Below are positions 1 to 64,000 of a stretch of 64,000 nucleotides of DNA, piece after piece. The translations under genes and the position numbers were made by a program. The stretch lies in contig JAAFJN010000001.1 in assembly GCA_013298845.1 (NCBI GenBank), forward strand, positions 310,001-374,000, read 5' to 3'. Numbering within the stretch: the first letter of the stretch is position 1; every line of letters starts with the position of its first letter. The notes under the pieces were generated by a model. It was not told the DNA's origin. It worked only from the letters and a program-made list of their open reading frames with translations, and searched no databases. This stretch comes from Chitinophagales bacterium (GTDB lineage Bacteria; Bacteroidota; Bacteroidia; Chitinophagales; Saprospiraceae).

Positions 1-255
1 GGCATTGCCGTACCGGCTTTGCAAAGTATAATTTCGACGCAGGTACCGGGCAATGAGCAGGGTGAGTTACAAGGTGGCCTGACGAGTTTGGCCAGCCTCA
101 CGTCCATTATCGGGCCGATTGTAATGACCAATTTATTTTCGTTTTTTACCAGTGTTCAATCGCCCGTGCATTTTGCCGGAGCACCTTTTATATTGGGTGC
201 CGTCTTGTGTTTTTTGGGGTTAATTTGGACCAAAAGTGTGTTTAAACGCCTTTAG
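1..255 (+). CDS. MFS transporter, C-terminal fragment (TetA-like)
   Basis: The reading frame is open from the first base and ends at TAG 253-255, so only the last 84 residues are in the window. The visible part carries the [10 protein letters not shown] loop and two hydrophobic segments, as in the C-terminal half of 12-helix drug/H+ antiporters of the Tet(A)/Bcr type. These proteins export small hydrophobic compounds across the inner membrane. The substrate cannot be told from this fragment. The gene ends 25 bases before the stop of the convergent T9SS cargo gene. Confidence 0.75.
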
Positions 256-280
256 CAACTGTTTTTAAACCCTTCACCCT

Positions 281-2038
281 TCATATCTTCACCAACTTCA
301 CCGTTCCCACGCCTCCTCCCTCCACGGTGACGCGAGCAAAATACACCCCTCCGGCCAGTTCGCGCCCGCCGATGTTGCCCACCAACCCGCGCCAGGCCGT
401 GCGCAGCACCGCCCGCCCGTGAAGGTCGGAAAGTTCCACGTCCACGCGTTGCCATTCGGCGGTACCGGGGACGTGTACCGTAAAGTCCTGGGGCGAAGGA
501 TTGGGATAGGCCGCAATAACCACCCGTTGTGTTGCCAATTCCGGTGCCGAAACCGTACCAATCTGGAGGGTATGGCACACGGTATCGCTGCTGTACCCGT
601 TGGCTGCCACGAGGCAAACGATATAGGTGCCGGGCGAAGGAAAACTATGCACCACTTCGCCCGAGGCCGTGGTATCCAGCACCGTTCCGTCGCCGAAATA
701 CCAGGTCCACTGGTCGGGTTCGTACGCCGACAGGTCGCTAAACGTGACCCGCAGGGGCGATATCGTATCTTCAAAATCCCAGCGAAAACGCGCCAGCGGG
801 TGGTTATCCAAACCCAGTGTATCGCAGGCGGAGCCGTCAATGGGGCCGAGGCGGTAGTTGGGGTGGTTGGGCATATCTGCTGAATTGATATTGGGCGTTG
901 CAATGTCGTTCTGCACAAACGCACAGTCTAATCCTTTGCGGTTGGGGTAACGAATTCGGTGCCAGGTAACGCTTGAATTGGAGTTATTAACGTAGATACG
1001 ACCATCGGGAGCGAGTTGTCCATACATAAAATTAGTAGGCCATATATTGTAATATCGGGTACCATCCCACTCTGCCACTAGCGTTTCAGAAGCAAAAATA
1101 TCGGGTGCGTTCAGGTCATATTGGTAAGCATCACGGTCATCAAGGGCATATAAAAAACGGGAGTTGGGCGAAAAATTTATTCCTGGAATAAAGTGTAGTG
1201 GATCATAGAGGTGGTGGTCTTTTTGATTGGTCAATACGCCAGAACACCGGTCAAAATTAAACAGGGTAATGAAAGCCGGGGCCGCTGATGATTCGCTTAC
1301 TATATGAGCATAATATTGCCCATTTGGAGAGAAAATTGTCGCCCCGGCACTTCTAATAAAAGGAGTATCGTAAAAATGCTTATTAACAAGTATAGTATCA
1401 GACTGAACTAATATTGAAAAATACTTGTCGTTGTTATGATGCGGTACAATAACCCACCAATCTCGGCCATTGGCATGTTTAGTGGCTGTAATCAACCCCC
1501 AAGCCAACGAATCCACGATAACAGGTTTTCGCTTGACCGCTACTTTACCAACCCCATTATTAGCATTCATGTCAATAGTATTACAATAAAATCCCGAACC
1601 TAAACCAAACCCTGGGCCATCCTCAACCGAAAATAAATAATATTGCTTTGTTTTACTGGGAGTTTGTAGTGCCAGTACTGATTGAGGAATCGGTGCTCCA
1701 TACATTACATCACCCGGGTTAATGCTACTTCCATTTTGCATGATCTGGTAATTTTTATTGTAAATATGAATGCCGTTGGTATAAAACAAAAGGTTACCCG
1801 CCGAATCACACATACTGGTATTGGCTCCAACGACATCTAACGTGATTGACTGGCTACCAATAATTTGTGGTTCATTCGTTTCTTCATTGTTGAAATTGAT
1901 CAACGTAACACCAAAGGAATCATTCGGGGGCGATAATGTGCCTCCTTCATAACCCGTGATCCACCAATAATCGTGTTTTTGGGCAAACAGGTAATGTTGT
2001 TGGTTAAACAAAAAAATAATCAAAAGGAACTTTTTCAT
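281..2038 (-). CDS. Secreted PKD-domain protein with T9SS sorting domain
   Basis: A 585-residue protein. It starts with a signal peptide (MKKFLLIIFLFNQQHYLFAQ), followed by about 380 residues resembling a beta-propeller with repeated SPNSRFLYA/APDGRIYV strands. A PKD domain follows at about 410-495 (WTWYFGDGT, then a VVHSFPSPGTYIVCL strand), and the end is a T9SS type A C-terminal domain (YPNPSPQDF ... GGVYFARVTVEG ... VKLVKI). By family knowledge such proteins cross the outer membrane through the type IX system and are anchored or released. No catalytic residues were recognised. It is a tandem paralogue of the next gene; the last 590 bp or so are almost identical in both, while the 5' part is more AT-rich and diverged. 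Ligand or function is unknown. Confidence 0.85.
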   Translation of the reverse strand: MKKFLLIIFLFNQQHYLFAQKHDYWWITGYEGGTLSPPNDSFGVTLINFNNEETNEPQIIGSQSITLDVVGANTSMCDSAGNLLFYTNGIHIYNKNYQIMQNGSSINPGDVMYGAPIPQSVLALQTPSKTKQYYLFSVEDGPGFGLGSGFYCNTIDMNANNGVGKVAVKRKPVIVDSLAWGLITATKHANGRDWWVIVPHHNNDKYFSILVQSDTILVNKHFYDTPFIRSAGATIFSPNGQYYAHIVSESSAAPAFITLFNFDRCSGVLTNQKDHHLYDPLHFIPGINFSPNSRFLYALDDRDAYQYDLNAPDIFASETLVAEWDGTRYYNIWPTNFMYGQLAPDGRIYVNNSNSSVTWHRIRYPNRKGLDCAFVQNDIATPNINSADMPNHPNYRLGPIDGSACDTLGLDNHPLARFRWDFEDTISPLRVTFSDLSAYEPDQWTWYFGDGTVLDTTASGEVVHSFPSPGTYIVCLVAANGYSSDTVCHTLQIGTVSAPELATQRVVIAAYPNPSPQDFTVHVPGTAEWQRVDVELSDLHGRAVLRTAWRGLVGNIGGRELAGGVYFARVTVEGGGVGTVKLVKI

Positions 2039-2125
2039 AAAAAGAAAAGTGGTCGGCTTGTAAATAAGATAATCATGTTGGGTATCGATATTTTTTAATG
2101 TCGAATATTGAACGCCGAATGCCCT

Positions 2126-3874
2126 TTATATCTTCACCAACTTCACCGTTCCCACGTCCATGCCTTCCACGGTGACGCGAGCAAAATACACCCCTCCGGC
2201 CAGTTCGCGCCCGCCGATGTTGCCCACCGACCCGCGCCAGGCCGTGCGCAGCACCGCCCGCCCGTGAAGGTCGGAGAGTTCCACGTCCACGCGTTGCCAT
2301 TCGGCGGTACTGGGGACGTGCAGCGTAAAGTCCTGGGGCGAAGGATTGGGATAGGCCGCAATGGCCACCCGTTGTGTTGCCAATTCCGGTGCCGAAACCG
2401 TACCAATCTGGATCGTATGGCACACGGTATCGCTGCTGTACCCGTTGGCTGCCACGAGGCAAACAGTATAGGTGCCGGGCGAAGGAAAAGTATGCACCAC
2501 TTCACCCGATGCGGTGGTATCCAGCACCGTTCCGTCGCCGAAATACCAGGTCCACTGGTCGGGTTCGTACGCCGACAGGTCGCTAAACGTCACCCGCAGG
2601 GGCGAAATCGTATCTTCAAAATCCCAGCGAAAACGCGCCAGCGGGTGGTTATCCAACCCCAGGGTATCGCAGGCCGAGCCGTCTATCGGGCCGAGGCGGT
2701 AGTTGGGGTGGTTGGGCAGGTCGGAATAACGACCAGTAGGGGTATGAATATCCCACTGCCTAAATTGGCAGTCCATTCCTTTTCGATTAGGGTAGCGTAT
2801 GCGGTGTAAGCAGAAGCCCCCGCTTGAGGTGGTAGCGTATATCCTTCCATCGGGTGCGAGTTGAGCCAGATAAAAATCTAATGGCCAAATATAGTAATAA
2901 TTATTAGTGTCAAATTCGGCTACTACCTCCTCCGATGCGAAAATATCGGTCGCCCAAAGGTCGTATTGATAAACGATCCGGTCAAAGGTGATATACAGGA
3001 ATCTTGAGTCGGGAGAAACGGATGCCCCCGGCAGGAAATAATTGGGGTGGTTGAGGGTGTGTCTTTTTCGATTGGAGAGTTCGCCAGAGCAACGATCAAA
3101 ATCAAAAATATCAATGTAGGCAGGTGCGCCCAATAGTGGGTGTGTGACATGGATATATCTACGCCCATCTGGGCTAAAAACGGCCTGCCCTCCTGATTGA
3201 ATTACATCACCACTTATTTGTTGTTCTACCTTTGTGATGCCGCTTTCAGAGAATAACACTTTGTAAAATTTATTATTGTTGAATTGTTGAATTACAATCC
3301 ACCAATCTTGCCCATTTGCATGTTTGGTGGCCACTATCTGTCCCCAATTTATTGAGTCCTGAATAACAAGTTTTTTTTTCTCAACTACTCTGCCTAAGCC
3401 ATTGTTGAGGTTCATATCAATACGATTATAGTACAACTTTTCTCCCACCGGATAATCTGGTTTACGTTGGACGTTAAACAGGAAATACTGCTTCGGATGG
3501 GTGAGGGATGCTAATGACAAGGTGGCTAATGGCGAACGATAACCTAAAGGATAACTGCCTGTTACGATCGCCTGCCCGTTGTCCATGATTTGATGGCTGC
3601 TGTCATAAATATTTACGCCATTGGTGTAAAACAAGAGATTTCCCGCAGAATCGCACATGGTACTGTTGGTGGTATGGAAATTATTGGAAATGGCTTGATC
3701 CCCAATGATGAATGGCTCTGTCAAAGGATTGAAATCTAATATAGTGATCCCAAATGAATCCGTTGGCGTGGATTGATTCCCGCCACCACTGCCAGTAATC
3801 CAATAATAATCGTGTTTCTGGGCATTGATTGTCCAGTATAAAGGTAGCATTAATATGAGTAACAGTAGTCGCAT
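2126..3874 (-). CDS. Secreted PKD-domain protein with T9SS sorting domain (paralogue)
   Basis: I chose ATG 3874 rather than 3895, because it gives a clean signal peptide (MRLLLLILMLPLYWTINAQ). This leaves 582 residues. The domain order matches the preceding paralogue: signal peptide, propeller-like region beginning KHDYYWITG, PKD domain with WTWYFGDGT, and T9SS C-terminal domain ending in VKLVKI. Shared landmarks along the propeller are SAGNLLFYTNG and ATKHANG. The two genes lie head to tail, 87 bp apart, so they may be co-transcribed or be a recent tandem duplication. The 3' third has been homogenised relative to the 5' part. The substrate is not recognisable. Confidence 0.85.
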   Translation of the reverse strand: MRLLLLILMLPLYWTINAQKHDYYWITGSGGGNQSTPTDSFGITILDFNPLTEPFIIGDQAISNNFHTTNSTMCDSAGNLLFYTNGVNIYDSSHQIMDNGQAIVTGSYPLGYRSPLATLSLASLTHPKQYFLFNVQRKPDYPVGEKLYYNRIDMNLNNGLGRVVEKKKLVIQDSINWGQIVATKHANGQDWWIVIQQFNNNKFYKVLFSESGITKVEQQISGDVIQSGGQAVFSPDGRRYIHVTHPLLGAPAYIDIFDFDRCSGELSNRKRHTLNHPNYFLPGASVSPDSRFLYITFDRIVYQYDLWATDIFASEEVVAEFDTNNYYYIWPLDFYLAQLAPDGRIYATTSSGGFCLHRIRYPNRKGMDCQFRQWDIHTPTGRYSDLPNHPNYRLGPIDGSACDTLGLDNHPLARFRWDFEDTISPLRVTFSDLSAYEPDQWTWYFGDGTVLDTTASGEVVHTFPSPGTYTVCLVAANGYSSDTVCHTIQIGTVSAPELATQRVAIAAYPNPSPQDFTLHVPSTAEWQRVDVELSDLHGRAVLRTAWRGSVGNIGGRELAGGVYFARVTVEGMDVGTVKLVKI

Positions 3875-3930
3875 AAGATGAATACACCCTCCCAAGTAAC
3901 ATACTCGGGAGGGCAGGTTTTGTTAATAAT

Positions 3931-6900
3931 TTAGTGTTGAATAATGAGTTTACCGCTTTGTACCCTTCCTTTTTCGGTCGAAATAGAATAGGAATAAATC
4001 CCATTGGGTAAATGCTCCAGATTCATATTAGCGCTATCATTCAGATTGATCTGTTGCATCAACTGACCATCGAAACGGAATAAACTAAACTTTGCCTGTA
4101 GAGGCGTTGAAAACGCAGGTAAAATCTGGATTTGATCATTAGCGGGGTTGGGCAATACCCAATACGACAATAATTGATCTACCCCTGCGCTGTTACGTTG
4201 CTCGATTCCTCTGTTAGCCCCACAAATGCCTGTATCATCCCAGGTTACCAATGGATCAAAACGGTGGTACCAACTGCGGGCCTCATACACGCTGCGCCCT
4301 CCTTCGATGGGGCACTGATCGGCGATGGCCTTTATTTGGTACACCCATTCTTCATTGGCCACGGCCGTTGTATTTGTCCCGGTTGTATTCGTGGTTACGA
4401 AATGGAAGTAATCGGTTTGTAATAAGATTCGGTTGAGTTGAATCTCATTGTCTGCCAAAATATTAGTGGGTGCAATTGCAGCATTGGATGCCAACAGCGC
4501 AGGACCAGCGTCATTCCTTTGAAGGTCGAAATCTCCCCATGCGGTCGCCAAAGCCTCGCTACTAGTGGCTAATTCGGACATCCGCTCTTTTATTTGTGGT
4601 TGCCAGATGGCCAATTGGCCCGTTTGCTCCAACTGGTCGCGTAATGCTTCGATATTATCCAAAACAGTACTAATATTTTCCGTGTTTGACTGAAAAGTTG
4701 TCAACAATGCAGCGACGGGCGTAGCGGCGGTATTCATGGCAAGGCGCTGCTGATACAATTGGCCGATTGTCCCTTGCAATTCACTGGCGTAAAATCCCTG
4801 GATATTAGCATCACCCGAACTCAACAGCGTAGGGGAACCAGCAAGGCGTTCGTATAAATGTTGCTGCGCCACCCAGCCTAAACCTTCATGGTTTACCTGC
4901 CCACGTGCAATACGGATATCCAAATCGTCTAAAACAGCATCGTTACCTGGTTCTCCTTGTGCTCCTACGGGTAAAGGGTCATTGTCAATGTAGAGAGGGC
5001 AGGTTGTAGCATCACAAACAAATGGTGTACCAAGGAGCGGAGTGAACCACAAGTTTGAGTTGCCGCTTCCCGTTGACCAAGTTGGTATTTGGCTTGAATG
5101 TATGGTAAAACGGGAATCATTAATAGGTTCTGGTAGTCCCCCACCATAAGCGTTAAAGGCGCCCCAAGCCCCATATTGGCCAGGGTTCCATTTATTACCG
5201 GTATTATTTTGTTCGCCGAGTATAGTGTAGTCAATACCATTGCCCCAGAGATAGAGGCCGATATTGGAACTGCCGATATTATTACATTTAAAATTATTGG
5301 AGTTTTTACAATACCCCATGAAGTGCCAGCCATCTTGTGTTTGATCTTGAGAGTAATTTTGGCAATAATCGTTAGCCGAATCACCATTGATTTCAAACCC
5401 GGTTTGGCTTTTAATCACTTGGTTATTCCTAAAGTTGTTGCTATAGCCCCCAGAGGCGGAGTAACCTTTACCAAAATTACGCACAATGTTGCTTTGAAAA
5501 ATAGCCCGAACCAAATTGTTTCCTTCAATACCAATACCAATGGGCGTACCATTTGGTTTGATTACAGTATTATCAAAAACATACGCTTGATTAACCTGTT
5601 CTATCCGAATCCCCCTTACACTTCCAATGGTGGGAACAGGTGCCTGAATAGAACTAACGATTGAAACATTATTGTTTTTAATTCGCAAACCACCACTTTT
5701 TCCACCATTTTCAGCAACGATACCTTCTCCCCGAAGTTTAACTATGTTGTTGCGAATTCTAATTTGACGACCAGCGTAGTCTCGTGCCCAAATACCAATA
5801 TCATATACATCATTGTTGTCCGGCAGATTTGTAATAATATTTAAGTCTGCCTGTAAATTGCTTTTTTCAGCGAATATAGCACATTGGTTATCTTCAAATA
5901 CTGATTGTATAACTTTGGCATAAGTACACGAAAGTGCATGAACTCCCCGGCGTTGAATGGCTTGCATTGCTGTACCATTACGCAGGTTTTTGATGGTGCA
6001 TCGTGCCATATTGAAAGTACTATTATAAGCCAATAATCCATTGACCAAGCCTTCCGCTATATTGTTTTTACCAAAATCAACGCCTACGGTTTTGTTGATT
6101 TCGGCCATGGCATAACTGTACTCTCCCGGAGTACTGCCCTGACCGGAATAGTTCGGTTTCAACATCCCCGTGCAGGTAAAGATATTGGTCTTTAGTGCAA
6201 GAGTAGTTACATTTTGCGTACTGGTATTAGGTGCTGTGTAAATAGCAATATGGTTTTTATCAAAAGTGGAACCAATCACGTAAATCGTGGCTCCATGTTT
6301 AGGCTGAATAGCATATTCTGCATCCCGAATTGTGCTCACTTCAAAAAACAACTGTCCGGATGCTTCTACGGTGATACCTCGCCAAAGTACATCACACCCT
6401 TCCAGCAGGTTACCTTCGGCAATGGACAGTTTGGCGTTGGCTTTTACAACAATTTGGGCACCATCACCGAATATGAGGTGGCAGTTGGTCAATGTCCAGT
6501 CTTGGTCAATATTGAGAGTGCCGGATATTTTTATACAGGCATTATCAATAATTTGGGGTATATTAAGCAATGAAATACTTTCATCCGACTGAATACTTTC
6601 ACCAATGGTAAAGTTTGTAGTTTGGTTACCTGGACATGGGCAGGCAATTGGAAGACAATCTACTATTACAGTCTGAGTGGCGGTATGCGTACCACAAGGG
6701 GTTGTTACTGTGTGTGTTATCGTAAACATACCAGTGACACTAAACATATGAACCGGATCGGCCTCGTTACTCGTTGAGCCATCGCCAAAACTCCATAGAT
6801 GGACAGCCTGATTAAACGTTCCAGTCGTAAACTTGAACTTTGAACAACCGTCTTTTTCTGCGCTAAAATTAGCGTTAGGCGCGACGTCAAGTTCTATGTT

Positions 6901-9435
6901 AACTACAGGGTCCACATCTTCTGATCCAAAACACCCATAGGATGCATTGTAATGTAAGGGTATCTTGATAACTTGGCCAGGTAAGAAGTTTCCAGCAATA
7001 TCCAGCACAAGGTCAAAATAGGGAGAAGTAGGGTCGGGGCAATTACTCGAAGGTTGGATCGTTGTGGTAACCGTGCCATTCGTAAAATCACCGGTTGTGT
7101 TATTGAAACTCACTCCTAAAATATTGGGCAAGTCGGCGGTAATGGTAAGCGAAATCGGCTGATTAGCGGGGTGTTGCACACATGGTCGAATCCGTATTCT
7201 GGCCTCTCCATCAATGCAGGCAGCGATGACTTCTTCCTGTACGGTTACCGTTGGCGTACAAGTGGAGGTTACTACGAGGTTGTCGATCATCAAAAGCCTC
7301 TGAGCCTCATTTCCCACAATGACCAAAGCGATATATTTAAATTCAACACCAGTATTATTCTCCCAGTCAAACTCAATATGCTCCCAATTGGGTTCATTTG
7401 GCGATGAATGTACAAGGCCATAGTCAATATTGTATGGGTAATTTGGCTCCCCAAAAAAAGTTTGATTAAATAGCAGGTTAGGGGAAGGGGGCAGGAGTGT
7501 TATTCCGTTATTGAGGGCCTCTTCCCGAATAAAAAATTTTGTGAAATTGGAGCATAGTGGGTCCTCATAAACTAAGAGATTATTCGCATCAAACATGGTT
7601 GTATTGCATGGCGGGATATTGTAACCAAAAATCCTTAATGATGAATTTGGTATTCTTTTACTTGCGTCAAGTTCAATATGTGCAGTACATCCACTTGGAA
7701 TGGGAGTATGCAACGGCAAGTGTAGAGTTTCATTATAACCAAAAAATCCCAAAATGCCATTAGGCGTTATTGCGTTATCAACTGTTTCTGACACATTTGC
7801 TGAAAGGAGTATAAATTGCTCATTTGGCTCATTTCCAGCCTGTATGTGAAACTTGGCCTCAAGGGGCTTGTACACTTCAAAGTCGCCATTGCAAATTAAG
7901 TTCTCACAAGATGAACAACCTTGCCCATAAGTATTTGATATCAAAGCATTATTAGTAAGTTCAACAGTTGCCCTTTTGCAAAGCCTACCATCACAGGCTT
8001 CAGATTGGTAACAAATACTAGCTGCTACAGGGATTTGATTTGAATACATATTTGTTCTAAAATAACCTGTATTAGAATCGTAACTTATTGGAGCAATTCC
8101 ATCATCAACCCTACACTCCGCAGGAAAAGTCACGGAGTTTGGTGTTAAGTTGATACCAAAATCATTACTGAATAAATTGATAGGGGTAAATAACTGAGTA
8201 GGTGAACTATTCGTGGGCGTACCTATATCAAATGGCCCATCATCCCCTAAAATCAATATACACCCCGGATCGCAGGCAGCTGTATTATATCCTATTTTAC
8301 ACAGTATTTGGACTTCTGCCGAACTGATGGTACGTCTAATGCTATTTGGCCCGGCTTCCGTTTCATGATGCATTACAAACTGTTGCCCACTTGCACAATC
8401 TTCATTCAAGTGGCTAAGAATATTCATCACTTTGCCATCATCTAAGGGTAACGGGTAGGCACCATTAATGGAAGTCGAAGTCCCCCCATCAAAAAAAACT
8501 TCACCACAGTTGATGATTCCGATGGGTAGATTCGCAACTGGTGCTACTTGCTCATTAAACGAATAAATAGCACAACAATCGGCGGTGCCAGGGCCTTTCT
8601 TAATCAATGGTTTACCCGTTTCATCTTCCAGTAAAAGATCCCATGTAGAGTAAAACCCTTCAAAAGGGCTGCCATTAGCCGAAATACGCGAGCCAAATCC
8701 CAATACATGAAGCATTTCGTGTAAACAAATGGAATACAGGTCGTATTGATTGCTACCAATGGCTGGGTTTAGGTCAACTTCTGTGTAAAAATTTAGAAAT
8801 GGGTTGATTTGCACCTTTCCATGAACTATTCCGGCGTAGCCTGCACCCGAACCTGCGTTAAAATGGGCTTTTGCAACATTTTCTGACATAGTACATTGTG
8901 GGTCAAAATACGCTACCCCTACACCAGCAAAATCATCATCGTTGAGGGCTGGATTAAAACTAAATTCAATCGTAGGTTTGGCTCCACCAGCGGGTCTTTC
9001 TAATAGATCAGCCAATTGTTGCAACACTCCACATATAACCTCCTGCTCGGCAATTGTTGGCCGTGTGATACCATTCTGATCTATATACGGTAAAACTATA
9101 ACGTCAAAATCAGGGTTGCTGCTCAGGTTACACGTCATACTTATGCCACTTTCGGGAATAGAAAGGTCAGATTTACTGTAACTATTCCCAAAGTTGTCAT
9201 AAAAGATTTTTTCACTGGAGTTTTTACTGGCAGTATGCGTTTTATGTAAATGCCCGCATTGGATTTTACCATTTCCTCCCTGCCCCCTAACCCCATCACC
9301 AAACCCCGAAAAAATCAGGAGTACCAGCAAAATGCTTAATGAACGAAAAACAGTTGAAGGAAATTTTTTGCCAAAATCGGCAAGTTGCAGCGATATCGGT
9401 CTGCGCTGCGCATAACAATAAACTAAATTGTGCAT
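3931..9435 (-). CDS. Giant secreted metalloprotease-like / beta-helix protein with T9SS sorting domain
   Basis: ATG 9435 gives 1834 residues and a hydrophobic export segment (FRSLSILLVLLIFSGF). An upstream in-frame start at 9603 would add an implausible leader. In order: a protease-like domain with HEMLHVLGFG (HExxH zinc motif, about residue 239); a long beta-sandwich region; a PKD domain (HLWSFGDGS); a right-handed parallel beta-helix region rich in IRNN/IKNNN turns; a helical stretch with ALRDQLEQTG; and a T9SS C-terminal domain (LPNPANDQIQILPAF ... GIYSYSISTEKGRVQSGKLIIQH). By family knowledge it would be a surface or secreted protein. The zinc site lacks the third His usual in metzincins (GFGSR follows the HExxH), so activity is inferred only. 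Confidence 0.8.
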   Translation of the reverse strand: MHNLVYCYAQRRPISLQLADFGKKFPSTVFRSLSILLVLLIFSGFGDGVRGQGGNGKIQCGHLHKTHTASKNSSEKIFYDNFGNSYSKSDLSIPESGISMTCNLSSNPDFDVIVLPYIDQNGITRPTIAEQEVICGVLQQLADLLERPAGGAKPTIEFSFNPALNDDDFAGVGVAYFDPQCTMSENVAKAHFNAGSGAGYAGIVHGKVQINPFLNFYTEVDLNPAIGSNQYDLYSICLHEMLHVLGFGSRISANGSPFEGFYSTWDLLLEDETGKPLIKKGPGTADCCAIYSFNEQVAPVANLPIGIINCGEVFFDGGTSTSINGAYPLPLDDGKVMNILSHLNEDCASGQQFVMHHETEAGPNSIRRTISSAEVQILCKIGYNTAACDPGCILILGDDGPFDIGTPTNSSPTQLFTPINLFSNDFGINLTPNSVTFPAECRVDDGIAPISYDSNTGYFRTNMYSNQIPVAASICYQSEACDGRLCKRATVELTNNALISNTYGQGCSSCENLICNGDFEVYKPLEAKFHIQAGNEPNEQFILLSANVSETVDNAITPNGILGFFGYNETLHLPLHTPIPSGCTAHIELDASKRIPNSSLRIFGYNIPPCNTTMFDANNLLVYEDPLCSNFTKFFIREEALNNGITLLPPSPNLLFNQTFFGEPNYPYNIDYGLVHSSPNEPNWEHIEFDWENNTGVEFKYIALVIVGNEAQRLLMIDNLVVTSTCTPTVTVQEEVIAACIDGEARIRIRPCVQHPANQPISLTITADLPNILGVSFNNTTGDFTNGTVTTTIQPSSNCPDPTSPYFDLVLDIAGNFLPGQVIKIPLHYNASYGCFGSEDVDPVVNIELDVAPNANFSAEKDGCSKFKFTTGTFNQAVHLWSFGDGSTSNEADPVHMFSVTGMFTITHTVTTPCGTHTATQTVIVDCLPIACPCPGNQTTNFTIGESIQSDESISLLNIPQIIDNACIKISGTLNIDQDWTLTNCHLIFGDGAQIVVKANAKLSIAEGNLLEGCDVLWRGITVEASGQLFFEVSTIRDAEYAIQPKHGATIYVIGSTFDKNHIAIYTAPNTSTQNVTTLALKTNIFTCTGMLKPNYSGQGSTPGEYSYAMAEINKTVGVDFGKNNIAEGLVNGLLAYNSTFNMARCTIKNLRNGTAMQAIQRRGVHALSCTYAKVIQSVFEDNQCAIFAEKSNLQADLNIITNLPDNNDVYDIGIWARDYAGRQIRIRNNIVKLRGEGIVAENGGKSGGLRIKNNNVSIVSSIQAPVPTIGSVRGIRIEQVNQAYVFDNTVIKPNGTPIGIGIEGNNLVRAIFQSNIVRNFGKGYSASGGYSNNFRNNQVIKSQTGFEINGDSANDYCQNYSQDQTQDGWHFMGYCKNSNNFKCNNIGSSNIGLYLWGNGIDYTILGEQNNTGNKWNPGQYGAWGAFNAYGGGLPEPINDSRFTIHSSQIPTWSTGSGNSNLWFTPLLGTPFVCDATTCPLYIDNDPLPVGAQGEPGNDAVLDDLDIRIARGQVNHEGLGWVAQQHLYERLAGSPTLLSSGDANIQGFYASELQGTIGQLYQQRLAMNTAATPVAALLTTFQSNTENISTVLDNIEALRDQLEQTGQLAIWQPQIKERMSELATSSEALATAWGDFDLQRNDAGPALLASNAAIAPTNILADNEIQLNRILLQTDYFHFVTTNTTGTNTTAVANEEWVYQIKAIADQCPIEGGRSVYEARSWYHRFDPLVTWDDTGICGANRGIEQRNSAGVDQLLSYWVLPNPANDQIQILPAFSTPLQAKFSLFRFDGQLMQQINLNDSANMNLEHLPNGIYSYSISTEKGRVQSGKLIIQH

Positions 9436-9672
9436 AAATGAAAAAATAAAGTGTGATTGAATTGTTTTCCGCTCGTACTTCGTGTAGTCCGGTCGGCTTG
9501 GTGAATACGTCAGCAAAAGGAGAACACAGGAATTGTTATCCGAGATTGCTGTATTAGATAAAAAAAAAGATTGCGCCCTCAAAAATACAAACAAACACTT
9601 CAATTCACCAAATAAATCAAAAAAAATTATCCGTTCCTCCGTTTTTTTTCACCACGATCGCCCAATCCACTG

Positions 9673-9680
9673 CATATTTG
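9673..9680 (+). promoter_or_regulatory. Possible -7 box of the sensor kinase gene
   Basis: CATATTTG differs in one base from the Bacteroidota -7 consensus TAnnTTTG and ends 6 bases before ATG 9687. If used, the transcript would start close to the start codon. No clear -33 element was seen. Confidence 0.3.
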
Positions 9681-9686
9681 CACGCT

Positions 9687-12644
9687 ATGCCGCTACTTTT
9701 TATCCTGCTCCTTTGGGCCATTGCCGCACCGGCGCAACCCCAGTATTTTACCACCTTCAATATGGAAGACGGGCTGCGACAATCGCAGGTCTATGCCCTC
9801 TGCGAAGACCACCGGGGCTACCTGTGGGTGGGTACCCAAGGGGGAGGAGTCGGGCGGTTCGACGGCGTACAAATTACCCATTTTACCACCGCCGACGGGC
9901 TGCCCTCCAATTTTGTCAACGCCATTTACGAAGACCACCAACACCGAATCTGGATGGGAACTTCGCAGGGATTGTGCTTTTTTGACGGCAAAAAAATGAC
10001 CGCTTCCTCCACCCGAAACTATATCAGCAGCATTGTCGAAACTCCCGATCACCGCCTGCTTACCGGTACCCAACGCGGTATTTGGCAGTACAATTTTGAG
10101 CAAAATACCTGCGAAAAAGCCAATATCCACCCCTCGCTGAATGAACTGACCATTTATGCGTTGTTGCCACCGCACAACGGCGATATTTGGGTGGGCACCG
10201 AACGGGGTATTTGGCAATTTAACGAACGCAACCGCGCCAACGACATCGGGAAACAACTGCATTTGCCGCTGTTACCGGCCTATGCCTTAACCCGACACCA
10301 AAATACCGTCTGGTTTTCGAGTCTCGGGGCGGGATTGATCGGGATTACCGGTCAACAACCGCGTACCGTGCGCAAAACAGCCATTGAACGCGTGATTTCC
10401 CTCGCCGCCGACCACGATGGCTCCCTCTGGGCCGGAACCGTCGCCGATGGCATTTACCACCTTTCACCCGATTCGCTCCTGCAACATTTCACCGAAGCCG
10501 ACGGGCTGCCCCACAACTCGGTGCGGGCGTTATTAACCGACCACAATAACCGCCTTTGGGTCGGGACTTCGGGCGGTGGATTTGCGTTTCGGAGCACCCG
10601 CGCTTTTCGGGCCTACAACCGTTCCGACGGACTTCCCGGCACCCGCGTGTATGCCCTCAGCGAAGACCCCCGCGGCCGCATCTGGATGGCGGTATCGCAA
10701 CAGGGTTTGGTCGTGTTGGATTCCTTTGGCCTGCGGGCCGCCCAACCCGACAGCGGCTATTTGCAAGGCGTAAAATGCCGCACCCTCGCCCACGACCGCA
10801 ACGGTACGCTGTGGGTAGGTACAGAGGGCAAAGGGATGATCGCTATTGCGCCCAATGGTTTACAAATCTTTACCCAAGCCAACGGTATGCTGCCCTCCGA
10901 TTGGGTGCAAAAAATAGTGTGTATGCCCGATGGCACCGTGTGGATGGGGACTTCGGAGGGATTGGCGCAACTCACTCCCCGGCCCGAAGGCGGCTTTACG
11001 GCGCGGCGGTACGGGCTGCGCGACGGAATGCCCGGCTCATCGGTCACGGCCTTGCAGTTGGATCCATTGGGCAATTTGTGGTACGGTACGTTTAGCGGTA
11101 CGGTAGGTTATTTAAAAAATGGCCGCGTGGAAGCCAATTTTGGCAGCGAACAGGGTGTTTCGGGGACCATAACGGCTTTTGCTTTTGGCCCGAAAAACCA
11201 ATGTTATATCGCCACCAAAGGCCGGGGGATTTTTTACGGCAGCGGGGTCGTTGGTTCCAGTTTTACGCCGCTTCGTTACCGCGAAAAAAACGCTTCGGAT
11301 AATATTTACCTGCTGGCCACGGACGCTTCGGGCGATTTGTGGGCGGGCACCGAAAACGGCGTTGATCGGATTTCTTTTGACAAAGGCCGCGTAAGCGCGG
11401 TGGTGCATTTTGGCCAAAATGAAGGATTTTCGGGTATCGAAACCTGCCAGGATGCTTTTTTAATGGACTCCCGGGGCGGCACTTGGTTCGGCACCATGAA
11501 TGGCCTGATGCGTTACACGCCGGTGGCGGTGGTGCAACACAACAGCGCACCGGTGTTGCACTTTGAAAAAGTAAACCTGTTTTATAAACCGTTGGAAGAA
11601 ACGGCCTTTAAAGACCGGGCCGCCCTGCTGTTCGACGCGGCGGGTTTAACCTTGCCCTGGAACCAAAACCATTTGAGTTTTTTGGTAAAAGGCATTGATT
11701 TAACCCAAAAAAACGCCACCATGCTCTACCGTTATCAATTGGAAGGTGCCGATACGGGTTGGTCGCCGTGGTCGCCGCAAATGCAGGTGAACTACGCCAA
11801 CCTCGCCGCCGGGCAGTACCATTTGCTGGTGCAGGCTTCGACCGATGAGGTGAATGTGAGCAATACCGTACAGGCGTGGTTTACCATCAGCAAGCCATTT
11901 TGGAAAGAGTGGCCGTTTATTACGCTCGTGGTGGCCGTGGCATTGGGTTTGCTCGCGGGGGGCGTGCGTGCGTACATTCGGGGGGTCCGCCGGAGCGAGG
12001 CCGAACAACGCGAAAAATTGCAGGTGCAAAACCACGTGCTTCAGTTGGAGCAAAAAGCGCTGCAATTACAAATGAACCCGCATTTTATTTTTAACGCGCT
12101 CAACAGCATTCAATCGCTGATTGCCACCCAGGATTACACCACGGCGCGGACCGAAATTAACCATTTTGCCAAATTGATGCGCAGCATTTTGCACAATTCG
12201 CGCCAGCAGTTCATCACCTTGCGCGAGGAGGCCGATACCTTGGAACAATACCTGAAAATTGAGCAATTTTGTCAACAAAACCCTTTTACCTTCGAGATTA
12301 CCTACAATACCCCCGATGATTTGGAAAATATCGAGATACCGCCCATGTTGTTGCAGCCTTTTGTGGAAAATGCCGTGATCCACGGGATTGCGCCGCTGAA
12401 AACGCCCGGCCACATTCAGGTGCATTTTGAACTAACGGGCGAAACACTCACGTGTACCATCCGCGACAACGGCGTTGGGCGCGAAAAAGCCGCTTTGCTC
12501 AAAGCCGCCAAAAAACCGGGCCACCAATCGGCGGCCATGCAGGTCACGCACGACCGATTGGCGGCCATGGGTGGCAGTGTGCATTTTTACGACGTGGAAA
12601 CGGGGGGAACGGAGGTGGTGGTGCAGGTGGGCGTGGGGTTTTAA
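9687..12644 (+). CDS. Orphan sensor histidine kinase, two-component propeller plus LytS-type kinase
   Basis: ATG 9687 gives 985 residues starting with a signal peptide (MPLLFILLLWAIAAPAQ). About 14 propeller blades follow, each with a W(V/M)GT motif and the phrase DGLP (Reg_prop repeats). Next come a Y_Y_Y-type beta-sandwich (LYRYQLEGADTGWSPWS), one membrane helix (ITLVVAVALGLLAGG), a coiled coil, and a His_kinase domain with NPHFIFNALNSI (phospho-acceptor His) and an HATPase N-box plus DNGVGRE. The periplasmic propeller probably senses a ligand and the kinase signals to a LytTR-type regulator. No response regulator is adjacent, which makes this kinase an orphan here. The ORF could also start at TTG 9678. 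Confidence 0.9.
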   Translation: MPLLFILLLWAIAAPAQPQYFTTFNMEDGLRQSQVYALCEDHRGYLWVGTQGGGVGRFDGVQITHFTTADGLPSNFVNAIYEDHQHRIWMGTSQGLCFFDGKKMTASSTRNYISSIVETPDHRLLTGTQRGIWQYNFEQNTCEKANIHPSLNELTIYALLPPHNGDIWVGTERGIWQFNERNRANDIGKQLHLPLLPAYALTRHQNTVWFSSLGAGLIGITGQQPRTVRKTAIERVISLAADHDGSLWAGTVADGIYHLSPDSLLQHFTEADGLPHNSVRALLTDHNNRLWVGTSGGGFAFRSTRAFRAYNRSDGLPGTRVYALSEDPRGRIWMAVSQQGLVVLDSFGLRAAQPDSGYLQGVKCRTLAHDRNGTLWVGTEGKGMIAIAPNGLQIFTQANGMLPSDWVQKIVCMPDGTVWMGTSEGLAQLTPRPEGGFTARRYGLRDGMPGSSVTALQLDPLGNLWYGTFSGTVGYLKNGRVEANFGSEQGVSGTITAFAFGPKNQCYIATKGRGIFYGSGVVGSSFTPLRYREKNASDNIYLLATDASGDLWAGTENGVDRISFDKGRVSAVVHFGQNEGFSGIETCQDAFLMDSRGGTWFGTMNGLMRYTPVAVVQHNSAPVLHFEKVNLFYKPLEETAFKDRAALLFDAAGLTLPWNQNHLSFLVKGIDLTQKNATMLYRYQLEGADTGWSPWSPQMQVNYANLAAGQYHLLVQASTDEVNVSNTVQAWFTISKPFWKEWPFITLVVAVALGLLAGGVRAYIRGVRRSEAEQREKLQVQNHVLQLEQKALQLQMNPHFIFNALNSIQSLIATQDYTTARTEINHFAKLMRSILHNSRQQFITLREEADTLEQYLKIEQFCQQNPFTFEITYNTPDDLENIEIPPMLLQPFVENAVIHGIAPLKTPGHIQVHFELTGETLTCTIRDNGVGREKAALLKAAKKPGHQSAAMQVTHDRLAAMGGSVHFYDVETGGTEVVVQVGVGF

Positions 12645-12660
12645 AACCGTTTCTCAGGGT

Positions 12661-13656
12661 TTAGTGAAACACCTTAGACACGTCCGTTTGTAACTTGAGC
12701 CGCAGGGCATTAAAAAAAAGTTTGCTATTGCGGGTGTTCATGGATAGCGGTTCGGAATAGGATTGAATGGCGCGAAAATAATGCATTTGCTCTGTTATAT
12801 CATGGGGGGAATAGTGGCGAATAAACCGGGGGAAACCCATATCGAGGTAAAGAAAACCAGGCGACTGCTCGCCGTAACCGATAGTCATATCCGATCCGAT
12901 ATAACTTTTGGACGTAAATACCTGTACCTCGCAGGTTTGTCCGGCGGGGTCTTTCGTGCCACGTGCGGTCATTTGTTCAAGGGCATCAATCACGATTAGT
13001 ATTTCTTGGGTGAGGGCATGAAACACGTCCTGGGTCATACCTCCGGTTTCAAACACATCGCGCATTTGGGCAAAAGTCGCCTCAAAAAAGGCCAGTGACC
13101 ATATTTCAATGCCGGGTATAGTTTGGTACGCCCGCAGGATATGTTTGCATTGGTCGAGCAGGGCGGCGGTGCGGGTTTTATCTTTCCAGTTCAGGTCAAA
13201 AGGTTCCATTGGAGTGCCCGTGCGGAGTTGCGTTTGAGCAAACCAGCAATAAATTTTGAAGGAGGTTAACAACCGGCTGTATTTTAGCCAAAAGATGGGG
13301 CATTGCCGCGACACTACCCGTGATTGTGGCGTTGGCGATTGCGCGAGCAGTTGCAGGTCGTTGTACAAAACGGTTAATGATTCTTCGGGGGGAGCGTTGA
13401 GTGGTAACGTTGGCTGCAACGGGTTGGTAGCAGGGGCAACAAGCAGGTTATGGGGCCATTCGTTTGGTAATCCGTAGGTTTCGATGAGTTGCATTCCCTC
13501 GTCGAAACTGATGGGTCTTTTTCCCTCAATCCGGTCGTAGGCGATAGATTTAGAGCAGGGTGCGCGTTGCATGTATTTTTGAACCCATTTGCTTTTGCTT
13601 TTTTCCTGCGTAATGATGTGGGCAAACAATTGTTTTTGCAAAAGATAGTCGTGCAT
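12661..13656 (-). CDS. Conserved-looking protein of unknown function
   Basis: 331 residues with no signal peptide or membrane helix. The N-terminal 75 residues (SKWVQKYMQRAPCSKSIAYDRIEGKRPISF and on) have the spacing of a helix-turn-helix DNA-binding domain, with a hydrophobic LIETYGL helix after it. The rest is mainly helical, with aromatic-rich stretches (WFAQTQLRTG, GFLYLDMGFPRFIRHY). I do not recognise the family. It converges on the sensor kinase with 16 bases between stops. A regulatory role is only a guess from the N-terminus. Confidence 0.6.
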   Translation of the reverse strand: MHDYLLQKQLFAHIITQEKSKSKWVQKYMQRAPCSKSIAYDRIEGKRPISFDEGMQLIETYGLPNEWPHNLLVAPATNPLQPTLPLNAPPEESLTVLYNDLQLLAQSPTPQSRVVSRQCPIFWLKYSRLLTSFKIYCWFAQTQLRTGTPMEPFDLNWKDKTRTAALLDQCKHILRAYQTIPGIEIWSLAFFEATFAQMRDVFETGGMTQDVFHALTQEILIVIDALEQMTARGTKDPAGQTCEVQVFTSKSYIGSDMTIGYGEQSPGFLYLDMGFPRFIRHYSPHDITEQMHYFRAIQSYSEPLSMNTRNSKLFFNALRLKLQTDVSKVFH

Positions 13657-14012
13657 ACACTGAGAAAGTTTATTTTATACTGAGCCTCGCTTGGTGTTGC
13701 GCATTACAATGTGGGAACGTGTCCCAAGGTTTTTACGCACAAAACCCGCCGAGTCGAAGTACACAAGTATTTAAAATGGAGAAAAGTGGTGTTAAATTAA
13801 ATATTGACGCAAAATTATAAATTTCCGATTTTATCGTAAAATAATGTGCGCTCGTCCGATAAAACCGGAAAAAAGGAAAAGTTGTTGCGTTTTTTCCGAT
13901 TAAATTAGAAAAAAAGTTGTTGTTGTGTGATTATTTCGTAAAGAAAACCATATATATTAAAAAGCGGTGCACCTACTTTTGTGGAACCTTGCAAGGGACA
14001 ACCACTACAAAT
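13657..14012. other. 356-bp AT-rich intergenic region
   Basis: This region separates two divergent genes. It holds a perfect 9-bp inverted repeat (CGGAAAAAA at 13866-13874, TTTTTTCCG at 13890-13898) and the promoter-like box at 13974-13981. I see no gene in it. Confidence 0.6.
13974..13981 (+). promoter_or_regulatory. Bacteroidota-type -7 box
   Basis: TACTTTTG matches TAnnTTTG and lies 31 bases before ATG 14013, a good spacing for a short leader of the lipoprotein gene. The -33 element is not obvious. Confidence 0.5.
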
Positions 14013-14699
14013 ATGAAAAAACTACTTTTTTTATCATTCATCCTGTTTTCCTGCAACAAGTCTGAATTATCGCCTTACGATAAGTTCAAGATGGAATGCT
14101 TAGAGGCATTGAACTTTTTTTCGGTAATGCCTACCGGGGCCAACTATTGCAAGGGAACCATTAACCAGCAGGATTTTTGTTGGTCTGATGCCACACAAGC
14201 ATTTCAACCTTACGCATCCACCATTGCAGTGGTGCATGGAGGTGGATCCGGCAATGTGCGTTATGCTTTTGGGTTGGTTGATACCAATTTTTATAAAGGG
14301 TATCCACATCCCCCTGAATTTTCATTTTTACTGGGCTTCAATATGCCTGACCATGTTGATATCCCAAAGGCCATTGACGAAACCATCAAGGTGGGGCGGC
14401 TGAATATTAGCCAAAATGCAAGTGAACGCCCCGGTGATTTTTTTGTAGTTATGCCGGTCGGTTGTGGTAAAGAAAGTCCCTTGGGCGGGAGCGATACCAT
14501 GTGGAGTTCGGCCGTAGGTGACCAAAGTGACGGTTTTGTGGAGTGTACTAAAATTGACAAACAAGAAACGGCCGATGCGATAATTTACAACGTTGCATTC
14601 AGGTTTTCTTTGCATATATACACGGATAACTACGGAGAAAAACCTTGGAATAGATTAGAAAATTGCGCGTTTGCCGGTACATTTTCGATAAAAAAGTAA
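14013..14699 (+). CDS. Small lipoprotein of unknown function
   Basis: ATG 14013 gives 228 residues and a lipoprotein signal (MKKLLFLSFILFSC, lipobox Cys14). An upstream in-frame ATG/TTG at 13917 would bury that signal, so it was rejected. The mature protein has a motif CKGTINQQDFCW and a C-terminal beta-rich part ending AFAGTFSIKK. It is a distant paralogue of the lipoprotein at 15396-16133: both share an FKxxx(D/E)xL start, a (C/F)xGTxxxxxFC motif and an (A/V)xCTKxxxxxxADA strand. It is probably anchored to the periplasmic or outer face. The function is unknown. Confidence 0.7.
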   Translation: MKKLLFLSFILFSCNKSELSPYDKFKMECLEALNFFSVMPTGANYCKGTINQQDFCWSDATQAFQPYASTIAVVHGGGSGNVRYAFGLVDTNFYKGYPHPPEFSFLLGFNMPDHVDIPKAIDETIKVGRLNISQNASERPGDFFVVMPVGCGKESPLGGSDTMWSSAVGDQSDGFVECTKIDKQETADAIIYNVAFRFSLHIYTDNYGEKPWNRLENCAFAGTFSIKK

Positions 14700-14738
14700 A
14701 GGCGTTGCTGTGCCCAAAACATTTAAATTTTTAAAACC

Positions 14739-15311
14739 ATGAGAAAAGTAACCAGTATTTTGCTTTTTATTTGTCTTGTCATCGCAGCCTGCGACAAAAA
14801 AAAGGAGTCCACCTGCATGGAGTGCCCGGTTCCGGGAACGACCTGCGTGGAAGGAGCGTGCCAATGCCCCGAAGGTTTTGGGTTAGTGAATAATTCAATG
14901 TGCGTTCCCACTACCAACAGTTACGTGGCTTATTTTGATGATTGGTATTGCATGGATACGTTTGCTTTTCAAATTGTAGATCCGCTCTACGGTGGACAGG
15001 TGGAGGGTAACCGGGTATATGGGTACACCCTTAACCCTTACACGCCTACCATGTATGTTGCTAATCAATCATTAGCCTATTGGCGATTACCCGACGGCGA
15101 TTCCATTGTGGCGTACGAAATTCCGCCTACTATGGGCGGGTATCGTTTTGGTTGCCAAGTGAACGGCGGCGAATGTGCGGTCAACCTGTACGCTAAGTTT
15201 CGTTCACCGGATACCATAGACGCTACTTTAAAATTAGCGTGTACGCCCGCTAATTTACCCGACCACGGTAAGGAACGCAAGGTGGTTTTTGTAAAATATA
15301 ACAAACAATAG
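14739..15311 (+). CDS. Small cysteine-rich lipoprotein
   Basis: 190 residues with lipoprotein signal MRKVTSILLFICLVIAAC. Behind it comes a short EGF-like Cys cluster (CMECPVPGTTCVEGACQCPEGF), then a beta-rich domain. It lies 39 bp after the preceding lipoprotein gene, so the two are probably co-transcribed. The 3' end of this gene plus its downstream hairpin recur in decayed form at 16166-16304, so a further copy once existed. The ligand and function are not recognised. Confidence 0.7.
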   Translation: MRKVTSILLFICLVIAACDKKKESTCMECPVPGTTCVEGACQCPEGFGLVNNSMCVPTTNSYVAYFDDWYCMDTFAFQIVDPLYGGQVEGNRVYGYTLNPYTPTMYVANQSLAYWRLPDGDSIVAYEIPPTMGGYRFGCQVNGGECAVNLYAKFRSPDTIDATLKLACTPANLPDHGKERKVVFVKYNKQ

Positions 15312-15320
15312 CGCACTAAA

Positions 15321-15354
15321 AATCCCCGACTGCGACACAAAGCGGTCGGGGATT
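15321..15354 (+). terminator. Hairpin downstream of lipoprotein gene
   Basis: Arms AATCCCCGAC (15321-15330) and GTCGGGGATT (15345-15354) form a perfect 10-bp stem. No T-run follows, so it may be a weak terminator or an mRNA-stabilising stem. A nearly identical hairpin sits at 16266-16304. Confidence 0.5.
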
Positions 15355-15395
15355 GCCAATAATTGCCAAATCGTTAAACAACGCACACCATAACA

Positions 15396-16133
15396 ATGAA
15401 CAAGTATTACCTTTTCCTTATCCCGGCACTTTTGTTGGTGTATTCCTGCAAAAAAGAGCCAGTGGCATTTGCCGATTTAAACTTCAAACAACGCTTTGAT
15501 TTGCTCCAAATCGGGTGTTCTCCCACCGATAAGCCCAACTACTTTACGGGTACTTTAGACGGTGAGCCATTCTGCTATTATGAAAGTGATACGGACTCCG
15601 TGGGTAAATATATTGCTCGTGGACTTATGTCAACCAGCCCGATTATTCCATCCGGAGCGGCGGATCAATATCGCGTAGGTGGTATATTTTTGGATCCGTC
15701 CGCCGCAGTGGAACCCGGTATGTTTCAGATGCTTCTACTTTACCGGGACACGGCCTACGTCGGGGATTGGAACTGGACATCATTTATGAAAAAAAATTTT
15801 ATCCCCAATACGCAACTGCCATTTTCCCGAAGTTCCACTCCCGAAGTGGTAGATTCACTAAAGGCCAGTAATAAAATTTTATACTCCCATATCCACGGTT
15901 TATCCGTTGATTTCCTCATGTATTCGGGCTATTCAGCGTTGAATAGCGCAACTATTATGACAAGTGCCAGTGCGGCGCAGCCCGCGACCAGTTATGCCAA
16001 ATGCACCAAATTTAAAGAACACGCGGATGCCGTGGAGTTGGAATTGGAAATTGACATCATGATTTCCGGGGGGCACACTACACACAAACCCAAACGCCTG
16101 AAAGGTGTATTTCATTTTTTTACCAAAAAGTAG
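15396..16133 (+). CDS. Small lipoprotein of unknown function (paralogue)
   Basis: 245 residues with a lipoprotein signal (MNKYYLFLIPALLLVYSC, Cys18). The mature part shares with the lipoprotein at 14013 the layout FKQRFDLLQIGC, NYFTGTLDGEPFC and YAKCTKFKEHADAVELELE, and ends GVFHFFTKK. It is the third member of a lipoprotein cluster on the plus strand. No catalytic motif was seen. The role may be surface binding, but nothing in the sequence settles it. Confidence 0.7.
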   Translation: MNKYYLFLIPALLLVYSCKKEPVAFADLNFKQRFDLLQIGCSPTDKPNYFTGTLDGEPFCYYESDTDSVGKYIARGLMSTSPIIPSGAADQYRVGGIFLDPSAAVEPGMFQMLLLYRDTAYVGDWNWTSFMKKNFIPNTQLPFSRSSTPEVVDSLKASNKILYSHIHGLSVDFLMYSGYSALNSATIMTSASAAQPATSYAKCTKFKEHADAVELELEIDIMISGGHTTHKPKRLKGVFHFFTKK

Positions 16134-16165
16134 TCGGGTGAAAGGGGGGCAATATTCAGGGTTTA

Positions 16166-16260
16166 TACCATAGACGCTACGGTACACTCGGCAGTTTACC
16201 CTATCACAGCAATGAACGCAAAGTGGTTTTTGTAAAATATAACAAATAACAGCGCACAAA
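16166..16260 (+). pseudogene. Relic of a lipoprotein gene 3' end
   Basis: The stretch ACCATAGACGCTAC ... AACGCAAAGTGGTTTTTG ... AAATATAACAAATAACAGCGC repeats, with small deletions, the last 90 or so bases of the lipoprotein gene at 14739-15311 and the bases after it. No start or usable frame remains. It is the residue of a further tandem copy. Confidence 0.65.
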
Positions 16261-16265
16261 TAGAA

Positions 16266-16309
16266 AAATCCCCGACCGCGACACAAAGCCGCCGTCGGGG
16301 ATTTCTTTT
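16266..16309. terminator. Bidirectional intrinsic terminator
   Basis: Arms AAATCCCCGAC (16266-16276) and GTCGGGGATTT (16294-16304) are perfect, followed by CTTTTT on the plus strand and preceded by AAAAA, which gives a T-run on the minus strand. It can end the plus-strand lipoprotein gene and the minus-strand prfB gene. Confidence 0.8.
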
Positions 16310-16326
16310 TATAAACTGCCCAATAT

Positions 16327-17437
16327 TTAATCGTCGTCTTCCACGCCTGCGGTGGGGTTACTTACCCACATCAGGTAGGCTTTGAGGAAGGGATCGAGGT
16401 TGCCATCGAGTACGGCATCGGGGTTATGGACTTTATAACCGGAGCGGAGGTCTTTTACCCAACGGTCGTCGAGGACGTACGAGCGAATTTGGCTACCCCA
16501 CTCGATTTTACTTTTGCCCGCTTCCACTTTGTCTTTTTCTTCCTGGCGGCGGCGCAGTTCAATTTCGTACAATCGGCTGCGCATCATCTGCATGGCGCGT
16601 TCGCGGTTTTGGTGCTGGCTGCGTTCGGCCTGGCACTCGACCACTACCCCCGAAGGTAAGTGGCGCAAACGCACGGCCGATTCGGTCCGGTTTACGTGCT
16701 GGCCACCCGCTCCCGATGCCCGGAACACGTCCATTTCCACGTCGGCGGGGTTGATATAAATTTCGATGGAATCGTCTTCTACCAATGGATACACAAACAC
16801 CGATGAAAACGAGGTTTGGCGTTTGCCCTGCGCGTTAAACGGACTAATGCGCACGAGGCGGTGCACGCCGTTTTCGCCTTTGAGCCAGCCGTAGGCGTAA
16901 GGACCAACAATTTCGATGCTGGCCGATTTAATACCCGCCGCGTCGCCGTCTTGTTCAAAAAGATCGTTGACTTTAAATCCGGCGCGTTCGGCCCACATGC
17001 GGTACATGCGCAGGATCATAGCCGACCAGTCGCAGGCTTCGGTGCCACCGGCCCCGGCGTTGATATTGAGTACTGCCGACATTTCATCTTCCGGGCGGTT
17101 GAGGGTGCTTCGGAACTCGGCATCGGCAATCATGTCGAAGGTTTTGGTGTATTGAGCGTTTACCTCTTCTTCGGTGGCCATGTCTTCCTTCTGGAACTCA
17201 AACAAGCCTTCGAGGTCATCTACTTCACGGGCGAGGGTTTGGTACTCTTCCACCCATTTTTTATTTACACCAATTTTGCGCTGAATACCCTGTGCGCGTT
17301 TGGGATCATTCCAGAAATTGGGATCCAAAGTTTGATCGGTCAGGTCATCTATCTCCCGAAGTCGGTTATCGACGTCAAAGATACCTCCTTAACACCATCA
17401 ACTTATCTTTCAACTCTTTTAGTTGTTCAATAGTCAT
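16327..17437 (-). CDS. prfB: Peptide chain release factor 2, programmed +1 frameshift
   Basis: RF2 recognises UGA and UAA stop codons and triggers peptide release. The main frame carries the GGQ loop (ASGAGGQHVNRTES) and the conserved FNAQGKRQTSFSSV segment. It begins out of frame with the ATG at 17437. From that ATG the zero frame reads 20 codons, ending TAT CTT then TGA at 17375-17377. The run AGGAGG (17384-17389) sits just before it, and a C follows the TGA. This reproduces the classical RF2 autoregulatory shift site: slow UGA decoding lets the ribosome slip +1 on CTT and read GAC onward. The full product is 369 residues, normal for RF2. Low RF2 favours the shift and so its own synthesis. 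Confidence 0.97.
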
Positions 17438-17782
17438 GTCTCGTTTATCTTGTTGAATTTGTTGGAAGGGTTTTTAAGGGTTGAATTGGTTTTGAGGGTT
17501 GAATTTGTTGAATTGGTTTTGCCCTTGTAGCGTACTCGTTTTTTGCTGCTCGTCGCGGCGTACTCGTTTTTGTTTTTTGGACAAAAATCTACATCCTTCA
17601 AGTGTGCCAAATCTGCAAAATCTTTCAGATTTGGCAGATTTATGCCACTATCTTGAATTATTGTTGCTCGTCGCGGCGTGATGTTACCACCACTAGGTAA
17701 AAAAAGTGAGATTCACTAAGCGCAGCGTGGTCGCTGTCAACTAGATAAAGGGGTGATTTCTGGCCTTATATAAAATATGTAT

Positions 17783-17803
17783 GGGCAACCTGCGTGGTCG
17801 CCC
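17783..17803. repeat. REP-like palindrome, single copy
   Basis: GGGCAACCTGCGTGGTCGCCC is a variant of the 21-bp core seen elsewhere in the window. Here the flanks extend the palindrome (GTAT before, ATAC after), so a long stem can form. Confidence 0.6.
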
Positions 17804-17820
17804 ATACACGTTTTTATGAT

Positions 17821-17911
17821 GGGCGACCACGAGGGTCGCGCCTTACATATACGACGGGCGACCACGAGGGTCGCGCCTTACATATACGACGGGCGACCAC
17901 GAGGGTCGCCC
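17821..17911. repeat. Three tandem 35-bp units carrying the REP-like palindrome
   Basis: The core GGGCGACCACGAGGGTCGC starts at 17821, 17856 and 17891, an exact 35-bp period, with linker CCTTACATATACGAC between. Each core folds into a GGGCGACC/GGTCGCCC stem-loop; the first two end in GCGC. The third is followed immediately by CTA, which on the minus strand is the TAG stop of the FKBP gene. Confidence 0.8.
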
Positions 17912-18793
17912 CTACTGGACTTCTACGTAAAAAATTAACTCTGAATTGGCGGGGATTGGTCCGCTGGCGCGGTCGCCGTAACCCAATTCCGATGGGATAA
18001 AGAATACTGCTTTGCCGCCGTGGTTCAGTTGCTGGGTACCTTCGTCGAAACCTTTAATCATTTGACCAGCCGCGAGGACAAAATCAAGCGGAGCGCCGCG
18101 TTGGAAAGAGTTATCAAACATTTTTCCGTCGGTGAGGCAGCCGTAGTAGTGGGTTTCTACGCGTTCGCCCTGTTTGAGCGCCGCGCCGGCACCTTTGTCT
18201 TCGATGAGTATTTTCAGACCCGATGGCAATACCGTCAGTTTATCTTTGAGTTTACCCCCTTTGTAATCGGCAGCGGTAACGGTCATTTTTTCCTGTACGG
18301 CGATAAAACGAGCGGCGGCAGCCTCTTCTTCTTTTTTCATTTCGTCGGCCGTTACTACGTCAACAAAAACCACCTCGAAACGAATGGTTTTTTCTTTGCG
18401 GAAACGTTCGGGCAACGAAGCCATACTTTTTTCCATGGTAGAATCTACCTTTTGGTAAAAAGTCATCGAGTCACTTTCGGTACCGAGGAACATCGCGTCG
18501 AACAGCGGTGGCAGTGGTTTGCCCGTTGGCACGTCTTCGGGTTTGGGAACCACCAATTCGATCGGCCGGCTGGTGCCTTCCTGGCGAGTACCATTGAACA
18601 AAGAGTCACCGATAAATACATCCACGTGGCACACGATTTTGTCGCCCACATTTGGTTTCACACCGTTTTTGTTGGTGTGGTTAATATAAGTATGGCCATG
18701 CTGGGTTTCAGTACCTTTTTGACCGTTTTTGCACGCAGTCATCAGAAGACCTGCGGAGAGGCCTGCTACGGCCAAAATAGAAAGCAAACGCAT
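17912..18793 (-). CDS. FKBP-type peptidyl-prolyl isomerase, lipoprotein
   Basis: 293 residues with a lipoprotein signal (MRLLSILAVAGLSAGLLMTAC). An N-terminal domain contains a VNHTNKNGVKPNVGD-like FKBP start, and the C-terminal 110 residues are a typical FKBP fold (VETHYYGCLTDGKMFDNSFQRG, IKGFDEGTQQLNHGGKAVFFIPSELGYGDRASG, IPANSELIFYVEVQ). It catalyses cis-trans isomerisation of prolyl bonds in exported proteins at the periplasmic side. It follows a paralogue by 27 bp in an operon headed by the DHH gene. Its TAG stop abuts a REP-like palindrome. Confidence 0.9.
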   Translation of the reverse strand: MRLLSILAVAGLSAGLLMTACKNGQKGTETQHGHTYINHTNKNGVKPNVGDKIVCHVDVFIGDSLFNGTRQEGTSRPIELVVPKPEDVPTGKPLPPLFDAMFLGTESDSMTFYQKVDSTMEKSMASLPERFRKEKTIRFEVVFVDVVTADEMKKEEEAAAARFIAVQEKMTVTAADYKGGKLKDKLTVLPSGLKILIEDKGAGAALKQGERVETHYYGCLTDGKMFDNSFQRGAPLDFVLAAGQMIKGFDEGTQQLNHGGKAVFFIPSELGYGDRASGPIPANSELIFYVEVQ

Positions 18794-18820
18794 AATAATT
18801 TCTGTTAAAATTTATGTCAA

Positions 18821-19672
18821 TTATTGAATTTCAATGTAAAAAACCAAGTCCGAATTGGCGGGAATCGGGCCGGAAGCCTGGTCGCCATAACCCAGTTTAG
18901 ACGGGATAAACAAATACGCCTTGGCACCGTGGCGGAGGTTCATAACGCCTTCGTCGAAGCCCGGAATCATTTGCCCCTCTCCGGCGCTGAACATAATCGG
19001 TTCGCCGCGTTGGAAAGAATTATCAAACTCGGTTCCGTCGTTGAGGCAGCCGTAATAGTGCACGGCAATATTTTGTCCCTGCAATACGGGCATACCGTCG
19101 CCTTCGGTGGTTGCGTAATATTTGAGGCCCGAAGGCAATGTTTTTACTTTTAGTCCGCCGCTGCGATACGCCGCCATAATGGTGGTGGCTTCTTTTTTAA
19201 TGCTTTCAAAACGCGCCATTTGCGCTTCGCGGGCCTTGCGTTGCTCTTCGGCGTTAATGACCTTTAGCATTTTAATTTCGTAACGCACTTCGTTAAATGT
19301 GCGCAGCGACGGCGGCAAAGTGGTACGGATAAACGAATCAATGGCCATGTACGCCGTCAGGCTGTCGCCCGCACCCATCAGCATACCCGCATCTACCAAA
19401 ACCGGTGCAGAGGGACTATTGTTGAACTCGTCTTCGGCGGGCAGAGGCGCCTTAAAGCCATCGGGGGCGAATTTTGTGGAAGTTTGCAGCAACGAGTCGC
19501 CAATGAATACACCAACATTGACCACTATTTCGTCCATAAACGTCGCCTTGGGCTGGCCCAGGTTTTTGTGAAAAACGATACGATAACCGTGTTTTGAGGT
19601 AAATGACTGGTCTTTTTGCGCCCAAAGTCCCAAGGTGGGCAGCAGCAGGGCCACGAGGAAAAACTTTCTCAT
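18821..19672 (-). CDS. FKBP-type peptidyl-prolyl isomerase, exported
   Basis: 283 residues with a signal peptide ending LGLWAQ (no lipobox Cys, so exported rather than a lipoprotein). The C-terminal FKBP domain has VHYYGCLNDGTEFDNSFQRGEP, IPGFDEGVMNLRHGAKAYLFIPSKLGYGDQASG and IPANSDLVFYIEIQ, with the FDNSFQRG and GYG motifs intact. It is a paralogue of the downstream FKBP; both have a related N-terminal domain. The start is 2 bases after the stop of the DHH gene, so translation is probably coupled. Confidence 0.9.
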   Translation of the reverse strand: MRKFFLVALLLPTLGLWAQKDQSFTSKHGYRIVFHKNLGQPKATFMDEIVVNVGVFIGDSLLQTSTKFAPDGFKAPLPAEDEFNNSPSAPVLVDAGMLMGAGDSLTAYMAIDSFIRTTLPPSLRTFNEVRYEIKMLKVINAEEQRKAREAQMARFESIKKEATTIMAAYRSGGLKVKTLPSGLKYYATTEGDGMPVLQGQNIAVHYYGCLNDGTEFDNSFQRGEPIMFSAGEGQMIPGFDEGVMNLRHGAKAYLFIPSKLGYGDQASGPIPANSDLVFYIEIQ

Positions 19673-19674
19673 AG

Positions 19675-20682
19675 TTAACTTTTTAAAATTGCGTCTTTGT
19701 AAAGTGGGAGGATACTTTTTATTTTTTCCAAAGTAGATTTTAAACTATCGTAAGAATGCGCACCGGACGCGTTTTTGTGGCCGCCACCGCCAAAGTGGGT
19801 CCGGCAAATTTCCTGCACGTCGAGGTCGCCCTTGGAGCGCAGGCTAAGTTTGACCACCGTGGGTTGGTTGTGGATAAAAATGGCCAAACGCACTTCCCGC
19901 AGGGTGAGCAGGTAGTTTACAATGCCCTCGGTGTCGCCGCGTTGGATGTGAAAATCATCGTAATCGCGTTTGGTCAGCCAAATGATACCGGTTTTGTATT
20001 CGGGGATAATTTCCATGCGGTTGGAGAGGCAATGACCCAGCAAACGCAGGTTTTTTTCTTTTTGTGAATTAAAAATCCGGTCCTGCACTGCGGTATCGCT
20101 CACGCCGCGTTCCACCAAATTGGCGGCAATGCGGTACACTTCGGGGTTGGTGGCGTGCCGGAACGAGCCGGTATCGGTAATCAGACCGGTAAGAATGCAC
20201 TCCCCTACTTTGGGCGAAATTTTGATGCCATCGCCCATGCCGGTGATAAAACGATAAATCATTTCGCAGGTACTGCTCGCATCGGGGTCCGAAAACATAA
20301 AATCGGCAATGGGTTCGGGGTACAGGTGGTGGTCAATCATCATGACCTTGGCGGGCAGATGTTTGGCGTATTCGCCCATTTTATCAATCCGGTTCCAGGC
20401 GTTAAAGTCGAGCAGAATCACCAAATCTTTTTTGGCCAATACCTGCTTGCACTCTTCGGTGGAAATATCCCAGATAAGGCATTCGCCGGCCCCGGGCAGG
20501 GTTTCGAACTCCTCCGGATAATCGGAAGGGAACATCACGTGTACTTTATGGCCGTATTGCTCCAGGTAGTGGCGCATGGCCAACGCAGACCCGATAGCAT
20601 CCCCGTCGGGGTTGCGGTGCGAAAAAATAGCAGTATTGTGCGGGAGGGTGATAAGTGCCCTTAGTTCGGCTGAGAACTCCAT
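19675..20682 (-). CDS. nrnA: DHH-family phosphoesterase, NrnA-like
   Basis: 335 residues from ATG 20682; the 29 residues upstream of this Met do not fit the family, so ATG 20769 was rejected. The DHH motifs are present: NPDGDAIGS, a DFN metal ligand (LLDFNAWNRID) and MIDHH. The DHHA1-type substrate domain ends with GGGGHKNASGA. NrnA enzymes degrade nano-RNA oligonucleotides and remove the 3'-phosphate from pAp. The enzyme acts in the cytoplasm, which contrasts with the exported isomerases behind it in the operon. Confidence 0.88.
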   Translation of the reverse strand: MEFSAELRALITLPHNTAIFSHRNPDGDAIGSALAMRHYLEQYGHKVHVMFPSDYPEEFETLPGAGECLIWDISTEECKQVLAKKDLVILLDFNAWNRIDKMGEYAKHLPAKVMMIDHHLYPEPIADFMFSDPDASSTCEMIYRFITGMGDGIKISPKVGECILTGLITDTGSFRHATNPEVYRIAANLVERGVSDTAVQDRIFNSQKEKNLRLLGHCLSNRMEIIPEYKTGIIWLTKRDYDDFHIQRGDTEGIVNYLLTLREVRLAIFIHNQPTVVKLSLRSKGDLDVQEICRTHFGGGGHKNASGAHSYDSLKSTLEKIKSILPLYKDAILKS

Positions 20683-20874
20683 GATAGTGTGAACGACGCG
20701 CTTTGAATGACGCAATATTTGCGGTATCCGTGGCCATTTGAAAACGCTTCCGGGGGTGCGAATACTCAAAAGAGGCGCAAAAATACAGCAAAAGACGCGG
20801 CATTTTTAGTGTTAACAAGATATTATTTTTTGAAAAGGCTCAAACAGGATGTCTTTTGAAATAAAATCTTGAGT

Positions 20875-20882
20875 TACCTTTG
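20875..20882 (+). promoter_or_regulatory. -7 box of ndk
   Basis: TACCTTTG matches TAnnTTTG and lies 28 bases before the ndk ATG. A TTTG at 20855-20858 is a possible -33 element, 16 bases upstream, slightly closer than usual. Confidence 0.6.
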
Positions 20883-20910
20883 CGCCCATTTTAAAAATAA
20901 CGTAAAAATT

Positions 20911-21330
20911 ATGGCAGGTAATCGCACCTTTACAATGATTAAACCCGACGGTGTACGTGCGGGTAATATTGGCAATATCCTTCAAATGATCAACGAAGCG
21001 GGTTTCCGCATCGTTGCCATGAAACTCACTAAACTGAGCATGGAGCGCGCAGGCCAATTTTATGAAGTCCACAAAGAACGTCCTTTTTACGGCGAATTGT
21101 GCGAATTTATGAGCAGCGGCCCCATCGTAGCGGCCATTTTGGAAAAAGAAAATGCCGTGGAAGATTTCCGCGCTTTGATCGGTGCTACCAACCCGGCTAA
21201 CGCCGCACCTGGTACTATCCGTGCCAAATACGCGACCAGCACCGGCGAAAATGCCGTTCACGGTTCTGACAGTGACGAAAACGCAGCCATCGAAGGCGCG
21301 TTCCACTTCGCCGGCGTAGAAAACTTTTAA
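20911..21330 (+). CDS. ndk: Nucleoside diphosphate kinase
   Basis: 139 residues from ATG 20911 ([15 protein letters not shown]). The active-site segment [13 protein letters not shown] contains the phosphohistidine, and IKPDG and GTIRAKYA are conserved. The enzyme moves the gamma phosphate from ATP to other nucleoside diphosphates. The longer reading from 20869 was rejected because MAGNRTF is the normal family start. It converges on rbfA; the space between is repetitive. Confidence 0.96.
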
Positions 21331-21482
21331 GAGTGAAAAGTGAAGAGTGAAAAGTGAAGAGTGAAAAGTGTGTCGGTAGGAGGGCTATGTATTCAATTAG
21401 ATACAACTAATATCGTCTATAGCCACTAAAACGTGTACGTTACAACGAGCAAACTATTCACTTTTCACTCTTCTCTATTCAC
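21331..21482. repeat. Tandem 14-bp repeats and inverted counterpart between ndk and rbfA
   Basis: GAGTGAAAAGTGAA is repeated almost three times from 21331, directly after the ndk stop. Its complement (TTCACTTTTCACTC) lies at 21457-21470 followed by TTCTCTATTCAC up to the rbfA stop. The arms can pair across 86 bp and may end both convergent transcripts. Confidence 0.7.
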
Positions 21483-21851
21483 TTACAACTCGCTTTTATT
21501 CGACTCCAGACCGTCGAGTAAGTGTGCCACGCGGTACATTTCATCCACGGTATCGTCGAGGTGAAACACGAGTTCGGGCATGCGGCGCATTTGTTTGCCC
21601 ACTTTTTTAATGAGGGCTTGGTGCAGGCGCTGGTAGTTATCCTCAATTTCGAGAATAACTTCCTGCTTGAGTTCGGTGCCGTACACGCTAATGTAAATAT
21701 TAGCAATCAGCAAATCGGGCGTCATACGTACGTTGGCAACGGTAACTAATTTATCGCGGCCATATATATTGCTGCCCTCTTCCATCAGGATCATGCTGAA
21801 ATAACGGCGAAGTAGTTCCCCTACTTGTTTTTGTCTTTTAGATTCCATCAT
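21483..21851 (-). CDS. rbfA: Ribosome-binding factor A
   Basis: 122 residues from ATG 21851 (MMESKRQKQVGELLRRYFS); a second ATG follows at 21848. The upstream reading to 21935 has no family support. The compact KH-like RbfA fold is supported by VTVANVRMTPDLLIANIYISVYG and the C-terminal MPELVFHLDDTVDEM. RbfA matures the 16S rRNA 5' domain in the 30S subunit. The -7 box ends only 4 bases before ATG 21851, so the mRNA may be leaderless. Confidence 0.92.
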   Translation of the reverse strand: MMESKRQKQVGELLRRYFSMILMEEGSNIYGRDKLVTVANVRMTPDLLIANIYISVYGTELKQEVILEIEDNYQRLHQALIKKVGKQMRRMPELVFHLDDTVDEMYRVAHLLDGLESNKSEL

Positions 21852-21855
21852 TTTG

Positions 21856-21863
21856 CAAAGGTA
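21856..21863 (-). promoter_or_regulatory. -7 box of rbfA
   Basis: On the minus strand TACCTTTG is followed by CAAA and then ATGATG, so there are 4 bases before the first ATG. With normal spacing, transcription would start at or next to the start codon. Confidence 0.6.
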
Positions 21864-22153
21864 TGTGTTTCGCAGCGAGCACTTTGAGGAATGAACAAAA
21901 AGTTTTTTTGGTTGTTCTTGTACTTCGTTGTGCATCGGTACGCTAAAGTATACTTCGACTCGGTAAGGTTTATATTGTCATCTACAAAACTCAGCGATGC
22001 TCGGTATACACCAAACAGAAATTGTTTTAGAATAGTTTCCAAGGGGGTTCACCAAATTTTTTTTGGAATTTTTTTTGAAAAATTTGGTGGTAAGAAAAAA
22101 ATGCCCGTATCTTTGCCCCGCTTTTAGAAAAAGCCTTGTTCATAACAAGCGTT
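21864..22153. other. AT-rich intergenic region before tRNA-Lys
   Basis: It separates the divergent rbfA and tRNA genes. Other than the tRNA promoter box, I see only a palindromic run around 22050-22095 (CCAAATTTTTTTTG and CAAAAAATTTGG-like arms). No gene was found. Confidence 0.6.
22108..22116 (+). promoter_or_regulatory. -7 box of tRNA-Lys
   Basis: TATCTTTGC fits TAnnTTTG and lies 37 bases before the mature 5' end of the tRNA. Confidence 0.55.
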
Positions 22154-22226
22154 GATCTCGTAGCTCAGTCGGTAGAGCACTTGACTTTTAATCAAGGAGT
22201 CATGGGTTCGAGTCCCATCGAGATCA
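22154..22226 (+). tRNA. tRNA-Lys, anticodon TTT
   Basis: A 73-nt cloverleaf. The acceptor stem is GATCTCG/CGAGATC with discriminator A, the D arm GCTC/GAGC, the anticodon stem CTTGA/TCAAG with loop CTTTTAA (anticodon TTT), and the T arm ATGGG/CCCAT around TTCGAGT. CCA is not encoded. It decodes AAA and AAG lysine codons. Confidence 0.98.
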
Positions 22227-22231
22227 CAGAA

Positions 22232-22258
22232 GCCTCGGCCAGCGCCGGGGCTTTTTTT
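22232..22258 (+). terminator. Intrinsic terminator of tRNA-Lys
   Basis: The stem AGCCTCGGC/GCCGGGGCT (one T-G pair) with loop CAGC is followed by seven T residues. It starts 9 bases after the tRNA. Confidence 0.88.
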
Positions 22259-22290
22259 GTGCCCTTTTCGCAAATTAGCCTTCCCGTGTC

Positions 22291-23430
22291 TCAAAACAAC
22301 AACATCGCCACCAACAGCCCCGCCGTAAACAGCAAAATGGTGAGCACCACGTAAATAAACGTCAGACCCAGCCAGTACACCAACAGCCTCCACCCCCGGA
22401 TGCCGTAAAAACGACGGAGCGAAATGGCGTACGCCACCGGCAACCACGCCATAAATACCAGCCATACCAACGTGGATTCCGTGTATTTTCCGAAAAACAA
22501 ACCCGCGGCAGTCCATATTAAGCCCGAAGCGTGAATGTGCAGTTGGTAAATCAAATGCCCCACGTAATAAGGTTGCCGCCGCCGAAACAGTTGGCGTAAA
22601 AGCGCCGCCATCAGGAGTACCAGCACCAAAAAAGTCCAAGTGAAACTGCCCAGGTAAAAATTGCCCAATGCGTTGGGGTCTTTGCTCAACTTGTTCAGTT
22701 GCCGCAACATTGCCCGTTCCCCAATGCCTTGCACCCCGTACACTGCGTTTAAGGTATCGGCGCTTAGTTTGACCCAATCACTAATGGCAATGCTGTGCCG
22801 CTGTTGCCACAATTCAACGTTGATAGAATCGGTGAGTATATGCCGCCGCCGCCGGGCGATATTTTGCTCGCGGGTGGCTACACTGTCCAGCAAGGGGGCC
22901 AGCGGGTTATTGGGGTCTTGCAGGAGGGTATCGGCAATAAATTGTGCCGATTCACCGCGCAGCGAATCGGGGAGGGCTTCGTAGCGTTTCCACAGTTCCA
23001 CCAAATGCGCGTACCGCTGAAAAGAAGACGTTAATTCGGCGCTTTTATATTTGGCTCCGCCAATGGTCAACGACAGATCGATGCTTTTTTCGGACCACGA
23101 CACGTCAAAACCTATGTCGCGTGTGGCGTAATTCACCGCCGCCAAAAAAAAGAAAACGGCCACAAAAAACAATTGCAGCGGATTGGGATATTTGATCACC
23201 CGACCGGCGAAATATTCGCGGCTTAGTTTGGCCGGAATCAACAAATGCCGCGCCGATGTCAAAATTTTACCATCCACGTGGATCAATTGCATCCAAAAAG
23301 TCCCCAATAACGTTTTGAGCGAAAGGAGATTTTGGCGGCTTTTTTGTCCGCAGGACGGGCAAAATTTGGCATCATCGGGGGTGGATGCGCCACAATTAGC
23401 GCAAACAGAAGGAGCGGGTACTTCATTCAT
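22291..23430 (-). CDS. DUF3667-family membrane protein with zinc ribbon
   Basis: 379 residues. A CxxC...CxxC zinc ribbon is at the N-terminus (CANCGASTPDDAKFCPSCG), followed by a segment that fits DUF3667 (IHVDGKILTSARHLLIPAKLSREYFAGR) and about five membrane helices. The function of the family is unknown. The gene lies 45 bp downstream of an ABC exporter gene on the same strand, so they may be co-transcribed. The start is the clear ATG 23430 before the zinc ribbon. Confidence 0.8.
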   Translation of the reverse strand: MNEVPAPSVCANCGASTPDDAKFCPSCGQKSRQNLLSLKTLLGTFWMQLIHVDGKILTSARHLLIPAKLSREYFAGRVIKYPNPLQLFFVAVFFFLAAVNYATRDIGFDVSWSEKSIDLSLTIGGAKYKSAELTSSFQRYAHLVELWKRYEALPDSLRGESAQFIADTLLQDPNNPLAPLLDSVATREQNIARRRRHILTDSINVELWQQRHSIAISDWVKLSADTLNAVYGVQGIGERAMLRQLNKLSKDPNALGNFYLGSFTWTFLVLVLLMAALLRQLFRRRQPYYVGHLIYQLHIHASGLIWTAAGLFFGKYTESTLVWLVFMAWLPVAYAISLRRFYGIRGWRLLVYWLGLTFIYVVLTILLFTAGLLVAMLLF

Positions 23431-23475
23431 GGTCGGAACTCATTTATGGGCGCAAACCTACCCATTTTTGCGCAA

Positions 23476-25272
23476 CTACTCCGTTTCCACGCCCTGCTTT
23501 TCGTACATTTCGGCGTAATAACCGTTCAGCGCCATTAATTCTTCGTGGGTTCCTTCTTCTACAATGCGGTGGTTATCGAGCACAATAATTTTGTCAAATT
23601 TCATCATGCCGTAAATGCGGTGGGTGATAATCAGCGCCGTTTTATTGGCCAATGCCTCGTTGAGGTACGACAAAATGCGGCTTTCCGTTTGGGTATCTAC
23701 CGCCGAAAGACAGTCGTCGAGCAGGATAATATCGGGTTGTTTGGCAAAAGCGCGGGCAATACTGACCCGTTGTTTTTGTCCCCCCGATAAGGTCACGCCG
23801 CGTTCGCCCACTACGGTATCGTATCCTTCGGGCAAACCGAGAATATCTTCGTGAATGGCGGCTCCAGCGGCGTATTTCATGGCTTCTTCGCGGGTAACGC
23901 CCGCTTTACCAAACGCAATATTGTTCCACACCGAGTCGGAAAACAAAAATACGTCCTGCGGCACGTACCCGATGCGGCTGCGCACATCGTCGAGGCGGTA
24001 TTTCCGAATGTCCTGCCCGTCGAGTAATACCTGCCCGTCGGAGACATCGTACATGCGCACTAGCAAATCGGCGATGGTAGTTTTTCCGCTGCCGGTACGC
24101 CCGATAATGGCCATTTTTTGGCCTTTTTTCAAATGGAAACTAATATTTTCGAGCGCTCGGATACCCGTATCGGGATATACAAACGACACGTTATTAAATT
24201 GAATATCGCCCGTAAAGCCCTGCTCGGCGGGCAGTGCAATGGGGTTTTCGGGTGACGTAATTTCGGGTTGGGTTTTCAAAAACTCGTTGATGCGTTTTTG
24301 CGAAGCGGCGGCTTGTTGGGTCAACGAAGCAATCCAGCCAATGGCCGTTACGGGCCAGGTCAGCATGGTAATATAAATCACAAATTCCGCGATGTGCCCC
24401 GGCATGAGGCGGCCCGCTACCACTTCGAGGCCACCCACGTACACCGTAATGATGACGCTGGTACCAATCATAAGGGTCATTAATGGGAAAAAGAAGGCAT
24501 CCACGCGAATGAGGGCGAGCGATTTGGCGCGGTAATTTTCGCTTTGTTCATCAAACCAACGCCCCATGGCGCTTTCCTGGGCGTAACTTTTTACCACCCG
24601 GATGCCGCTGTACACTTCCTGCGCGGTACTGGTCAGGACCGATAATTGTTGCTGGATTTTTTCGCTGCGGCGGTTCATCAGGGTGCTGACCCAATAAATG
24701 GATATGCTGAGAAACGGCAAGGGCAACAGCGACCACATGGTCAGCGTGGGGCTAACCCGCAGCATGGACCCGATGGTGAGGGAAAAAAGAAACACTAAAT
24801 CGAGGCCGTAGAGGATGGTTGGGCCTAAAAACATGCGCACTTTGGACACGTCTTCCGAAATGCGCGACATTAAATCGCCCGTGCGGTTTCTTTTGTAAAA
24901 AGCCTGATCGAGTTTTTCGTAGTGGGCAAACAACTCTTTGCGCATATCGTATTCAATCAAACGGCTGACCACAATAATCGTTTGCCGCATAAAAAACATA
25001 AATATACCCATCGTTAGGGCGAGTAAAATGACTTTTATGCCAAACCAACCCACCGTAGTGCCCATTTTGCGCATGGTTTCGGGGTGTTGGGCCAGGCCAT
25101 CTTCTTTGGCGTAGTTTTCGGAAATGTACACTACCGTGTTAAAGGCTTCGCCGATAACTTGCGGTTGCCATACCTTGAACCAGTTGGCAAGGCCAACAAA
25201 AAGGATACCCAAGACTAAGCGACCCCTGTATTTCCAGAAGTATTTTTTTAAATAGGCGAATAAATCAGACAT
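23476..25272 (-). CDS. ABC exporter, fused membrane and ATPase domains (MsbA/MdlB type)
   Basis: 598 residues from ATG 25272 (MSDLFAYLKKYFWKYRGRL). The first 320 residues are a six-helix exporter domain. The C-terminal ATPase has a Walker A GRTGSGKTT, Q-loop YVPQDVFLFSD, signature TLSGGQKQR, Walker B IILLDD and switch THR. As a half-transporter it would dimerise in the inner membrane and export a hydrophobic or lipidic molecule. The substrate is not visible from the sequence. Confidence 0.88.
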   Translation of the reverse strand: MSDLFAYLKKYFWKYRGRLVLGILFVGLANWFKVWQPQVIGEAFNTVVYISENYAKEDGLAQHPETMRKMGTTVGWFGIKVILLALTMGIFMFFMRQTIIVVSRLIEYDMRKELFAHYEKLDQAFYKRNRTGDLMSRISEDVSKVRMFLGPTILYGLDLVFLFSLTIGSMLRVSPTLTMWSLLPLPFLSISIYWVSTLMNRRSEKIQQQLSVLTSTAQEVYSGIRVVKSYAQESAMGRWFDEQSENYRAKSLALIRVDAFFFPLMTLMIGTSVIITVYVGGLEVVAGRLMPGHIAEFVIYITMLTWPVTAIGWIASLTQQAAASQKRINEFLKTQPEITSPENPIALPAEQGFTGDIQFNNVSFVYPDTGIRALENISFHLKKGQKMAIIGRTGSGKTTIADLLVRMYDVSDGQVLLDGQDIRKYRLDDVRSRIGYVPQDVFLFSDSVWNNIAFGKAGVTREEAMKYAAGAAIHEDILGLPEGYDTVVGERGVTLSGGQKQRVSIARAFAKQPDIILLDDCLSAVDTQTESRILSYLNEALANKTALIITHRIYGMMKFDKIIVLDNHRIVEEGTHEELMALNGYYAEMYEKQGVETE

Positions 25273-25333
25273 GATAACGTTTGTTCGGGCTGGAACATCG
25301 TACAAAGGAACAGCATTTGCCCAAAACTGTTTG

Positions 25334-25341
25334 TATTTTTG
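25334..25341 (+). promoter_or_regulatory. -7 box of the lipoprotein at 25372
   Basis: TATTTTTG matches TAnnTTTG and lies 30 bases before ATG 25372. Confidence 0.45.
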
Positions 25342-25371
25342 CTCCGAAACTGTTTTTGTTTTATTGTTGAC

Positions 25372-25830
25372 ATGAAATTAAGCATCCATATTTTTAGCAT
25401 TTTGGCCCTTGTGGCGTTGTATTCCTGTAAAAATGCATCATCAGGAAATTTAAACGCCTCCAATCAGGTGGTGACTTCCGGCGAATTGCCCGAAGATTTT
25501 AATACTTTTTACCAAAAATTCCACCAAGACAGCGCTTATCAAATGGCGCATATCACGTGGCCGTTGCAAGGTACGAAAGGTTTACAGGTGGACAGCACCA
25601 CCACGGGTACCCAAAATACCTATTGGCAACCGGAAGAATGGCGAATGATGCGCCTCGACTTAATTGAATCGGGCGATTTTATTCGGGAGATGAATCCCAT
25701 TGGCGATATGTTGGTCGTTGAACGCATTCGCGCCAAAGCCGTTCCATTTGGGATTGAGCGCCGTTTTGCCAAACAGGCCAACAACGAATGGGAACTCATT
25801 TTTTACGCTGATATTTTTGAATTTAAATGA
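25372..25830 (+). CDS. Small lipoprotein, DUF4348-like
   Basis: 152 residues with a lipoprotein signal (MKLSIHIFSILALVALYSC). The mature part has LPEDFNTFYQKFHQDSAYQ, a segment I associate with DUF4348, though I could not check. It overlaps the next gene by 4 bases (ATGA), which suggests translational coupling. The start at 25339 was rejected because the signal begins at 25372. No enzymatic motif. Confidence 0.65.
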   Translation: MKLSIHIFSILALVALYSCKNASSGNLNASNQVVTSGELPEDFNTFYQKFHQDSAYQMAHITWPLQGTKGLQVDSTTTGTQNTYWQPEEWRMMRLDLIESGDFIREMNPIGDMLVVERIRAKAVPFGIERRFAKQANNEWELIFYADIFEFK

Positions 25831-26597
25831 CCTGGCCAGTTTATGTGGTGCTTTTTGGCACCGAAATATCCGTACACCTGGTTTTTGAAATATTGGCGTA
25901 CGTGCTCGCCGTGTATTATTTCCAATGGTTGCGCAACCGCGTTCAAGACCCCATTGACGACCATAACCGCACGCTTATTTTTATCGGCGCGGGAACGGGT
26001 GCTTTTTTGGGCAGCCATTTTTTGGGCAGTTTGGAGCGTCCCGCCGAATTTCATTGGGATTTGATTTATATCATGGCCAATAAAACCATCGCCGGTGGCC
26101 TCATTGGCGGTTTGTTTGCGGTAGAATTGACCAAAAAAATTATTGGCGTAACCACCTCTTCGGGCGATTTAATGACCTTTCCGCTGCTGCTGGCCATGTT
26201 CATCGGGCGCATTGGTTGTCATTTGTCGGGTTTGGAAGACGGGACTATTGGTTCCTCCTCCAATTTCCCCTGGGCCATGAATTTCGGCGACGGCGTGTTG
26301 CGGCACCCGGTGAACCTCTATGAAATGGCGTTTTTGCTCGGGTTGGCGGCGTTTATTTATTACCGCCAACGCCAAGGACCGTTGCCCAACGGCGCACAAT
26401 TTAGAACGTTTATGATCGGGTACATGGGCTGGCGCGTGGCCATCGAATGGCTAAAACCCGCTTATTTTTGGCCCATTGGGTTGTCGTCCATTCAAATTGC
26501 CTGTTTGGGTTGTTTGTTGTATTACGCGGTGTTGTCGGTAACGCAATGTCAGGATTGTCGGCTCCACGCGCGCCTTTTTTGCAAAAAAATCTTGTAA
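25827..26597 (+). CDS. Prolipoprotein diacylglyceryl transferase-like protein
   Basis: 256 residues with about seven membrane helices. The Lgt signature is recognisable in changed form: GRIGCHLSGLEDG in place of GRxGNFxNxE, and RHPVNLYEM as in the family. Lgt transfers diacylglycerol to the lipobox Cys. The N-terminus, with the usual His-Gly elements, is not conserved, so this may be an Lgt paralogue with another acceptor. It is coupled to a lipoprotein gene upstream and a DNA repair gene downstream. Confidence 0.65.
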   Translation: MTWPVYVVLFGTEISVHLVFEILAYVLAVYYFQWLRNRVQDPIDDHNRTLIFIGAGTGAFLGSHFLGSLERPAEFHWDLIYIMANKTIAGGLIGGLFAVELTKKIIGVTTSSGDLMTFPLLLAMFIGRIGCHLSGLEDGTIGSSSNFPWAMNFGDGVLRHPVNLYEMAFLLGLAAFIYYRQRQGPLPNGAQFRTFMIGYMGWRVAIEWLKPAYFWPIGLSSIQIACLGCLLYYAVLSVTQCQDCRLHARLFCKKIL

Positions 26598-27083
26598 ATG
26601 CACACTTCTTTATTGCACACCGATCTCGGTATAGCGCGCCTGTACGCCACCGATGAGGCTTTGGTCCGGATGGATATTCTCGATGCGGCGGAAGAAGCCG
26701 CCGAGGTCACCGAAGATACGCCTTTGCTGGCCCGCGCCAAGGACCAATTGGCCCGTTATTTTGCGGGCGAACTACAGGTGTTTGACCTGCCGCTGGCACC
26801 GGCTGGTACCGAATTTCAGCGGCGCGTATGGGCCGAATTGCTCAAAATTCCGTTTGGTACCACCATTTCGTACCACGAACTGGCGGTGCGGCTGGGCGAC
26901 GAAAAGTGCATCCGGGCGGCGGCTTCGGCCAATGGCAAAAACCCGCTTTGGCTGATTATTCCCTGTCACCGGGTTATTGGTACCGACGGTAAATTGGTGG
27001 GTTACGCGGGTGGTTTATGGCGTAAAAAAAGGTTGTTACAGCACGAAATGCAGTTTATTCGCCCCGAAGGCACCTTATTTTAG
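26598..27083 (+). CDS. ogt: Methylated-DNA--protein-cysteine methyltransferase
   Basis: 161 residues; ATG directly follows the TAA of the Lgt-like gene. The active site IPCHRVIG with its reactive Cys is intact, and the helix-turn-helix segment SYHELAVRLGDEKCIRAAASANGKNP matches the family. It repairs O6-alkylguanine by suicidal transfer to Cys. It overlaps the 3' end of the convergent phosphoesterase gene by 9 bp. The distinction between Ogt and Ada C-terminal forms is based on the lack of an Ada N-terminal domain. Confidence 0.93.
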   Translation: MHTSLLHTDLGIARLYATDEALVRMDILDAAEEAAEVTEDTPLLARAKDQLARYFAGELQVFDLPLAPAGTEFQRRVWAELLKIPFGTTISYHELAVRLGDEKCIRAAASANGKNPLWLIIPCHRVIGTDGKLVGYAGGLWRKKRLLQHEMQFIRPEGTLF

Positions 27084-27710
27084 CGGATATTCCACTTCAA
27101 TGGCCTGGTTGCCCAAATGGTATTCCACGTTGAGCATGGCGGCATTAATGTACCGCACGCCGTTTTGTTCCACGCTGCCGTAGGCTTCGTGAATATGCCC
27201 AAAAGCCGCAATTTGCAACTGCGGCAATTCCAAAATACGGCGGCCCAAGTCGCGACAACCCACCGGGCGGCCGTCGATCACGGTATCCAAAATACCGTAA
27301 GGTGGGCCGTGTACCAACAAGATTTGGGTGTTATCGGGGATTAATTTCCAATGTTCCCGGATTTCGGCGCCGCGTTGGCGGTTAAAGGCCCAATCGTAAA
27401 ACCAGGGCTGAATGGGGCTTCCCCAAACGGATATTCCTTCGATATTGGCCCCCGAATCGTTGAGATAAATGACGTTATCGGGAATCATTTGCCCAAAAAC
27501 CTCCGGTTCGCGTTCGGCCATAAAATCGTGGTTACCGGCAATAAACACCTTGTACCGGTGCGGCAGGGCGCTGAACCAGTCCAAAAAATCGCGTACTTCT
27601 TCGGGGCGGCCGCGTTTGGAAAAATCGCCGGTGTGGAAAATCACGTCACCATTGGGGACATCCATAAAAGCGTGACGGCTGTGCGTATCAGATATAAAAA
27701 CTAATTTCAT
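27075..27710 (-). CDS. Metallophosphoesterase (calcineurin-like)
   Basis: 211 residues from ATG 27710 (MKLVFISDTHSRH). Metal-binding motifs are SDTH, HTGDF, GNHD, and LLVHGPP and GHIH towards the C-terminus. It is an apparently cytoplasmic hydrolase of a phosphodiester or phosphomonoester; the substrate is unknown. It resembles short MPPED-type enzymes. A -7 box ends 7 bases before the start, so the mRNA would have almost no leader. Confidence 0.88.
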   Translation of the reverse strand: MKLVFISDTHSRHAFMDVPNGDVIFHTGDFSKRGRPEEVRDFLDWFSALPHRYKVFIAGNHDFMAEREPEVFGQMIPDNVIYLNDSGANIEGISVWGSPIQPWFYDWAFNRQRGAEIREHWKLIPDNTQILLVHGPPYGILDTVIDGRPVGCRDLGRRILELPQLQIAAFGHIHEAYGSVEQNGVRYINAAMLNVEYHLGNQAIEVEYPLK

Positions 27711-27717
27711 AAAGGAA

Positions 27718-27725
27718 CAAAGGTA
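27718..27725 (-). promoter_or_regulatory. -7 box of the metallophosphoesterase gene
   Basis: On the minus strand TACCTTTG is followed by TTCCTTT and then the ATG at 27710, leaving 7 bases between. Confidence 0.55.
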
Positions 27726-27797
27726 ATATGCCCGGCGTACCCGACGGGAACTCACAAAACGAGAACTTGGTTATGTTGGTTCCTAACAAAAATAACA

Positions 27798-28352
27798 ATG
27801 GACAAAAACGATATTAAAAACCGCTCTAAATACCTTTCCAAATTGCTGCGCCACACGCCGGATATGTTGAACCTGACGCTGGACGCCAACGGCTGGACCC
27901 ACATTGATACTTTATTGAAGCGCTGGAACCAAAAAGCCCCGGCTTATGTGTCGCCGTTCGACCGCGAAACGCTGGAACAGGTAGTGGCCGAAAATGACAA
28001 GCAACGGTTTGCCATCAGTGAAGATGGCACGATGATCCGCGCCAATCAGGGGCATTCGGTCGGTATTGAACTGGGTTACGAAGCGCAGGAGCCTCCTGTA
28101 TTGTTGTACCACGGAACAGCACAACAAAACCTTACTTCTATTTACGAAACGGGTATTTCGAAGGGGAAACGGCACCACGTACACCTTTCGCTGGAGCGCG
28201 ATACGGCGCAACGCGTGGGCGGGCGACACGGGAAGCCCGTTATTTTATCCGTCCGAGCGGGTGATATGCACCAAGCCGGATTTCTTTTTTATTGCTCTGA
28301 AAATGGCGTGTGGTTGACAGATCATGTTCCGGCGGCGTATATTATTGGGTAA
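27798..28352 (+). CDS. kptA: RNA 2'-phosphotransferase (Tpt1/KptA)
   Basis: 184 residues. The N-terminal winged-helix part has SKYLSKLLRHTPDMLNLTLDANGWTHID. The ADP-ribosyltransferase-like part has LYHGTAQQNLTSIYETGI, HHVHLSLERDTAQRVGGRHG, and ends GVWLTDHVPAAYI. Tpt1/KptA removes a 2'-phosphate from RNA with NAD+, making ADP-ribose 1'',2''-cyclic phosphate. In bacteria that lack tRNA splicing it may serve RNA repair. No partner RNA ligase gene is adjacent. Confidence 0.92.
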   Translation: MDKNDIKNRSKYLSKLLRHTPDMLNLTLDANGWTHIDTLLKRWNQKAPAYVSPFDRETLEQVVAENDKQRFAISEDGTMIRANQGHSVGIELGYEAQEPPVLLYHGTAQQNLTSIYETGISKGKRHHVHLSLERDTAQRVGGRHGKPVILSVRAGDMHQAGFLFYCSENGVWLTDHVPAAYIIG

Positions 28353-28475
28353 CTCAGCCCTTATTTTTCCAATTTCAGTCCAATAATTCACCCGGTTCGG
28401 GCCGATGAATGCACGCTACTCCGCGGTTTCGGTGTTTTTTTGTGAAAATTATTCATTTCATCAACACATCCGATT

Positions 28476-28913
28476 ATGCGTTCTACTAAAATTTTTGGAA
28501 TTCTTTTTTTTGCCGTGACTTTGTTGGCTACCAGTTGCACCAAAGACGACAACAGCAATAACAACAGCGGCAACAATAACGCTAACGTAACACCTGCTGC
28601 CGGGCAGTGGAAAATCTCTTATTTTTTTGATAAACAGGAGGAAACGTCCAATTACACAGGGTATACTTTTGACTTTGCGGCTAATGGCACCTTAACCACT
28701 CAAGGCAATGGCCAAACCTACACGGGTACCTGGCAAACCAACGTGGACGATAGCAAAGATAAATTCGTGATCAATTACACCGGTACGGTGCCCAGTACCC
28801 TGCAAGAATTGGAAGAAGACTGGCTTATCCTGGTCATTGACAATAACCTGATGCATTTTGAACACACCAGCGGCGGTAATGGCGATACCGATGTGGTGAA
28901 ATTTGTGAAATAG
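28476..28913 (+). CDS. Small lipoprotein, lipocalin-like
   Basis: 145 residues with a lipoprotein signal (MRSTKIFGILFFAVTLLATSC), an Asn-rich linker (SNNNSGNNNANVTPAAG), then a beta-barrel-like domain with GQWKISYFFDKQEETSNYTGY and YTGTWQTN. The pattern resembles the Bacteroidota lipocalin-like lipoproteins that hold small ligands; I do not assign a ligand. Its TAG stop is the first part of a REP-like palindrome. Confidence 0.7.
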   Translation: MRSTKIFGILFFAVTLLATSCTKDDNSNNNSGNNNANVTPAAGQWKISYFFDKQEETSNYTGYTFDFAANGTLTTQGNGQTYTGTWQTNVDDSKDKFVINYTGTVPSTLQELEEDWLILVIDNNLMHFEHTSGGNGDTDVVKFVK

Positions 28914-28994
28914 GGGCGGTCCTTGTGGTCGCACAATTGTGGCATATTGCGAAATAGGGACGGCCCTTGTGGTTGCCCAATTGTGGCATATTGC
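28907..28994. repeat. Two 44-bp tandem units with REP-like core
   Basis: GAAATAGGGGCGGTCCTTGT begins at 28907 and recurs with few changes at 28951, an exact 44-bp period ending GTGGCATATTGC. The first unit includes the final GAAATAG of the lipoprotein gene, so the duplication took in the stop codon. Confidence 0.75.
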
Positions 28995-28998
28995 GACC

Positions 28999-29121
28999 CT
29001 TACTTATCTTATTTTCACACGGACTACTACGCGTACACGGGCAGCCACGAGGGCTGCCTCCTTACTTATCTTATTTTCACACGGACTACTACGCGTACAC
29101 GGGCAGCCACGAGGGCTGCCC
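28999..29121. repeat. Two 62-bp tandem units with REP-like core
   Basis: The segment CTTACTTATCTTATTTTCAC through the core GGGCAGCCACGAGGGCTGCC is repeated with a 62-bp period. The second core (29101-29121) is followed immediately by CTA, the TAG stop of the minus-strand NTF2-like gene. Confidence 0.75.
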
Positions 29122-29544
29122 CTACTTGGCCACTCGGGTGGCCACCTTATCGACGATATACCACCGATCGCGAATTTTCATCAGGTTGAAATAATCCGTA
29201 AACAAAAACTTGGGTGTTTCAATTTCGCATTTCGCCGACGCCACGTTGTTGGTAATATCAATGTTGATGACGCGGGCAAAGCTATCGTTGGGTTTACTGC
29301 GCGGTTGGAAACGACTGAGGTAGGTGGCCCTGTCGGTTTCGTAAAAAGCCGTATCCGAGGCCGTTTTTAGTTTGCAAGACGCGTGCATGGCGTAACCTAC
29401 TTTTGTGGTATCGCCCGTGAGCCAGCCGTCGAAATACGATTGAATGGTTTGTTCAATGCCTTGTCGTTCGTTCGTTTGGCCAAAGAGATGATTTCCGACC
29501 GATAAAAAAAGGGCCGTTGCCAGAATGGTAAATTTGTTGCGCAT
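29122..29544 (-). CDS. Exported NTF2-like protein (lumazine-binding-like)
   Basis: 140 residues with a signal peptide (MRNKFTILATALFLSVGNHLFG). The NTF2/SnoaL fold is suggested by IEQTIQSYFDGWLTGDTTKV, a central strand with VINIDITNNVASAKCEIE, and the end YFNLMKIRDRWYIVDKVAT. Such proteins bind or turn over small ligands; the reaction here is unknown. Its TAG stop abuts a REP-like palindrome. Confidence 0.72.
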   Translation of the reverse strand: MRNKFTILATALFLSVGNHLFGQTNERQGIEQTIQSYFDGWLTGDTTKVGYAMHASCKLKTASDTAFYETDRATYLSRFQPRSKPNDSFARVINIDITNNVASAKCEIETPKFLFTDYFNLMKIRDRWYIVDKVATRVAK

Positions 29545-29758
29545 AGGTAAATAGTAAATTTCTCCGTAAAGTCTTTTGTAAGTCTCAAAGGTTGCGTTAG
29601 CATCGGAGTAATGACCAATATGCAGCGTAGGGTGTGCTTTTTTTCAAAAAAAACGAGCACCCTACACCAAACAACGTGTATGCCACATCAATCAATAAAA
29701 ACCGAACACTCACGACGGGCAACAAAAATTCAACCCTCCCCATCAATTCAACCAGGTA

Positions 29759-29779
29759 GGGCAGCCACAAGGGCTGCCC
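29759..29779. repeat. REP-like palindrome at the efflux operon end
   Basis: GGGCAGCCACAAGGGCTGCCC, with arms GGGCAGCC/GGCTGCCC, is directly followed by CTA (29780-29782), the minus-strand TAG stop of the last permease gene. Confidence 0.75.
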
Positions 29780-30895
29780 CTATCCAGCCCGTTTCCGGTA
29801 ATTCAACACGGCGATGGCGTTAAAAAGCACAGCAAAACCTACCAAGGCCCAAAAACGATGTTGTAAATCGTAAAAATTACTGCCTTTGAGCATAACGCTG
29901 CGCATCACATCCACAAAATGCGATACCGGATTGGCCAATGCCAGGTAACGCGCCCAATCGGGCATACTTTCGATGGACGTATAAAGGCCGCTGAGCAGCA
30001 CAAACATCATCATAAAGAAAAAAGAAAACAAGGTGGCCTGCTGCTGATTCTCGGAAAATGACGCCACAATTTGCCCAATTCCCAACGAGGCAATCAAAAA
30101 TACCATGGCGAACAGGTAAATGGTCAGGTAACTGCCCAGCGGATACAAACCAAAAACCAGGTAACACACCGTTAGCCCAATGGTTAAGGACACCAAACCA
30201 ATGATCCAGAACGGAATGAGTTTGGCCAGCAAAAACTGGTAACTTTTTACCGGGGTCACGTTCATTTGTTCCATAGTCCCAATTTCGCGCTCCCGCACAA
30301 TGTTGAGGGCGCACATCATGCTGCCCACCATCACCAACAACAGCGCCAGGATACCCGGAGCCATGTAGTGGCGGTAGTTAAAATCGGGGTTGTACCAGAA
30401 ACGGGTACTGATATCAATCGTTGGTACCGGGCTAAACCTCGGAAATTGTACAAAATCCTGCCGGATTTCCTGGTTCACCTGACTGATAATTTGCCCGCTG
30501 TAATTCATGGCCAAACCGGCTTTTACCCCGTTAACGGCATCGGCGCGGAGGAAAATTTTGGCCTCGTCTTCGCGGACCAATTCCCGCTCGAACCGCGCCG
30601 GTATTTCTACCACCAGGTCCACGGTACCGTGGTCGAGGGCCGCCTGCGCTTCTTCGGGGCTGTGCGCGACCTCTTTAATCACAAAATACCCCGACGCGCC
30701 CATTCGGTTGACAATTTTTTCGGAATACGTGGAGTGATCCCAGTCCAAAACGGCAATATTGATGTTTTTTACTTCAAAATCGGCCGCCAGCGGAATTATA
30801 ATTAATTGGATAATGGGAGCCGCCAGCATCATTCGGATAATGCTCGGATTGCGGAATATTTGGCTAAATTCCTTTTTTATGAGTGCTCGTAACAT
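29780..30895 (-). CDS. ABC-2 type permease of the efflux operon (YbhR-like)
   Basis: 371 residues with one N-terminal helix, a large extracytoplasmic domain (residues 45-175) and five C-terminal helices. ALIKKEFSQIFRNPSIIRMM and NIVREREIGTMEQMNVTPV are ABC-2 landmarks. It works with the second permease and the ATPases as a drug exporter through the HlyD/TolC-like partners. It is the last gene of the operon, 4 bp behind the other permease. The TAG stop lies against a REP-like element. Confidence 0.85.
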   Translation of the reverse strand: MLRALIKKEFSQIFRNPSIIRMMLAAPIIQLIIIPLAADFEVKNINIAVLDWDHSTYSEKIVNRMGASGYFVIKEVAHSPEEAQAALDHGTVDLVVEIPARFERELVREDEAKIFLRADAVNGVKAGLAMNYSGQIISQVNQEIRQDFVQFPRFSPVPTIDISTRFWYNPDFNYRHYMAPGILALLLVMVGSMMCALNIVREREIGTMEQMNVTPVKSYQFLLAKLIPFWIIGLVSLTIGLTVCYLVFGLYPLGSYLTIYLFAMVFLIASLGIGQIVASFSENQQQATLFSFFFMMMFVLLSGLYTSIESMPDWARYLALANPVSHFVDVMRSVMLKGSNFYDLQHRFWALVGFAVLFNAIAVLNYRKRAG

Positions 30896-30899
30896 GGCT

Positions 30900-32006
30900 T
30901 TATTGCAATCTGATTTTGAAAGAACGAATGGCTAACAACATTAAAACAAGGGTCATCGTGGCCATAATCAGGGTTTCTTTCCACACGTACGAAAACCCCA
31001 AACCTTTAATCATCACCGATTTCAGGATGCTGAAAAAATACTTCGTGGGTACAATATTGCTCACCACCTGCAAGGGCTTGGGCATGTTTTCGAGGGGAAA
31101 CATAAAGCCGCTGAACACCAACGAAGGAAGCATCAGGCCGACCAGCGAGATGAACAAGGCGACCTGTTGCGAATTGGTGCGGGTGCTGATAAACAACCCC
31201 AGCGACAAGGCCAGTAGTACAAATAAACCACATTCCGCAATAAGCAACAGTAAACTACCGCGCAGTGGTAACCCCAAAATTGTGTAGGCCATAATCAGAA
31301 TTACCGCTACATTGAGCAAGCCCACCACCAAAAACGGCAGTGCTTTAGCCACAATCATCATCCAAGGGCGCACGGGCGACACCAGAATAAGTTCCATCGT
31401 ACCCATTTCTTTTTCTTTGACAATGGCCACGGCGGTCAGCATCGAACACAACAAAATCAGGATGAGGACCATTACCCCGGGCACAAAGTTGAACGCACTT
31501 TTCAACTGCGGGTTATAAGCCATTTGCGTTTCCACGTTGATGTGGTACGGCAATTTTTGTTGGTCCAATAGTTCATTTTGGTAAGCGCGTAACACATTGC
31601 TGATGTAAAACGCAACGGTATTGCCGGTGTTGGTATCCGAAGCATCGGCGAGAATTTGAACGGAGGCGGCGTTGGTATGCAGCAACGTTTGTTGAAACAT
31701 AGGCTGAAACACCACCACAGCGCGTACTTTGCCCTGCCGGAACAGGGCATCGGCTTCTTCCGGGCGATCAATGTGTTGTACCACCGTAAAATACCGGCTC
31801 GCGTCGAGGCGTTCGGTCAAGGTGCGCGTAACATCGTCGCGGGAGGTGTCCAAAATGGCAATGCGCGAGTTTTTGACCTCGTTACTGAGGGCAAAACCGT
31901 ACAACAACAGCATAATAATGGGCATACCAATGACCACAATCAGGCTGCGCCGGTCGCGCAAAACGTGCCGGAACTCTTTTATTACAAATGCTAAAAAAGT
32001 ATTCAT
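30900..32006 (-). CDS. ABC-2 type permease of the efflux operon (YbhS-like)
   Basis: 368 residues. The order is helix, extracytoplasmic domain and five helices, with VIKEFRHVLRDRRSLIVVIGMP at the start and IVKEKEMGTMELILVSPVRPW at the cytoplasmic loop. It is a paralogue of the downstream permease; the two should form the membrane heterodimer. It starts 17 bp after the second ATPase gene. Confidence 0.87.
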   Translation of the reverse strand: MNTFLAFVIKEFRHVLRDRRSLIVVIGMPIIMLLLYGFALSNEVKNSRIAILDTSRDDVTRTLTERLDASRYFTVVQHIDRPEEADALFRQGKVRAVVVFQPMFQQTLLHTNAASVQILADASDTNTGNTVAFYISNVLRAYQNELLDQQKLPYHINVETQMAYNPQLKSAFNFVPGVMVLILILLCSMLTAVAIVKEKEMGTMELILVSPVRPWMMIVAKALPFLVVGLLNVAVILIMAYTILGLPLRGSLLLLIAECGLFVLLALSLGLFISTRTNSQQVALFISLVGLMLPSLVFSGFMFPLENMPKPLQVVSNIVPTKYFFSILKSVMIKGLGFSYVWKETLIMATMTLVLMLLAIRSFKIRLQ

Positions 32007-32023
32007 ATCGTTGGGTGTGGGGG

Positions 32024-32767
32024 TTAAAATCCGGCGCGCGCCACCGAAGTTGCGGCCAATTGCAAAAACACGTCGTTCATATCGGGGGCATTAAACTGCC
32101 GTTTGAGGTTGTGCGGCGTGTCCAAAGCGGCAATTTTGCCGTCCACCATAATCGAAACCCGGTCGCAGTATTCGGCCTCGTCCATGTAGTGGGTTGTGAC
32201 AAATACCGTTGCGCCTTTGTGGGCGGCGGCGTAAATCATTTCCCAAAATTGGCGGCGCGTAATGGGGTCCACGCCTCCCGTGGGTTCGTCGAGAAAGACC
32301 AAACGCGGTTCGTGGAGCATCGCCACCGAAAACGAGAGTTTTTGTTTCCAGCCCAAAGGCAGGTCGCCCACGAGGGTATTGCGTTGGTCAGTAAATTCCA
32401 GTTGTTCGAGCAGTACTTCGGCTTTTTGCGCCAATTCGGCCTTTTTTAAACCATAAATACTGCCAAACAAATGAATGTTTTCCAGCACCGTGAGGTCTTC
32501 GTACAATGAAAAACGCTGCGACATGTAGCCGATTTGTTTTTTAATGTCCTCCGACTGGGTTTTTACGTCAAAGCCCACCACGGTGGCGCTGCCGCCCGAG
32601 GGCGCGAGCAACCCGCTGAGCATTTTCATGGCGGTGGTTTTTCCGGCCCCGTTGGCACCCAAAAAACCAAATATTTCGCCCTCGTACACGTCAAAACTAA
32701 TGGCATCCACGGCGGTAAATGCCCCGAAGGTGCGGGTGAGGCCCTGTGTTTCTATTATTTTTTTCAT
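32024..32767 (-). CDS. ABC ATPase of the efflux operon (second half of a split YbhF)
   Basis: 247 residues from ATG 32767. Walker A GANGAGKTT, Walker B LVFLDEPTGG and the H-loop THYMDEAEYCD are intact. The signature reads LPLGWKQKL instead of LSGGQ, as in the second ATPase of YbhF-type pairs. In Escherichia coli the two ATPases are one fused protein; here they are separate genes overlapping by four bases (ATGA at 32764-32767). ATP hydrolysis drives export. Confidence 0.88.
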   Translation of the reverse strand: MKKIIETQGLTRTFGAFTAVDAISFDVYEGEIFGFLGANGAGKTTAMKMLSGLLAPSGGSATVVGFDVKTQSEDIKKQIGYMSQRFSLYEDLTVLENIHLFGSIYGLKKAELAQKAEVLLEQLEFTDQRNTLVGDLPLGWKQKLSFSVAMLHEPRLVFLDEPTGGVDPITRRQFWEMIYAAAHKGATVFVTTHYMDEAEYCDRVSIMVDGKIAALDTPHNLKRQFNAPDMNDVFLQLAATSVARAGF

Positions 32768-33672
32768 CGCATCAATTCGATAAAGCAATCCTCAATACTG
32801 GCTGCTATGGGGGTGATTTGGATGTTGTTGTGCGCTTTTTGTTTCAAAAAAGCCTCCATCGCCGGGGCATTTAAACCGCTGTTGGATGCAACGGACACGT
32901 GGGCATCTTCCCCAAAGGCATAGCACGTGGAAATGCCGTCGAGTTGGCGCAGGTCGGTAATCAATTGGTACATATTGCTGCTCCGAACGGCGTACAAATC
33001 CGGTTGATACCCCGATGTAATGCCCTGCGGCGTATTTACCGACATCATTTTGCCCTTTTGAATCAAACCAATGCGGTCGCAGCGGTCGGCCTCGTCCATG
33101 TACGGCGTAGAAACCACGATGGTCAGCCCCGTTTTTTGGAGCAATTGCAACATATCCCAAAATTCCTGGCGTGATACCGGGTCCACACCCGTGGTAGGTT
33201 CATCGAGGAGCAGTACATCGGGTTGATGCACGAGGGCGCAGGAAAGGGCCAGTTTTTGTTTCATCCCGCCCGATAATTGTCCGGCCCGCCGGTGTTTAAA
33301 CGGCTCAATTTGGCTATAAATGGGTTTGATTTGGGCGTAATTTTCGGCAATGGTGGTGCCAAATACCGCCGCGTAAAACTCCAGATTTTCCAAAATGGTC
33401 AGGTCGGGGTACAACGAAAAACGGCCGGGCATGTACCCAATGGTGCGCCGGATGGCCTTGTAATCGCGCACCACATCGGCACCGTTGACGGTAGCCGTAC
33501 CTTGGTCCGGGACCAACAAGGTGGCCAAAATGCGAAACAAGGTGGTTTTGCCCGCACCATCCGGCCCGATTAAGCCAAACAATTCGCCCCGTTGAATCTC
33601 GAGGTTAATGTTATCGAGGGCTTTTACCGCGCCTTTGTTGTACGTTTTGCTAATGTTTTGTACAGTTATCAT
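32764..33672 (-). CDS. ABC ATPase of the efflux operon (first half of a split YbhF)
   Basis: 302 residues. Walker A GPDGAGKTT, a signature QLSGGMKQK, Walker B VLLLDEPTTG and the H-loop STPYMDEADRCD are all present. The C-terminal 80 residues after the ATPase core (DLYAVRSSNMYQLI ... ASIEDCFIELMR) are the extension typical of this group. It overlaps the next ATPase by four bases, suggesting coupled translation. The pair would form the heterodimeric motor. Confidence 0.9.
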   Translation of the reverse strand: MITVQNISKTYNKGAVKALDNINLEIQRGELFGLIGPDGAGKTTLFRILATLLVPDQGTATVNGADVVRDYKAIRRTIGYMPGRFSLYPDLTILENLEFYAAVFGTTIAENYAQIKPIYSQIEPFKHRRAGQLSGGMKQKLALSCALVHQPDVLLLDEPTTGVDPVSRQEFWDMLQLLQKTGLTIVVSTPYMDEADRCDRIGLIQKGKMMSVNTPQGITSGYQPDLYAVRSSNMYQLITDLRQLDGISTCYAFGEDAHVSVASNSGLNAPAMEAFLKQKAHNNIQITPIAASIEDCFIELMR

Positions 33673-33680
33673 GGTGTGGT

Positions 33681-34646
33681 TTAAAACTTCACATCCCCGA
33701 ACATACCCACTTTCAGGGAGCCATCGTTGGGGGTGCGTACTTTAATGGCATACACCAAATTCGCGCGTTCGTCGCGGGTTTGGATGGTTTTGGGCGTAAA
33801 TTCCGCTTTATCGGCAATCCAGGTAACGGTACCCGCGTAGGTTTGTCCGCCGTCGCCGATGGTCACTTGCACCGATTGGCCAATTTTCACCGCCGGCAAT
33901 TGGTCGCCGGTGATATAGGCCCGCAGGGTAAGGGTATCGAGGTTGGCCACTTTGTACAATGCCTTACCGGGCGCGGCCATTTCGAAGGCTTCGGCGTATT
34001 TGGTGAGGATGGTGCCTTTGAGCGGGTTAATGACCTTGCAATTGTTGATTTGGTCGTCGAGTTGGGCTTTGCGCACACCGAGGGGTTGTTGTTCGCTCAA
34101 AATACCCCGGTTGGCAATGGCGGCACTTTGTTGCTGGGCGGTAATTTGCTGGCGAAGCACCCCGATTTGTTGTTGCGCACTGGCAATTTGTTTTTCCAAA
34201 ACGGCCATTTGACCGTTCACATCGTCCAATTGTTTGGCGGGCGCGGCTTGGGCGGCCACTAATTTTTGAACGCGGTTTTGCTCCACTTTTAACACCCGCA
34301 ATTGCTCGCGTTGGGTGGCGATTTGGCTTTCTTGCAGGGCAATTTGTTCGTTGAGGACCCGCACCTGTGGCCCGGCTTCGGTTTGGCGCAATTGCAGGGC
34401 GCGTTCGGTGGCGGTGATCTGGTCTTTTTGTAAAGCCAATTGATCGCAATCAATAAGGCCCACTTGTTGCCCGGCGGTGACCTGTTGGCCCTCGTTGATG
34501 TTAAATTGGCGTAAAACACCGGCCGCTTCGGCGGAAATAACGACTTCCTGGGCTTCAAAAACGCCGGTGGCGTCGTAGGCCGTTTGTTTTTTTCCGCAGG
34601 CAACAATCAGAAGGGACAAGCCCAATAGTTGATATATCTTATTCAT
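33681..34646 (-). CDS. HlyD-family periplasmic adaptor, lipoprotein
   Basis: 321 residues from ATG 34646 with a lipoprotein signal (MNKIYQLLGLSLLIVAC). Start 34688 was rejected because it puts the signal inside the protein. The adaptor has the biotinyl-lipoyl half-motifs (GVFEAQEVVISAEAAGVL, GQQVTAGQQVG), a long helical hairpin with Gln/Ala-rich heptads (about 70-180), and a C-terminal beta-barrel (TIGDGGQTYAGTVTWI). It links the permeases to the TolC-like channel. Confidence 0.9.
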   Translation of the reverse strand: MNKIYQLLGLSLLIVACGKKQTAYDATGVFEAQEVVISAEAAGVLRQFNINEGQQVTAGQQVGLIDCDQLALQKDQITATERALQLRQTEAGPQVRVLNEQIALQESQIATQREQLRVLKVEQNRVQKLVAAQAAPAKQLDDVNGQMAVLEKQIASAQQQIGVLRQQITAQQQSAAIANRGILSEQQPLGVRKAQLDDQINNCKVINPLKGTILTKYAEAFEMAAPGKALYKVANLDTLTLRAYITGDQLPAVKIGQSVQVTIGDGGQTYAGTVTWIADKAEFTPKTIQTRDERANLVYAIKVRTPNDGSLKVGMFGDVKF

Positions 34647-34668
34647 TTTTTGATGAGTTGATGGATGG

Positions 34669-35940
34669 TTAAATTTTTCCGTTGACAAAAGCCAACATCA
34701 ATTGCGCTTGCAACAATTGGATTTCGTGCACGTGTTTGTTAATGAGTGCGGCGGTTGCGTTGGTCGTTTCGGTCAGGTATTCGCTGGGGGTAAGCACCCC
34801 GTTTTCGAGTTGGGTAGCCGCCGTGGCCGATACTTGTTCGCGGAGCCGCACAATGGCGTTGTCGCGGTCCAGGGTTTTCCGGATGCGTTCAATATCGCGG
34901 GTGTATTGGGTCGTTTTCACGTTGTTGAGCAACAAAAACTGTTCGCGCTGCAAGGCAATTCGTTCGCTTTGAATTTGGAGTTGTTGTTTTTCTTTTTGGG
35001 GAATGCCATTGTAAAAACCGGCGAGATTCCATTTGAAATTCACCCCCAAAATGGCGTAGGGCTGAAATTCATTGGACAAAAAATTGAGGCCGGGGCGGGC
35101 GTATCCCAAAGTGGCAATGGCGTTTATCCGGGGCATGTTCCGGGTATTGATGACGTTTTCCTGGGCTTTGGCGCTGGCCTGCTGTAACCCGAACAACGTC
35201 AATTCCGGGCGTTGGCTATCGCTCGGACTGTCGGTATTGGCAGGCGTAGGCGGCACCAACGAATCACTTGGTGACAGGTTATTTCCCGACAACAACGCTA
35301 ACCCGTCGAGGGCCGTGGCCCGCCGGGCGAGGGCTTCTTCTTCCAGTTGTTCGAGTTCCAACAAACGCGCATCAAAACTGAGTACATTGGCCGGAATCGC
35401 CGTGCCGTTGTTCACCTGTTCCTGCATCCGAACGCGCCGGGCCGCAATGTCTTTTTGGGTCGCGCCCACCGATTGCGCTTGTTTTTGGGCCAACAGTGCC
35501 GCGCAATACAGTTGGATCATCTGTTCGCGCAGGGCGTAGCGATCCACCTCTACGCGTTGTTGCTCCACTTTCGACTGGGCGCTCTGCAAGTCGCTTTGGC
35601 GTGCGGTTTGTCCACCGTCCCAGATGGGTTGTACAAGATCCAGCGTAAAGCGGTATTGGTCTTTGCTCAGGGTGGGTGCCTCAAAATTGGGCAATTGAAT
35701 GGGCAACGATGTCACCTCCGATTGCCAGGTCGCCTGTCCGTTTAAACTGGCTTGCGGCAGGTAATTGGCCTTTAATTGGGCTAAAGCCGCCCGGTTAGCC
35801 GCTTCAATCAGGGGAATTTGTTGGGCCGTGGGCACGTGGTTATTGGCAGCCGCCAACAACGCCTCCAGCGTGTGCACTTGTTGGCTGTTTGCCCTAAAAA
35901 ACAGCAGCAACAGCCAGGGGATAAGGAGTGGTTTGTACAT
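34669..35940 (-). CDS. TolC-family outer-membrane efflux protein
   Basis: 423 residues with a signal peptide (MYKPLLIPWLLLLFFRANSQ). It has the two OEP repeats with long helices (LQSAQSKVEQQRVEVDRYAL, IALQREQFLLLNNVKTTQYT) and conserved AQLKANYLPQASLNGQATW. It forms the trimeric outer-membrane exit duct of a drug or metabolite exporter. It is first in the operon, 22 bp before the adaptor; the operator at 35984 lies 44 bases before its start. Confidence 0.9.
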   Translation of the reverse strand: MYKPLLIPWLLLLFFRANSQQVHTLEALLAAANNHVPTAQQIPLIEAANRAALAQLKANYLPQASLNGQATWQSEVTSLPIQLPNFEAPTLSKDQYRFTLDLVQPIWDGGQTARQSDLQSAQSKVEQQRVEVDRYALREQMIQLYCAALLAQKQAQSVGATQKDIAARRVRMQEQVNNGTAIPANVLSFDARLLELEQLEEEALARRATALDGLALLSGNNLSPSDSLVPPTPANTDSPSDSQRPELTLFGLQQASAKAQENVINTRNMPRINAIATLGYARPGLNFLSNEFQPYAILGVNFKWNLAGFYNGIPQKEKQQLQIQSERIALQREQFLLLNNVKTTQYTRDIERIRKTLDRDNAIVRLREQVSATAATQLENGVLTPSEYLTETTNATAALINKHVHEIQLLQAQLMLAFVNGKI

Positions 35941-35983
35941 ATTTTTAGATGTCTAAGGTCTTAAAAAAATCAACCAAAAGGAT

Positions 35984-35997
35984 TAACCATTTGGTTA
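35984..35997. promoter_or_regulatory. Probable TetR operator upstream of the efflux operon
   Basis: TAACCA-TT-TGGTTA, with 6-bp arms, agrees with the palindrome near the regulator gene (TTAACCA-GT-TGGTTAA) in arm sequence and spacing. It lies between the regulator's terminator and the tolC-like gene. Binding by the adjacent TetR protein is inferred. Confidence 0.7.
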
Positions 35998-36007
35998 GTT
36001 TTGTGCT

Positions 36008-36033
36008 CAAAAAAACTCCGCGGGAAGCGGAGT
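36008..36033 (-). terminator. Intrinsic terminator of the TetR gene
   Basis: Minus-strand stem ACTCCGC/GCGGAGT (36033-36027 and 36021-36015) is followed by seven T residues. It starts 9 bases after the regulator's stop. Confidence 0.85.
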
Positions 36034-36041
36034 GGTGTATG

Positions 36042-36638
36042 TTACGGTTCTAAAATAAACCGGATATACGCTTGCACGTGTTCTTTTCGCTCGGTTAATA
36101 TAAGTTCGTACGCCTCTTTTTTGAGTTCAAAAACGGCGGAAAAAACGGGGCGGCCCACGAAGGGAAAAATACACATTCCAATGAGCGTCAGCATAAATTG
36201 GTGCGGATTTACCCGTTTAATGGTGCCTTTTTCAATTTCTTCTTCAATGAGTTGGATAATCCATTTGCCAAACTGAATATTGGCCGATTTCATCAACTCC
36301 GGGTTGCGGTTCATGGTGCTCAGGATAAACATGGGCAGCCGGGGATTATGGCGCAGCATGTCCAAATAAGCCTCCACAAAAGCATCCAGTTTATCCAACA
36401 AAGACAAAGCGGGGTTTTGCAGCACACTTTCGACCCGGGGCATAAACTGTTTCATTTTGTACGCAAAAACCAACTCAAACAACTTGTCTTTGCTCCGAAA
36501 ATAATAATGCAACATGGCTTTATTAATGCCCGCTTTATCCGCAATTTGCTGCATTCTGGCCCCCGAAAAACCTTCTTCGATGAATACCTCTTCGGCGGCG
36601 TCCAGTATTTTTTGCTCCGTTGAAATTTCTGTCTCCAT
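36042..36638 (-). CDS. TetR-family transcriptional regulator
   Basis: 198 residues from ATG 36638 (METEISTEQKILDAAEEVF). The HTH is clear: FSGARMQQIADKAGINKAMLHYYFRSKDKLF. The C-terminal ligand domain is divergent. It is transcribed in the same direction as the efflux operon but has its own terminator. A palindromic operator covers the region just after its -7 box, so it probably represses itself and the operon until a drug-like ligand binds. The open frame continues upstream to 37145 only because it overlaps another gene. Confidence 0.93.
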   Translation of the reverse strand: METEISTEQKILDAAEEVFIEEGFSGARMQQIADKAGINKAMLHYYFRSKDKLFELVFAYKMKQFMPRVESVLQNPALSLLDKLDAFVEAYLDMLRHNPRLPMFILSTMNRNPELMKSANIQFGKWIIQLIEEEIEKGTIKRVNPHQFMLTLIGMCIFPFVGRPVFSAVFELKKEAYELILTERKEHVQAYIRFILEP

Positions 36639-36655
36639 TATATTAACTAAGTGAT

Positions 36656-36671
36656 TTAACCAGTTGGTTAA
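36656..36671. promoter_or_regulatory. Probable TetR operator at the regulator promoter
   Basis: Perfect 16-bp palindrome TTAACCAGTTGGTTAA (arms of 7, spacer GT), lying between the -7 box (36674-36681) and the TetR start codon. The matching operator is at 35984-35997. Confidence 0.75.
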
Positions 36672-36673
36672 CG

Positions 36674-36681
36674 CAAAGGTA
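36674..36681 (-). promoter_or_regulatory. -7 box of the TetR gene
   Basis: On the minus strand TACCTTTG matches TAnnTTTG; the operator begins 2 bases downstream, so bound repressor would cover the start site. Confidence 0.65.
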
Positions 36682-36733
36682 GGCGTTTTGTTTTTACGTG
36701 GACAAATTTTTATTAAAAAACATGGGTAAAATT

Positions 36734-37834
36734 TTACGTAAAGCCCGCGTCGCCATCGCCGTCCTGAAAAATTCCGTCGGGTGGCAGGTCGAAATTGGTT
36801 GAAATCAGGTAACGATTTCGCAGGGGGCGTTGGTGAAAAAAGGGCGCTTGCGCGTCTGTTTGGATAAATGCCGCCAGTTCGGTGTGAAAAACTGTCAACG
36901 TGGCAATATCGTGTTCCAGGGCATAACGGTACAAGGTGCGGGCCACGGCCGGAATGGCGTCGGGTAATACGTGCGCCGATACCAGTTTGAGCACCCGGTC
37001 GCGGTGGCAAAATACCACAACACTTTGCAGTTGTCCGGCGGCGGAGCGGGTTACAAAAGCGCGGTACTGAAACACCCGCGCCACCGAAGAAAAATAATAC
37101 CGGGCGGCAGTGCGTTGGCGTTCGGGGGTAGCGGGCAATACCCACGGATATTGTAACATCCAGTTGAGTTCGGTGGCCGAGCGTTGCAGGTATTCGTTGG
37201 TGTGGTGTTGTTGGATAAAGGCGGCCATTTCGGCGGTGATTTCCGCGCTAAATTCCCCCGATGCCGTTGGTTTGGCCCGCAACGCCAGCCGAAGGCCATT
37301 AAGAACGCCCGCGCATTGGTCCACGACGCGCAAAAAAGGTTTTATTTTGGCCCAAATACCGCCTTTTACGGGCAGAATATCGGCAAAATTGGGCCGCAAA
37401 TACCCGCGTACACCGCCGGGCGGATTGTATTCCCGGAAAAAGCCCAACCGATTGTATAATACGATGGATTCGGGGGTAAAACCCGTAACAAATACCTCGC
37501 GGCCATAGTGGTCGCTCATGCCCAACAAGAGCCGCGACGCCAAACCTTGCCCGCGCGCATCGGGGCTGACCCACATGCACGAAAGCCAGGCCATGCGCCG
37601 TGCGGTGCCACGATAACAATAGGTTTCGGGCAACGCCCCGATGTAGGCCACCAGGGTTTCCTGGGCGTCGAACACCAGTATTAAGGCCAAATCACTGGGT
37701 CGTGCGCGCGGGTTGTGCGCGTGCGACAAGGCGCGGTGGGGCGAAATGGGCACCACCGCGCTCCGTTGGTACGCCTCGGAGTTGATATAATCGGGTAATT
37801 CCCCGACGTACACGTGACGGGTTGTGAATGCCAT
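36734..37834 (-). CDS. GNAT N-acetyltransferase, two-domain
   Basis: 366 residues from ATG 37834 (MAFTTRHVYVGELPDYIN). The N-terminal GNAT fold has the acetyl-CoA loop VSPDARGQGLASRLLLGMSDH and a typical ESIVLYNRLGFFREY; the rest is a second, diverged domain (SAVVPISPH, LLQYPWVLPATPERQRTAARYYFSS). The acceptor is unknown. It follows the small protein gene by 2 bases, so the two are probably an operon. Confidence 0.78.
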   Translation of the reverse strand: MAFTTRHVYVGELPDYINSEAYQRSAVVPISPHRALSHAHNPRARPSDLALILVFDAQETLVAYIGALPETYCYRGTARRMAWLSCMWVSPDARGQGLASRLLLGMSDHYGREVFVTGFTPESIVLYNRLGFFREYNPPGGVRGYLRPNFADILPVKGGIWAKIKPFLRVVDQCAGVLNGLRLALRAKPTASGEFSAEITAEMAAFIQQHHTNEYLQRSATELNWMLQYPWVLPATPERQRTAARYYFSSVARVFQYRAFVTRSAAGQLQSVVVFCHRDRVLKLVSAHVLPDAIPAVARTLYRYALEHDIATLTVFHTELAAFIQTDAQAPFFHQRPLRNRYLISTNFDLPPDGIFQDGDGDAGFT

Positions 37835-37836
37835 TG

Positions 37837-38367
37837 TTAGTCCTTGCTGCTTTCGCCCACGAAATAATCTTCGCGGTTGCGGAACAGCACGTTGAAGGTG
37901 GTCATGGAACCGTAGCAACGGGTAATGTATTGCTGGAGGTTCACTTTATCTTCGTCGGTGAGGACTTTGTGGCCGTTAATTTGTTGTTCAAGTACGCGCA
38001 GGCGGTCGCGCATCATCACAATTTTGTGAAAAAACGTCTCGATGGGCACTTCTTTGCTTTGGGTGCCATCGTTGGGTTTCATAACCAGGGTGCCTTTGTT
38101 CCAGCGGTCGCCCATCGGCACCGTTTCGAGGCTGATACCGGCCCAGGCGCGCAGTATCCGCGCGAGGCCCTGTTCGGCTTCGGTAAAAGAGACGGTTTCT
38201 TCGGCGGGAATGGCTTCCACAATTTGCCAATTGGTGTAGTCTTTGGGAACCATTTTGATTCCGAATTGCGTAAAGCACACTTCGTAAGCGGCGACGTGGA
38301 TCCGAATGACCACGCCATCGTTGTAGGCCGGGTGTTTTACGCGGGAGCCGATACCTAAAATATCCAT
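37837..38367 (-). CDS. Small protein of unknown function, SH3-like N-terminus
   Basis: 176 residues with no signal or membrane helix. The first 50 residues (GIGSRVKHPAYNDGVVIRIH, then FTQFGIKMVPKDY) resemble an SH3/Tudor-like barrel. The C-terminal part is helical (ETFFHKIVMMRDRLRVLEQQINGHKVL). I do not recognise the family; it sits between a DUF1573 lipoprotein gene and an acetyltransferase gene, both on the same strand. Confidence 0.7.
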   Translation of the reverse strand: MDILGIGSRVKHPAYNDGVVIRIHVAAYEVCFTQFGIKMVPKDYTNWQIVEAIPAEETVSFTEAEQGLARILRAWAGISLETVPMGDRWNKGTLVMKPNDGTQSKEVPIETFFHKIVMMRDRLRVLEQQINGHKVLTDEDKVNLQQYITRCYGSMTTFNVLFRNREDYFVGESSKD

Positions 38368-38395
38368 TGTTATGCGTTGAAAAAGGGTAAAGGGG

Positions 38396-38869
38396 TTATT
38401 TTTTCACGAAACCAACTAGTTTTACTTTGGTTTCATTCGGGTACGTATTGGCGGTGACAACAATCAGTTTCGCTTGTTTTTGTGCCAAACCTTCGGTGTT
38501 AAAGCGGGCGTAAATGTCGCCGGTACCGCCGGGCGGAATGGGGTCTTGGGGCCATTCGGAAACGGTACAGCCGCAAGAAGAGCGGGCATTGAGGATGGAC
38601 AAGGGGACATTTCCGGTGTTTTTAAACTTAAACCGATGTTCCACAATATCACCCGATTTTATCGTGTCGAAATTAAATTCCTTTTCTTCGTATTCAATTT
38701 TGGCCAACTTAGAGGTGTCTAACGGCATATCGGCGGTGGCCGGGTTGCGGATCAGGTTGGCATTGGGGCCGTCGCCGCTGCGTATTTCGCGTACGCCGCT
38801 GTCGGAGGAGTCATTTTTGCAGGCTTGGAGCAACAATCCTGCTGCGATGAGGACATAAGAAATTTTCAT
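38396..38869 (-). CDS. DUF1573-family lipoprotein
   Basis: 157 residues from ATG 38869 (lipoprotein signal MKISYVLIAAGLLLQAC). The DUF1573 domain shows FNFDTIKSGDIVEHRFKFKNTGNVPL, the SSCGCTVSEWPQDPIPPG motif, and the end of an Ig-like beta-sandwich. Family function is unknown; members are secreted or periplasmic. It is divergent from another DUF1573 gene. Confidence 0.85.
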   Translation of the reverse strand: MKISYVLIAAGLLLQACKNDSSDSGVREIRSGDGPNANLIRNPATADMPLDTSKLAKIEYEEKEFNFDTIKSGDIVEHRFKFKNTGNVPLSILNARSSCGCTVSEWPQDPIPPGGTGDIYARFNTEGLAQKQAKLIVVTANTYPNETKVKLVGFVKK

Positions 38870-38994
38870 GTTTTTATGCTTAAAAAAATGTTGTATAAAA
38901 AAGGTGTAGTGTTGTTTTGCCATTGTTTGCGGCAAATTTACGCCGTTCGCCGTTTACCAATCCGCACATCCACAAAAAAATGCGCAATTGGCGT

Positions 38995-39003
38995 TATCTT
39001 TGC
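38995..39003 (+). promoter_or_regulatory. -7 box of the second DUF1573 gene
   Basis: TATCTTTGC fits TAnnTTTG, 30 bases before ATG 39034. This supports choosing the 39034 start. Confidence 0.55.
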
Positions 39004-39033
39004 CATTATCTACTCAAAAGCGAATTATCCGAT

Positions 39034-39645
39034 ATGAATTACTGGGCGGCTTTTATGTTTACTTTGGTATTTGCGTGCGGCGGCAGCCGCTTGGCTTCCG
39101 CGCAGGACGTGTCTCCGTTATTAGACAACCTGAGTAACGAACAAAAATTACAGTTGCTGGAATACCTGCGCGATTTGGGGGCCGGTATTGACCAGCAAAT
39201 TCTCGCATCTTTTGATGTGCTGAATGCACAGGGCAAAAAGCAGGCCATCAAGTACCTGACGGCTATTCAGCCGCAACAGAATGGCCAAACGGCCCGTACC
39301 ATGACCAAATGGAGCCGCGATACTTTATATTTCGGCACCATCGAGGAAGGCACCATTTTTATTGATTCGGTGGAAGTTACTAACGTGGGAAACCGGCCTT
39401 ATTCCATCACCAATTTCCAAACGGCCTGCGATTGCACGGTGCTAAAAGCGCCCACCAAGCCGTTGTTGCCGGGCGAAACGGCCATTGTACGCGTAGAGTT
39501 TAACAGCGTGGCCAAGTCCGGTAAAATAAAAACGGGCATTGTGCTACAGGATAATTCCCTGCCCAATGCCCGTCAGATTATTTATCTAAAAGGAGAGGTA
39601 ACGGCCCCCAAAACGGCGAAAAAACGGCCGTGGACGGCGAATTAA
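39034..39645 (+). CDS. DUF1573-family exported protein
   Basis: 203 residues from ATG 39034 with a signal peptide (MNYWAAFMFTLVFACGGSRLASAQ). The -7 box at 38995 lies between this and the upstream Met codons, so the longer readings are unlikely. A short helical part (LSNEQKLQLLEYLRDLGAGIDQQI) precedes the DUF1573 sandwich (LYFGTIEEGTIFIDSVEVTN, TACDCTVLKAPTKPLLPGE). Its stop overlaps the RecQ stop by 3 bases. Confidence 0.85.
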   Translation: MNYWAAFMFTLVFACGGSRLASAQDVSPLLDNLSNEQKLQLLEYLRDLGAGIDQQILASFDVLNAQGKKQAIKYLTAIQPQQNGQTARTMTKWSRDTLYFGTIEEGTIFIDSVEVTNVGNRPYSITNFQTACDCTVLKAPTKPLLPGETAIVRVEFNSVAKSGKIKTGIVLQDNSLPNARQIIYLKGEVTAPKTAKKRPWTAN

Positions 39646-41867
39646 TTCGCAAAATCGCTCAAAAATTTCAAACGAATCAATTCAATTTCCTCCCACGTAA
39701 TATCCTCGTCTTTCAATTCCTGGTACGCTTTTTCCAAATCGTCGTCCGTGGCTTCCTTGAAATATTCGATAATGGTTTCGCGCACGTACTCATCGGCCAC
39801 CACCTTATTGAGGTAATAATCCAGGCGGAGTTTAGTGCCGGAGTTCACGATACCGTATAATTCATTCAGCAATTCCGGCAGCGACAAGTCATTGGATTTT
39901 GCAATGTCCTCCAAATTGATTTTGCGGTCAATGGCCGTAATAATGCCGATTTTTGATTTTGATTTATTGGCCACCGTCCGGATGGTTAAGTCCATCGGGC
40001 GTTCAATTTCGTTTTCTTCAACGTGTTTAAGGATCGCGTCAATAAAAGGCTGCGCGTAACGCTGGGCTTTTGCCAACGAAACCCCCGTAATTTTGGACAT
40101 ATCGTCCATCGAAATCGGGTATTGCGTGGCCATTTCCTCCAGCGAAGGATCCTGGAAAATAACGTACGGTGGCAGGTTGTGTTTTTTGGCTACCGTGCGC
40201 CGAATGTCTTTCAACATATTCATCAACACCTCGTCGAGTACCGCAGTACCGCCTTTTTCATCGTCAAAATCGTAATCGCTGTCGCCGTAATTGATATTCA
40301 CGGTCATGGTAATCGAATACGGGTTTTTCAAAAACTCGTGTCCCTTGGGCGATACTTTAATGATACCAAACTGCTCAATTTCCTTGTAAATCAGGTTGTT
40401 GATCATGGCGTGGCGAATCACCGAGTTCCAGAAGTTTTCGTCTTTTTCCTCGCCCACGGCAAAGTTTTCGAGTTCGGTAAACCGGAAATCTTTCATTTCC
40501 TTGGTTTCGCGGCCCATCACAAAGTCCACAATGGTTCGGATCAGGTAGTTTTCGTTCAGTTCGAGGATACTGCTGATAACGTCTTTTACCTCATCCTGTA
40601 CTTCCACTACTTCTTTGGGTGTACGGCAGTTGTCGCACATTTTGCCGCATTGTTCCACCGGGAAAACTTCGCCAAAATAATGCAACAGGAAGCGGCGGCG
40701 GCACGACGAAGTTTCGGCGTAGGCAATGACCTCCTGCATGAGTTGGGCACCCATTTCACGTTCCGAAACGGGTTTGTCGCGCAGGAATTTTTCCAAACGC
40801 AAAATATCGTTGTAGTTGTAAAACGCAATGCATTTACCCGCCAAACCATCGCGACCGGCACGACCGGTTTCCTGATAATAGTTCTCGATGGATTTGGGAA
40901 TATCGTAGTGGATCACAAAACGCACGTCCGGCTTATCAATACCCATCCCGAAGGCGATGGTGGCGCAAATCACGTCAATTTCCTCCATCAGGAAGTTATC
41001 CTGGGTTTGGGCGCGGGTTTTGGGGTCGAGACCCGCGTGGTAAGGCGCGGCTTTGATATCGTTCACCAACAACATTTCGGCGATGTCTTCGGCCGTTTTG
41101 CGGTTTTGTACGTAAATAATGCCCGATTCGTTGCGGAATTCTTCTTTAATGACCTGAATAATTTGTTTGATGGTGGTGTCCTTTTTGATTTTTGGACGAA
41201 CATCATAAAACAGGTTATCGCGGTTAAAAGAAGAAATAAAGGTTTTGGGATTCACCATGTTCAGGTTCTTCACAATGTCCTCCTGTACCTTGGGCGTAGC
41301 CGTTGCGGTGAGCGCAATAATGGGTACGTTTTTGGCAACGGCATCCAGCATGGTGCGGATACGGCGGTATTCGGGGCGGAAATCGTGACCCCATTCAGAA
41401 ATACAGTGCGCCTCATCCACGGCAACAAACGAGATATTGTTGCTGCTAAAAAACTCAATATTTTCCTCTTTTGTGAGGGTTTCGGGGGCCACAAACAGCA
41501 GTTTGGTGCGGCCAGTGGTAATGTCCGATTTTACTTTCTTCATCTGTGCCCGGGTGAGGGAAGAGTTGAGAAAGTGCGCCACTTCGTCTTCGTCCGAATA
41601 ACCACGAATGCTATCTACCTGGTTTTTCATCAAAGCAATCAAGGGGCTGATGATAATGGCCGTGCCCGGCAACATCAGCGCGGGGAGTTGATAACAAAGG
41701 GATTTGCCTCCGCCGGTAGGCATGATAACAAAGGTGTCGTTCCCGTCGAGAAGGCTTCTAATAATGGCATGTTGGGTGCCCTTAAAGTTGTCAAAACCAA
41801 AATAGCGCTGAAGGCTTTCGGAAATTATATCGTGCTCTGGTGTAGCGGTAGTCGCTGATACGCTCAT
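39642..41867 (-). CDS. recQ: ATP-dependent DNA helicase RecQ
   Basis: 741 residues. Motif I MPTGGGKSLCYQL, DEAHCISEWGHDFRPEY, motif VI QETGRAGRDG, the zinc cluster CRRRFLLHYFGE ... CGKMCDNC, the RQC winged-helix region and an HRDC domain (about 525-600, LAKAQRYAQPFI) are present. A 130-residue C-terminal extension is longer than in E. coli RecQ and has acidic stretches. The enzyme unwinds DNA in recombination and fork repair. Confidence 0.95.
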   Translation of the reverse strand: MSVSATTATPEHDIISESLQRYFGFDNFKGTQHAIIRSLLDGNDTFVIMPTGGGKSLCYQLPALMLPGTAIIISPLIALMKNQVDSIRGYSDEDEVAHFLNSSLTRAQMKKVKSDITTGRTKLLFVAPETLTKEENIEFFSSNNISFVAVDEAHCISEWGHDFRPEYRRIRTMLDAVAKNVPIIALTATATPKVQEDIVKNLNMVNPKTFISSFNRDNLFYDVRPKIKKDTTIKQIIQVIKEEFRNESGIIYVQNRKTAEDIAEMLLVNDIKAAPYHAGLDPKTRAQTQDNFLMEEIDVICATIAFGMGIDKPDVRFVIHYDIPKSIENYYQETGRAGRDGLAGKCIAFYNYNDILRLEKFLRDKPVSEREMGAQLMQEVIAYAETSSCRRRFLLHYFGEVFPVEQCGKMCDNCRTPKEVVEVQDEVKDVISSILELNENYLIRTIVDFVMGRETKEMKDFRFTELENFAVGEEKDENFWNSVIRHAMINNLIYKEIEQFGIIKVSPKGHEFLKNPYSITMTVNINYGDSDYDFDDEKGGTAVLDEVLMNMLKDIRRTVAKKHNLPPYVIFQDPSLEEMATQYPISMDDMSKITGVSLAKAQRYAQPFIDAILKHVEENEIERPMDLTIRTVANKSKSKIGIITAIDRKINLEDIAKSNDLSLPELLNELYGIVNSGTKLRLDYYLNKVVADEYVRETIIEYFKEATDDDLEKAYQELKDEDITWEEIELIRLKFLSDFAN

Positions 41868-41943
41868 AGAAATAAACTTTTCAAAAAAAATTAAATTTGG
41901 GTGAAAAAACTGGCATTTCTACCCGGTTTTTCAAAAAAGCCGC

Positions 41944-41951
41944 CAAAGGTA
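41944..41951 (-). promoter_or_regulatory. -7 box of recQ
   Basis: TACCTTTG on the minus strand lies 76 bases before the recQ ATG, implying a leader of about 70 nt. Confidence 0.5.
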
Positions 41952-42070
41952 TAAAAACATTTTTTTATCTTGTACAAGTTTTTGGGTGTTTTTTTTGTCA
42001 AAGTTTCTTTAACGGCATATAAATTGAAATTTCAGGCTCCAAAATTTTCTCCTGCAAAGTTAATAATTTT

Positions 42071-42598
42071 TTATTTTTTTTGAAATTTAATTTGGTTCGG
42101 GTCTTCCGGCTCTAAAAGCAGGCTCATCATGACCTCGTCGAGGAACTCATTTTGGGGCCGAAGCCACGAGTACTGCCGCAAAACGCCCTCCGGCTCAAAA
42201 CCCACCGATTGGTACAAACGAATGGCGCGTTCGTTGGTGGTGGCCGTACTGAGTTCCAATCGGCGCAAACCCATTGCCCGTGCTACGTCAATAATGGCCG
42301 CCATTAGTTTTTTACCCAAACCCCTACCCGCGTACGCCGGTGACATGGCCACGCCGCCCACGTACGCAATGTGCGCGGTGCGGTGCGCCAACGGAATGAG
42401 TTTGAACATGCCCGCCGCCTGGCCTTCGTACTCAAAAATGTAAAGCACTTTTTGGGCCAATAAAGCGTTAAAAACGGGGACAAATTCCGGGCGCTCCATC
42501 GGGTCGTACAGCAGGAACGGGTTAATGTCGGGGTGAAAGTACAAACTGTACATGAACTCGAAGTCTTCGGCGGTGGCCGGACGATAATTAGCGGGCAT
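42071..42598 (-). CDS. GNAT N-acetyltransferase
   Basis: 175 residues. The acetyl-CoA binding motif is MSPAYAGRGLGKKLMAAIIDVARAMG, followed by LELSTATTNERAIRLYQSVGF. The acceptor is not recognisable. It is monocistronic; the next genes are recQ and corA on either side. Confidence 0.85.
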   Translation of the reverse strand: MPANYRPATAEDFEFMYSLYFHPDINPFLLYDPMERPEFVPVFNALLAQKVLYIFEYEGQAAGMFKLIPLAHRTAHIAYVGGVAMSPAYAGRGLGKKLMAAIIDVARAMGLRRLELSTATTNERAIRLYQSVGFEPEGVLRQYSWLRPQNEFLDEVMMSLLLEPEDPNQIKFQKK

Positions 42599-42688
42599 TT
42601 TGTTGTGGTTTTAGTTATGTTTTAAACGGAGGCTAATGTAATACACTTCTCTATTTCGTTGATGCAAAAAACTCCCCGACAAAATCCT

Positions 42689-42696
42689 TATCTTTG
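42689..42696 (+). promoter_or_regulatory. -7 box of the corA-like gene
   Basis: TATCTTTG is followed by TCCC; it lies inside the longest possible reading frame (from 42659), so it argues for the GTG start at 42746. Confidence 0.55.
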
Positions 42697-42745
42697 TCCC
42701 GAATTAAAGAACCAATACAAATATTTCAAACCCAATCCATGGACG

Positions 42746-43702
42746 GTGATTCGTTATTATATTCGCGAAAAAAGACGCTTGATCGAAATTCCAGAACCAG
42801 AACCCGGTTGCTGGGTTAACCTCACCCCGCCATTCGGGCCGGATGAATTGGAGGATTTTGCCCGCCAAATGGCTTTTGACCCCGTTTTCCTCACAGACTC
42901 CCTTGACCTGGACGAACGCGCTCGCTACGAACGCGATGAAGATATTCGTTTTATCCTGATTAATACCCCCGTACTCAACAAGGAATTGCAGGAAGAAGGC
43001 AATAACGAGGCCATTTATATCACCGTGCCGATTGGTATTATTCTCACCATCGAGCACGTAATTACCGTTTCGGCCATCGAAACGCCCGTTATCGAAACTT
43101 TTTTGGAAAATAAAGTCCGCAATTTTGACCCTACCGACGAAAAACGGTTTGTCCTCCAAATTCTGGAGCAAAACGTGTATCGCTTTTTGTCGTGCCTGAA
43201 AAAACTCAATTTGCGCCGCAACCGCATCGAACGGGAATTGATGAACAGCAGCCGCAACCGCGAACTGAAACAATTGCTCAGCATCGAAAAAAGCCTCGTG
43301 TATTTTGTCAATTCCCTCAACGCCAACGAATTGCTCAAAATGAAGGTCAAACGCACCGACTTTTTGCACATCAACGGCGACGAAGACCTCACCGAACTCT
43401 TCGAGGACATTATTATTGACAACTCGCAGGCCCTGTCCATGGCCAACGTATATACCAACATCCTCAATGGCACGATGGATGCCTATTCGAGTATTATTTC
43501 CAACAACCTGAACGAAGTGATCCACCGCCTCACCATCGTGACGGTGATCCTGATGGTGCCCACCCTGATTTCGTCCTTTTTTGGGATGAATATCGCCAAC
43601 GGTATTCCCGACCAACCCTGGGCGTTTTGGTCAATGGTCGTGTTTACGTTTTTATTTACGGGGGCGTTGTATTGGTTTATGCGGCAGCGACGGTTTTTTT
43701 AG
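42746..43702 (+). CDS. corA: CorA-family Mg2+/divalent cation transporter
   Basis: 318 residues if GTG 42746 is used, reading MIRYYIREKRRLIEIPEPEPGCWVN, a normal start for these proteins. Reading from ATG 42662 adds 28 residues, but the promoter box at 42689 lies within that stretch. The cytoplasmic domain is followed by two C-terminal helices; the pore motif is FFGMNIANG (GMN). It moves Mg2+ or related ions across the inner membrane. Confidence 0.9.
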   Translation: MIRYYIREKRRLIEIPEPEPGCWVNLTPPFGPDELEDFARQMAFDPVFLTDSLDLDERARYERDEDIRFILINTPVLNKELQEEGNNEAIYITVPIGIILTIEHVITVSAIETPVIETFLENKVRNFDPTDEKRFVLQILEQNVYRFLSCLKKLNLRRNRIERELMNSSRNRELKQLLSIEKSLVYFVNSLNANELLKMKVKRTDFLHINGDEDLTELFEDIIIDNSQALSMANVYTNILNGTMDAYSSIISNNLNEVIHRLTIVTVILMVPTLISSFFGMNIANGIPDQPWAFWSMVVFTFLFTGALYWFMRQRRFF

Positions 43703-44115
43703 TCATTAATCACCGCCATACATTTCAACTCAATGGCAATCGGCGTGGGCAAACTATCAATCCCCACGGTGGTGCGGCAGGGTTGGTGTTCGGTAAAATA
43801 GGTGGCGTATATTTGGTTAAACGTGTTGAAATCGCGTTTCATATCGGTAAGAAATACGGTGATATCCACCAAATCTTCCCATTTGGCCCCGGCCGATTCC
43901 AGTACCATACGTACGTTGTGCATTACGGAATGCACTTGGGCGGCAAAATCGAATTCAGCGTAGTTTCCGGCGGGTGTTTGTACCAGTCCCGGTACGCCGT
44001 TGGTTTCGGGGTCGCGGGGACCAATGCCGGATAAAAACAACAAATTGCCCACGCGGCGGGCGTGCGGATAAGCGCCAACCGGGCGTGGTGCTTTGGGTGC
44101 GTCAAATTTTTCCAT
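43699..44115 (-). CDS. ridA: RidA-family imine/enamine deaminase
   Basis: 138 residues from ATG 44115 (MEKFDAPKAPRPVGAYPHA). Conserved elements are LLFLSGIGPRDPETNG, the inter-subunit segment VDITVFLTDM, and the PCRTTVGIDSLP strand with Arg. RidA hydrolyses reactive enamines from amino-acid metabolism. The stop overlaps that of the corA-like gene by 2 bases. The reading extends to 44331 only because it is antisense to the next gene. Confidence 0.9.
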   Translation of the reverse strand: MEKFDAPKAPRPVGAYPHARRVGNLLFLSGIGPRDPETNGVPGLVQTPAGNYAEFDFAAQVHSVMHNVRMVLESAGAKWEDLVDITVFLTDMKRDFNTFNQIYATYFTEHQPCRTTVGIDSLPTPIAIELKCMAVIND

Positions 44116-44392
44116 TATTTTGCAAAAAACTATTGGTTCAACGTGAAAAAACTCGTCTTGGTGATACTCGTTTTTTTGTGCAGCCCAAAGGTAGCACAAA
44201 GCCAGCACATGAGCGGAATTGCCTCCAAATGGAGCGATTCTTTTGTGGCTTGGGAAATTTTTGGCCTCGAAAATGTTAGTGAAGATTCCACCGAAACCCA
44301 ATGGGAGGAATTTACATTGGGCAGCCTGCAACAGCGTTGGCTCGACGTGCGCGAAGATTGGACGGAATGGGATTTTTCGTTGTTTGAACGCG

Positions 44393-44646
44393 AAGGCACC
44401 ATCAAAATAAAGTGGAAAACCGACCCCTCGCAGTGGGAATTACGCACCTTCGACGGTAGCATTATCACCATGAAAACCGTTTGGCGCGAAGATTTCACCG
44501 AGTGGCGCGTCACCGACGGAAGGCACCATCAAAATAAAGTGGAAAACCGACCCCTCGCAGTGGGAATTACGCACCTTCGACGGTAGCATTATCACCATGA
44601 AAACCGTTTGGCGCGAAGATTTCACCGAGTGGCGCGTCACCGACGG
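44393..44646 (+). repeat. 127-bp tandem duplication
   Basis: Units 44393-44519 and 44520-44646 are identical in the bases I compared. The 5' edge (AAGGCACCATC) is the same point at which the distant copy at 46413 begins. Confidence 0.9.
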
Positions 44647-44860
44647 TACCGTTTCCCTGGATTTTAAAAGCCGCTACACCTCCGATTTGGGCGAATGGTT
44701 CGCCAAAGACCGGGAAGGTAATCGCTTTGCCGTAACGGTGACTTACCCTAATGACCCACGCGACTGGACCATCACCGATGAGTTACCAGAATCGGTTTCG
44801 GCCGAAATGAAACTGGCAATGGTATTTGTGGTGCTGTATCACGCTACGCCGCATCGGTGA
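44519..44860 (+). repeat. 342-bp direct repeat, left copy
   Basis: Nearly identical to 46413-46754; the differences I saw are GTGCTG/GTGTTG and the stop TGA/TAG. The two copies flank the HNH cassette. Confidence 0.9.
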
Positions 44861-44933
44861 GGGTGGGGATTAACATTCAACCGCGTTCGCGGTTAGCGGG
44901 GGCTTGTATGGACTTTCCGTTACTCGGCAAAAA

Positions 44934-45311
44934 ATGATTTGAGTGAGTGACAAAATCGGGGCCTTCTGTTACTTTAACCAATATCACCTCATGCGCCGCC
45001 ATAGAATAGTAGTTGGTGAAAAACTTGTTCTTTTCATGCCAACTTCCTACTTTTTGAGGCCAAAAAGTAGGCAAAAAGCCCGCGGCTGACGAAAAATCCT
45101 ACGATTTTGCTTTCCGTTTCCGGCCGCGCCAAAAAAACTCGCCGGTCACCCTCACGGGGGCATTCGCCCCGTAAATGACGTTTGGCTCAAACAGTTTTTG
45201 GCTTCATCGGCCTCCAACGGAGCAAAATCGGGATTTTTCTAAGGCCGCACCGGTTAAGGACGGATGGGGGTTGGTGATACGGCCCCGATTTTGTCATGCA
45301 CTCAAATGATT
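44934..45311. mobile_element. MITE-like element with terminal inverted repeats
   Basis: The ends ATGATTTGAGTGAGTGACAA... (44934-44963) and the complement of 45281-45311 share TTTGAG, GACAAAATCGGGGCC and nearly all other bases of about 30. Inside is a second inverted pair (AAAAATCC..CGATTTTGCT near 45090 against the complement at 45220-45240) and a hairpin CCTACTTTTT/AAAAAGTAGG at 45047-45072. There is no transposase gene; it could be a MITE or a structured non-coding RNA element. Confidence 0.6.
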
Positions 45312-45397
45312 TGTAAACCCATTGTGGTTACTCATTTACATGTGTGCTAATATAATTTTTGGGAAACAATACTTGCCAGTGAAGTTAAAACTGTTTT

Positions 45398-45405
45398 TAC
45401 ATTTG
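45398..45405 (+). promoter_or_regulatory. -7 box of the HNH gene
   Basis: TACATTTG fits TAnnTTTG and lies 66 bases before ATG 45472, within the AT-rich segment. Confidence 0.45.
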
Positions 45406-45471
45406 CAAAAAATCACTTTTTTGAAGTCTATATGATTGCATCAAAGTAGTTTTGGGGCAACAAAAAATAAT

Positions 45472-46248
45472 ATGGAGAAATCTAATTTTTGGACACAAGA
45501 AGAACTAGTAGTGGCTCTTAATTTGTATTGGAAGGTCCCTTACAATAAAATTAGTGGTACCACAAACGAAGAAATTAAAAAGGTTGCCCAAATCCTTGGG
45601 CGAACGCCAGCCGCTATAGCATACAAACTTATGAATTTTACAAGTTTGGACGATGAAAGATTAAAAAAAGGCAACAAAGGAAAAGGGAGCGCCGGGAAAC
45701 TTGATCAAGTAGTATGGCTACTTTACAAGGATAACTGGGAAAAACTGTCACTTGACAGTGCTACAATATTGGCATCAATACAACAAAAAACGGTAGATAT
45801 TGACCTTGAAAAAGAAAGTTTGGAGTATGTTGGTGAGGAAAAGTTGCGTCTTATAAAAACAAGGATAAGCCAACAAGATTTTAGACAACGAGTATTGGCC
45901 TCTTACAATCAAAAGTGTTGCATAACCGGAGTGAGTCATCCCAGTCTCTTGATCGCCAGTCATATTATTCCGTGGTCTGTTAATGCCAATGAAAGGCTAA
46001 ATCCCAGAAATGGACTTTGTCTTAACGCCCTTCATGATAAGGCGTTTGATAATGGACTAATCACAATAACAACTGATTTTAAAGTGAAAATATCTCGTGA
46101 AATGATTAAAAGAAGTTCAGATTTATTTTCTGAGCAGTTGTTTCTGAAATTTGAAAACAAACCCATTGGATTACCGGATAGATTCTTACCCAATCCAGAC
46201 TTTTTAGCCTGGCATAATAAAAATATCTTTAGAAATGGAAAAATATAA
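45472..46248 (+). CDS. HNH restriction-type endonuclease
   Basis: 258 residues from ATG 45472; the TTG upstream (45436) is not needed. The N-terminal 65 residues (ELVVALNLYWKVPYNKI, then ILGRTPAAIAYKLMNFTSLD) resemble the DNA-recognition start of COG3440-type predicted restriction endonucleases. The C-terminal HNH fold has CCITG at 149-153, SHIIPWSVN (His164), NGLCLNALHDKAFD (Asn180/His188). I infer metal-dependent double-strand cleavage. AT-rich codon use differs from the neighbours. It overlaps the next small ORF by 14 bp. Confidence 0.85.
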   Translation: MEKSNFWTQEELVVALNLYWKVPYNKISGTTNEEIKKVAQILGRTPAAIAYKLMNFTSLDDERLKKGNKGKGSAGKLDQVVWLLYKDNWEKLSLDSATILASIQQKTVDIDLEKESLEYVGEEKLRLIKTRISQQDFRQRVLASYNQKCCITGVSHPSLLIASHIIPWSVNANERLNPRNGLCLNALHDKAFDNGLITITTDFKVKISREMIKRSSDLFSEQLFLKFENKPIGLPDRFLPNPDFLAWHNKNIFRNGKI

Positions 46249-46414
46249 CAAAATAGATAACGAGGCTCTTTTGCTGCTTAAGGCCGTTGCCGAGTGGTGG
46301 GACGCGTGGATTGTATCAGAAAATCCACAGGATATTGGAGACCTTCCAATCAAAGAAATAAAACAATATTTAATGGCAGGCAGCATTGACTTAACCGATG
46401 TTGAAGCCCAATGA
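46235..46414 (+). CDS. Small ORF behind the HNH nuclease, 59 residues
   Basis: ATG 46235 lies inside the end of the HNH gene, so coupled translation is likely. The product (MEKYNKIDNEALLLLKAVAE...) is acidic, helical and Trp-containing (WWDAWIV). Its TGA stop (46412-46414) spans the exact edge of the 342-bp repeat, so it may be a truncated end of a longer gene rather than a complete partner. I do not recognise it; it could be an immunity or accessory protein. Confidence 0.5.
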   Translation: MEKYNKIDNEALLLLKAVAEWWDAWIVSENPQDIGDLPIKEIKQYLMAGSIDLTDVEAQ

Positions 46415-46754
46415 AGGCACCATCAAAATAAAGTGGAAAACCGACCCCTCGCAGTGGGAATTACGCACCTTCGACGGTAGCATTATCACCATGAAAACCG
46501 TTTGGCGCGAAGATTTCACCGAGTGGCGCGTCACCGACGGTACCGTTTCCCTGGATTTTAAAAGCCGCTACACCTCCGATTTGGGCGAATGGTTCGCCAA
46601 AGACCGGGAAGGTAATCGCTTTGCCGTAACGGTGACTTACCCTAATGACCCACGCGACTGGACCATCACCGATGAGTTACCAGAATCGGTTTCGGCCGAA
46701 ATGAAACTGGCAATGGTATTTGTGGTGTTGTATCACGCTACGCCGCATCGGTAG
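46398..46754 (+). pseudogene. Second copy of the exported-protein 3' end
   Basis: Bases 46413-46754 match 44519-44860. The frame is open from ATG 46398 and gives 118 residues with the WREDFTEWRVTDG and LGEWFAKDREGN segments but no signal peptide, so it is not expected to be exported. It is the right-hand repeat of the HNH cassette. Confidence 0.8.
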
Positions 46755-46772
46755 AGGGGAAGGGGCAAGTCG

Positions 46773-46928
46773 TTAGATATTTTGAATAGTAATCCTTCTT
46801 TTTTCTTTTAATGCCTTAAAATGAGATGGTGTTAGCCCCGTTATCTTTTTAAACTGCGCTGACAAATGTGCTACGCTGCTGTAATGTAGCATAAATGCAA
46901 TTTCCGATAAGGAATGTTCTCCAGGCTT
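46773..46928 (-). pseudogene. AraC-family regulator, C-terminal fragment
   Basis: On the minus strand the frame reads SLSEIAFMLHYSSVAHLSAQFKKITGLTPSHFKALKEKRR, a typical AraC C-terminal HTH. The 5' part of the gene is missing; the sequence before it is unrelated. It indicates a deletion or insertion boundary in this region. Confidence 0.75.
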
Positions 46929-46986
46929 AAAAACAAAAACGTATACCGTTGGGAGGCTTATCCCTAACACGTACACGTTATCGTAA

Positions 46987-47022
46987 AAACTGCCTATCCC
47001 TGAGTGCAGAGATAGGCAGTTT
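46987..47022 (-). terminator. Terminator of the stress gene cluster
   Basis: Minus-strand arms AAACTGCCTATC and GATAGGCAGTTT (perfect 12 bp) with a loop of 12 bases, followed by a short T-run. It lies 28 bases after the eRF1-like gene. Confidence 0.75.
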
Positions 47023-47049
47023 GGCGGGAATACCCGTTTCTAAGGTGGC

Positions 47050-47448
47050 TTACTTTTTATTAAAGTGATTTAACACAAAGGCGTGTTTTTCATTGTCGGT
47101 CATCTTATCAGCCGGTTCAACGTCAATTTTAATGTCCTTAAAATGCGCATCTTTGTTCAAATAATGATGAAATTCTACTTTTGCGGTTGTTGGACCAAAT
47201 AGCAGCAGATGCTCGTACTTCAAAATCTTAGCCGCTATTTCTTTGTAATATGCGTTGTGCATTTGCTGTTCCTTGTTGTGCATAAGATCTTCACTTCTAC
47301 TCAACGCTTCTTCTTTTACCCCAAAGGTGAATTCAGAGGTTATGGTACAGTTGTTTTTTTCTTCCTGTATATCAAAGAAGTTCGCGTGGGAGTTATCCAT
47401 CCAAATACCAACGTTTTTGGGTTGGGTATTTTTTTCGTTTTTTGTCAT
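47050..47448 (-). CDS. eRF1-domain-like protein
   Basis: 132 residues, no signal. It begins with KNVGIWMDNSHANFFDI and has a LLLFGPTTAKVEFHHYLN segment, which resembles the bacterial archaeo-eukaryotic release factor (baeRF) group. These are thought to act on ribosomes or tRNA under stress. The match is by eye and distant. The gene follows a ribosome hibernation factor gene by 12 bp. Confidence 0.55.
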   Translation of the reverse strand: MTKNEKNTQPKNVGIWMDNSHANFFDIQEEKNNCTITSEFTFGVKEEALSRSEDLMHNKEQQMHNAYYKEIAAKILKYEHLLLFGPTTAKVEFHHYLNKDAHFKDIKIDVEPADKMTDNEKHAFVLNHFNKK

Positions 47449-47460
47449 AACTGTATTGTT

Positions 47461-47775
47461 TTAGTAGTTTTTCATGCGTTCGTGGACTTTTTCCAGGCAG
47501 GCTTTTAAATTTTCGATAGCCCCGGCTATGGCCAGTTCCTCCGTGTCGGCCTGACAGGTGACAACGATGGGGTGTTTCCCTTCAATTCGGACTTCCAATA
47601 AACAACGAATGTCATTTTCCCCGTCTTTTATGCCATTCTGATCTGAAACATGCACATCAACCCGCGTAATTTCGGATTCATATATTTTTAGTTCCTCGGT
47701 AATTTGGGTGGTATAAAAATCTCGATGTCTTTGTGATCCATCAATCGTTTTGTCGGTATTGATTATTATTTTCAT
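47461..47775 (-). CDS. HPF/RaiA-family ribosome hibernation factor
   Basis: 104 residues of the short HPF form (MKIIINTDKTIDGSQRHRDF, VRIEGKHPIVVTCQADTEELAIAGAIENLKACLEK). By family knowledge it binds the 30S decoding site and inactivates ribosomes in stationary phase. It is the middle gene of a set with Dps and the eRF1-like protein, 12 bp apart on both sides. Confidence 0.75.
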   Translation of the reverse strand: MKIIINTDKTIDGSQRHRDFYTTQITEELKIYESEITRVDVHVSDQNGIKDGENDIRCLLEVRIEGKHPIVVTCQADTEELAIAGAIENLKACLEKVHERMKNY

Positions 47776-47787
47776 GTAAAAAGGGGT

Positions 47788-48264
47788 TTATTTTTTTAAG
47801 TGAGCGCGTAAGAACCAGGCCATTTTTTCGTGCGTTTCCATGAGACCCGTTATAAAATCACTGGTACCTAAATCGTGAAAATCATGGGCAAACGATTTGA
47901 TGTGTTTACGCAAAATGATAATGATGCTTTCGTGGTCTTCTAAAAGATCTTTGATAAATCCGTGACTGTCGTTTTTCTCTCCGGTCGCTTCCGAAAGATG
48001 CGTTAAACTCAAGTACGATTTTAAAGTAGCCGATGCATAGTGTCCAATAGTACGAATACGCTCGGCAACACTGTCTATCATTTCGTCTAATTGCCCAAAT
48101 TGAGTTTCAAAAAACTTATGTTTTTCGTAAAAATCGGCACCTTCAATGTTCCAGTGCGCATTTTTGGTTTTAATGTAAAGCACAGTTTCGTCGGCCAATA
48201 TTTTTGCCAACTCGGTAGCAACGGCCTGACGATTAGGATCGGTTATTCCAATTTCTGTTTTCAT
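47788..48264 (-). CDS. dps: Dps-family ferritin-like DNA protection protein
   Basis: 158 residues. The ferroxidase ligands are visible as HWNIEG (His), FFETQFGQLDEMID (Asp and Glu) with the usual spacing. Dps forms a 12-mer that stores iron and protects DNA from peroxide. It lies 82 bp behind the BON gene, separated by a terminator. Confidence 0.93.
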   Translation of the reverse strand: MKTEIGITDPNRQAVATELAKILADETVLYIKTKNAHWNIEGADFYEKHKFFETQFGQLDEMIDSVAERIRTIGHYASATLKSYLSLTHLSEATGEKNDSHGFIKDLLEDHESIIIILRKHIKSFAHDFHDLGTSDFITGLMETHEKMAWFLRAHLKK

Positions 48265-48304
48265 AATTTTATTGTTGTATAGTTTGTGTAGTTTTTTAAT
48301 AAAA

Positions 48305-48340
48305 AATTCCGGAGGAAGAAATTTCTCCCACCGGAATTAA
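48305..48340 (-). terminator. Terminator of the BON gene
   Basis: Arms AATTCCGG and CCGGAATT (48333-48340) extend imperfectly inside, followed on the minus strand by a T-run from the AAAAAATT before it. It separates the BON gene from dps. Confidence 0.75.
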
Positions 48341-48345
48341 ATGAA

Positions 48346-49017
48346 TTAGCCCACTAAAGCGTAGTAATAATCAACGGCCAAGTCATTTTTAACATGCCAG
48401 ATGCCGGGGGTGTTCCAGGCAATTCGACCTGCTTCTTCTTTTTGGTACCAGGAGTTTACCGTTCCGGTAAGCGTAACTGTTGTGCCGGATACGGATACGT
48501 TAATATCACTATCGTCTACCGACCAACTTCTGCCAATGGCACTTTCAACATCTTTCTTTTCAATCGCATCGTGGTGTTCCGATTTGATTTTAATGTTATT
48601 GGTTACCCCTTTAACACCCGCCAAATAATGCACGGCAATTTTTGCGGCTTCTTTTTGGTAGTTCCAGGAAAGTTCGCCTTCCAATGTGATCCAGCCATCT
48701 TCCACCATTACGGTTACTTTGTCATTAGGAACAGTCCAGTTAGATTTCAAAGCGGCCAAAACTTCGTTCGCAATTTCGGCGTCGCTTTTGTTCCATGAGT
48801 TTGGAAATTTCACTTCAATTTTTTCAACCAGGGCTTTCACCCCAATCACTTTTTTGGCCGCTTTTTCCGCTTCCATTTTTTTAGCGTAGCTATCTACGAC
48901 GCCGGTCAAAGAAACAACACCATCTTTGGCGGTAACTCCGATTTCTGCCGCACTCAACAGGGGTTCCCATTTAATGGCGTTCTGAACGTCGGTCTGTAAT
49001 TCTTGATTATTTTTCAT
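48346..49017 (-). CDS. Three-BON-domain protein (OsmY-like)
   Basis: 223 residues with no signal peptide. There are three BON repeats, each with the start (I/V)xxAIxW..., a VxVxxGxVTLxGxV core and a VKGVxxV end (KDGVVSLTGVVDSYAKKMEAE; EDGWITLEGELSWNYQKEAA; SGTTVTLTGTVNSWYQKEEA). BON proteins bind phospholipid and are stress-induced. It starts the stress cluster with dps and hpf. Confidence 0.85.
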   Translation of the reverse strand: MKNNQELQTDVQNAIKWEPLLSAAEIGVTAKDGVVSLTGVVDSYAKKMEAEKAAKKVIGVKALVEKIEVKFPNSWNKSDAEIANEVLAALKSNWTVPNDKVTVMVEDGWITLEGELSWNYQKEAAKIAVHYLAGVKGVTNNIKIKSEHHDAIEKKDVESAIGRSWSVDDSDINVSVSGTTVTLTGTVNSWYQKEEAGRIAWNTPGIWHVKNDLAVDYYYALVG

Positions 49018-49269
49018 GGTGGAACTTTTTATATTGTGAATGATTTTTCACAACAACACAAAGGTGGCACCTATTTATGCCTAAAAACTTACACAATTCA
49101 TCATAAGAGTTACATCATTCACACCTCTGCCGGAGTCAGTAGGGATTGTTATTGTCTGCCGATTTGGGCGAATGGTTCACCAAATCTATTTGTGCTGTAT
49201 TGAGTTATGCGGCAGGGGTGAAGGGGTTTCAATAGTGGTGTCAGAAACTGTTTGTTCGCCCGTTGTGGG
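49018..49269. other. 252-bp gap with relic of the repeated 3' end
   Basis: It holds no complete gene. Bases 49157-49215 (GATTTGGGCGAATGGTTC, then ATTTGTGCTGTATTGAG) are an internally deleted copy of the 3' end of the broken exported-protein gene. Confidence 0.6.
49157..49215 (+). pseudogene. Decayed third copy of the exported-protein 3' end
   Basis: GATTTGGGCGAATGGTTCACC matches 44686 onwards with one change, and then the sequence jumps about 140 bp ahead to TTTGTGCTGTAT. No frame remains. Confidence 0.55.
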
Positions 49270-50346
49270 TTATTGTTTGTTTTTCGAATAATCAACAAAT
49301 GTTTTTCCATCGAACAGGTAAAGACCGGTTTCTCTCGTACCCACCCAAAGATGTCCAGTTTTATCTTCCAAAATTGTCCAAATCCAGGGGTTGATAAGCC
49401 CATATTTAAAACCGGTGAATGATTTTCCGTCGTAGCGAGACAAACCACCATCACCGCCCAGCCAGAGGTCACCGTTTTTGCCTTCTATAATCTTCGCAAC
49501 CAGGCCATTATAACCGGGTAAACCATCGCTTTGTGTAAACTTTGTACATGTTTTGGAACCTACGCTGAGCGAATCCGAAGGATTGTAACGGTAGGCGCCG
49601 CCCCAATTGCTGAACCATATATTCCCATTTTTATCTTGCAGTTGCGGCCAAGCCCAACTATGACTGACTTGTCTTTTATCGAATTGAAGCGTTATTGGTT
49701 CTAACTTAAAGTGGGTTACCGACTTACCATCGTACCGAAAAACGCCGTCGTTGGTTCGTCCACCCAACCAAATATTACCTGCATTATCTTCTAACATACG
49801 TTCCGCTTTATCGTTGCTGCCCAAAAAGCCATTTGCCGCCCCATCAATTATAAACAGCGTAAAAGATTTACCGTCATAGATATAAACACCGTCAATGGTT
49901 GCAAACCATAGTTTCCCCGATTTGTCTTGCATAATATCGTGCACAACTTGCGTTTGATAAGACTTGTTTTTGTTCGGCGGCAGGTTTTGGGGTAAAGGGA
50001 TCTGGATTTTCGCAAATGTTTTACCGTCGTAAAGACAAATTCCGGCTTTCGTACCAATCCAAATTTTACCCTCTTTATCTTCCAGAATATCGTTGATAGC
50101 ATTACTGCTTAATCCATCGGCTTCCAAAAACTGGCGAAACGATTTTCCGTCGTATGTATAAAGCCCATCGCCTGAGGTTCCAAACCAAAAGTTACCGGCT
50201 TTGTCTTGCAGGCCGCATTGCACGTTGCCATTTCCCGGTTTTTTTATCAATTTGGGGTGTTCCTTTTCTTTTGGCAAATCTGGGTTAATTTGTCCGTTGC
50301 AGGCAGTTGCTAAAAGTAGTATGGTCAGGAAAGTTAAAACTTGCAT
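49270..50346 (-). CDS. Propeller-domain lipoprotein
   Basis: 358 residues from ATG 50346 with a lipoprotein signal (MQVLTFLTILLLATAC). It has seven two-component-type propeller repeats with FWFGTSGDGLYTYDGKSF and similar W(F/I)G(T/G) motifs. The kinase part is missing, so it is a sensor-type propeller that may bind a ligand by itself. Start 50409 was rejected because the signal begins at 50346. Confidence 0.8.
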   Translation of the reverse strand: MQVLTFLTILLLATACNGQINPDLPKEKEHPKLIKKPGNGNVQCGLQDKAGNFWFGTSGDGLYTYDGKSFRQFLEADGLSSNAINDILEDKEGKIWIGTKAGICLYDGKTFAKIQIPLPQNLPPNKNKSYQTQVVHDIMQDKSGKLWFATIDGVYIYDGKSFTLFIIDGAANGFLGSNDKAERMLEDNAGNIWLGGRTNDGVFRYDGKSVTHFKLEPITLQFDKRQVSHSWAWPQLQDKNGNIWFSNWGGAYRYNPSDSLSVGSKTCTKFTQSDGLPGYNGLVAKIIEGKNGDLWLGGDGGLSRYDGKSFTGFKYGLINPWIWTILEDKTGHLWVGTRETGLYLFDGKTFVDYSKNKQ

Positions 50347-50484
50347 TGGTGAGACGGTTCTATTATTTTTAAAAAGTGATCCATCGGACAGTTTTTTGGG
50401 CCAAAGCATCGGTATTACTCCAAACCAAAAAAGTTGAGCGACCCAATATCCAATACTGCGCCGCTCAACTATTCGTCGCTAATC

Positions 50485-53400
50485 CTACAATTTACGAATC
50501 TTAATATTTTTGTACCAAATCGGGTCGCCGTGGTCCTGCAACGCGATTTTACCTTTTTTCGCCTTGCCAAAATCGGGCATATCTTTAAATTTACTACCCG
50601 CTACCAATTTATCCCAGGCGCTGTCGTGCATCTGAAATTCCACGAGTTTGCGGTTATTTAACCAATGTTCCACCTTACCGCCTTTACTCACGAGGCGCAC
50701 GTGGTTCCATTCGCCCGCCACTTTTACCGTTTCGTATTTACAGGCAATCAGGTCGTACAAGTCCCCGGCGCGGTGTTTGGGATATTTGCTGTCGGGATGG
50801 CAGGCATTATCCAGTACCTGCATTTCGGGGCCGGTTTGCCACACGTAATCGTACTTGGCTGTATCTTCCACCACGTAATAAATAATACCGGAGTTGCCGC
50901 AATTGCCAATTTTCCAATCCAATTGCAATTCAAAATCCTCGTAGGCTTCGGCGGTGATAATATCGCCACCGTCGGCGGCCTGCCAGTGCCCGTTGGGGTT
51001 CGGTTTAGCGTCGAGGTGAATGGCGTTTTGGTCTACAATCCACGATTTCCCGACGGTGTTTTTGCCCCAATTGTGGAATTGCGCGAGGTTTTTACCGTCG
51101 AACAACAATTGCCAACCCTCGGCTTTTTCTTTTTCGCTGAGGGTGTTATCGGGTTGCTGCGCAAAAGCCGGAGCGGCTTGTACCGTACCAAGGTCATTTT
51201 GCGGAATGGCGTTCATAGTGTACCAGGTTTCGGTCGTCCAAATTTCGTGTCCCAAATCGCTCATCGGCAAGTTTTGCAACCGAATATGCACCACGTGTTT
51301 GGGTTGAATGCCCGGAATTTCGAGGAAAACCCGCTTGCGGTCGGCCGATACCGTCGCCGATTTTACGGGCAAAGCGGTTTCGCCCAATTTAGGCCCGCCG
51401 TAGTTCACCGTTGGTTGATAATACCATTGGCGAACGGCAAATTGCGCCGGGTTCCAGCCGTCGCCTTCGCGGAGCGGTTCGGTAAATTCAATTTCAACGC
51501 CATTGGTTTTGGCGCGAACAGCCAGCATTTCAAACGCCGAATTGCCGTTGTACTGCATCCGTTGCAGGCCGTACCACAGTTTGCCTTCCTGGCCCCAGTT
51601 GCCGGGGTTGCCAATCATCCCGATGTAAAAAGCGTTGTCGGGGCCGCGCACAATGCGGTGCGTAGCGCCTTCCAGCCCTTGGGTAAACCGGAACACGGAA
51701 CCCTGGTAATTGCCGTCAATTTTTTCCATAAATACCCGCTGCAAACCGCCGTAGCAAACGTCGCCGTGCAAAAGTTGGTTGCGGTACGGGCCTTCGTCGA
51801 GCAAAATGGGTTGGGTGGGCGAGTTGCCAATTTCATCCTGCGGGAGCCACACAACGGGTTGTTGAACGGCCATACCCGCCACATTCACCGAATCCACGGC
51901 GTAGGAATTGTAAAATGCGCCGGGTTTCACGTGCAATATTTTGGACGAGGGCAACCAGTCGCCCTGGTTATCGGCGATAAAGAGTTGGCCGTCGGGACCG
52001 GTACCTACCCCGTCGGGGGTGCGCAGGCCGCGGGCGACAAATTCAATGGAGCCGTCTTTCCGGCTGATTTTCACCACTTTGCCGCGATCCACAATTTGGG
52101 GGCGGGCACTGGCACCGCCGGGCATAATGGCAATGGCCAAAGCGGCGTAAAACGCGTCTTCGTCGGGTTTGTAAGCGAGACCAAAGGCAAACTCGTGGAA
52201 ATTGGACGATGCGCGCCAGCCCTTGGCAAAGCAGCGGTATTCGTCGGCCACATCGTCGCCGTTATTGTCCACCAATTGGGTGAGTTCTTGTTTTTGGAGC
52301 ACAAAAATTTGCCCGTCCACGACTTTTAAACCCAGCGGTTCGGCGAGTCCTTTGGCAAATTGTTTAACGGTAATTTTTTTCGGATCGCCGGAATTTACAT
52401 TACTCAAAATATACACCCCGCCCACGGCATCCCAGGTGGATACCACGAGGCGGCCATCGGGCAAAAAGTCCATACCGGCTACTTTGGGCAGGAAATGGTC
52501 GGGGCGGGCCTGGGTAACGGTGTACGAAGGGTGTACTTCGCGCAGCGGTGCGCCATCGCCGGGAATGGCATTTTCAGTACCGCCCATCACCACGGGCAAG
52601 TCTTCACCTTCCACCCGTTTGTGTTGGAGGTTGGTGGCGGGAATCGTTTTCATTTCGGGGTCTCCGGCGCGCGCCCATTTAAGGGTAATGCCCCGGCCAC
52701 CGGCCGCCTGGAAATATTCGATGCGCAGGTCGTGGTACCCTTTGCGCAGGGCAAGTTCCACCTCTTTGGGGTCCATGCCGTGGTGCCCGTCGTTGTTCAC
52801 GAGCAATTTGCCATCAACAAACAATTTGCCACCGTCGTCGGAACTGAGTTGGAGCAACACATTTTCGTCTTTGTCCAAAAACAAATATCCGGTGGCCAAA
52901 ATGGCAAAATTGGTTTTAAAATCGCCAAAATCTTCACCTCCGGCATCCACTTCCCGGACAATCGCCTGCAACGCTGGTTTGGCGTTAAAATTCACGTCCG
53001 ACATGGTTTGTGGCTCCGAAGGCAGGGTGTACACCGCTGCGCGCAGTCCCGGCACCATATCGCGGTCGGTGATATTGGACGCGGCTTGGAGCCATTTTTC
53101 GGCCGGGATACTGTTGATATCCACGGTTTTGGATGCGCCACCTTCGCCGTCATCTTCGCCTTCGTCCAACGACAACACGTAACTCACCATTGTTTTGGCA
53201 TCTTCGAGTTTGAGGTTAGGGTGTGCGCTCATGGCGGCAACGCCCCACACGCCGGAGCCGCCGTTAATGACTTTTTGCGTCAATTTTTCGACGTTAGCCA
53301 GTGTGTTTTTGTATTTTTTCGCAATGTCCATGTACGACGGACCAACGGTTTTTACGGCCTCATTGTGGCAGGTGCGGCAATCGCTTTTGGCAATGAGTTT

Positions 53401-54201
53401 TACGCCGGGGTGAACGGCCACCACTTCGCCCAAAGTGCCTTCGTCGTCGCCCTCGGGGCGGTTGGCGTTTTCAATTTGGGGTACCGACAAGAACATGGCG
53501 GTCATCGTTACTGCTTTTTTGTTTTCAAAAACCAGGTTGCCCGTGGCTTGCATTACGTCAACATCGCCCGATTTCACCGATGTAAATTGCATTTGATCCA
53601 GTTTGCCCCCTTTTACGGCGAGGTTCGAGGGGTGCGCAATGGAGGCAACGTTGGTTTTAAACTGCACTTCCACGTCGTCGGGGCAGTTTTCGACCGAGAA
53701 GGTGCGCTCAAAACCAGGTTGGCGGTCTTGTTCCACGTATTCGGGCCGCTCGTTGATGCGCACGCGGCGGCCATCGGCCAGCACGAGGTCGTACATGAGT
53801 TCGGCGTGTCCGTCATCGGTGTAGCGATGCCCTTTGTAATCGGTAGAAACCGGCTGAATGGCATTGTTCACTTTAACGACCCAGGGTTGGCGGTATTGGT
53901 TTACGATCCAGGAGTTACCCAGCGACATGGGTTGTGGTCCGTGGCGCATGTTGTACACCGCGCCGGAGAAATCAACGCCACCCGCCCATACTTTATAGAG
54001 GGAGCAGGAATCGGTGGAATAAGCGGCCCACATCCGGTCGTTGAGGGCGAAAGTAATCATACGGGGCTGTTTGTCGAGCACCGACCGAAATACCCAAGGG
54101 TCGTTGGGGCGATTGGCATCGGAGTTGGTTTGGCTTGTTTTACCGGCAAAATACCATAAACCGCCCAGCAACGCGAGAAGCAACAGAAAAAGTTTGCGCA
54201 T
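50485..54201 (-). CDS. Large exported cytochrome c / PA14 / propeller / DUF1080 protein
   Basis: 1238 residues. In order: an N-terminal export segment (FLLLLALLGGLWYFAG); a novel-looking beta domain; a class I cytochrome c with CRTCH (275-279) and a Met ligand (VAAMSAHP, Met324); an acidic linker; a PA14 domain (about 380-515, SDDGGKLFVDGKLLVNNDG); a GSDH-like six-blade propeller (about 545-900, GLRTPDGVGTGPDGQLFIADNQGD); and a C-terminal DUF1080 domain (EKAEGWQLLFDGKNL). DUF1080 proteins are 3-keto-disaccharide hydrolases. The combination suggests sugar oxidation and cleavage at the cell surface. The role is inferred from domains. Confidence 0.85.
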   Translation of the reverse strand: MRKLFLLLLALLGGLWYFAGKTSQTNSDANRPNDPWVFRSVLDKQPRMITFALNDRMWAAYSTDSCSLYKVWAGGVDFSGAVYNMRHGPQPMSLGNSWIVNQYRQPWVVKVNNAIQPVSTDYKGHRYTDDGHAELMYDLVLADGRRVRINERPEYVEQDRQPGFERTFSVENCPDDVEVQFKTNVASIAHPSNLAVKGGKLDQMQFTSVKSGDVDVMQATGNLVFENKKAVTMTAMFLSVPQIENANRPEGDDEGTLGEVVAVHPGVKLIAKSDCRTCHNEAVKTVGPSYMDIAKKYKNTLANVEKLTQKVINGGSGVWGVAAMSAHPNLKLEDAKTMVSYVLSLDEGEDDGEGGASKTVDINSIPAEKWLQAASNITDRDMVPGLRAAVYTLPSEPQTMSDVNFNAKPALQAIVREVDAGGEDFGDFKTNFAILATGYLFLDKDENVLLQLSSDDGGKLFVDGKLLVNNDGHHGMDPKEVELALRKGYHDLRIEYFQAAGGRGITLKWARAGDPEMKTIPATNLQHKRVEGEDLPVVMGGTENAIPGDGAPLREVHPSYTVTQARPDHFLPKVAGMDFLPDGRLVVSTWDAVGGVYILSNVNSGDPKKITVKQFAKGLAEPLGLKVVDGQIFVLQKQELTQLVDNNGDDVADEYRCFAKGWRASSNFHEFAFGLAYKPDEDAFYAALAIAIMPGGASARPQIVDRGKVVKISRKDGSIEFVARGLRTPDGVGTGPDGQLFIADNQGDWLPSSKILHVKPGAFYNSYAVDSVNVAGMAVQQPVVWLPQDEIGNSPTQPILLDEGPYRNQLLHGDVCYGGLQRVFMEKIDGNYQGSVFRFTQGLEGATHRIVRGPDNAFYIGMIGNPGNWGQEGKLWYGLQRMQYNGNSAFEMLAVRAKTNGVEIEFTEPLREGDGWNPAQFAVRQWYYQPTVNYGGPKLGETALPVKSATVSADRKRVFLEIPGIQPKHVVHIRLQNLPMSDLGHEIWTTETWYTMNAIPQNDLGTVQAAPAFAQQPDNTLSEKEKAEGWQLLFDGKNLAQFHNWGKNTVGKSWIVDQNAIHLDAKPNPNGHWQAADGGDIITAEAYEDFELQLDWKIGNCGNSGIIYYVVEDTAKYDYVWQTGPEMQVLDNACHPDSKYPKHRAGDLYDLIACKYETVKVAGEWNHVRLVSKGGKVEHWLNNRKLVEFQMHDSAWDKLVAGSKFKDMPDFGKAKKGKIALQDHGDPIWYKNIKIRKL

Positions 54202-54281
54202 TAAATTGTACGTTAGTTGTTATTCGTTAATTTATTCATCGTCCGTCTCACTGGTTTTAGGACTGTAAAAAAGAGGTGGGG

Positions 54282-54289
54282 CAAATTTA
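54282..54289 (-). promoter_or_regulatory. -7 box of the large cytochrome gene
   Basis: On the minus strand TAAATTTG fits TAnnTTTG, 80 bases before ATG 54201. Confidence 0.45.
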
Positions 54290-54363
54290 GCATTTTTTCT
54301 TTCCCGTACTATATGTGGCGTATTTTCTGTGTGGAAAACGGCGGCTAAACGCGTTCAAATGCC

Positions 54364-54371
54364 TATCTTTG
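54364..54371 (+). promoter_or_regulatory. -7 box of the HD-domain gene
   Basis: TATCTTTG is followed by CCTA and then ATG 54376, leaving four bases; with normal spacing the transcript would begin at or near the start codon. Confidence 0.6.
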
Positions 54372-54375
54372 CCTA

Positions 54376-55572
54376 ATGATTAAGCAAAAAATCTTTAATG
54401 ATCCAGTGTACGGTTTTACCGCTGTACAAAAGGGTCTCCTGCTCGACCTGATTGACCACCCCTATTTTCAGCGCTTGCGCCGGATTCGGCAAACCGGTTT
54501 GGCGCATTACGTGTATCCGGGCGCATTGCACACACGTTTTCACCACGCTTTGGGGGCCTTACACCTGATGCAAGAGACCATTAAAGTGTTGCGTTCAAAA
54601 GACGTTGATATCACCGAAGAAGAAGCCGAAGCCGTTTGCGCCGCTATTTTGTTGCACGATATTGGTCACGGCCCGTATTCGCACGCCCTGGAACACACCA
54701 TTATTGATTACCACCACGAGCAATTATCGGCCTGGTTTATGGAGGCCCTGAACGAAGAATTTTCGGGGCGGTTAACATTGGCGATGGCCATTTTTTCCAA
54801 CCAATACCACAAACATTTTTTGCACCAACTGGTATCCGGCCAATTGGACATGGACCGCATGGATTACCTCAACCGCGACAGTTTTTTTACCGGCGTGAGC
54901 GAGGGCGTGATTGGATACGACCGCATTATTAAAATGTTATCGGTACACAATGGCGATTTGGTGGTGGAAGAAAAGGGCATTTACAGCGTCGAAAAATTCC
55001 TGATTGCCCGCCGCCTCATGTATTGGCAGGTGTATCTGCACAAAACCAACGTATCCGCCGAACAGATGTTAACCCGGGCCTTGCGACGGGCGCGGGCTTT
55101 GTACGTGGAAGGCAAATCCGTGGAAGTTTCGCGGGGTTTAGCGTGGTTTTTGCGGTTGGAACCCGGAATGGAACCCGATAAAAAAGAAATTTTGGTCCAT
55201 TATGCCCGGCTCGACGATACGGATATTGCCATGGCCCTCAAAGAATGGGCCTATTCGGATGATCCGGTGTTGCAATTATTGGCCAGTGGTTTGCTGAACC
55301 GCCGCCTCTACCGCCTGGAATGGAGCACCACTCCGTTTGAAGAAACGTACAAAGCCCGTGTTCGCGAACGCATTCGGGAGAAATACGGGCCGGAAATCCC
55401 CGAAGAGTACCTGTTTCTCGAAGGTTTGGAAAGTAACCAGGCTTACAACGAATCAGATGAACCCATCAAAATTTTGTTCAATAACGGGACCGTAAAGCGC
55501 ATTAGCGAATGCTCGGATGTGCCTTTGTACACCCAGCGGGTCACCAAATATTTTTTGGCGTACCCCAAATAG
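54376..55572 (+). CDS. HD-domain phosphohydrolase (COG1078 type)
   Basis: 398 residues. The HD metal ligands are TRFHHALGALHLM (His), LLHDIGHGPYSHALEH (HD) and LDMDRMDYLNRDSFFTG (Asp). IKQKIFNDPVYGF is a usual start. Members hydrolyse nucleoside triphosphates (often dNTP) or related nucleotides; the substrate here is not determined. The -7 box is only four bases before the ATG, so the mRNA is probably leaderless. Confidence 0.9.
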   Translation: MIKQKIFNDPVYGFTAVQKGLLLDLIDHPYFQRLRRIRQTGLAHYVYPGALHTRFHHALGALHLMQETIKVLRSKDVDITEEEAEAVCAAILLHDIGHGPYSHALEHTIIDYHHEQLSAWFMEALNEEFSGRLTLAMAIFSNQYHKHFLHQLVSGQLDMDRMDYLNRDSFFTGVSEGVIGYDRIIKMLSVHNGDLVVEEKGIYSVEKFLIARRLMYWQVYLHKTNVSAEQMLTRALRRARALYVEGKSVEVSRGLAWFLRLEPGMEPDKKEILVHYARLDDTDIAMALKEWAYSDDPVLQLLASGLLNRRLYRLEWSTTPFEETYKARVRERIREKYGPEIPEEYLFLEGLESNQAYNESDEPIKILFNNGTVKRISECSDVPLYTQRVTKYFLAYPK

Positions 55573-55644
55573 AGCCCGCCTTTTTATCAAAATAATTTAT
55601 CTAAAAAAAACACTGCGAACACCATATATACGGGTAGTTCGATG

Positions 55645-55652
55645 TACTTTTG
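55645..55652 (+). promoter_or_regulatory. -7 box of the repeat-protein gene
   Basis: TACTTTTG fits TAnnTTTG, 62 bases before ATG 55715. Confidence 0.5.
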
Positions 55653-55714
55653 CGCGTCCTTTCGGGCCTTTTTATCAAAACATCATTATTTCACTAAACC
55701 GAAATTTAGTTATT

Positions 55715-57784
55715 ATGGGAAAATCCAAGTTTTTACTACCCCTTTTCCTTAGTGTTTCGTTTGCCGCACTCGCTCAACCAAGCGAGCAGATTCCAAATGC
55801 GCAACCCGGCAAATGTTACGCTAAATGTCTCATTCCTGATGAGTACAAAGAAACCACTGAGCAGGTTGTTGTAAAACCAGCCGGCACTAAAACAATTGTA
55901 AAGCCAGCAACGTATTCAAATACCACTGAAAAGGTACTCGTTAAAGCCGAGTCAAAACGCCTTATCCCCGTTCCGGCCAAGTACGAAACTAAAACCGAAC
56001 AGGTATTGGTAAAAGCGGCCAGCAAACGTATTGTTACGGTGCCAGCGGTGTACGAAACCAAAACCGAACGCGTGATGGTAAAACCAGAAACCAAACGTTC
56101 GATTTCGGTACCGGCAGTGTACGAAACCAAAACCGAACAGGTGTTGGTAAAGCCAGCCTCTAAACGTTCAATCTCCGTTCCGGCGGTGTACGAAACCAAA
56201 ACCGAAAAAGTTTTGGTAAAGCCAGAATCAAAACGCGTTATCGCGGTTCCGGCGGTGTACGAAACCAAAGCCGAACGCGTGATGGTAAAGGCCGAAAGCA
56301 AACGCCTCATTGAGGTGCCAGCGGTGTACGAAACCAAAACCGAGCGCGTCATGGTGAAAGCCGAAAGCAAACGCCTCATTGACGTTCCGGCGGTGTACGA
56401 AACCAAAACTGAGCGCGTAATGGTGAAAGCCGAAGGCAAACGCATTATTGAAGTGCCAGCGGTGTACGAAACCAAAACCGAACAAGTAGAAGTAAAAGCG
56501 GCTTCTAAACGTTTGGTGGAAGTACCAGCGGTGTACGAAAATAAAACCGAGCAGTATGAAATCGAAGCCGCTACTACCCGCGTTGAGGTAAAACAACCAA
56601 CATTCGAAACCGTAACGGAGCGCATCGAGGTGAAACCAGCCAGCACAAAATGGGTTAAGAAAAAAGCGGACGCTAATTGTCTGAGTGCTAACCCGGACGA
56701 CTGCCTCGTTTGGTGTTTAGTGGACGTTGCTGCCGAATACCAAACCGTTACCAAGCGCGTCAACAAAGGTTGCGACGGCAGCGGCGTTGCCGATGCAGGT
56801 TGCACTAAAACCATCGCGGTTCCGGCTAAAACGGGCACCCGTACGGTACGCGTGATCAAAACACCGGCTACTACCCGCGAAGAAGTAATTCCCGCTGAGT
56901 ACAAAACCGTTACCAGCCGCGTGATCAAAACACCGGCCGCTACCCGCGAAGAAGTAATTCCTGCCGAGTACGCCAACGTAACCACGCAGGTGGTAAAAAC
57001 AGCGGCTACTGTACGCGAAGAAGTAATTCCCGCTGAGTACGCCAACGTAACTACCCAAGTGGTAAAAACACCGGCTTCTGTACGCGAAGAAGTAATTCCC
57101 GCTGAATACACGACGGTTTCTACCCAAGTGGTAAAAACACCGGCTACTACCCGCGAAGAAATTATTCCGGCTGAATACAAAACGGTATCTACGCAGGTGA
57201 TCAAAACGGCGGCTACTGTGCGCGAAGAAGTAATTCCCGCCGAGTACAAAACCGTTACCAGCCAGGTGATCAAAACGGCGGCTACTGTGCGCGAAGAAGT
57301 AATTCCCGCCGAGTACAAAACCGTAACCACGCAGGTGATCAAAACACCGGCTTCATCACGCGAAGAAGTAATTCCTGCCGAGTACGCCAATGTAACCAAG
57401 CAGGTAATGGTTAGCCCCGCTTCTGTACGTGAAGAGTTGATTCCTGCCGAGTACACCAACTCCAGCAAACGTTCAATCGCAGCGGCTGAATTTACAACAA
57501 CCGAAACTATTCCCGCCGAGTACGCTACGGTAACAAAGCGCACCCTCGTGAAGCCCGGTGGTTTCACCGCTTGGCGCGAAGTATTGTGCGGCGACAAAGT
57601 AACGGGTTACACCATCCGCCAAATCCAGGATGCCTTGTTGAAAGCCGGTTACGACCCAGGTCCAATTGACAACATCATGGGTTCACGCACCAAAGCAGCA
57701 TTGACAAAATACCAAAAAGACAAAGGTTTGCCCGTGGGTAACCTCGACTTCGAAACATTGAAGTCATTGGGTATTAAATACTAA
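55715..57784 (+). CDS. Secreted tandem-repeat protein with peptidoglycan-binding domain
   Basis: 689 residues with a signal peptide (MGKSKFLLPLFLSVSFAALAQ). Two arrays of about 23-residue repeats follow: the first has units like VPAVYETKTERVMVKAE (about 9 copies), the second units like IPAEYKTVTTQVIKT (about 11 copies). A Cys-rich linker (DANCLSANPDDCLVWCLVDV) stands between them. The C-terminal 60 residues are a PG_binding_1 domain (TIRQIQDALLKAGYDPGPIDNIMG). It probably spans the periplasm or attaches to the wall. Repeats on the complementary strand leave a long shadow frame. Confidence 0.85.
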   Translation: MGKSKFLLPLFLSVSFAALAQPSEQIPNAQPGKCYAKCLIPDEYKETTEQVVVKPAGTKTIVKPATYSNTTEKVLVKAESKRLIPVPAKYETKTEQVLVKAASKRIVTVPAVYETKTERVMVKPETKRSISVPAVYETKTEQVLVKPASKRSISVPAVYETKTEKVLVKPESKRVIAVPAVYETKAERVMVKAESKRLIEVPAVYETKTERVMVKAESKRLIDVPAVYETKTERVMVKAEGKRIIEVPAVYETKTEQVEVKAASKRLVEVPAVYENKTEQYEIEAATTRVEVKQPTFETVTERIEVKPASTKWVKKKADANCLSANPDDCLVWCLVDVAAEYQTVTKRVNKGCDGSGVADAGCTKTIAVPAKTGTRTVRVIKTPATTREEVIPAEYKTVTSRVIKTPAATREEVIPAEYANVTTQVVKTAATVREEVIPAEYANVTTQVVKTPASVREEVIPAEYTTVSTQVVKTPATTREEIIPAEYKTVSTQVIKTAATVREEVIPAEYKTVTSQVIKTAATVREEVIPAEYKTVTTQVIKTPASSREEVIPAEYANVTKQVMVSPASVREELIPAEYTNSSKRSIAAAEFTTTETIPAEYATVTKRTLVKPGGFTAWREVLCGDKVTGYTIRQIQDALLKAGYDPGPIDNIMGSRTKAALTKYQKDKGLPVGNLDFETLKSLGIKY

Positions 57785-57806
57785 ATTCTAGTCAATACCG
57801 CATAAA

Positions 57807-57842
57807 CAAACGGCTTTCGGGGGTAACCTCGAAAGCCGTTTG
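57807..57842. terminator. Hairpin between convergent genes
   Basis: A perfect 13-bp stem (CAAACGGCTTTCG / CGAAAGCCGTTTG) with a 10-base loop. T-runs are short on both sides, so the strength as a terminator is uncertain. Confidence 0.6.
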
Positions 57843-57874
57843 TCATTAGAGCCTGTTTACATTCGGATACGCTC

Positions 57875-59407
57875 TTATCCTTTTTTAGGCAATAATTTTA
57901 GTTCAAAAATATCGGTGCGGCGGTCTTTCAAATTGCGCACACTGCCAAATTGGTGTAATTCTTTTAACAAATCCAAATCCACGTCGGCCACCAGGATCAT
58001 TTCCGTGTTGGGCGTTGCTTCGGCTTTGATGCCCGTGGTGGGGAACGCAAAATCACAGGGTGTAAACACCACCGATTGCGCAAACTGAATGTCCATGTTG
58101 TGCACATTGGGCAAATTACCCACGCTGCCCGCCAAGGCCACGTAACACTCGTTTTCGATGGCCCGCGCCTGCGCGCAGTGGCGCACCCGCGAGTAGCCAT
58201 TTTGGGTATCGGTGAGGAACGGCACAAATAAAATACTGATCCCTTCTTCCGCCAAAATGCGGCTGAGTTCGGGGAATTCAACGTCGTAACAAATCAAAAT
58301 ACCAATTTTCCCGCAGTCGGTATCGTAAGAGTGCAGGAAATCGCCGCCTTTCATCCCCCACACCCGCGCCTCATCGGGTGTAACGTGAATTTTGATAAAA
58401 CGGTCAATGGTGCCGTCGCGGTGGCAGAGGTAACCCACGTTGTACAAAGTGCCGTCCACCACTTCGGGCATACTGCCGGTAATGATATTGATATTGTACG
58501 AAATGGCCAGTTTGGCAAATTCATCGCGGATAATACCCGTGTATTTGGCCAATTGCCGAATGGCTTCGGGTTCCGAGAGGTGGTTGTACTCGGCCATGAG
58601 CGGCGCGTTAAAAAATTCGGGGAACAACACAAAGTCGCAGCGGTAGCCCGAAACGGCATCCACAAAAAACTCGGCCTGTTCCATCAGTTCGGCCAGGGTT
58701 TTGTAGGGGCGCATTTGCCATTGCACTAGCCCGAGCCGGATCACAATTTTATCGGTGTGCAGTTTTTTCTTGGGTTTTTCGTAGTAGATATTGATCCATT
58801 CCAGCAGCGCCGCGTATTCCATCGAGGCTTTGTCGCCTTTGAGGTAATTTTTGATGATTTTCCGCACGTGAAAATCGTTGGACAACTGAAAATTCAGCAC
58901 CGGGTCGTGAATTTCCTTTTCCCGTACTTTTTGGATATAATCTTTGGGCGAAAGGTTCGACGCGTGGTTGTGGTAATTGGGCAAACGACCACCAAAAAGA
59001 ATACCTTTCAGGTTGAGTTTTTCGCACAATTCTTTGCGGTAATCGTAGAGGCGGCGGCCCAGGCGCAAGCCCCTAAACTCCGACTTAATAAAAATATCAA
59101 TGCCGTAGAGGTAATCGCCCTTGTCGGTATGGGTATCAAACGTGTAATTGCCCGTTATTTCGCGGTATGAGTGGTCGTCGTCAAATTCGTTATAATCAAC
59201 CGTAATGGACAGCGCGCAACCGGCCAAAACCCCACCCACGCGAATCACCGCCTGTCCTTCGGGAAAGAGTTTAATTAGTTTTTTGATGTGGCGCTCCTGC
59301 CAGTAGGCATCCTGCATATTGGTGTACGCGTCAATCATCAGCGACTTTAGTTCGTCGTAATCGTCAATGGAGAGATAATCAAGTTCTATTTTATCAATGG
59401 TGCTCAT
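57875..59407 (-). CDS. GNAT acetyltransferase fused to carbon-nitrogen hydrolase
   Basis: 510 residues. The N-terminal GNAT domain has FIKSEFRGLRLGRRLYDYRKEL. From about 220 on there is a nitrilase-type domain with the catalytic triad: Glu in FVLFPEFFNAPL, Lys in IKIHVTPDEAR, and Cys in GILICYDVEFPEL. Such fusions occur in several bacterial phyla; substrates are unknown. The enzyme probably hydrolyses an amide or transfers an acyl group. It converges on the repeat-protein gene. Confidence 0.92.
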   Translation of the reverse strand: MSTIDKIELDYLSIDDYDELKSLMIDAYTNMQDAYWQERHIKKLIKLFPEGQAVIRVGGVLAGCALSITVDYNEFDDDHSYREITGNYTFDTHTDKGDYLYGIDIFIKSEFRGLRLGRRLYDYRKELCEKLNLKGILFGGRLPNYHNHASNLSPKDYIQKVREKEIHDPVLNFQLSNDFHVRKIIKNYLKGDKASMEYAALLEWINIYYEKPKKKLHTDKIVIRLGLVQWQMRPYKTLAELMEQAEFFVDAVSGYRCDFVLFPEFFNAPLMAEYNHLSEPEAIRQLAKYTGIIRDEFAKLAISYNINIITGSMPEVVDGTLYNVGYLCHRDGTIDRFIKIHVTPDEARVWGMKGGDFLHSYDTDCGKIGILICYDVEFPELSRILAEEGISILFVPFLTDTQNGYSRVRHCAQARAIENECYVALAGSVGNLPNVHNMDIQFAQSVVFTPCDFAFPTTGIKAEATPNTEMILVADVDLDLLKELHQFGSVRNLKDRRTDIFELKLLPKKG

Positions 59408-59530
59408 GGTGCTCTATGCCTTACATATATCTCCGGCAAAATTAGGGACTATTTCACTACGAACCAATCCGCCCGCGATTATTCCCAACATTTATTCCCA
59501 CCCAACAATACAATATTACATACGGCTGCC

Positions 59531-59538
59531 TACATTTG
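59531..59538 (+). promoter_or_regulatory. -7 box of the dipeptidase gene
   Basis: TACATTTG fits TAnnTTTG, 27 bases before ATG 59566. Confidence 0.5.
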
Positions 59539-59565
59539 CCATCTCAATCAAATTATTCAAAAAAC

Positions 59566-61008
59566 ATGTCATCTCAGATACGTGCCCTTGAACCACAATC
59601 CGTTTGGAACCATTTTGCCGACCTGAACGCCATTCCACGGCCTTCCAAAAAAGAAGAACGCGTTGCGCAGTTTGTCGAAGATTTTGGCAAAAAACTAGGT
59701 CTCGAAACCCTTCGCGACGCGTTTGGTAATGTTATCATCAAAAAGCCGGCATCGCCCGGGCGCGCCAAAAGCAAAACCGTTATTTTGCAGGCCCACCTCG
59801 ATATGGTGCACCAGAAAAACGACGGCACCATTTTCGACTTTGAACAACAAGGCATCGAAATGTTGGTGGACGGCGATTGGGTAAAAGCCAATGGCACTAC
59901 CCTCGGGGCCGATAATGGCCTCGGTGCCGCGACAATTATGGCCGTTTTGTCGGCCAAAGACCTTTCCCATCCCGCTATCGAAGCGCTGTTTACCCTCGAC
60001 GAAGAGGCCGGTATGGGCGGTGCCAAAAACTTAGGTAAAGGACTGCTGAAAGGAAAAATACTGCTCAACCTCGATACTGAAGAAGACCACGTGTTTACCA
60101 TCGGTTGCGCGGGTGGCCTGGATACCAATATTGACTGGAAATACGCCGAAGAAGCCGCACCCGCCGGGGCCGAAGGCTTCGATATTGTGGTAAATGGCCT
60201 CAAAGGCGGGCACTCCGGCATGGATATTAACACCGGCCGGGGCAACGCTAATAAAATCATGAACCGCGTACTCGATGCCTGCCAAAAAGGTGGTCTGCGC
60301 ATCGGGGCACTTACGGGGGGCAGCGTGCGCAACGCCATTCCGCGCGAAAGCCGCGCCGCCGTGGCCGTAACCAAAACCGCCGCTTTCCACAAGGCATTCG
60401 CCGCCATTGTGCGCGAAATTATGGACGAGTTTGGGACCGTCGAACCGGATTTGAATATTACGTGCACCCCCGCCGCAACACCGGCCAACGTGATGAAAAG
60501 CCGCGACCAAAAGCGCTTTCTTGCGGCCATTCGCGCCGCCCACAACGGCGTATTCCGTATGAGTCCCGACGTGCCGGGATTGGTAGAAACCTCGTCTAAT
60601 TTGGCCTCTATTGTGTTAAAAGACGGTCATTTTGCCTGCGGCACCTTGCAACGCAGCGCCATTGAATCGGGTAAAGCCGACGTGGCCGCCGCCGTGCGGG
60701 CACCGTTTGATCTTTTGGGCGCAAAAATCACCAACGCCAACGGGTATCCGGGCTGGAAACCCAACCCCAAATCGGCGGTATTGGCCCAAATGGAAACCCT
60801 GTACGAACAAATGTTCGGCCACAAACCCGTGGTAGAAGCCTGCCACGCGGGCCTCGAATGCGGCATTATTGGCGAAAGATACCCCGGTTTGGACATGATT
60901 TCGTTCGGGCCAAATATTTTTAACGCCCACTCGCCCGACGAAAAAGCCAGTATCGCTTCGTTCCAAAAATTCTGGACGTTTTTTAAAACCGTCCTCGAAA
61001 AAATCTAA
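59566..61008 (+). CDS. pepD: Beta-Ala-His dipeptidase, M20 family
   Basis: 480 residues from ATG 59566 (MSSQIRALEPQSVWNHF). M20 metal ligands are in AHLDMVHQKND, LGADNGLGAA and TLDEEAGMGGAKNL. The conserved catalytic Asp and Glu lie in those motifs, and HSGMDINTGRGNANK matches the dimerisation lid. PepD hydrolyses dipeptides such as carnosine in the cytosol. The start at 59536 was rejected because the MSSQIRALEP start is standard. Confidence 0.95.
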   Translation: MSSQIRALEPQSVWNHFADLNAIPRPSKKEERVAQFVEDFGKKLGLETLRDAFGNVIIKKPASPGRAKSKTVILQAHLDMVHQKNDGTIFDFEQQGIEMLVDGDWVKANGTTLGADNGLGAATIMAVLSAKDLSHPAIEALFTLDEEAGMGGAKNLGKGLLKGKILLNLDTEEDHVFTIGCAGGLDTNIDWKYAEEAAPAGAEGFDIVVNGLKGGHSGMDINTGRGNANKIMNRVLDACQKGGLRIGALTGGSVRNAIPRESRAAVAVTKTAAFHKAFAAIVREIMDEFGTVEPDLNITCTPAATPANVMKSRDQKRFLAAIRAAHNGVFRMSPDVPGLVETSSNLASIVLKDGHFACGTLQRSAIESGKADVAAAVRAPFDLLGAKITNANGYPGWKPNPKSAVLAQMETLYEQMFGHKPVVEACHAGLECGIIGERYPGLDMISFGPNIFNAHSPDEKASIASFQKFWTFFKTVLEKI

Positions 61009-61073
61009 AATGCTTCAAAAAGCACCCCATAATTGTCATTTATTGCTCAACAACGCATCAAACTAACTAACGC

Positions 61074-62060
61074 ATGTTAACCATCTTAAGCGTCGCCATT
61101 GGTCTTATTCTCGTGCTGCTCCTGATGAGTATTTTATCCTCTACGGTGCACGATATTATTTCGTTGTTTTTGTCGCTGCGCGGCAAACACCTGCAATCTA
61201 CCTTAAAAGGTATGTTGGGTGGCATGCGGCAGGAGTTTGAACAACACCAGTTTTTTCAGCAGTTGTGCTCGGCGGAGCGGACCAAAACCTGGTTCTCGTC
61301 GTCGTCGTTGCCCACCTGGATGCAAAAAGAAACGTTTAGCGCTATTTTGCACGATGAGTTGCAAAAAATGGAGGGGGGCAACCTGGCCGAAAAAATTGAC
61401 AATATCCAGGATAAAAACCTGCGAGAATTGTTGGGCTTTTTGGTGCGCGAATCCAACGGAACAGTGGGCGGTTTCAAAGCCCAAATGGAAAATTGGTTCG
61501 ATCAGGTGATGGAACGCGCGTCCGATTTTTACGCTACCGGCACCAAATGGCGCTTGTTTTTTATCGGTTTGGTGCTCGCGGTGGGCCTCAACGCCGATAC
61601 CATTGGCATTTACCGCCGCTTGTCGGCCGATCCCGAATTGCGCATGAAAATGGTGGAAGCCGCCGAACGCATTGCCGCCGCCGATACCTTACCGGCCGTG
61701 CAACGCGATAGTTCGCTCAAGCAATACATTACCAACGCCAGCCAATTTATGGGTACCCAGTTGAACGGCATGGAGTCGTCGTTGGGACTGGGCTGGACCG
61801 AACCCAATCAGGCCAGTTCCATTCCCGGTTGGTTGGTGAAATTGATTGGTTTTATACTGACGGGTATCGCCGTTACGTTTGGGGCTTCGTTTTGGTTTGA
61901 TTTGTTAAAAAAACTGCTCAGCATAAAAAGTACCATCGGCGGTGGTGGCTCGGATGCGAATTTCGCCAGTCGCCGCAGTTTTAATATGCCCGAAGGAATT
62001 GACGCCGAACCCATTGGCGAACTCTCGGAGGAGCATTTGGCCAAAAAGAAACAAGAGTAA
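61074..62060 (+). CDS. Membrane protein of unknown function
   Basis: 328 residues with a helix at the N-terminus (ILSVAIGLILVLLLMSIL), one near 155 (WRLFFIGLVLAVGLNADTI) and one near 255 (LVKLIGFILTGIAVTFGA). Between them are helical segments such as DQVMERASDFYATGTK. No catalytic motif; I do not recognise the family. It lies 65 bp behind pepD and 47 bp before the hydrolase gene on the same strand. Confidence 0.7.
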   Translation: MLTILSVAIGLILVLLLMSILSSTVHDIISLFLSLRGKHLQSTLKGMLGGMRQEFEQHQFFQQLCSAERTKTWFSSSSLPTWMQKETFSAILHDELQKMEGGNLAEKIDNIQDKNLRELLGFLVRESNGTVGGFKAQMENWFDQVMERASDFYATGTKWRLFFIGLVLAVGLNADTIGIYRRLSADPELRMKMVEAAERIAAADTLPAVQRDSSLKQYITNASQFMGTQLNGMESSLGLGWTEPNQASSIPGWLVKLIGFILTGIAVTFGASFWFDLLKKLLSIKSTIGGGGSDANFASRRSFNMPEGIDAEPIGELSEEHLAKKKQE

Positions 62061-62064
62061 ATTG

Positions 62065-62072
62065 TACCTTTG
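62065..62072 (+). promoter_or_regulatory. -7 box of the glycosyl hydrolase gene
   Basis: TACCTTTG fits TAnnTTTG, 35 bases before ATG 62108. Confidence 0.55.
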
Positions 62073-62107
62073 CCGCCTCGAAACAACCAAATTACGATAA
62101 TATAATT

Positions 62108-63727
62108 ATGAAAAAACGCCTTATTTATCTTTCTTTTTTGGCCGTTCTTCAATGTGGAGCGCTGTTTGCACAAATCAAACCAACGCCGCCCATTGCCGAA
62201 ATGCGCGGTGCCTGGATTGCTTCCGTGGCGAATATTGACTGGCCTTCGGCGCCGAATTTGACCGTTGCGCAGCAGAAAAGCGAGTTCGACAGTATCCTCA
62301 GCGTACTCAAATCAATGGGTATGAACGCCGTTTTTGTACAAATTCGCCCCGCCGGTGATGCCTTGTACCCCACCTCGCTGGCCCCTTGGAGCAAATACCT
62401 CACCGGTCGGCAAGGCGTAGGCCCGGCCCCGGAATACGACCCGCTGGAGTTTATGGTCAAAGCCGCGCACGAACGCCGCATGGAGTTCCACGCGTGGCTC
62501 AATCCTTACCGCGCCACAACGGACCTGGATACGGTCAATTTGCACCCGACCCACCCGTTAAAGTCGCTCTCCAAAGAAAGAAAAGCGGAATGGTTTTTCC
62601 GGTACGGCAACAAATACTATTTTAACCCGGCCAATACGCTGGTGCGCAAATACCTCGAAAATGTCGTTCGTGACGTGGTGGTGCGCTACGATGTGGACGG
62701 TATTCACTTCGACGACTATTTTTACCCTTACCCCGAACCCGGCCAAAACATTGACGATTACGATCAGTTTGTGTCCAATCCGCGTGGTTTTTCCAATATC
62801 TACGACTGGCGGCGCGATAATATCAACCAATTGATCAAAGGCGTGAGCGAAACCATCCACAGCATTAAGCCCTGGGTGCGTTTTGGGGTAAGCCCGTTTG
62901 GGGTATGGCGCAACGCCAGCCGCGACCCCAACGGTTCCAACACCAACGCGGGCATTACCTGCTACGATGACCTCTACGCCGATGTGCTCAACTGGTTGCA
63001 AAAAGGCTGGATTGATTACGTAGCGCCCCAAATTTATTGGAGCATCGGGTTTCCGGCGGCTGATTACCGGACGCTGGTGGACTGGTGGAGCAAACACACC
63101 TACGGCAAACAATTGTACATTGGTCACGCCATTTACAAAATCGGCAACGGCACCCAATACAAAGACCCCAACTGGGATAAACCCGACCAAACCAACCGCC
63201 AGGTGGAGTTGAACCGGGCCACGACGGGTGTCAACGGCAGTTTGTTTTTTTCGACCAAACCGCTGTTGAGCAATAACCTCAAAGTGCAGGATTCGCTGCG
63301 CCAAACGGTGTTCAACAGCCTCGCCCTGATTCCGCAGGTGGCCACCAAATTTAAAACCCCACCCGTTACAGTGGAGTTTTGTAAGGTAAAAGGCAACCGT
63401 GATTCGCTCAAAATTTCGTGGCAGGCTTGTGAAATATTGAGTTACGAAGAAATGCCCTATTATTTTGGCGTTTATCGGTTTAACGGCGACCAAACGGGCA
63501 ACTTCGATGATCCCAAACACCTCGTGGGTATTACAACCTACGGCGCGGAGGAAAAAGACTGGAAATTTGCGGACCAAAACCTGCGCGACGGCGAATATTA
63601 CACGTACAGCGTAGTGGCTTATAACCGCTACCACGCGCCCGGCTCGCCCAGCGATCCGGTGAAAATCAAAAAAACTCGGAACGGAATAAAACGGAAGCGG
63701 CCCCTGGTGGGCTACCTATTTCGCTGA
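62108..63727 (+). CDS. GHL10-family glycosyl hydrolase-like protein, exported
   Basis: 539 residues with a signal peptide (MKKRLIYLSFLAVLQCGALFAQ). The DUF187/GHL10 core is marked by EMRGAWIASVANIDWP, AVFVQIRPAGDALYP, EFHAWLNPYRA, VDGIHFDDYFYPYPEPG and YVAPQIYW. Related enzymes act on cell-wall glycans. A fibronectin-like C-terminal part is followed by an odd, basic tail (TRNGIKRKRPLVGYLFR) that does not look like a natural end; this suggests a breakpoint or frameshift near 63680. Confidence 0.88.
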   Translation: MKKRLIYLSFLAVLQCGALFAQIKPTPPIAEMRGAWIASVANIDWPSAPNLTVAQQKSEFDSILSVLKSMGMNAVFVQIRPAGDALYPTSLAPWSKYLTGRQGVGPAPEYDPLEFMVKAAHERRMEFHAWLNPYRATTDLDTVNLHPTHPLKSLSKERKAEWFFRYGNKYYFNPANTLVRKYLENVVRDVVVRYDVDGIHFDDYFYPYPEPGQNIDDYDQFVSNPRGFSNIYDWRRDNINQLIKGVSETIHSIKPWVRFGVSPFGVWRNASRDPNGSNTNAGITCYDDLYADVLNWLQKGWIDYVAPQIYWSIGFPAADYRTLVDWWSKHTYGKQLYIGHAIYKIGNGTQYKDPNWDKPDQTNRQVELNRATTGVNGSLFFSTKPLLSNNLKVQDSLRQTVFNSLALIPQVATKFKTPPVTVEFCKVKGNRDSLKISWQACEILSYEEMPYYFGVYRFNGDQTGNFDDPKHLVGITTYGAEEKDWKFADQNLRDGEYYTYSVVAYNRYHAPGSPSDPVKIKKTRNGIKRKRPLVGYLFR

Positions 63728-63920
63728 TCAGCCGAGTGCCGAACTGCGTCATGGGCTGGTGCAAATTGCCAGCGCACAAATGATGGAATATCCGCTGAAT
63801 ACTGCGCACGGAGGTCTTGTTGAACAAGCACTGCTCCGGGCGGTATTGGCGGGAACTGCTTCGTATCTGCCCCAAAAAGGTGAACCGGAAACCACCAATT
63901 GCGGTTGTAAGCCGGAGTAA
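63690..63920 (+). pseudogene. Possible gene fragment after the hydrolase
   Basis: A frame from just after TAA 63687-63689 is open for 76 codons to TAA 63918-63920. It encodes GPWWATYFADQPSAELRHGL and ends NCGCKPE. The first ATG is at 63780, so only 46 residues would be made. It overlaps the tail of the hydrolase gene in another frame and may be the end of a gene whose start was lost. I do not recognise the protein. Confidence 0.4.
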
Positions 63921-64000
63921 GGTGGTGCTTTTGTGTTAATACTTATCTTTGGTACGCGCTTTAGTAGCAATTTTCGTTTTTATCCGTCCAAATAGCAACT

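Follow-up and report, generated by a model that had tools for sequence, protein, structure and literature searches.

Comparisons among strains of Helicobacter pylori led to the description of insertion with long target duplication, a process for which no settled mechanism is known. Nobusato et al. (2000) and Furuta et al. (2010) reportedly dealt with restriction-modification genes of H. pylori that had been inserted in this way. A second kind of arrangement, in which a gene is followed by cargo and then by a further copy of its 3′ end, is produced by those genomic islands and prophages that enter a gene at its 3′ end and restore it. According to passages in three papers, insertion with long target duplication is known for restriction genes (PMC1643837, PMC3874152, PMC3031569). 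We describe here a locus of this general layout in a 64,000-nt stretch of DNA (the window), which comprises positions 310001–374000 of contig C1 in a genome of 89 contigs and 6.37 Mb. The layout belongs to a known kind and is real once one artefact has been removed; its interest lies mainly in similar loci elsewhere.

Comparison of the window with itself found a 342-bp direct repeat at 44519–44860 and 46413–46754 (BLAST E 1e-177), exactly where the original prediction had placed it. The first 315 bases of the two copies are identical. The sole difference before the stop codon is at position 316 (CTG/TTG, both Leu), and the copies part within the stop codon itself, which is TGA on the left and TAG on the right. 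The end of the repeat coincides exactly with the stop codon of the host gene; a gapped alignment extends the repeat by about 4 bases at its 3′ end. All parts of the host gene lie on the plus strand: a 5′ part at 44143–44391, which encodes the start of an exported protein from a GTG codon and ends at the first base of the repeat; the left copy, which is the real 3′ end of the gene; and the right copy, a 3′-end fragment without the 5′ part. The order of gene, cargo and 3′-end fragment is as originally described. We found no bases shared at either cassette junction and no inverted repeats at the cassette ends, the sole inverted repeat between the copies being that of an internal element resembling a miniature inverted-repeat element (MITE-like). 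Directly after the right copy, a 67-codon ORF on the minus strand (46773–46976) reads like what we take to be a C-terminal piece of an AraC-type regulator, perhaps a decayed gene.

A third, partial copy, missed in the original prediction, lies at 44392–44518. It consists of repeat bases 1–127, is exactly 127 bp long and stands in tandem with the left copy. Because 127 is not a multiple of three, the host gene is frameshifted as written, with the left full copy out of the frame of the 5′ part (44143 mod 3 = 1, 44519 mod 3 = 2). Without the tandem, the host gene would read through in a single frame, just as its 5′ part continues directly into the repeat, without a change of frame, in 19/19 loci of relatives; the real gene looks intact. 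We scanned 84 stretches of 20 kb (1.68 Mb, a few of them overlapping the window), and the window itself, for perfect tandem duplications with periods of 60–399. Four were found, one with a period of 70 and three with a period of exactly 127, in the window and on contigs C10 and C54, and all three of the latter sit in repeated sequence. The other two 127-bp tandems (L018, 1602–1857, and L160, 15830–16085) are both in repetitive loci and are of the same artefact kind. Comparison of 80 contig tips showed that contigs C12 and C20 begin with the same 127 bp, that C23 and C50 begin with the same 126 bp and that the end of C7 overlaps the start of C60 by 126 bp; two other overlaps, measuring 97 and 37 bp, are at odds with k = 127. 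Within 400 kb of a relative (G009), the perfect tandems, leaving aside a masked stretch of N, had periods of 60, 69 and 118. SPAdes uses k-mers of up to 127, and we infer that it assembled this genome. Two premises for reading k-mer-length tandems as an assembler product are given in the Unicycler paper; our literature search found no report of k-mer-length duplications as an artefact. Given that all three perfect tandems with periods above 70 are exactly 127 bp long, we rejected the tandem at 44392–44645 as real biology and, from the sequence, judge it to be an assembly artefact, an unmerged contig overlap without biological meaning. The case is also a warning that, where short reads were assembled, a 127-bp tandem may be mistaken for a piece of a mobile element.

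The artefact also bears on how the locus was joined. It suggests that the assembly path forked where the repeat begins, with two left neighbours in the reads, the host gene and the small ORF that ends the cargo. Because the join between the host gene and the left copy is an assembler join, the order from host gene to cargo is not proven. An artefact at the repeats had been named at the outset as something that might undo the whole layout. The 127-bp tandem, which sits at the left copy, is such an artefact and lends some colour to the idea that the assembler also produced the entire right copy in error, but it leaves that copy unexplained. Position 316, the stop codon and the sequence beyond it distinguish the two full copies, and an unmerged overlap at the first base of the repeat would imply a graph branch with two left neighbours in the reads. 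Moreover, similar cases on contigs C15 and C46 (below) lack a 127-bp tandem. We consider it very improbable that the right copy is an error.

Between the full copies, a 71-bp spacer (44861–44931; GC 0.55) leads to the MITE-like element at 44932–45312, whose 32-nt terminal arms are 91% complementary, bearing out the terminal-inverted-repeat (TIR) element proposed earlier. Elsewhere in the genome this element has at least 18 matches longer than 200 bp; it is a resident in its own right, which may have arrived before or after the insertion. It is followed on the plus strand by an AT-rich leader (45313–45471; GC 0.296), by a gene for an HNH nuclease of 258 aa from a restriction-linked family (45472–46248) and by an orphan 59-codon ORF, ORF59 (46235–46414; GC 0.41), which overlaps the HNH stop codon and was likewise correctly called from the outset. 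The GC content of the HNH gene is 0.36, against 0.483 for the window, a value as low being found in 1/633 sliding 777-bp windows. The TGA stop codon of ORF59 uses the first two bases of the right copy; since the repeat completes this stop codon, ORF59 may have been cut short by the junction. In 395 other genomes ORF59 had one weak match besides itself (30%, E 0.007), and on viral contigs it had none. Small ORFs follow many of the HNH homologues and overlap their stop codons (L064, L067, L069, L070, L071, L075 and L076); these fall into at least two unrelated-looking groups, none resembling ORF59, and a Pfam search of three of them gave no match. The ORF list contains no integrase-size ORF between the copies, the longest being the HNH gene, in agreement with the original reading that no integrase is visible there. 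Genes for replication or transfer, and phage genes, are likewise missing from the cassette according to the ORF list and to Pfam searches of the HNH protein and ORF59.

The HNH protein matches Pfam HNH_2 (PF13391) at 53.1 bits (E 2.9e-14), above the gathering cut-off of 21 bits, and the PADLOC model PDLC04132 at 6.1e-91. Its match to NF045808, a model of phosphorothioate-dependent restriction endonucleases, covers residues 106–254 only and, at 69.9 bits, is below the curated cut-off of 180 bits. Homologues over most of its length occur in distant, scattered taxa, at 22 loci with 34–63% identity (one of them, L084, partial) and at two more. A C5 methylase and/or HpaII-type (RE_HpaII) restriction gene lies near the homologue at 10 of these 24 loci (L063, L064, L065, L068, L070, L072, L078, L079, L082 and L083), although three of the ten supplied the queries and the matches at L063 and L078 are short and weak, respectively. 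This linkage, together with the base composition, agrees with the description of the gene as an AT-rich, restriction-type HNH endonuclease. In the 64-kb window itself, two C5-methylase tblastn queries and a search for the HpaII-type gene gave no match; across the genome, a single C5 methylase turned up, on contig C56.

We compared the flanks of the HNH homologues, which extend 0.4 to 6 kb per side, for a repeat of the 342-bp type. None of the 23 loci with usable flanks (one of the 24 has no downstream sequence) has a long, near-identical repeat straddling the homologue. The strongest near-misses are a 394-bp pair at 68% with further pieces beside it at L068, which we read as paralogous genes, and a 46-bp pair at 96% at L081, which lies 4.5 kb before and 2.8 kb after the homologue. 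We therefore rejected the repeat as a hallmark of the HNH family. The duplicated segment is host sequence and, as judged from these alignments, does not travel with the HNH family.

The original prediction offered single-crossover (Campbell-type) integration as one possible origin of this layout. A circle of 1,894 bp (44519–46412), on which the 342-bp fragment sits with the MITE-like element, the HNH gene and ORF59, would have recombined once with the resident gene and could be re-formed if the copies recombined. The layout is what a single crossover leaves, and the implied assembly graph, which branches at repeat base 1 and has two exits after base 315, does not distinguish an integrated cassette from an empty gene and a free circle. 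Because the left join is an assembler join, the chromosomal gene may instead be intact and empty, with the 1,894-bp circle still free. Campbell integration is thus formally compatible with the locus, but we found nothing that specifically points to it: the cassette has no replication or transfer gene and no plasmid or phage gene, and elsewhere in the genome the fragment has no more than one 26-base match. The HNH protein has no close relative on viral contigs; among phage records its best match is one unannotated 6.2-kb record at 42%, and among plasmid records it has three matches, at 40–43% over most of its length, two of them in 2.17-Mb records. In addition, the circle must carry a near-identical piece of the species' own gene, so that it would explain spread between strains rather than origin. 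We regard a circle, be it integrated or still free, as unlikely.

With the repeat as a protein query, 34 of 36 genomes of the same genus gave exactly one match and two gave none, so that, of the genomes searched, only this one has the 3′ end doubled. No match was obtained at E 0.001 in 23 genomes from other genera of the order. The nearest copies in relatives have 43–54% protein identity and may lie at other loci; a RidA gene adjoins the host gene, as it does here, in 1/19 relative loci, with flanks of 1.5 kb at most. These comparisons also bear on a site-specific element that rebuilds the 3′ end of its target gene and is mobilised by an integrase encoded elsewhere. Such an element would account for a repeat that ends exactly at the host-gene stop codon, but it would be expected neither with a cassette lacking an integrase-size ORF nor with cargo homologues whose surroundings lack the repeat (23/23 loci with usable flanks), and the 3′ end of the host gene is doubled in none of the 36 same-genus genomes. 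We consider a site-specific element very improbable.

We conclude that the locus is probably the product of an insertion with long target duplication, in which a small foreign segment carrying the restriction-type HNH gene and ORF59 entered a conserved gene for an exported protein at its 3′ end. The target sequence from one insertion point to the other, 342 bp, would have been duplicated, leaving the whole host gene upstream and a headless copy of its 3′ end downstream. A widely staggered break might have been repaired, with two nicks 342 bp apart and fill-in around captured DNA; or else a template switch during repair of a broken fork might have copied foreign DNA and re-entered upstream. We infer that a single event made both the insertion and the duplication. 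Underlying this conclusion are direct observations: the repeat is near-identical and single in relatives, the cargo has a foreign base composition, the HNH family is linked to restriction genes, and no ORF between the copies is of integrase size. Against it speak the lack of an empty site from a close strain, the lack of a C5 methylase in the cassette, the assembler join before the left copy and the weakness of the genus-wide pattern (below). The features of this class of insertion that are present are the flanking 342-bp duplication of host sequence and the lack of a transposase or integrase and of terminal inverted repeats. The layout is a better match to published insertions with long target duplication than to Campbell integration.

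Similar layouts occur with unrelated cargo. At the end of contig C15 (L099, 853–2379; also L180), a PDDEXK_2 gene (PF12784, 7.8e-65) lies between 264-bp copies, 95% identical, of the 5′ end of an M1-peptidase gene. At the start of contig C46 (L152, 1–1717), a Fic gene in two frames lies between 163-bp copies, 98.8% identical, of the 5′ end of an OmpA-family gene, and the left copy reaches the edge of the contig. In a relative (G005, L167), a PDDEXK_2 gene lies between 114-bp copies, 92% identical, of the 5′ end of a 159-aa ORF. At all three loci, one copy belongs to an open, complete-looking ORF. Weaker cases, with repeats of 38–82 bp, were found in other genomes (L168, L171 and L177). At one HNH_2 locus (L199), a 160-bp pair at 92.5% lies at a greater distance from the gene. 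There are many more direct-repeat pairs in the own genome and in 400 kb of G009; those that we inspected are the ones named here. Pairs on C10, and a pair at 277–2718 of the window, were rejected as similar layouts, being tandem paralogous genes. The two paralogues in the window are neighbours on the minus strand (281–3895); some 600 bp of their 3′ parts (277–873 and 2122–2718) show 95% identity, the rest having diverged. At 56038–57255 the window contains repeats with a 69-base period.

We then compared the frequency of flanking repeats between gene families. Such repeats flank 8/48 PDDEXK_2 loci (L192 gave no test), or five after removal of a tandem paralogue (L181; 84.8%, below the 85% used for controls) and of what are, on our reading of the letters, probable repeated tRNA pieces (L183) and a probable dispersed repeat (L226). 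Among ORFs of the own genome, 19/438 had flanking repeats at the same E-value and 12 had them at ≥35 bp and ≥85%; these 12 comprise five tandem paralogues, the PDDEXK_2 locus itself, the Fic locus, a DUF1016 locus and four others. RidA loci gave 0/29. At matched thresholds, Fisher tests of PDDEXK_2 loci against own ORFs gave p = 0.002 (8/48 vs 18/437) and p = 0.0008 (7/48 vs 11/437). The cleaned set of 5/48 gave p = 0.002 against 6/437 own ORFs (p = 0.0007 to 0.002, the lower figure with control rows dropped) and p = 0.15, which is not significant, against RidA. In all of these tests, loci from related genomes are not independent. A second script for the same test gave 4/24 for PDDEXK_2, 4/26 for DUF1016, 1/26 for Fic and 0/12 for HNH_2, with our own HNH_2 locus failing because its spacer exceeds the 600-bp limit. 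The DUF1016 genes of two species (L232, 818–2045, and L233, 820–2045) share one 80-bp flanking dispersed repeat that is partly palindromic. A 113-bp repeat pair around a Fic gene (L287, 895–3289) lies near a reverse-transcriptase-like ORF and, we presume, may be a diversity-generating retroelement. A genus-wide enrichment of flanking repeats is only suggestive, and the recurrence of such insertions in the genus is a lead, not a result.

It is conceivable, though doubtful, that the genus has an unrecognised route of gene gain that is independent of the cargo, by which foreign genes (HNH, PDDEXK_2, Fic) enter one at a time, roughly 40–340 bp of the end of a host gene are duplicated and the host gene is always preserved; PDDEXK-type nucleases might help to make the staggered breaks. 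One paper (PMC5350276) links Rpn/YhgA-like nucleases to RecA-independent transfer; it does not contain the term "direct repeat", and "duplication" occurs there only in the title of a reference. These are PDDEXK-type nucleases, as are the PDDEXK_2 genes of the genus, some of which lie between duplicated pieces of host genes; they differ from HNH nucleases in fold, and belong to Pfam PF04754 rather than PF12784. A fresh case, with one synonymous difference, and at least two loci with unrelated cargo in the same genome would offer a test of cargo nuclease versus host repair as the basis of the process.

The locus shares with islands and prophages at gene 3′ ends the order of gene, cargo and 3′-end copy, but it has no integrase, and the repeat is absent around homologues of the cargo. 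In HpaII-type restriction-modification loci, HNH homologues adjoin a C5 methylase or RE_HpaII gene (10/24), whereas the HNH gene of the window stands alone; similarly, a Type II restriction-modification system has its methylase beside its nuclease, whereas this cassette has no C5 methylase. The H. pylori insertions differ from the present one, which consists of one HNH gene without a methylase, has a duplication of 342 bp and has no close strain with an empty site; by gene content, we also judge the host genus to be far from Helicobacter. Like the H. pylori insertions, however, it has a restriction-linked gene flanked by long direct repeats of host sequence, with no transposase.
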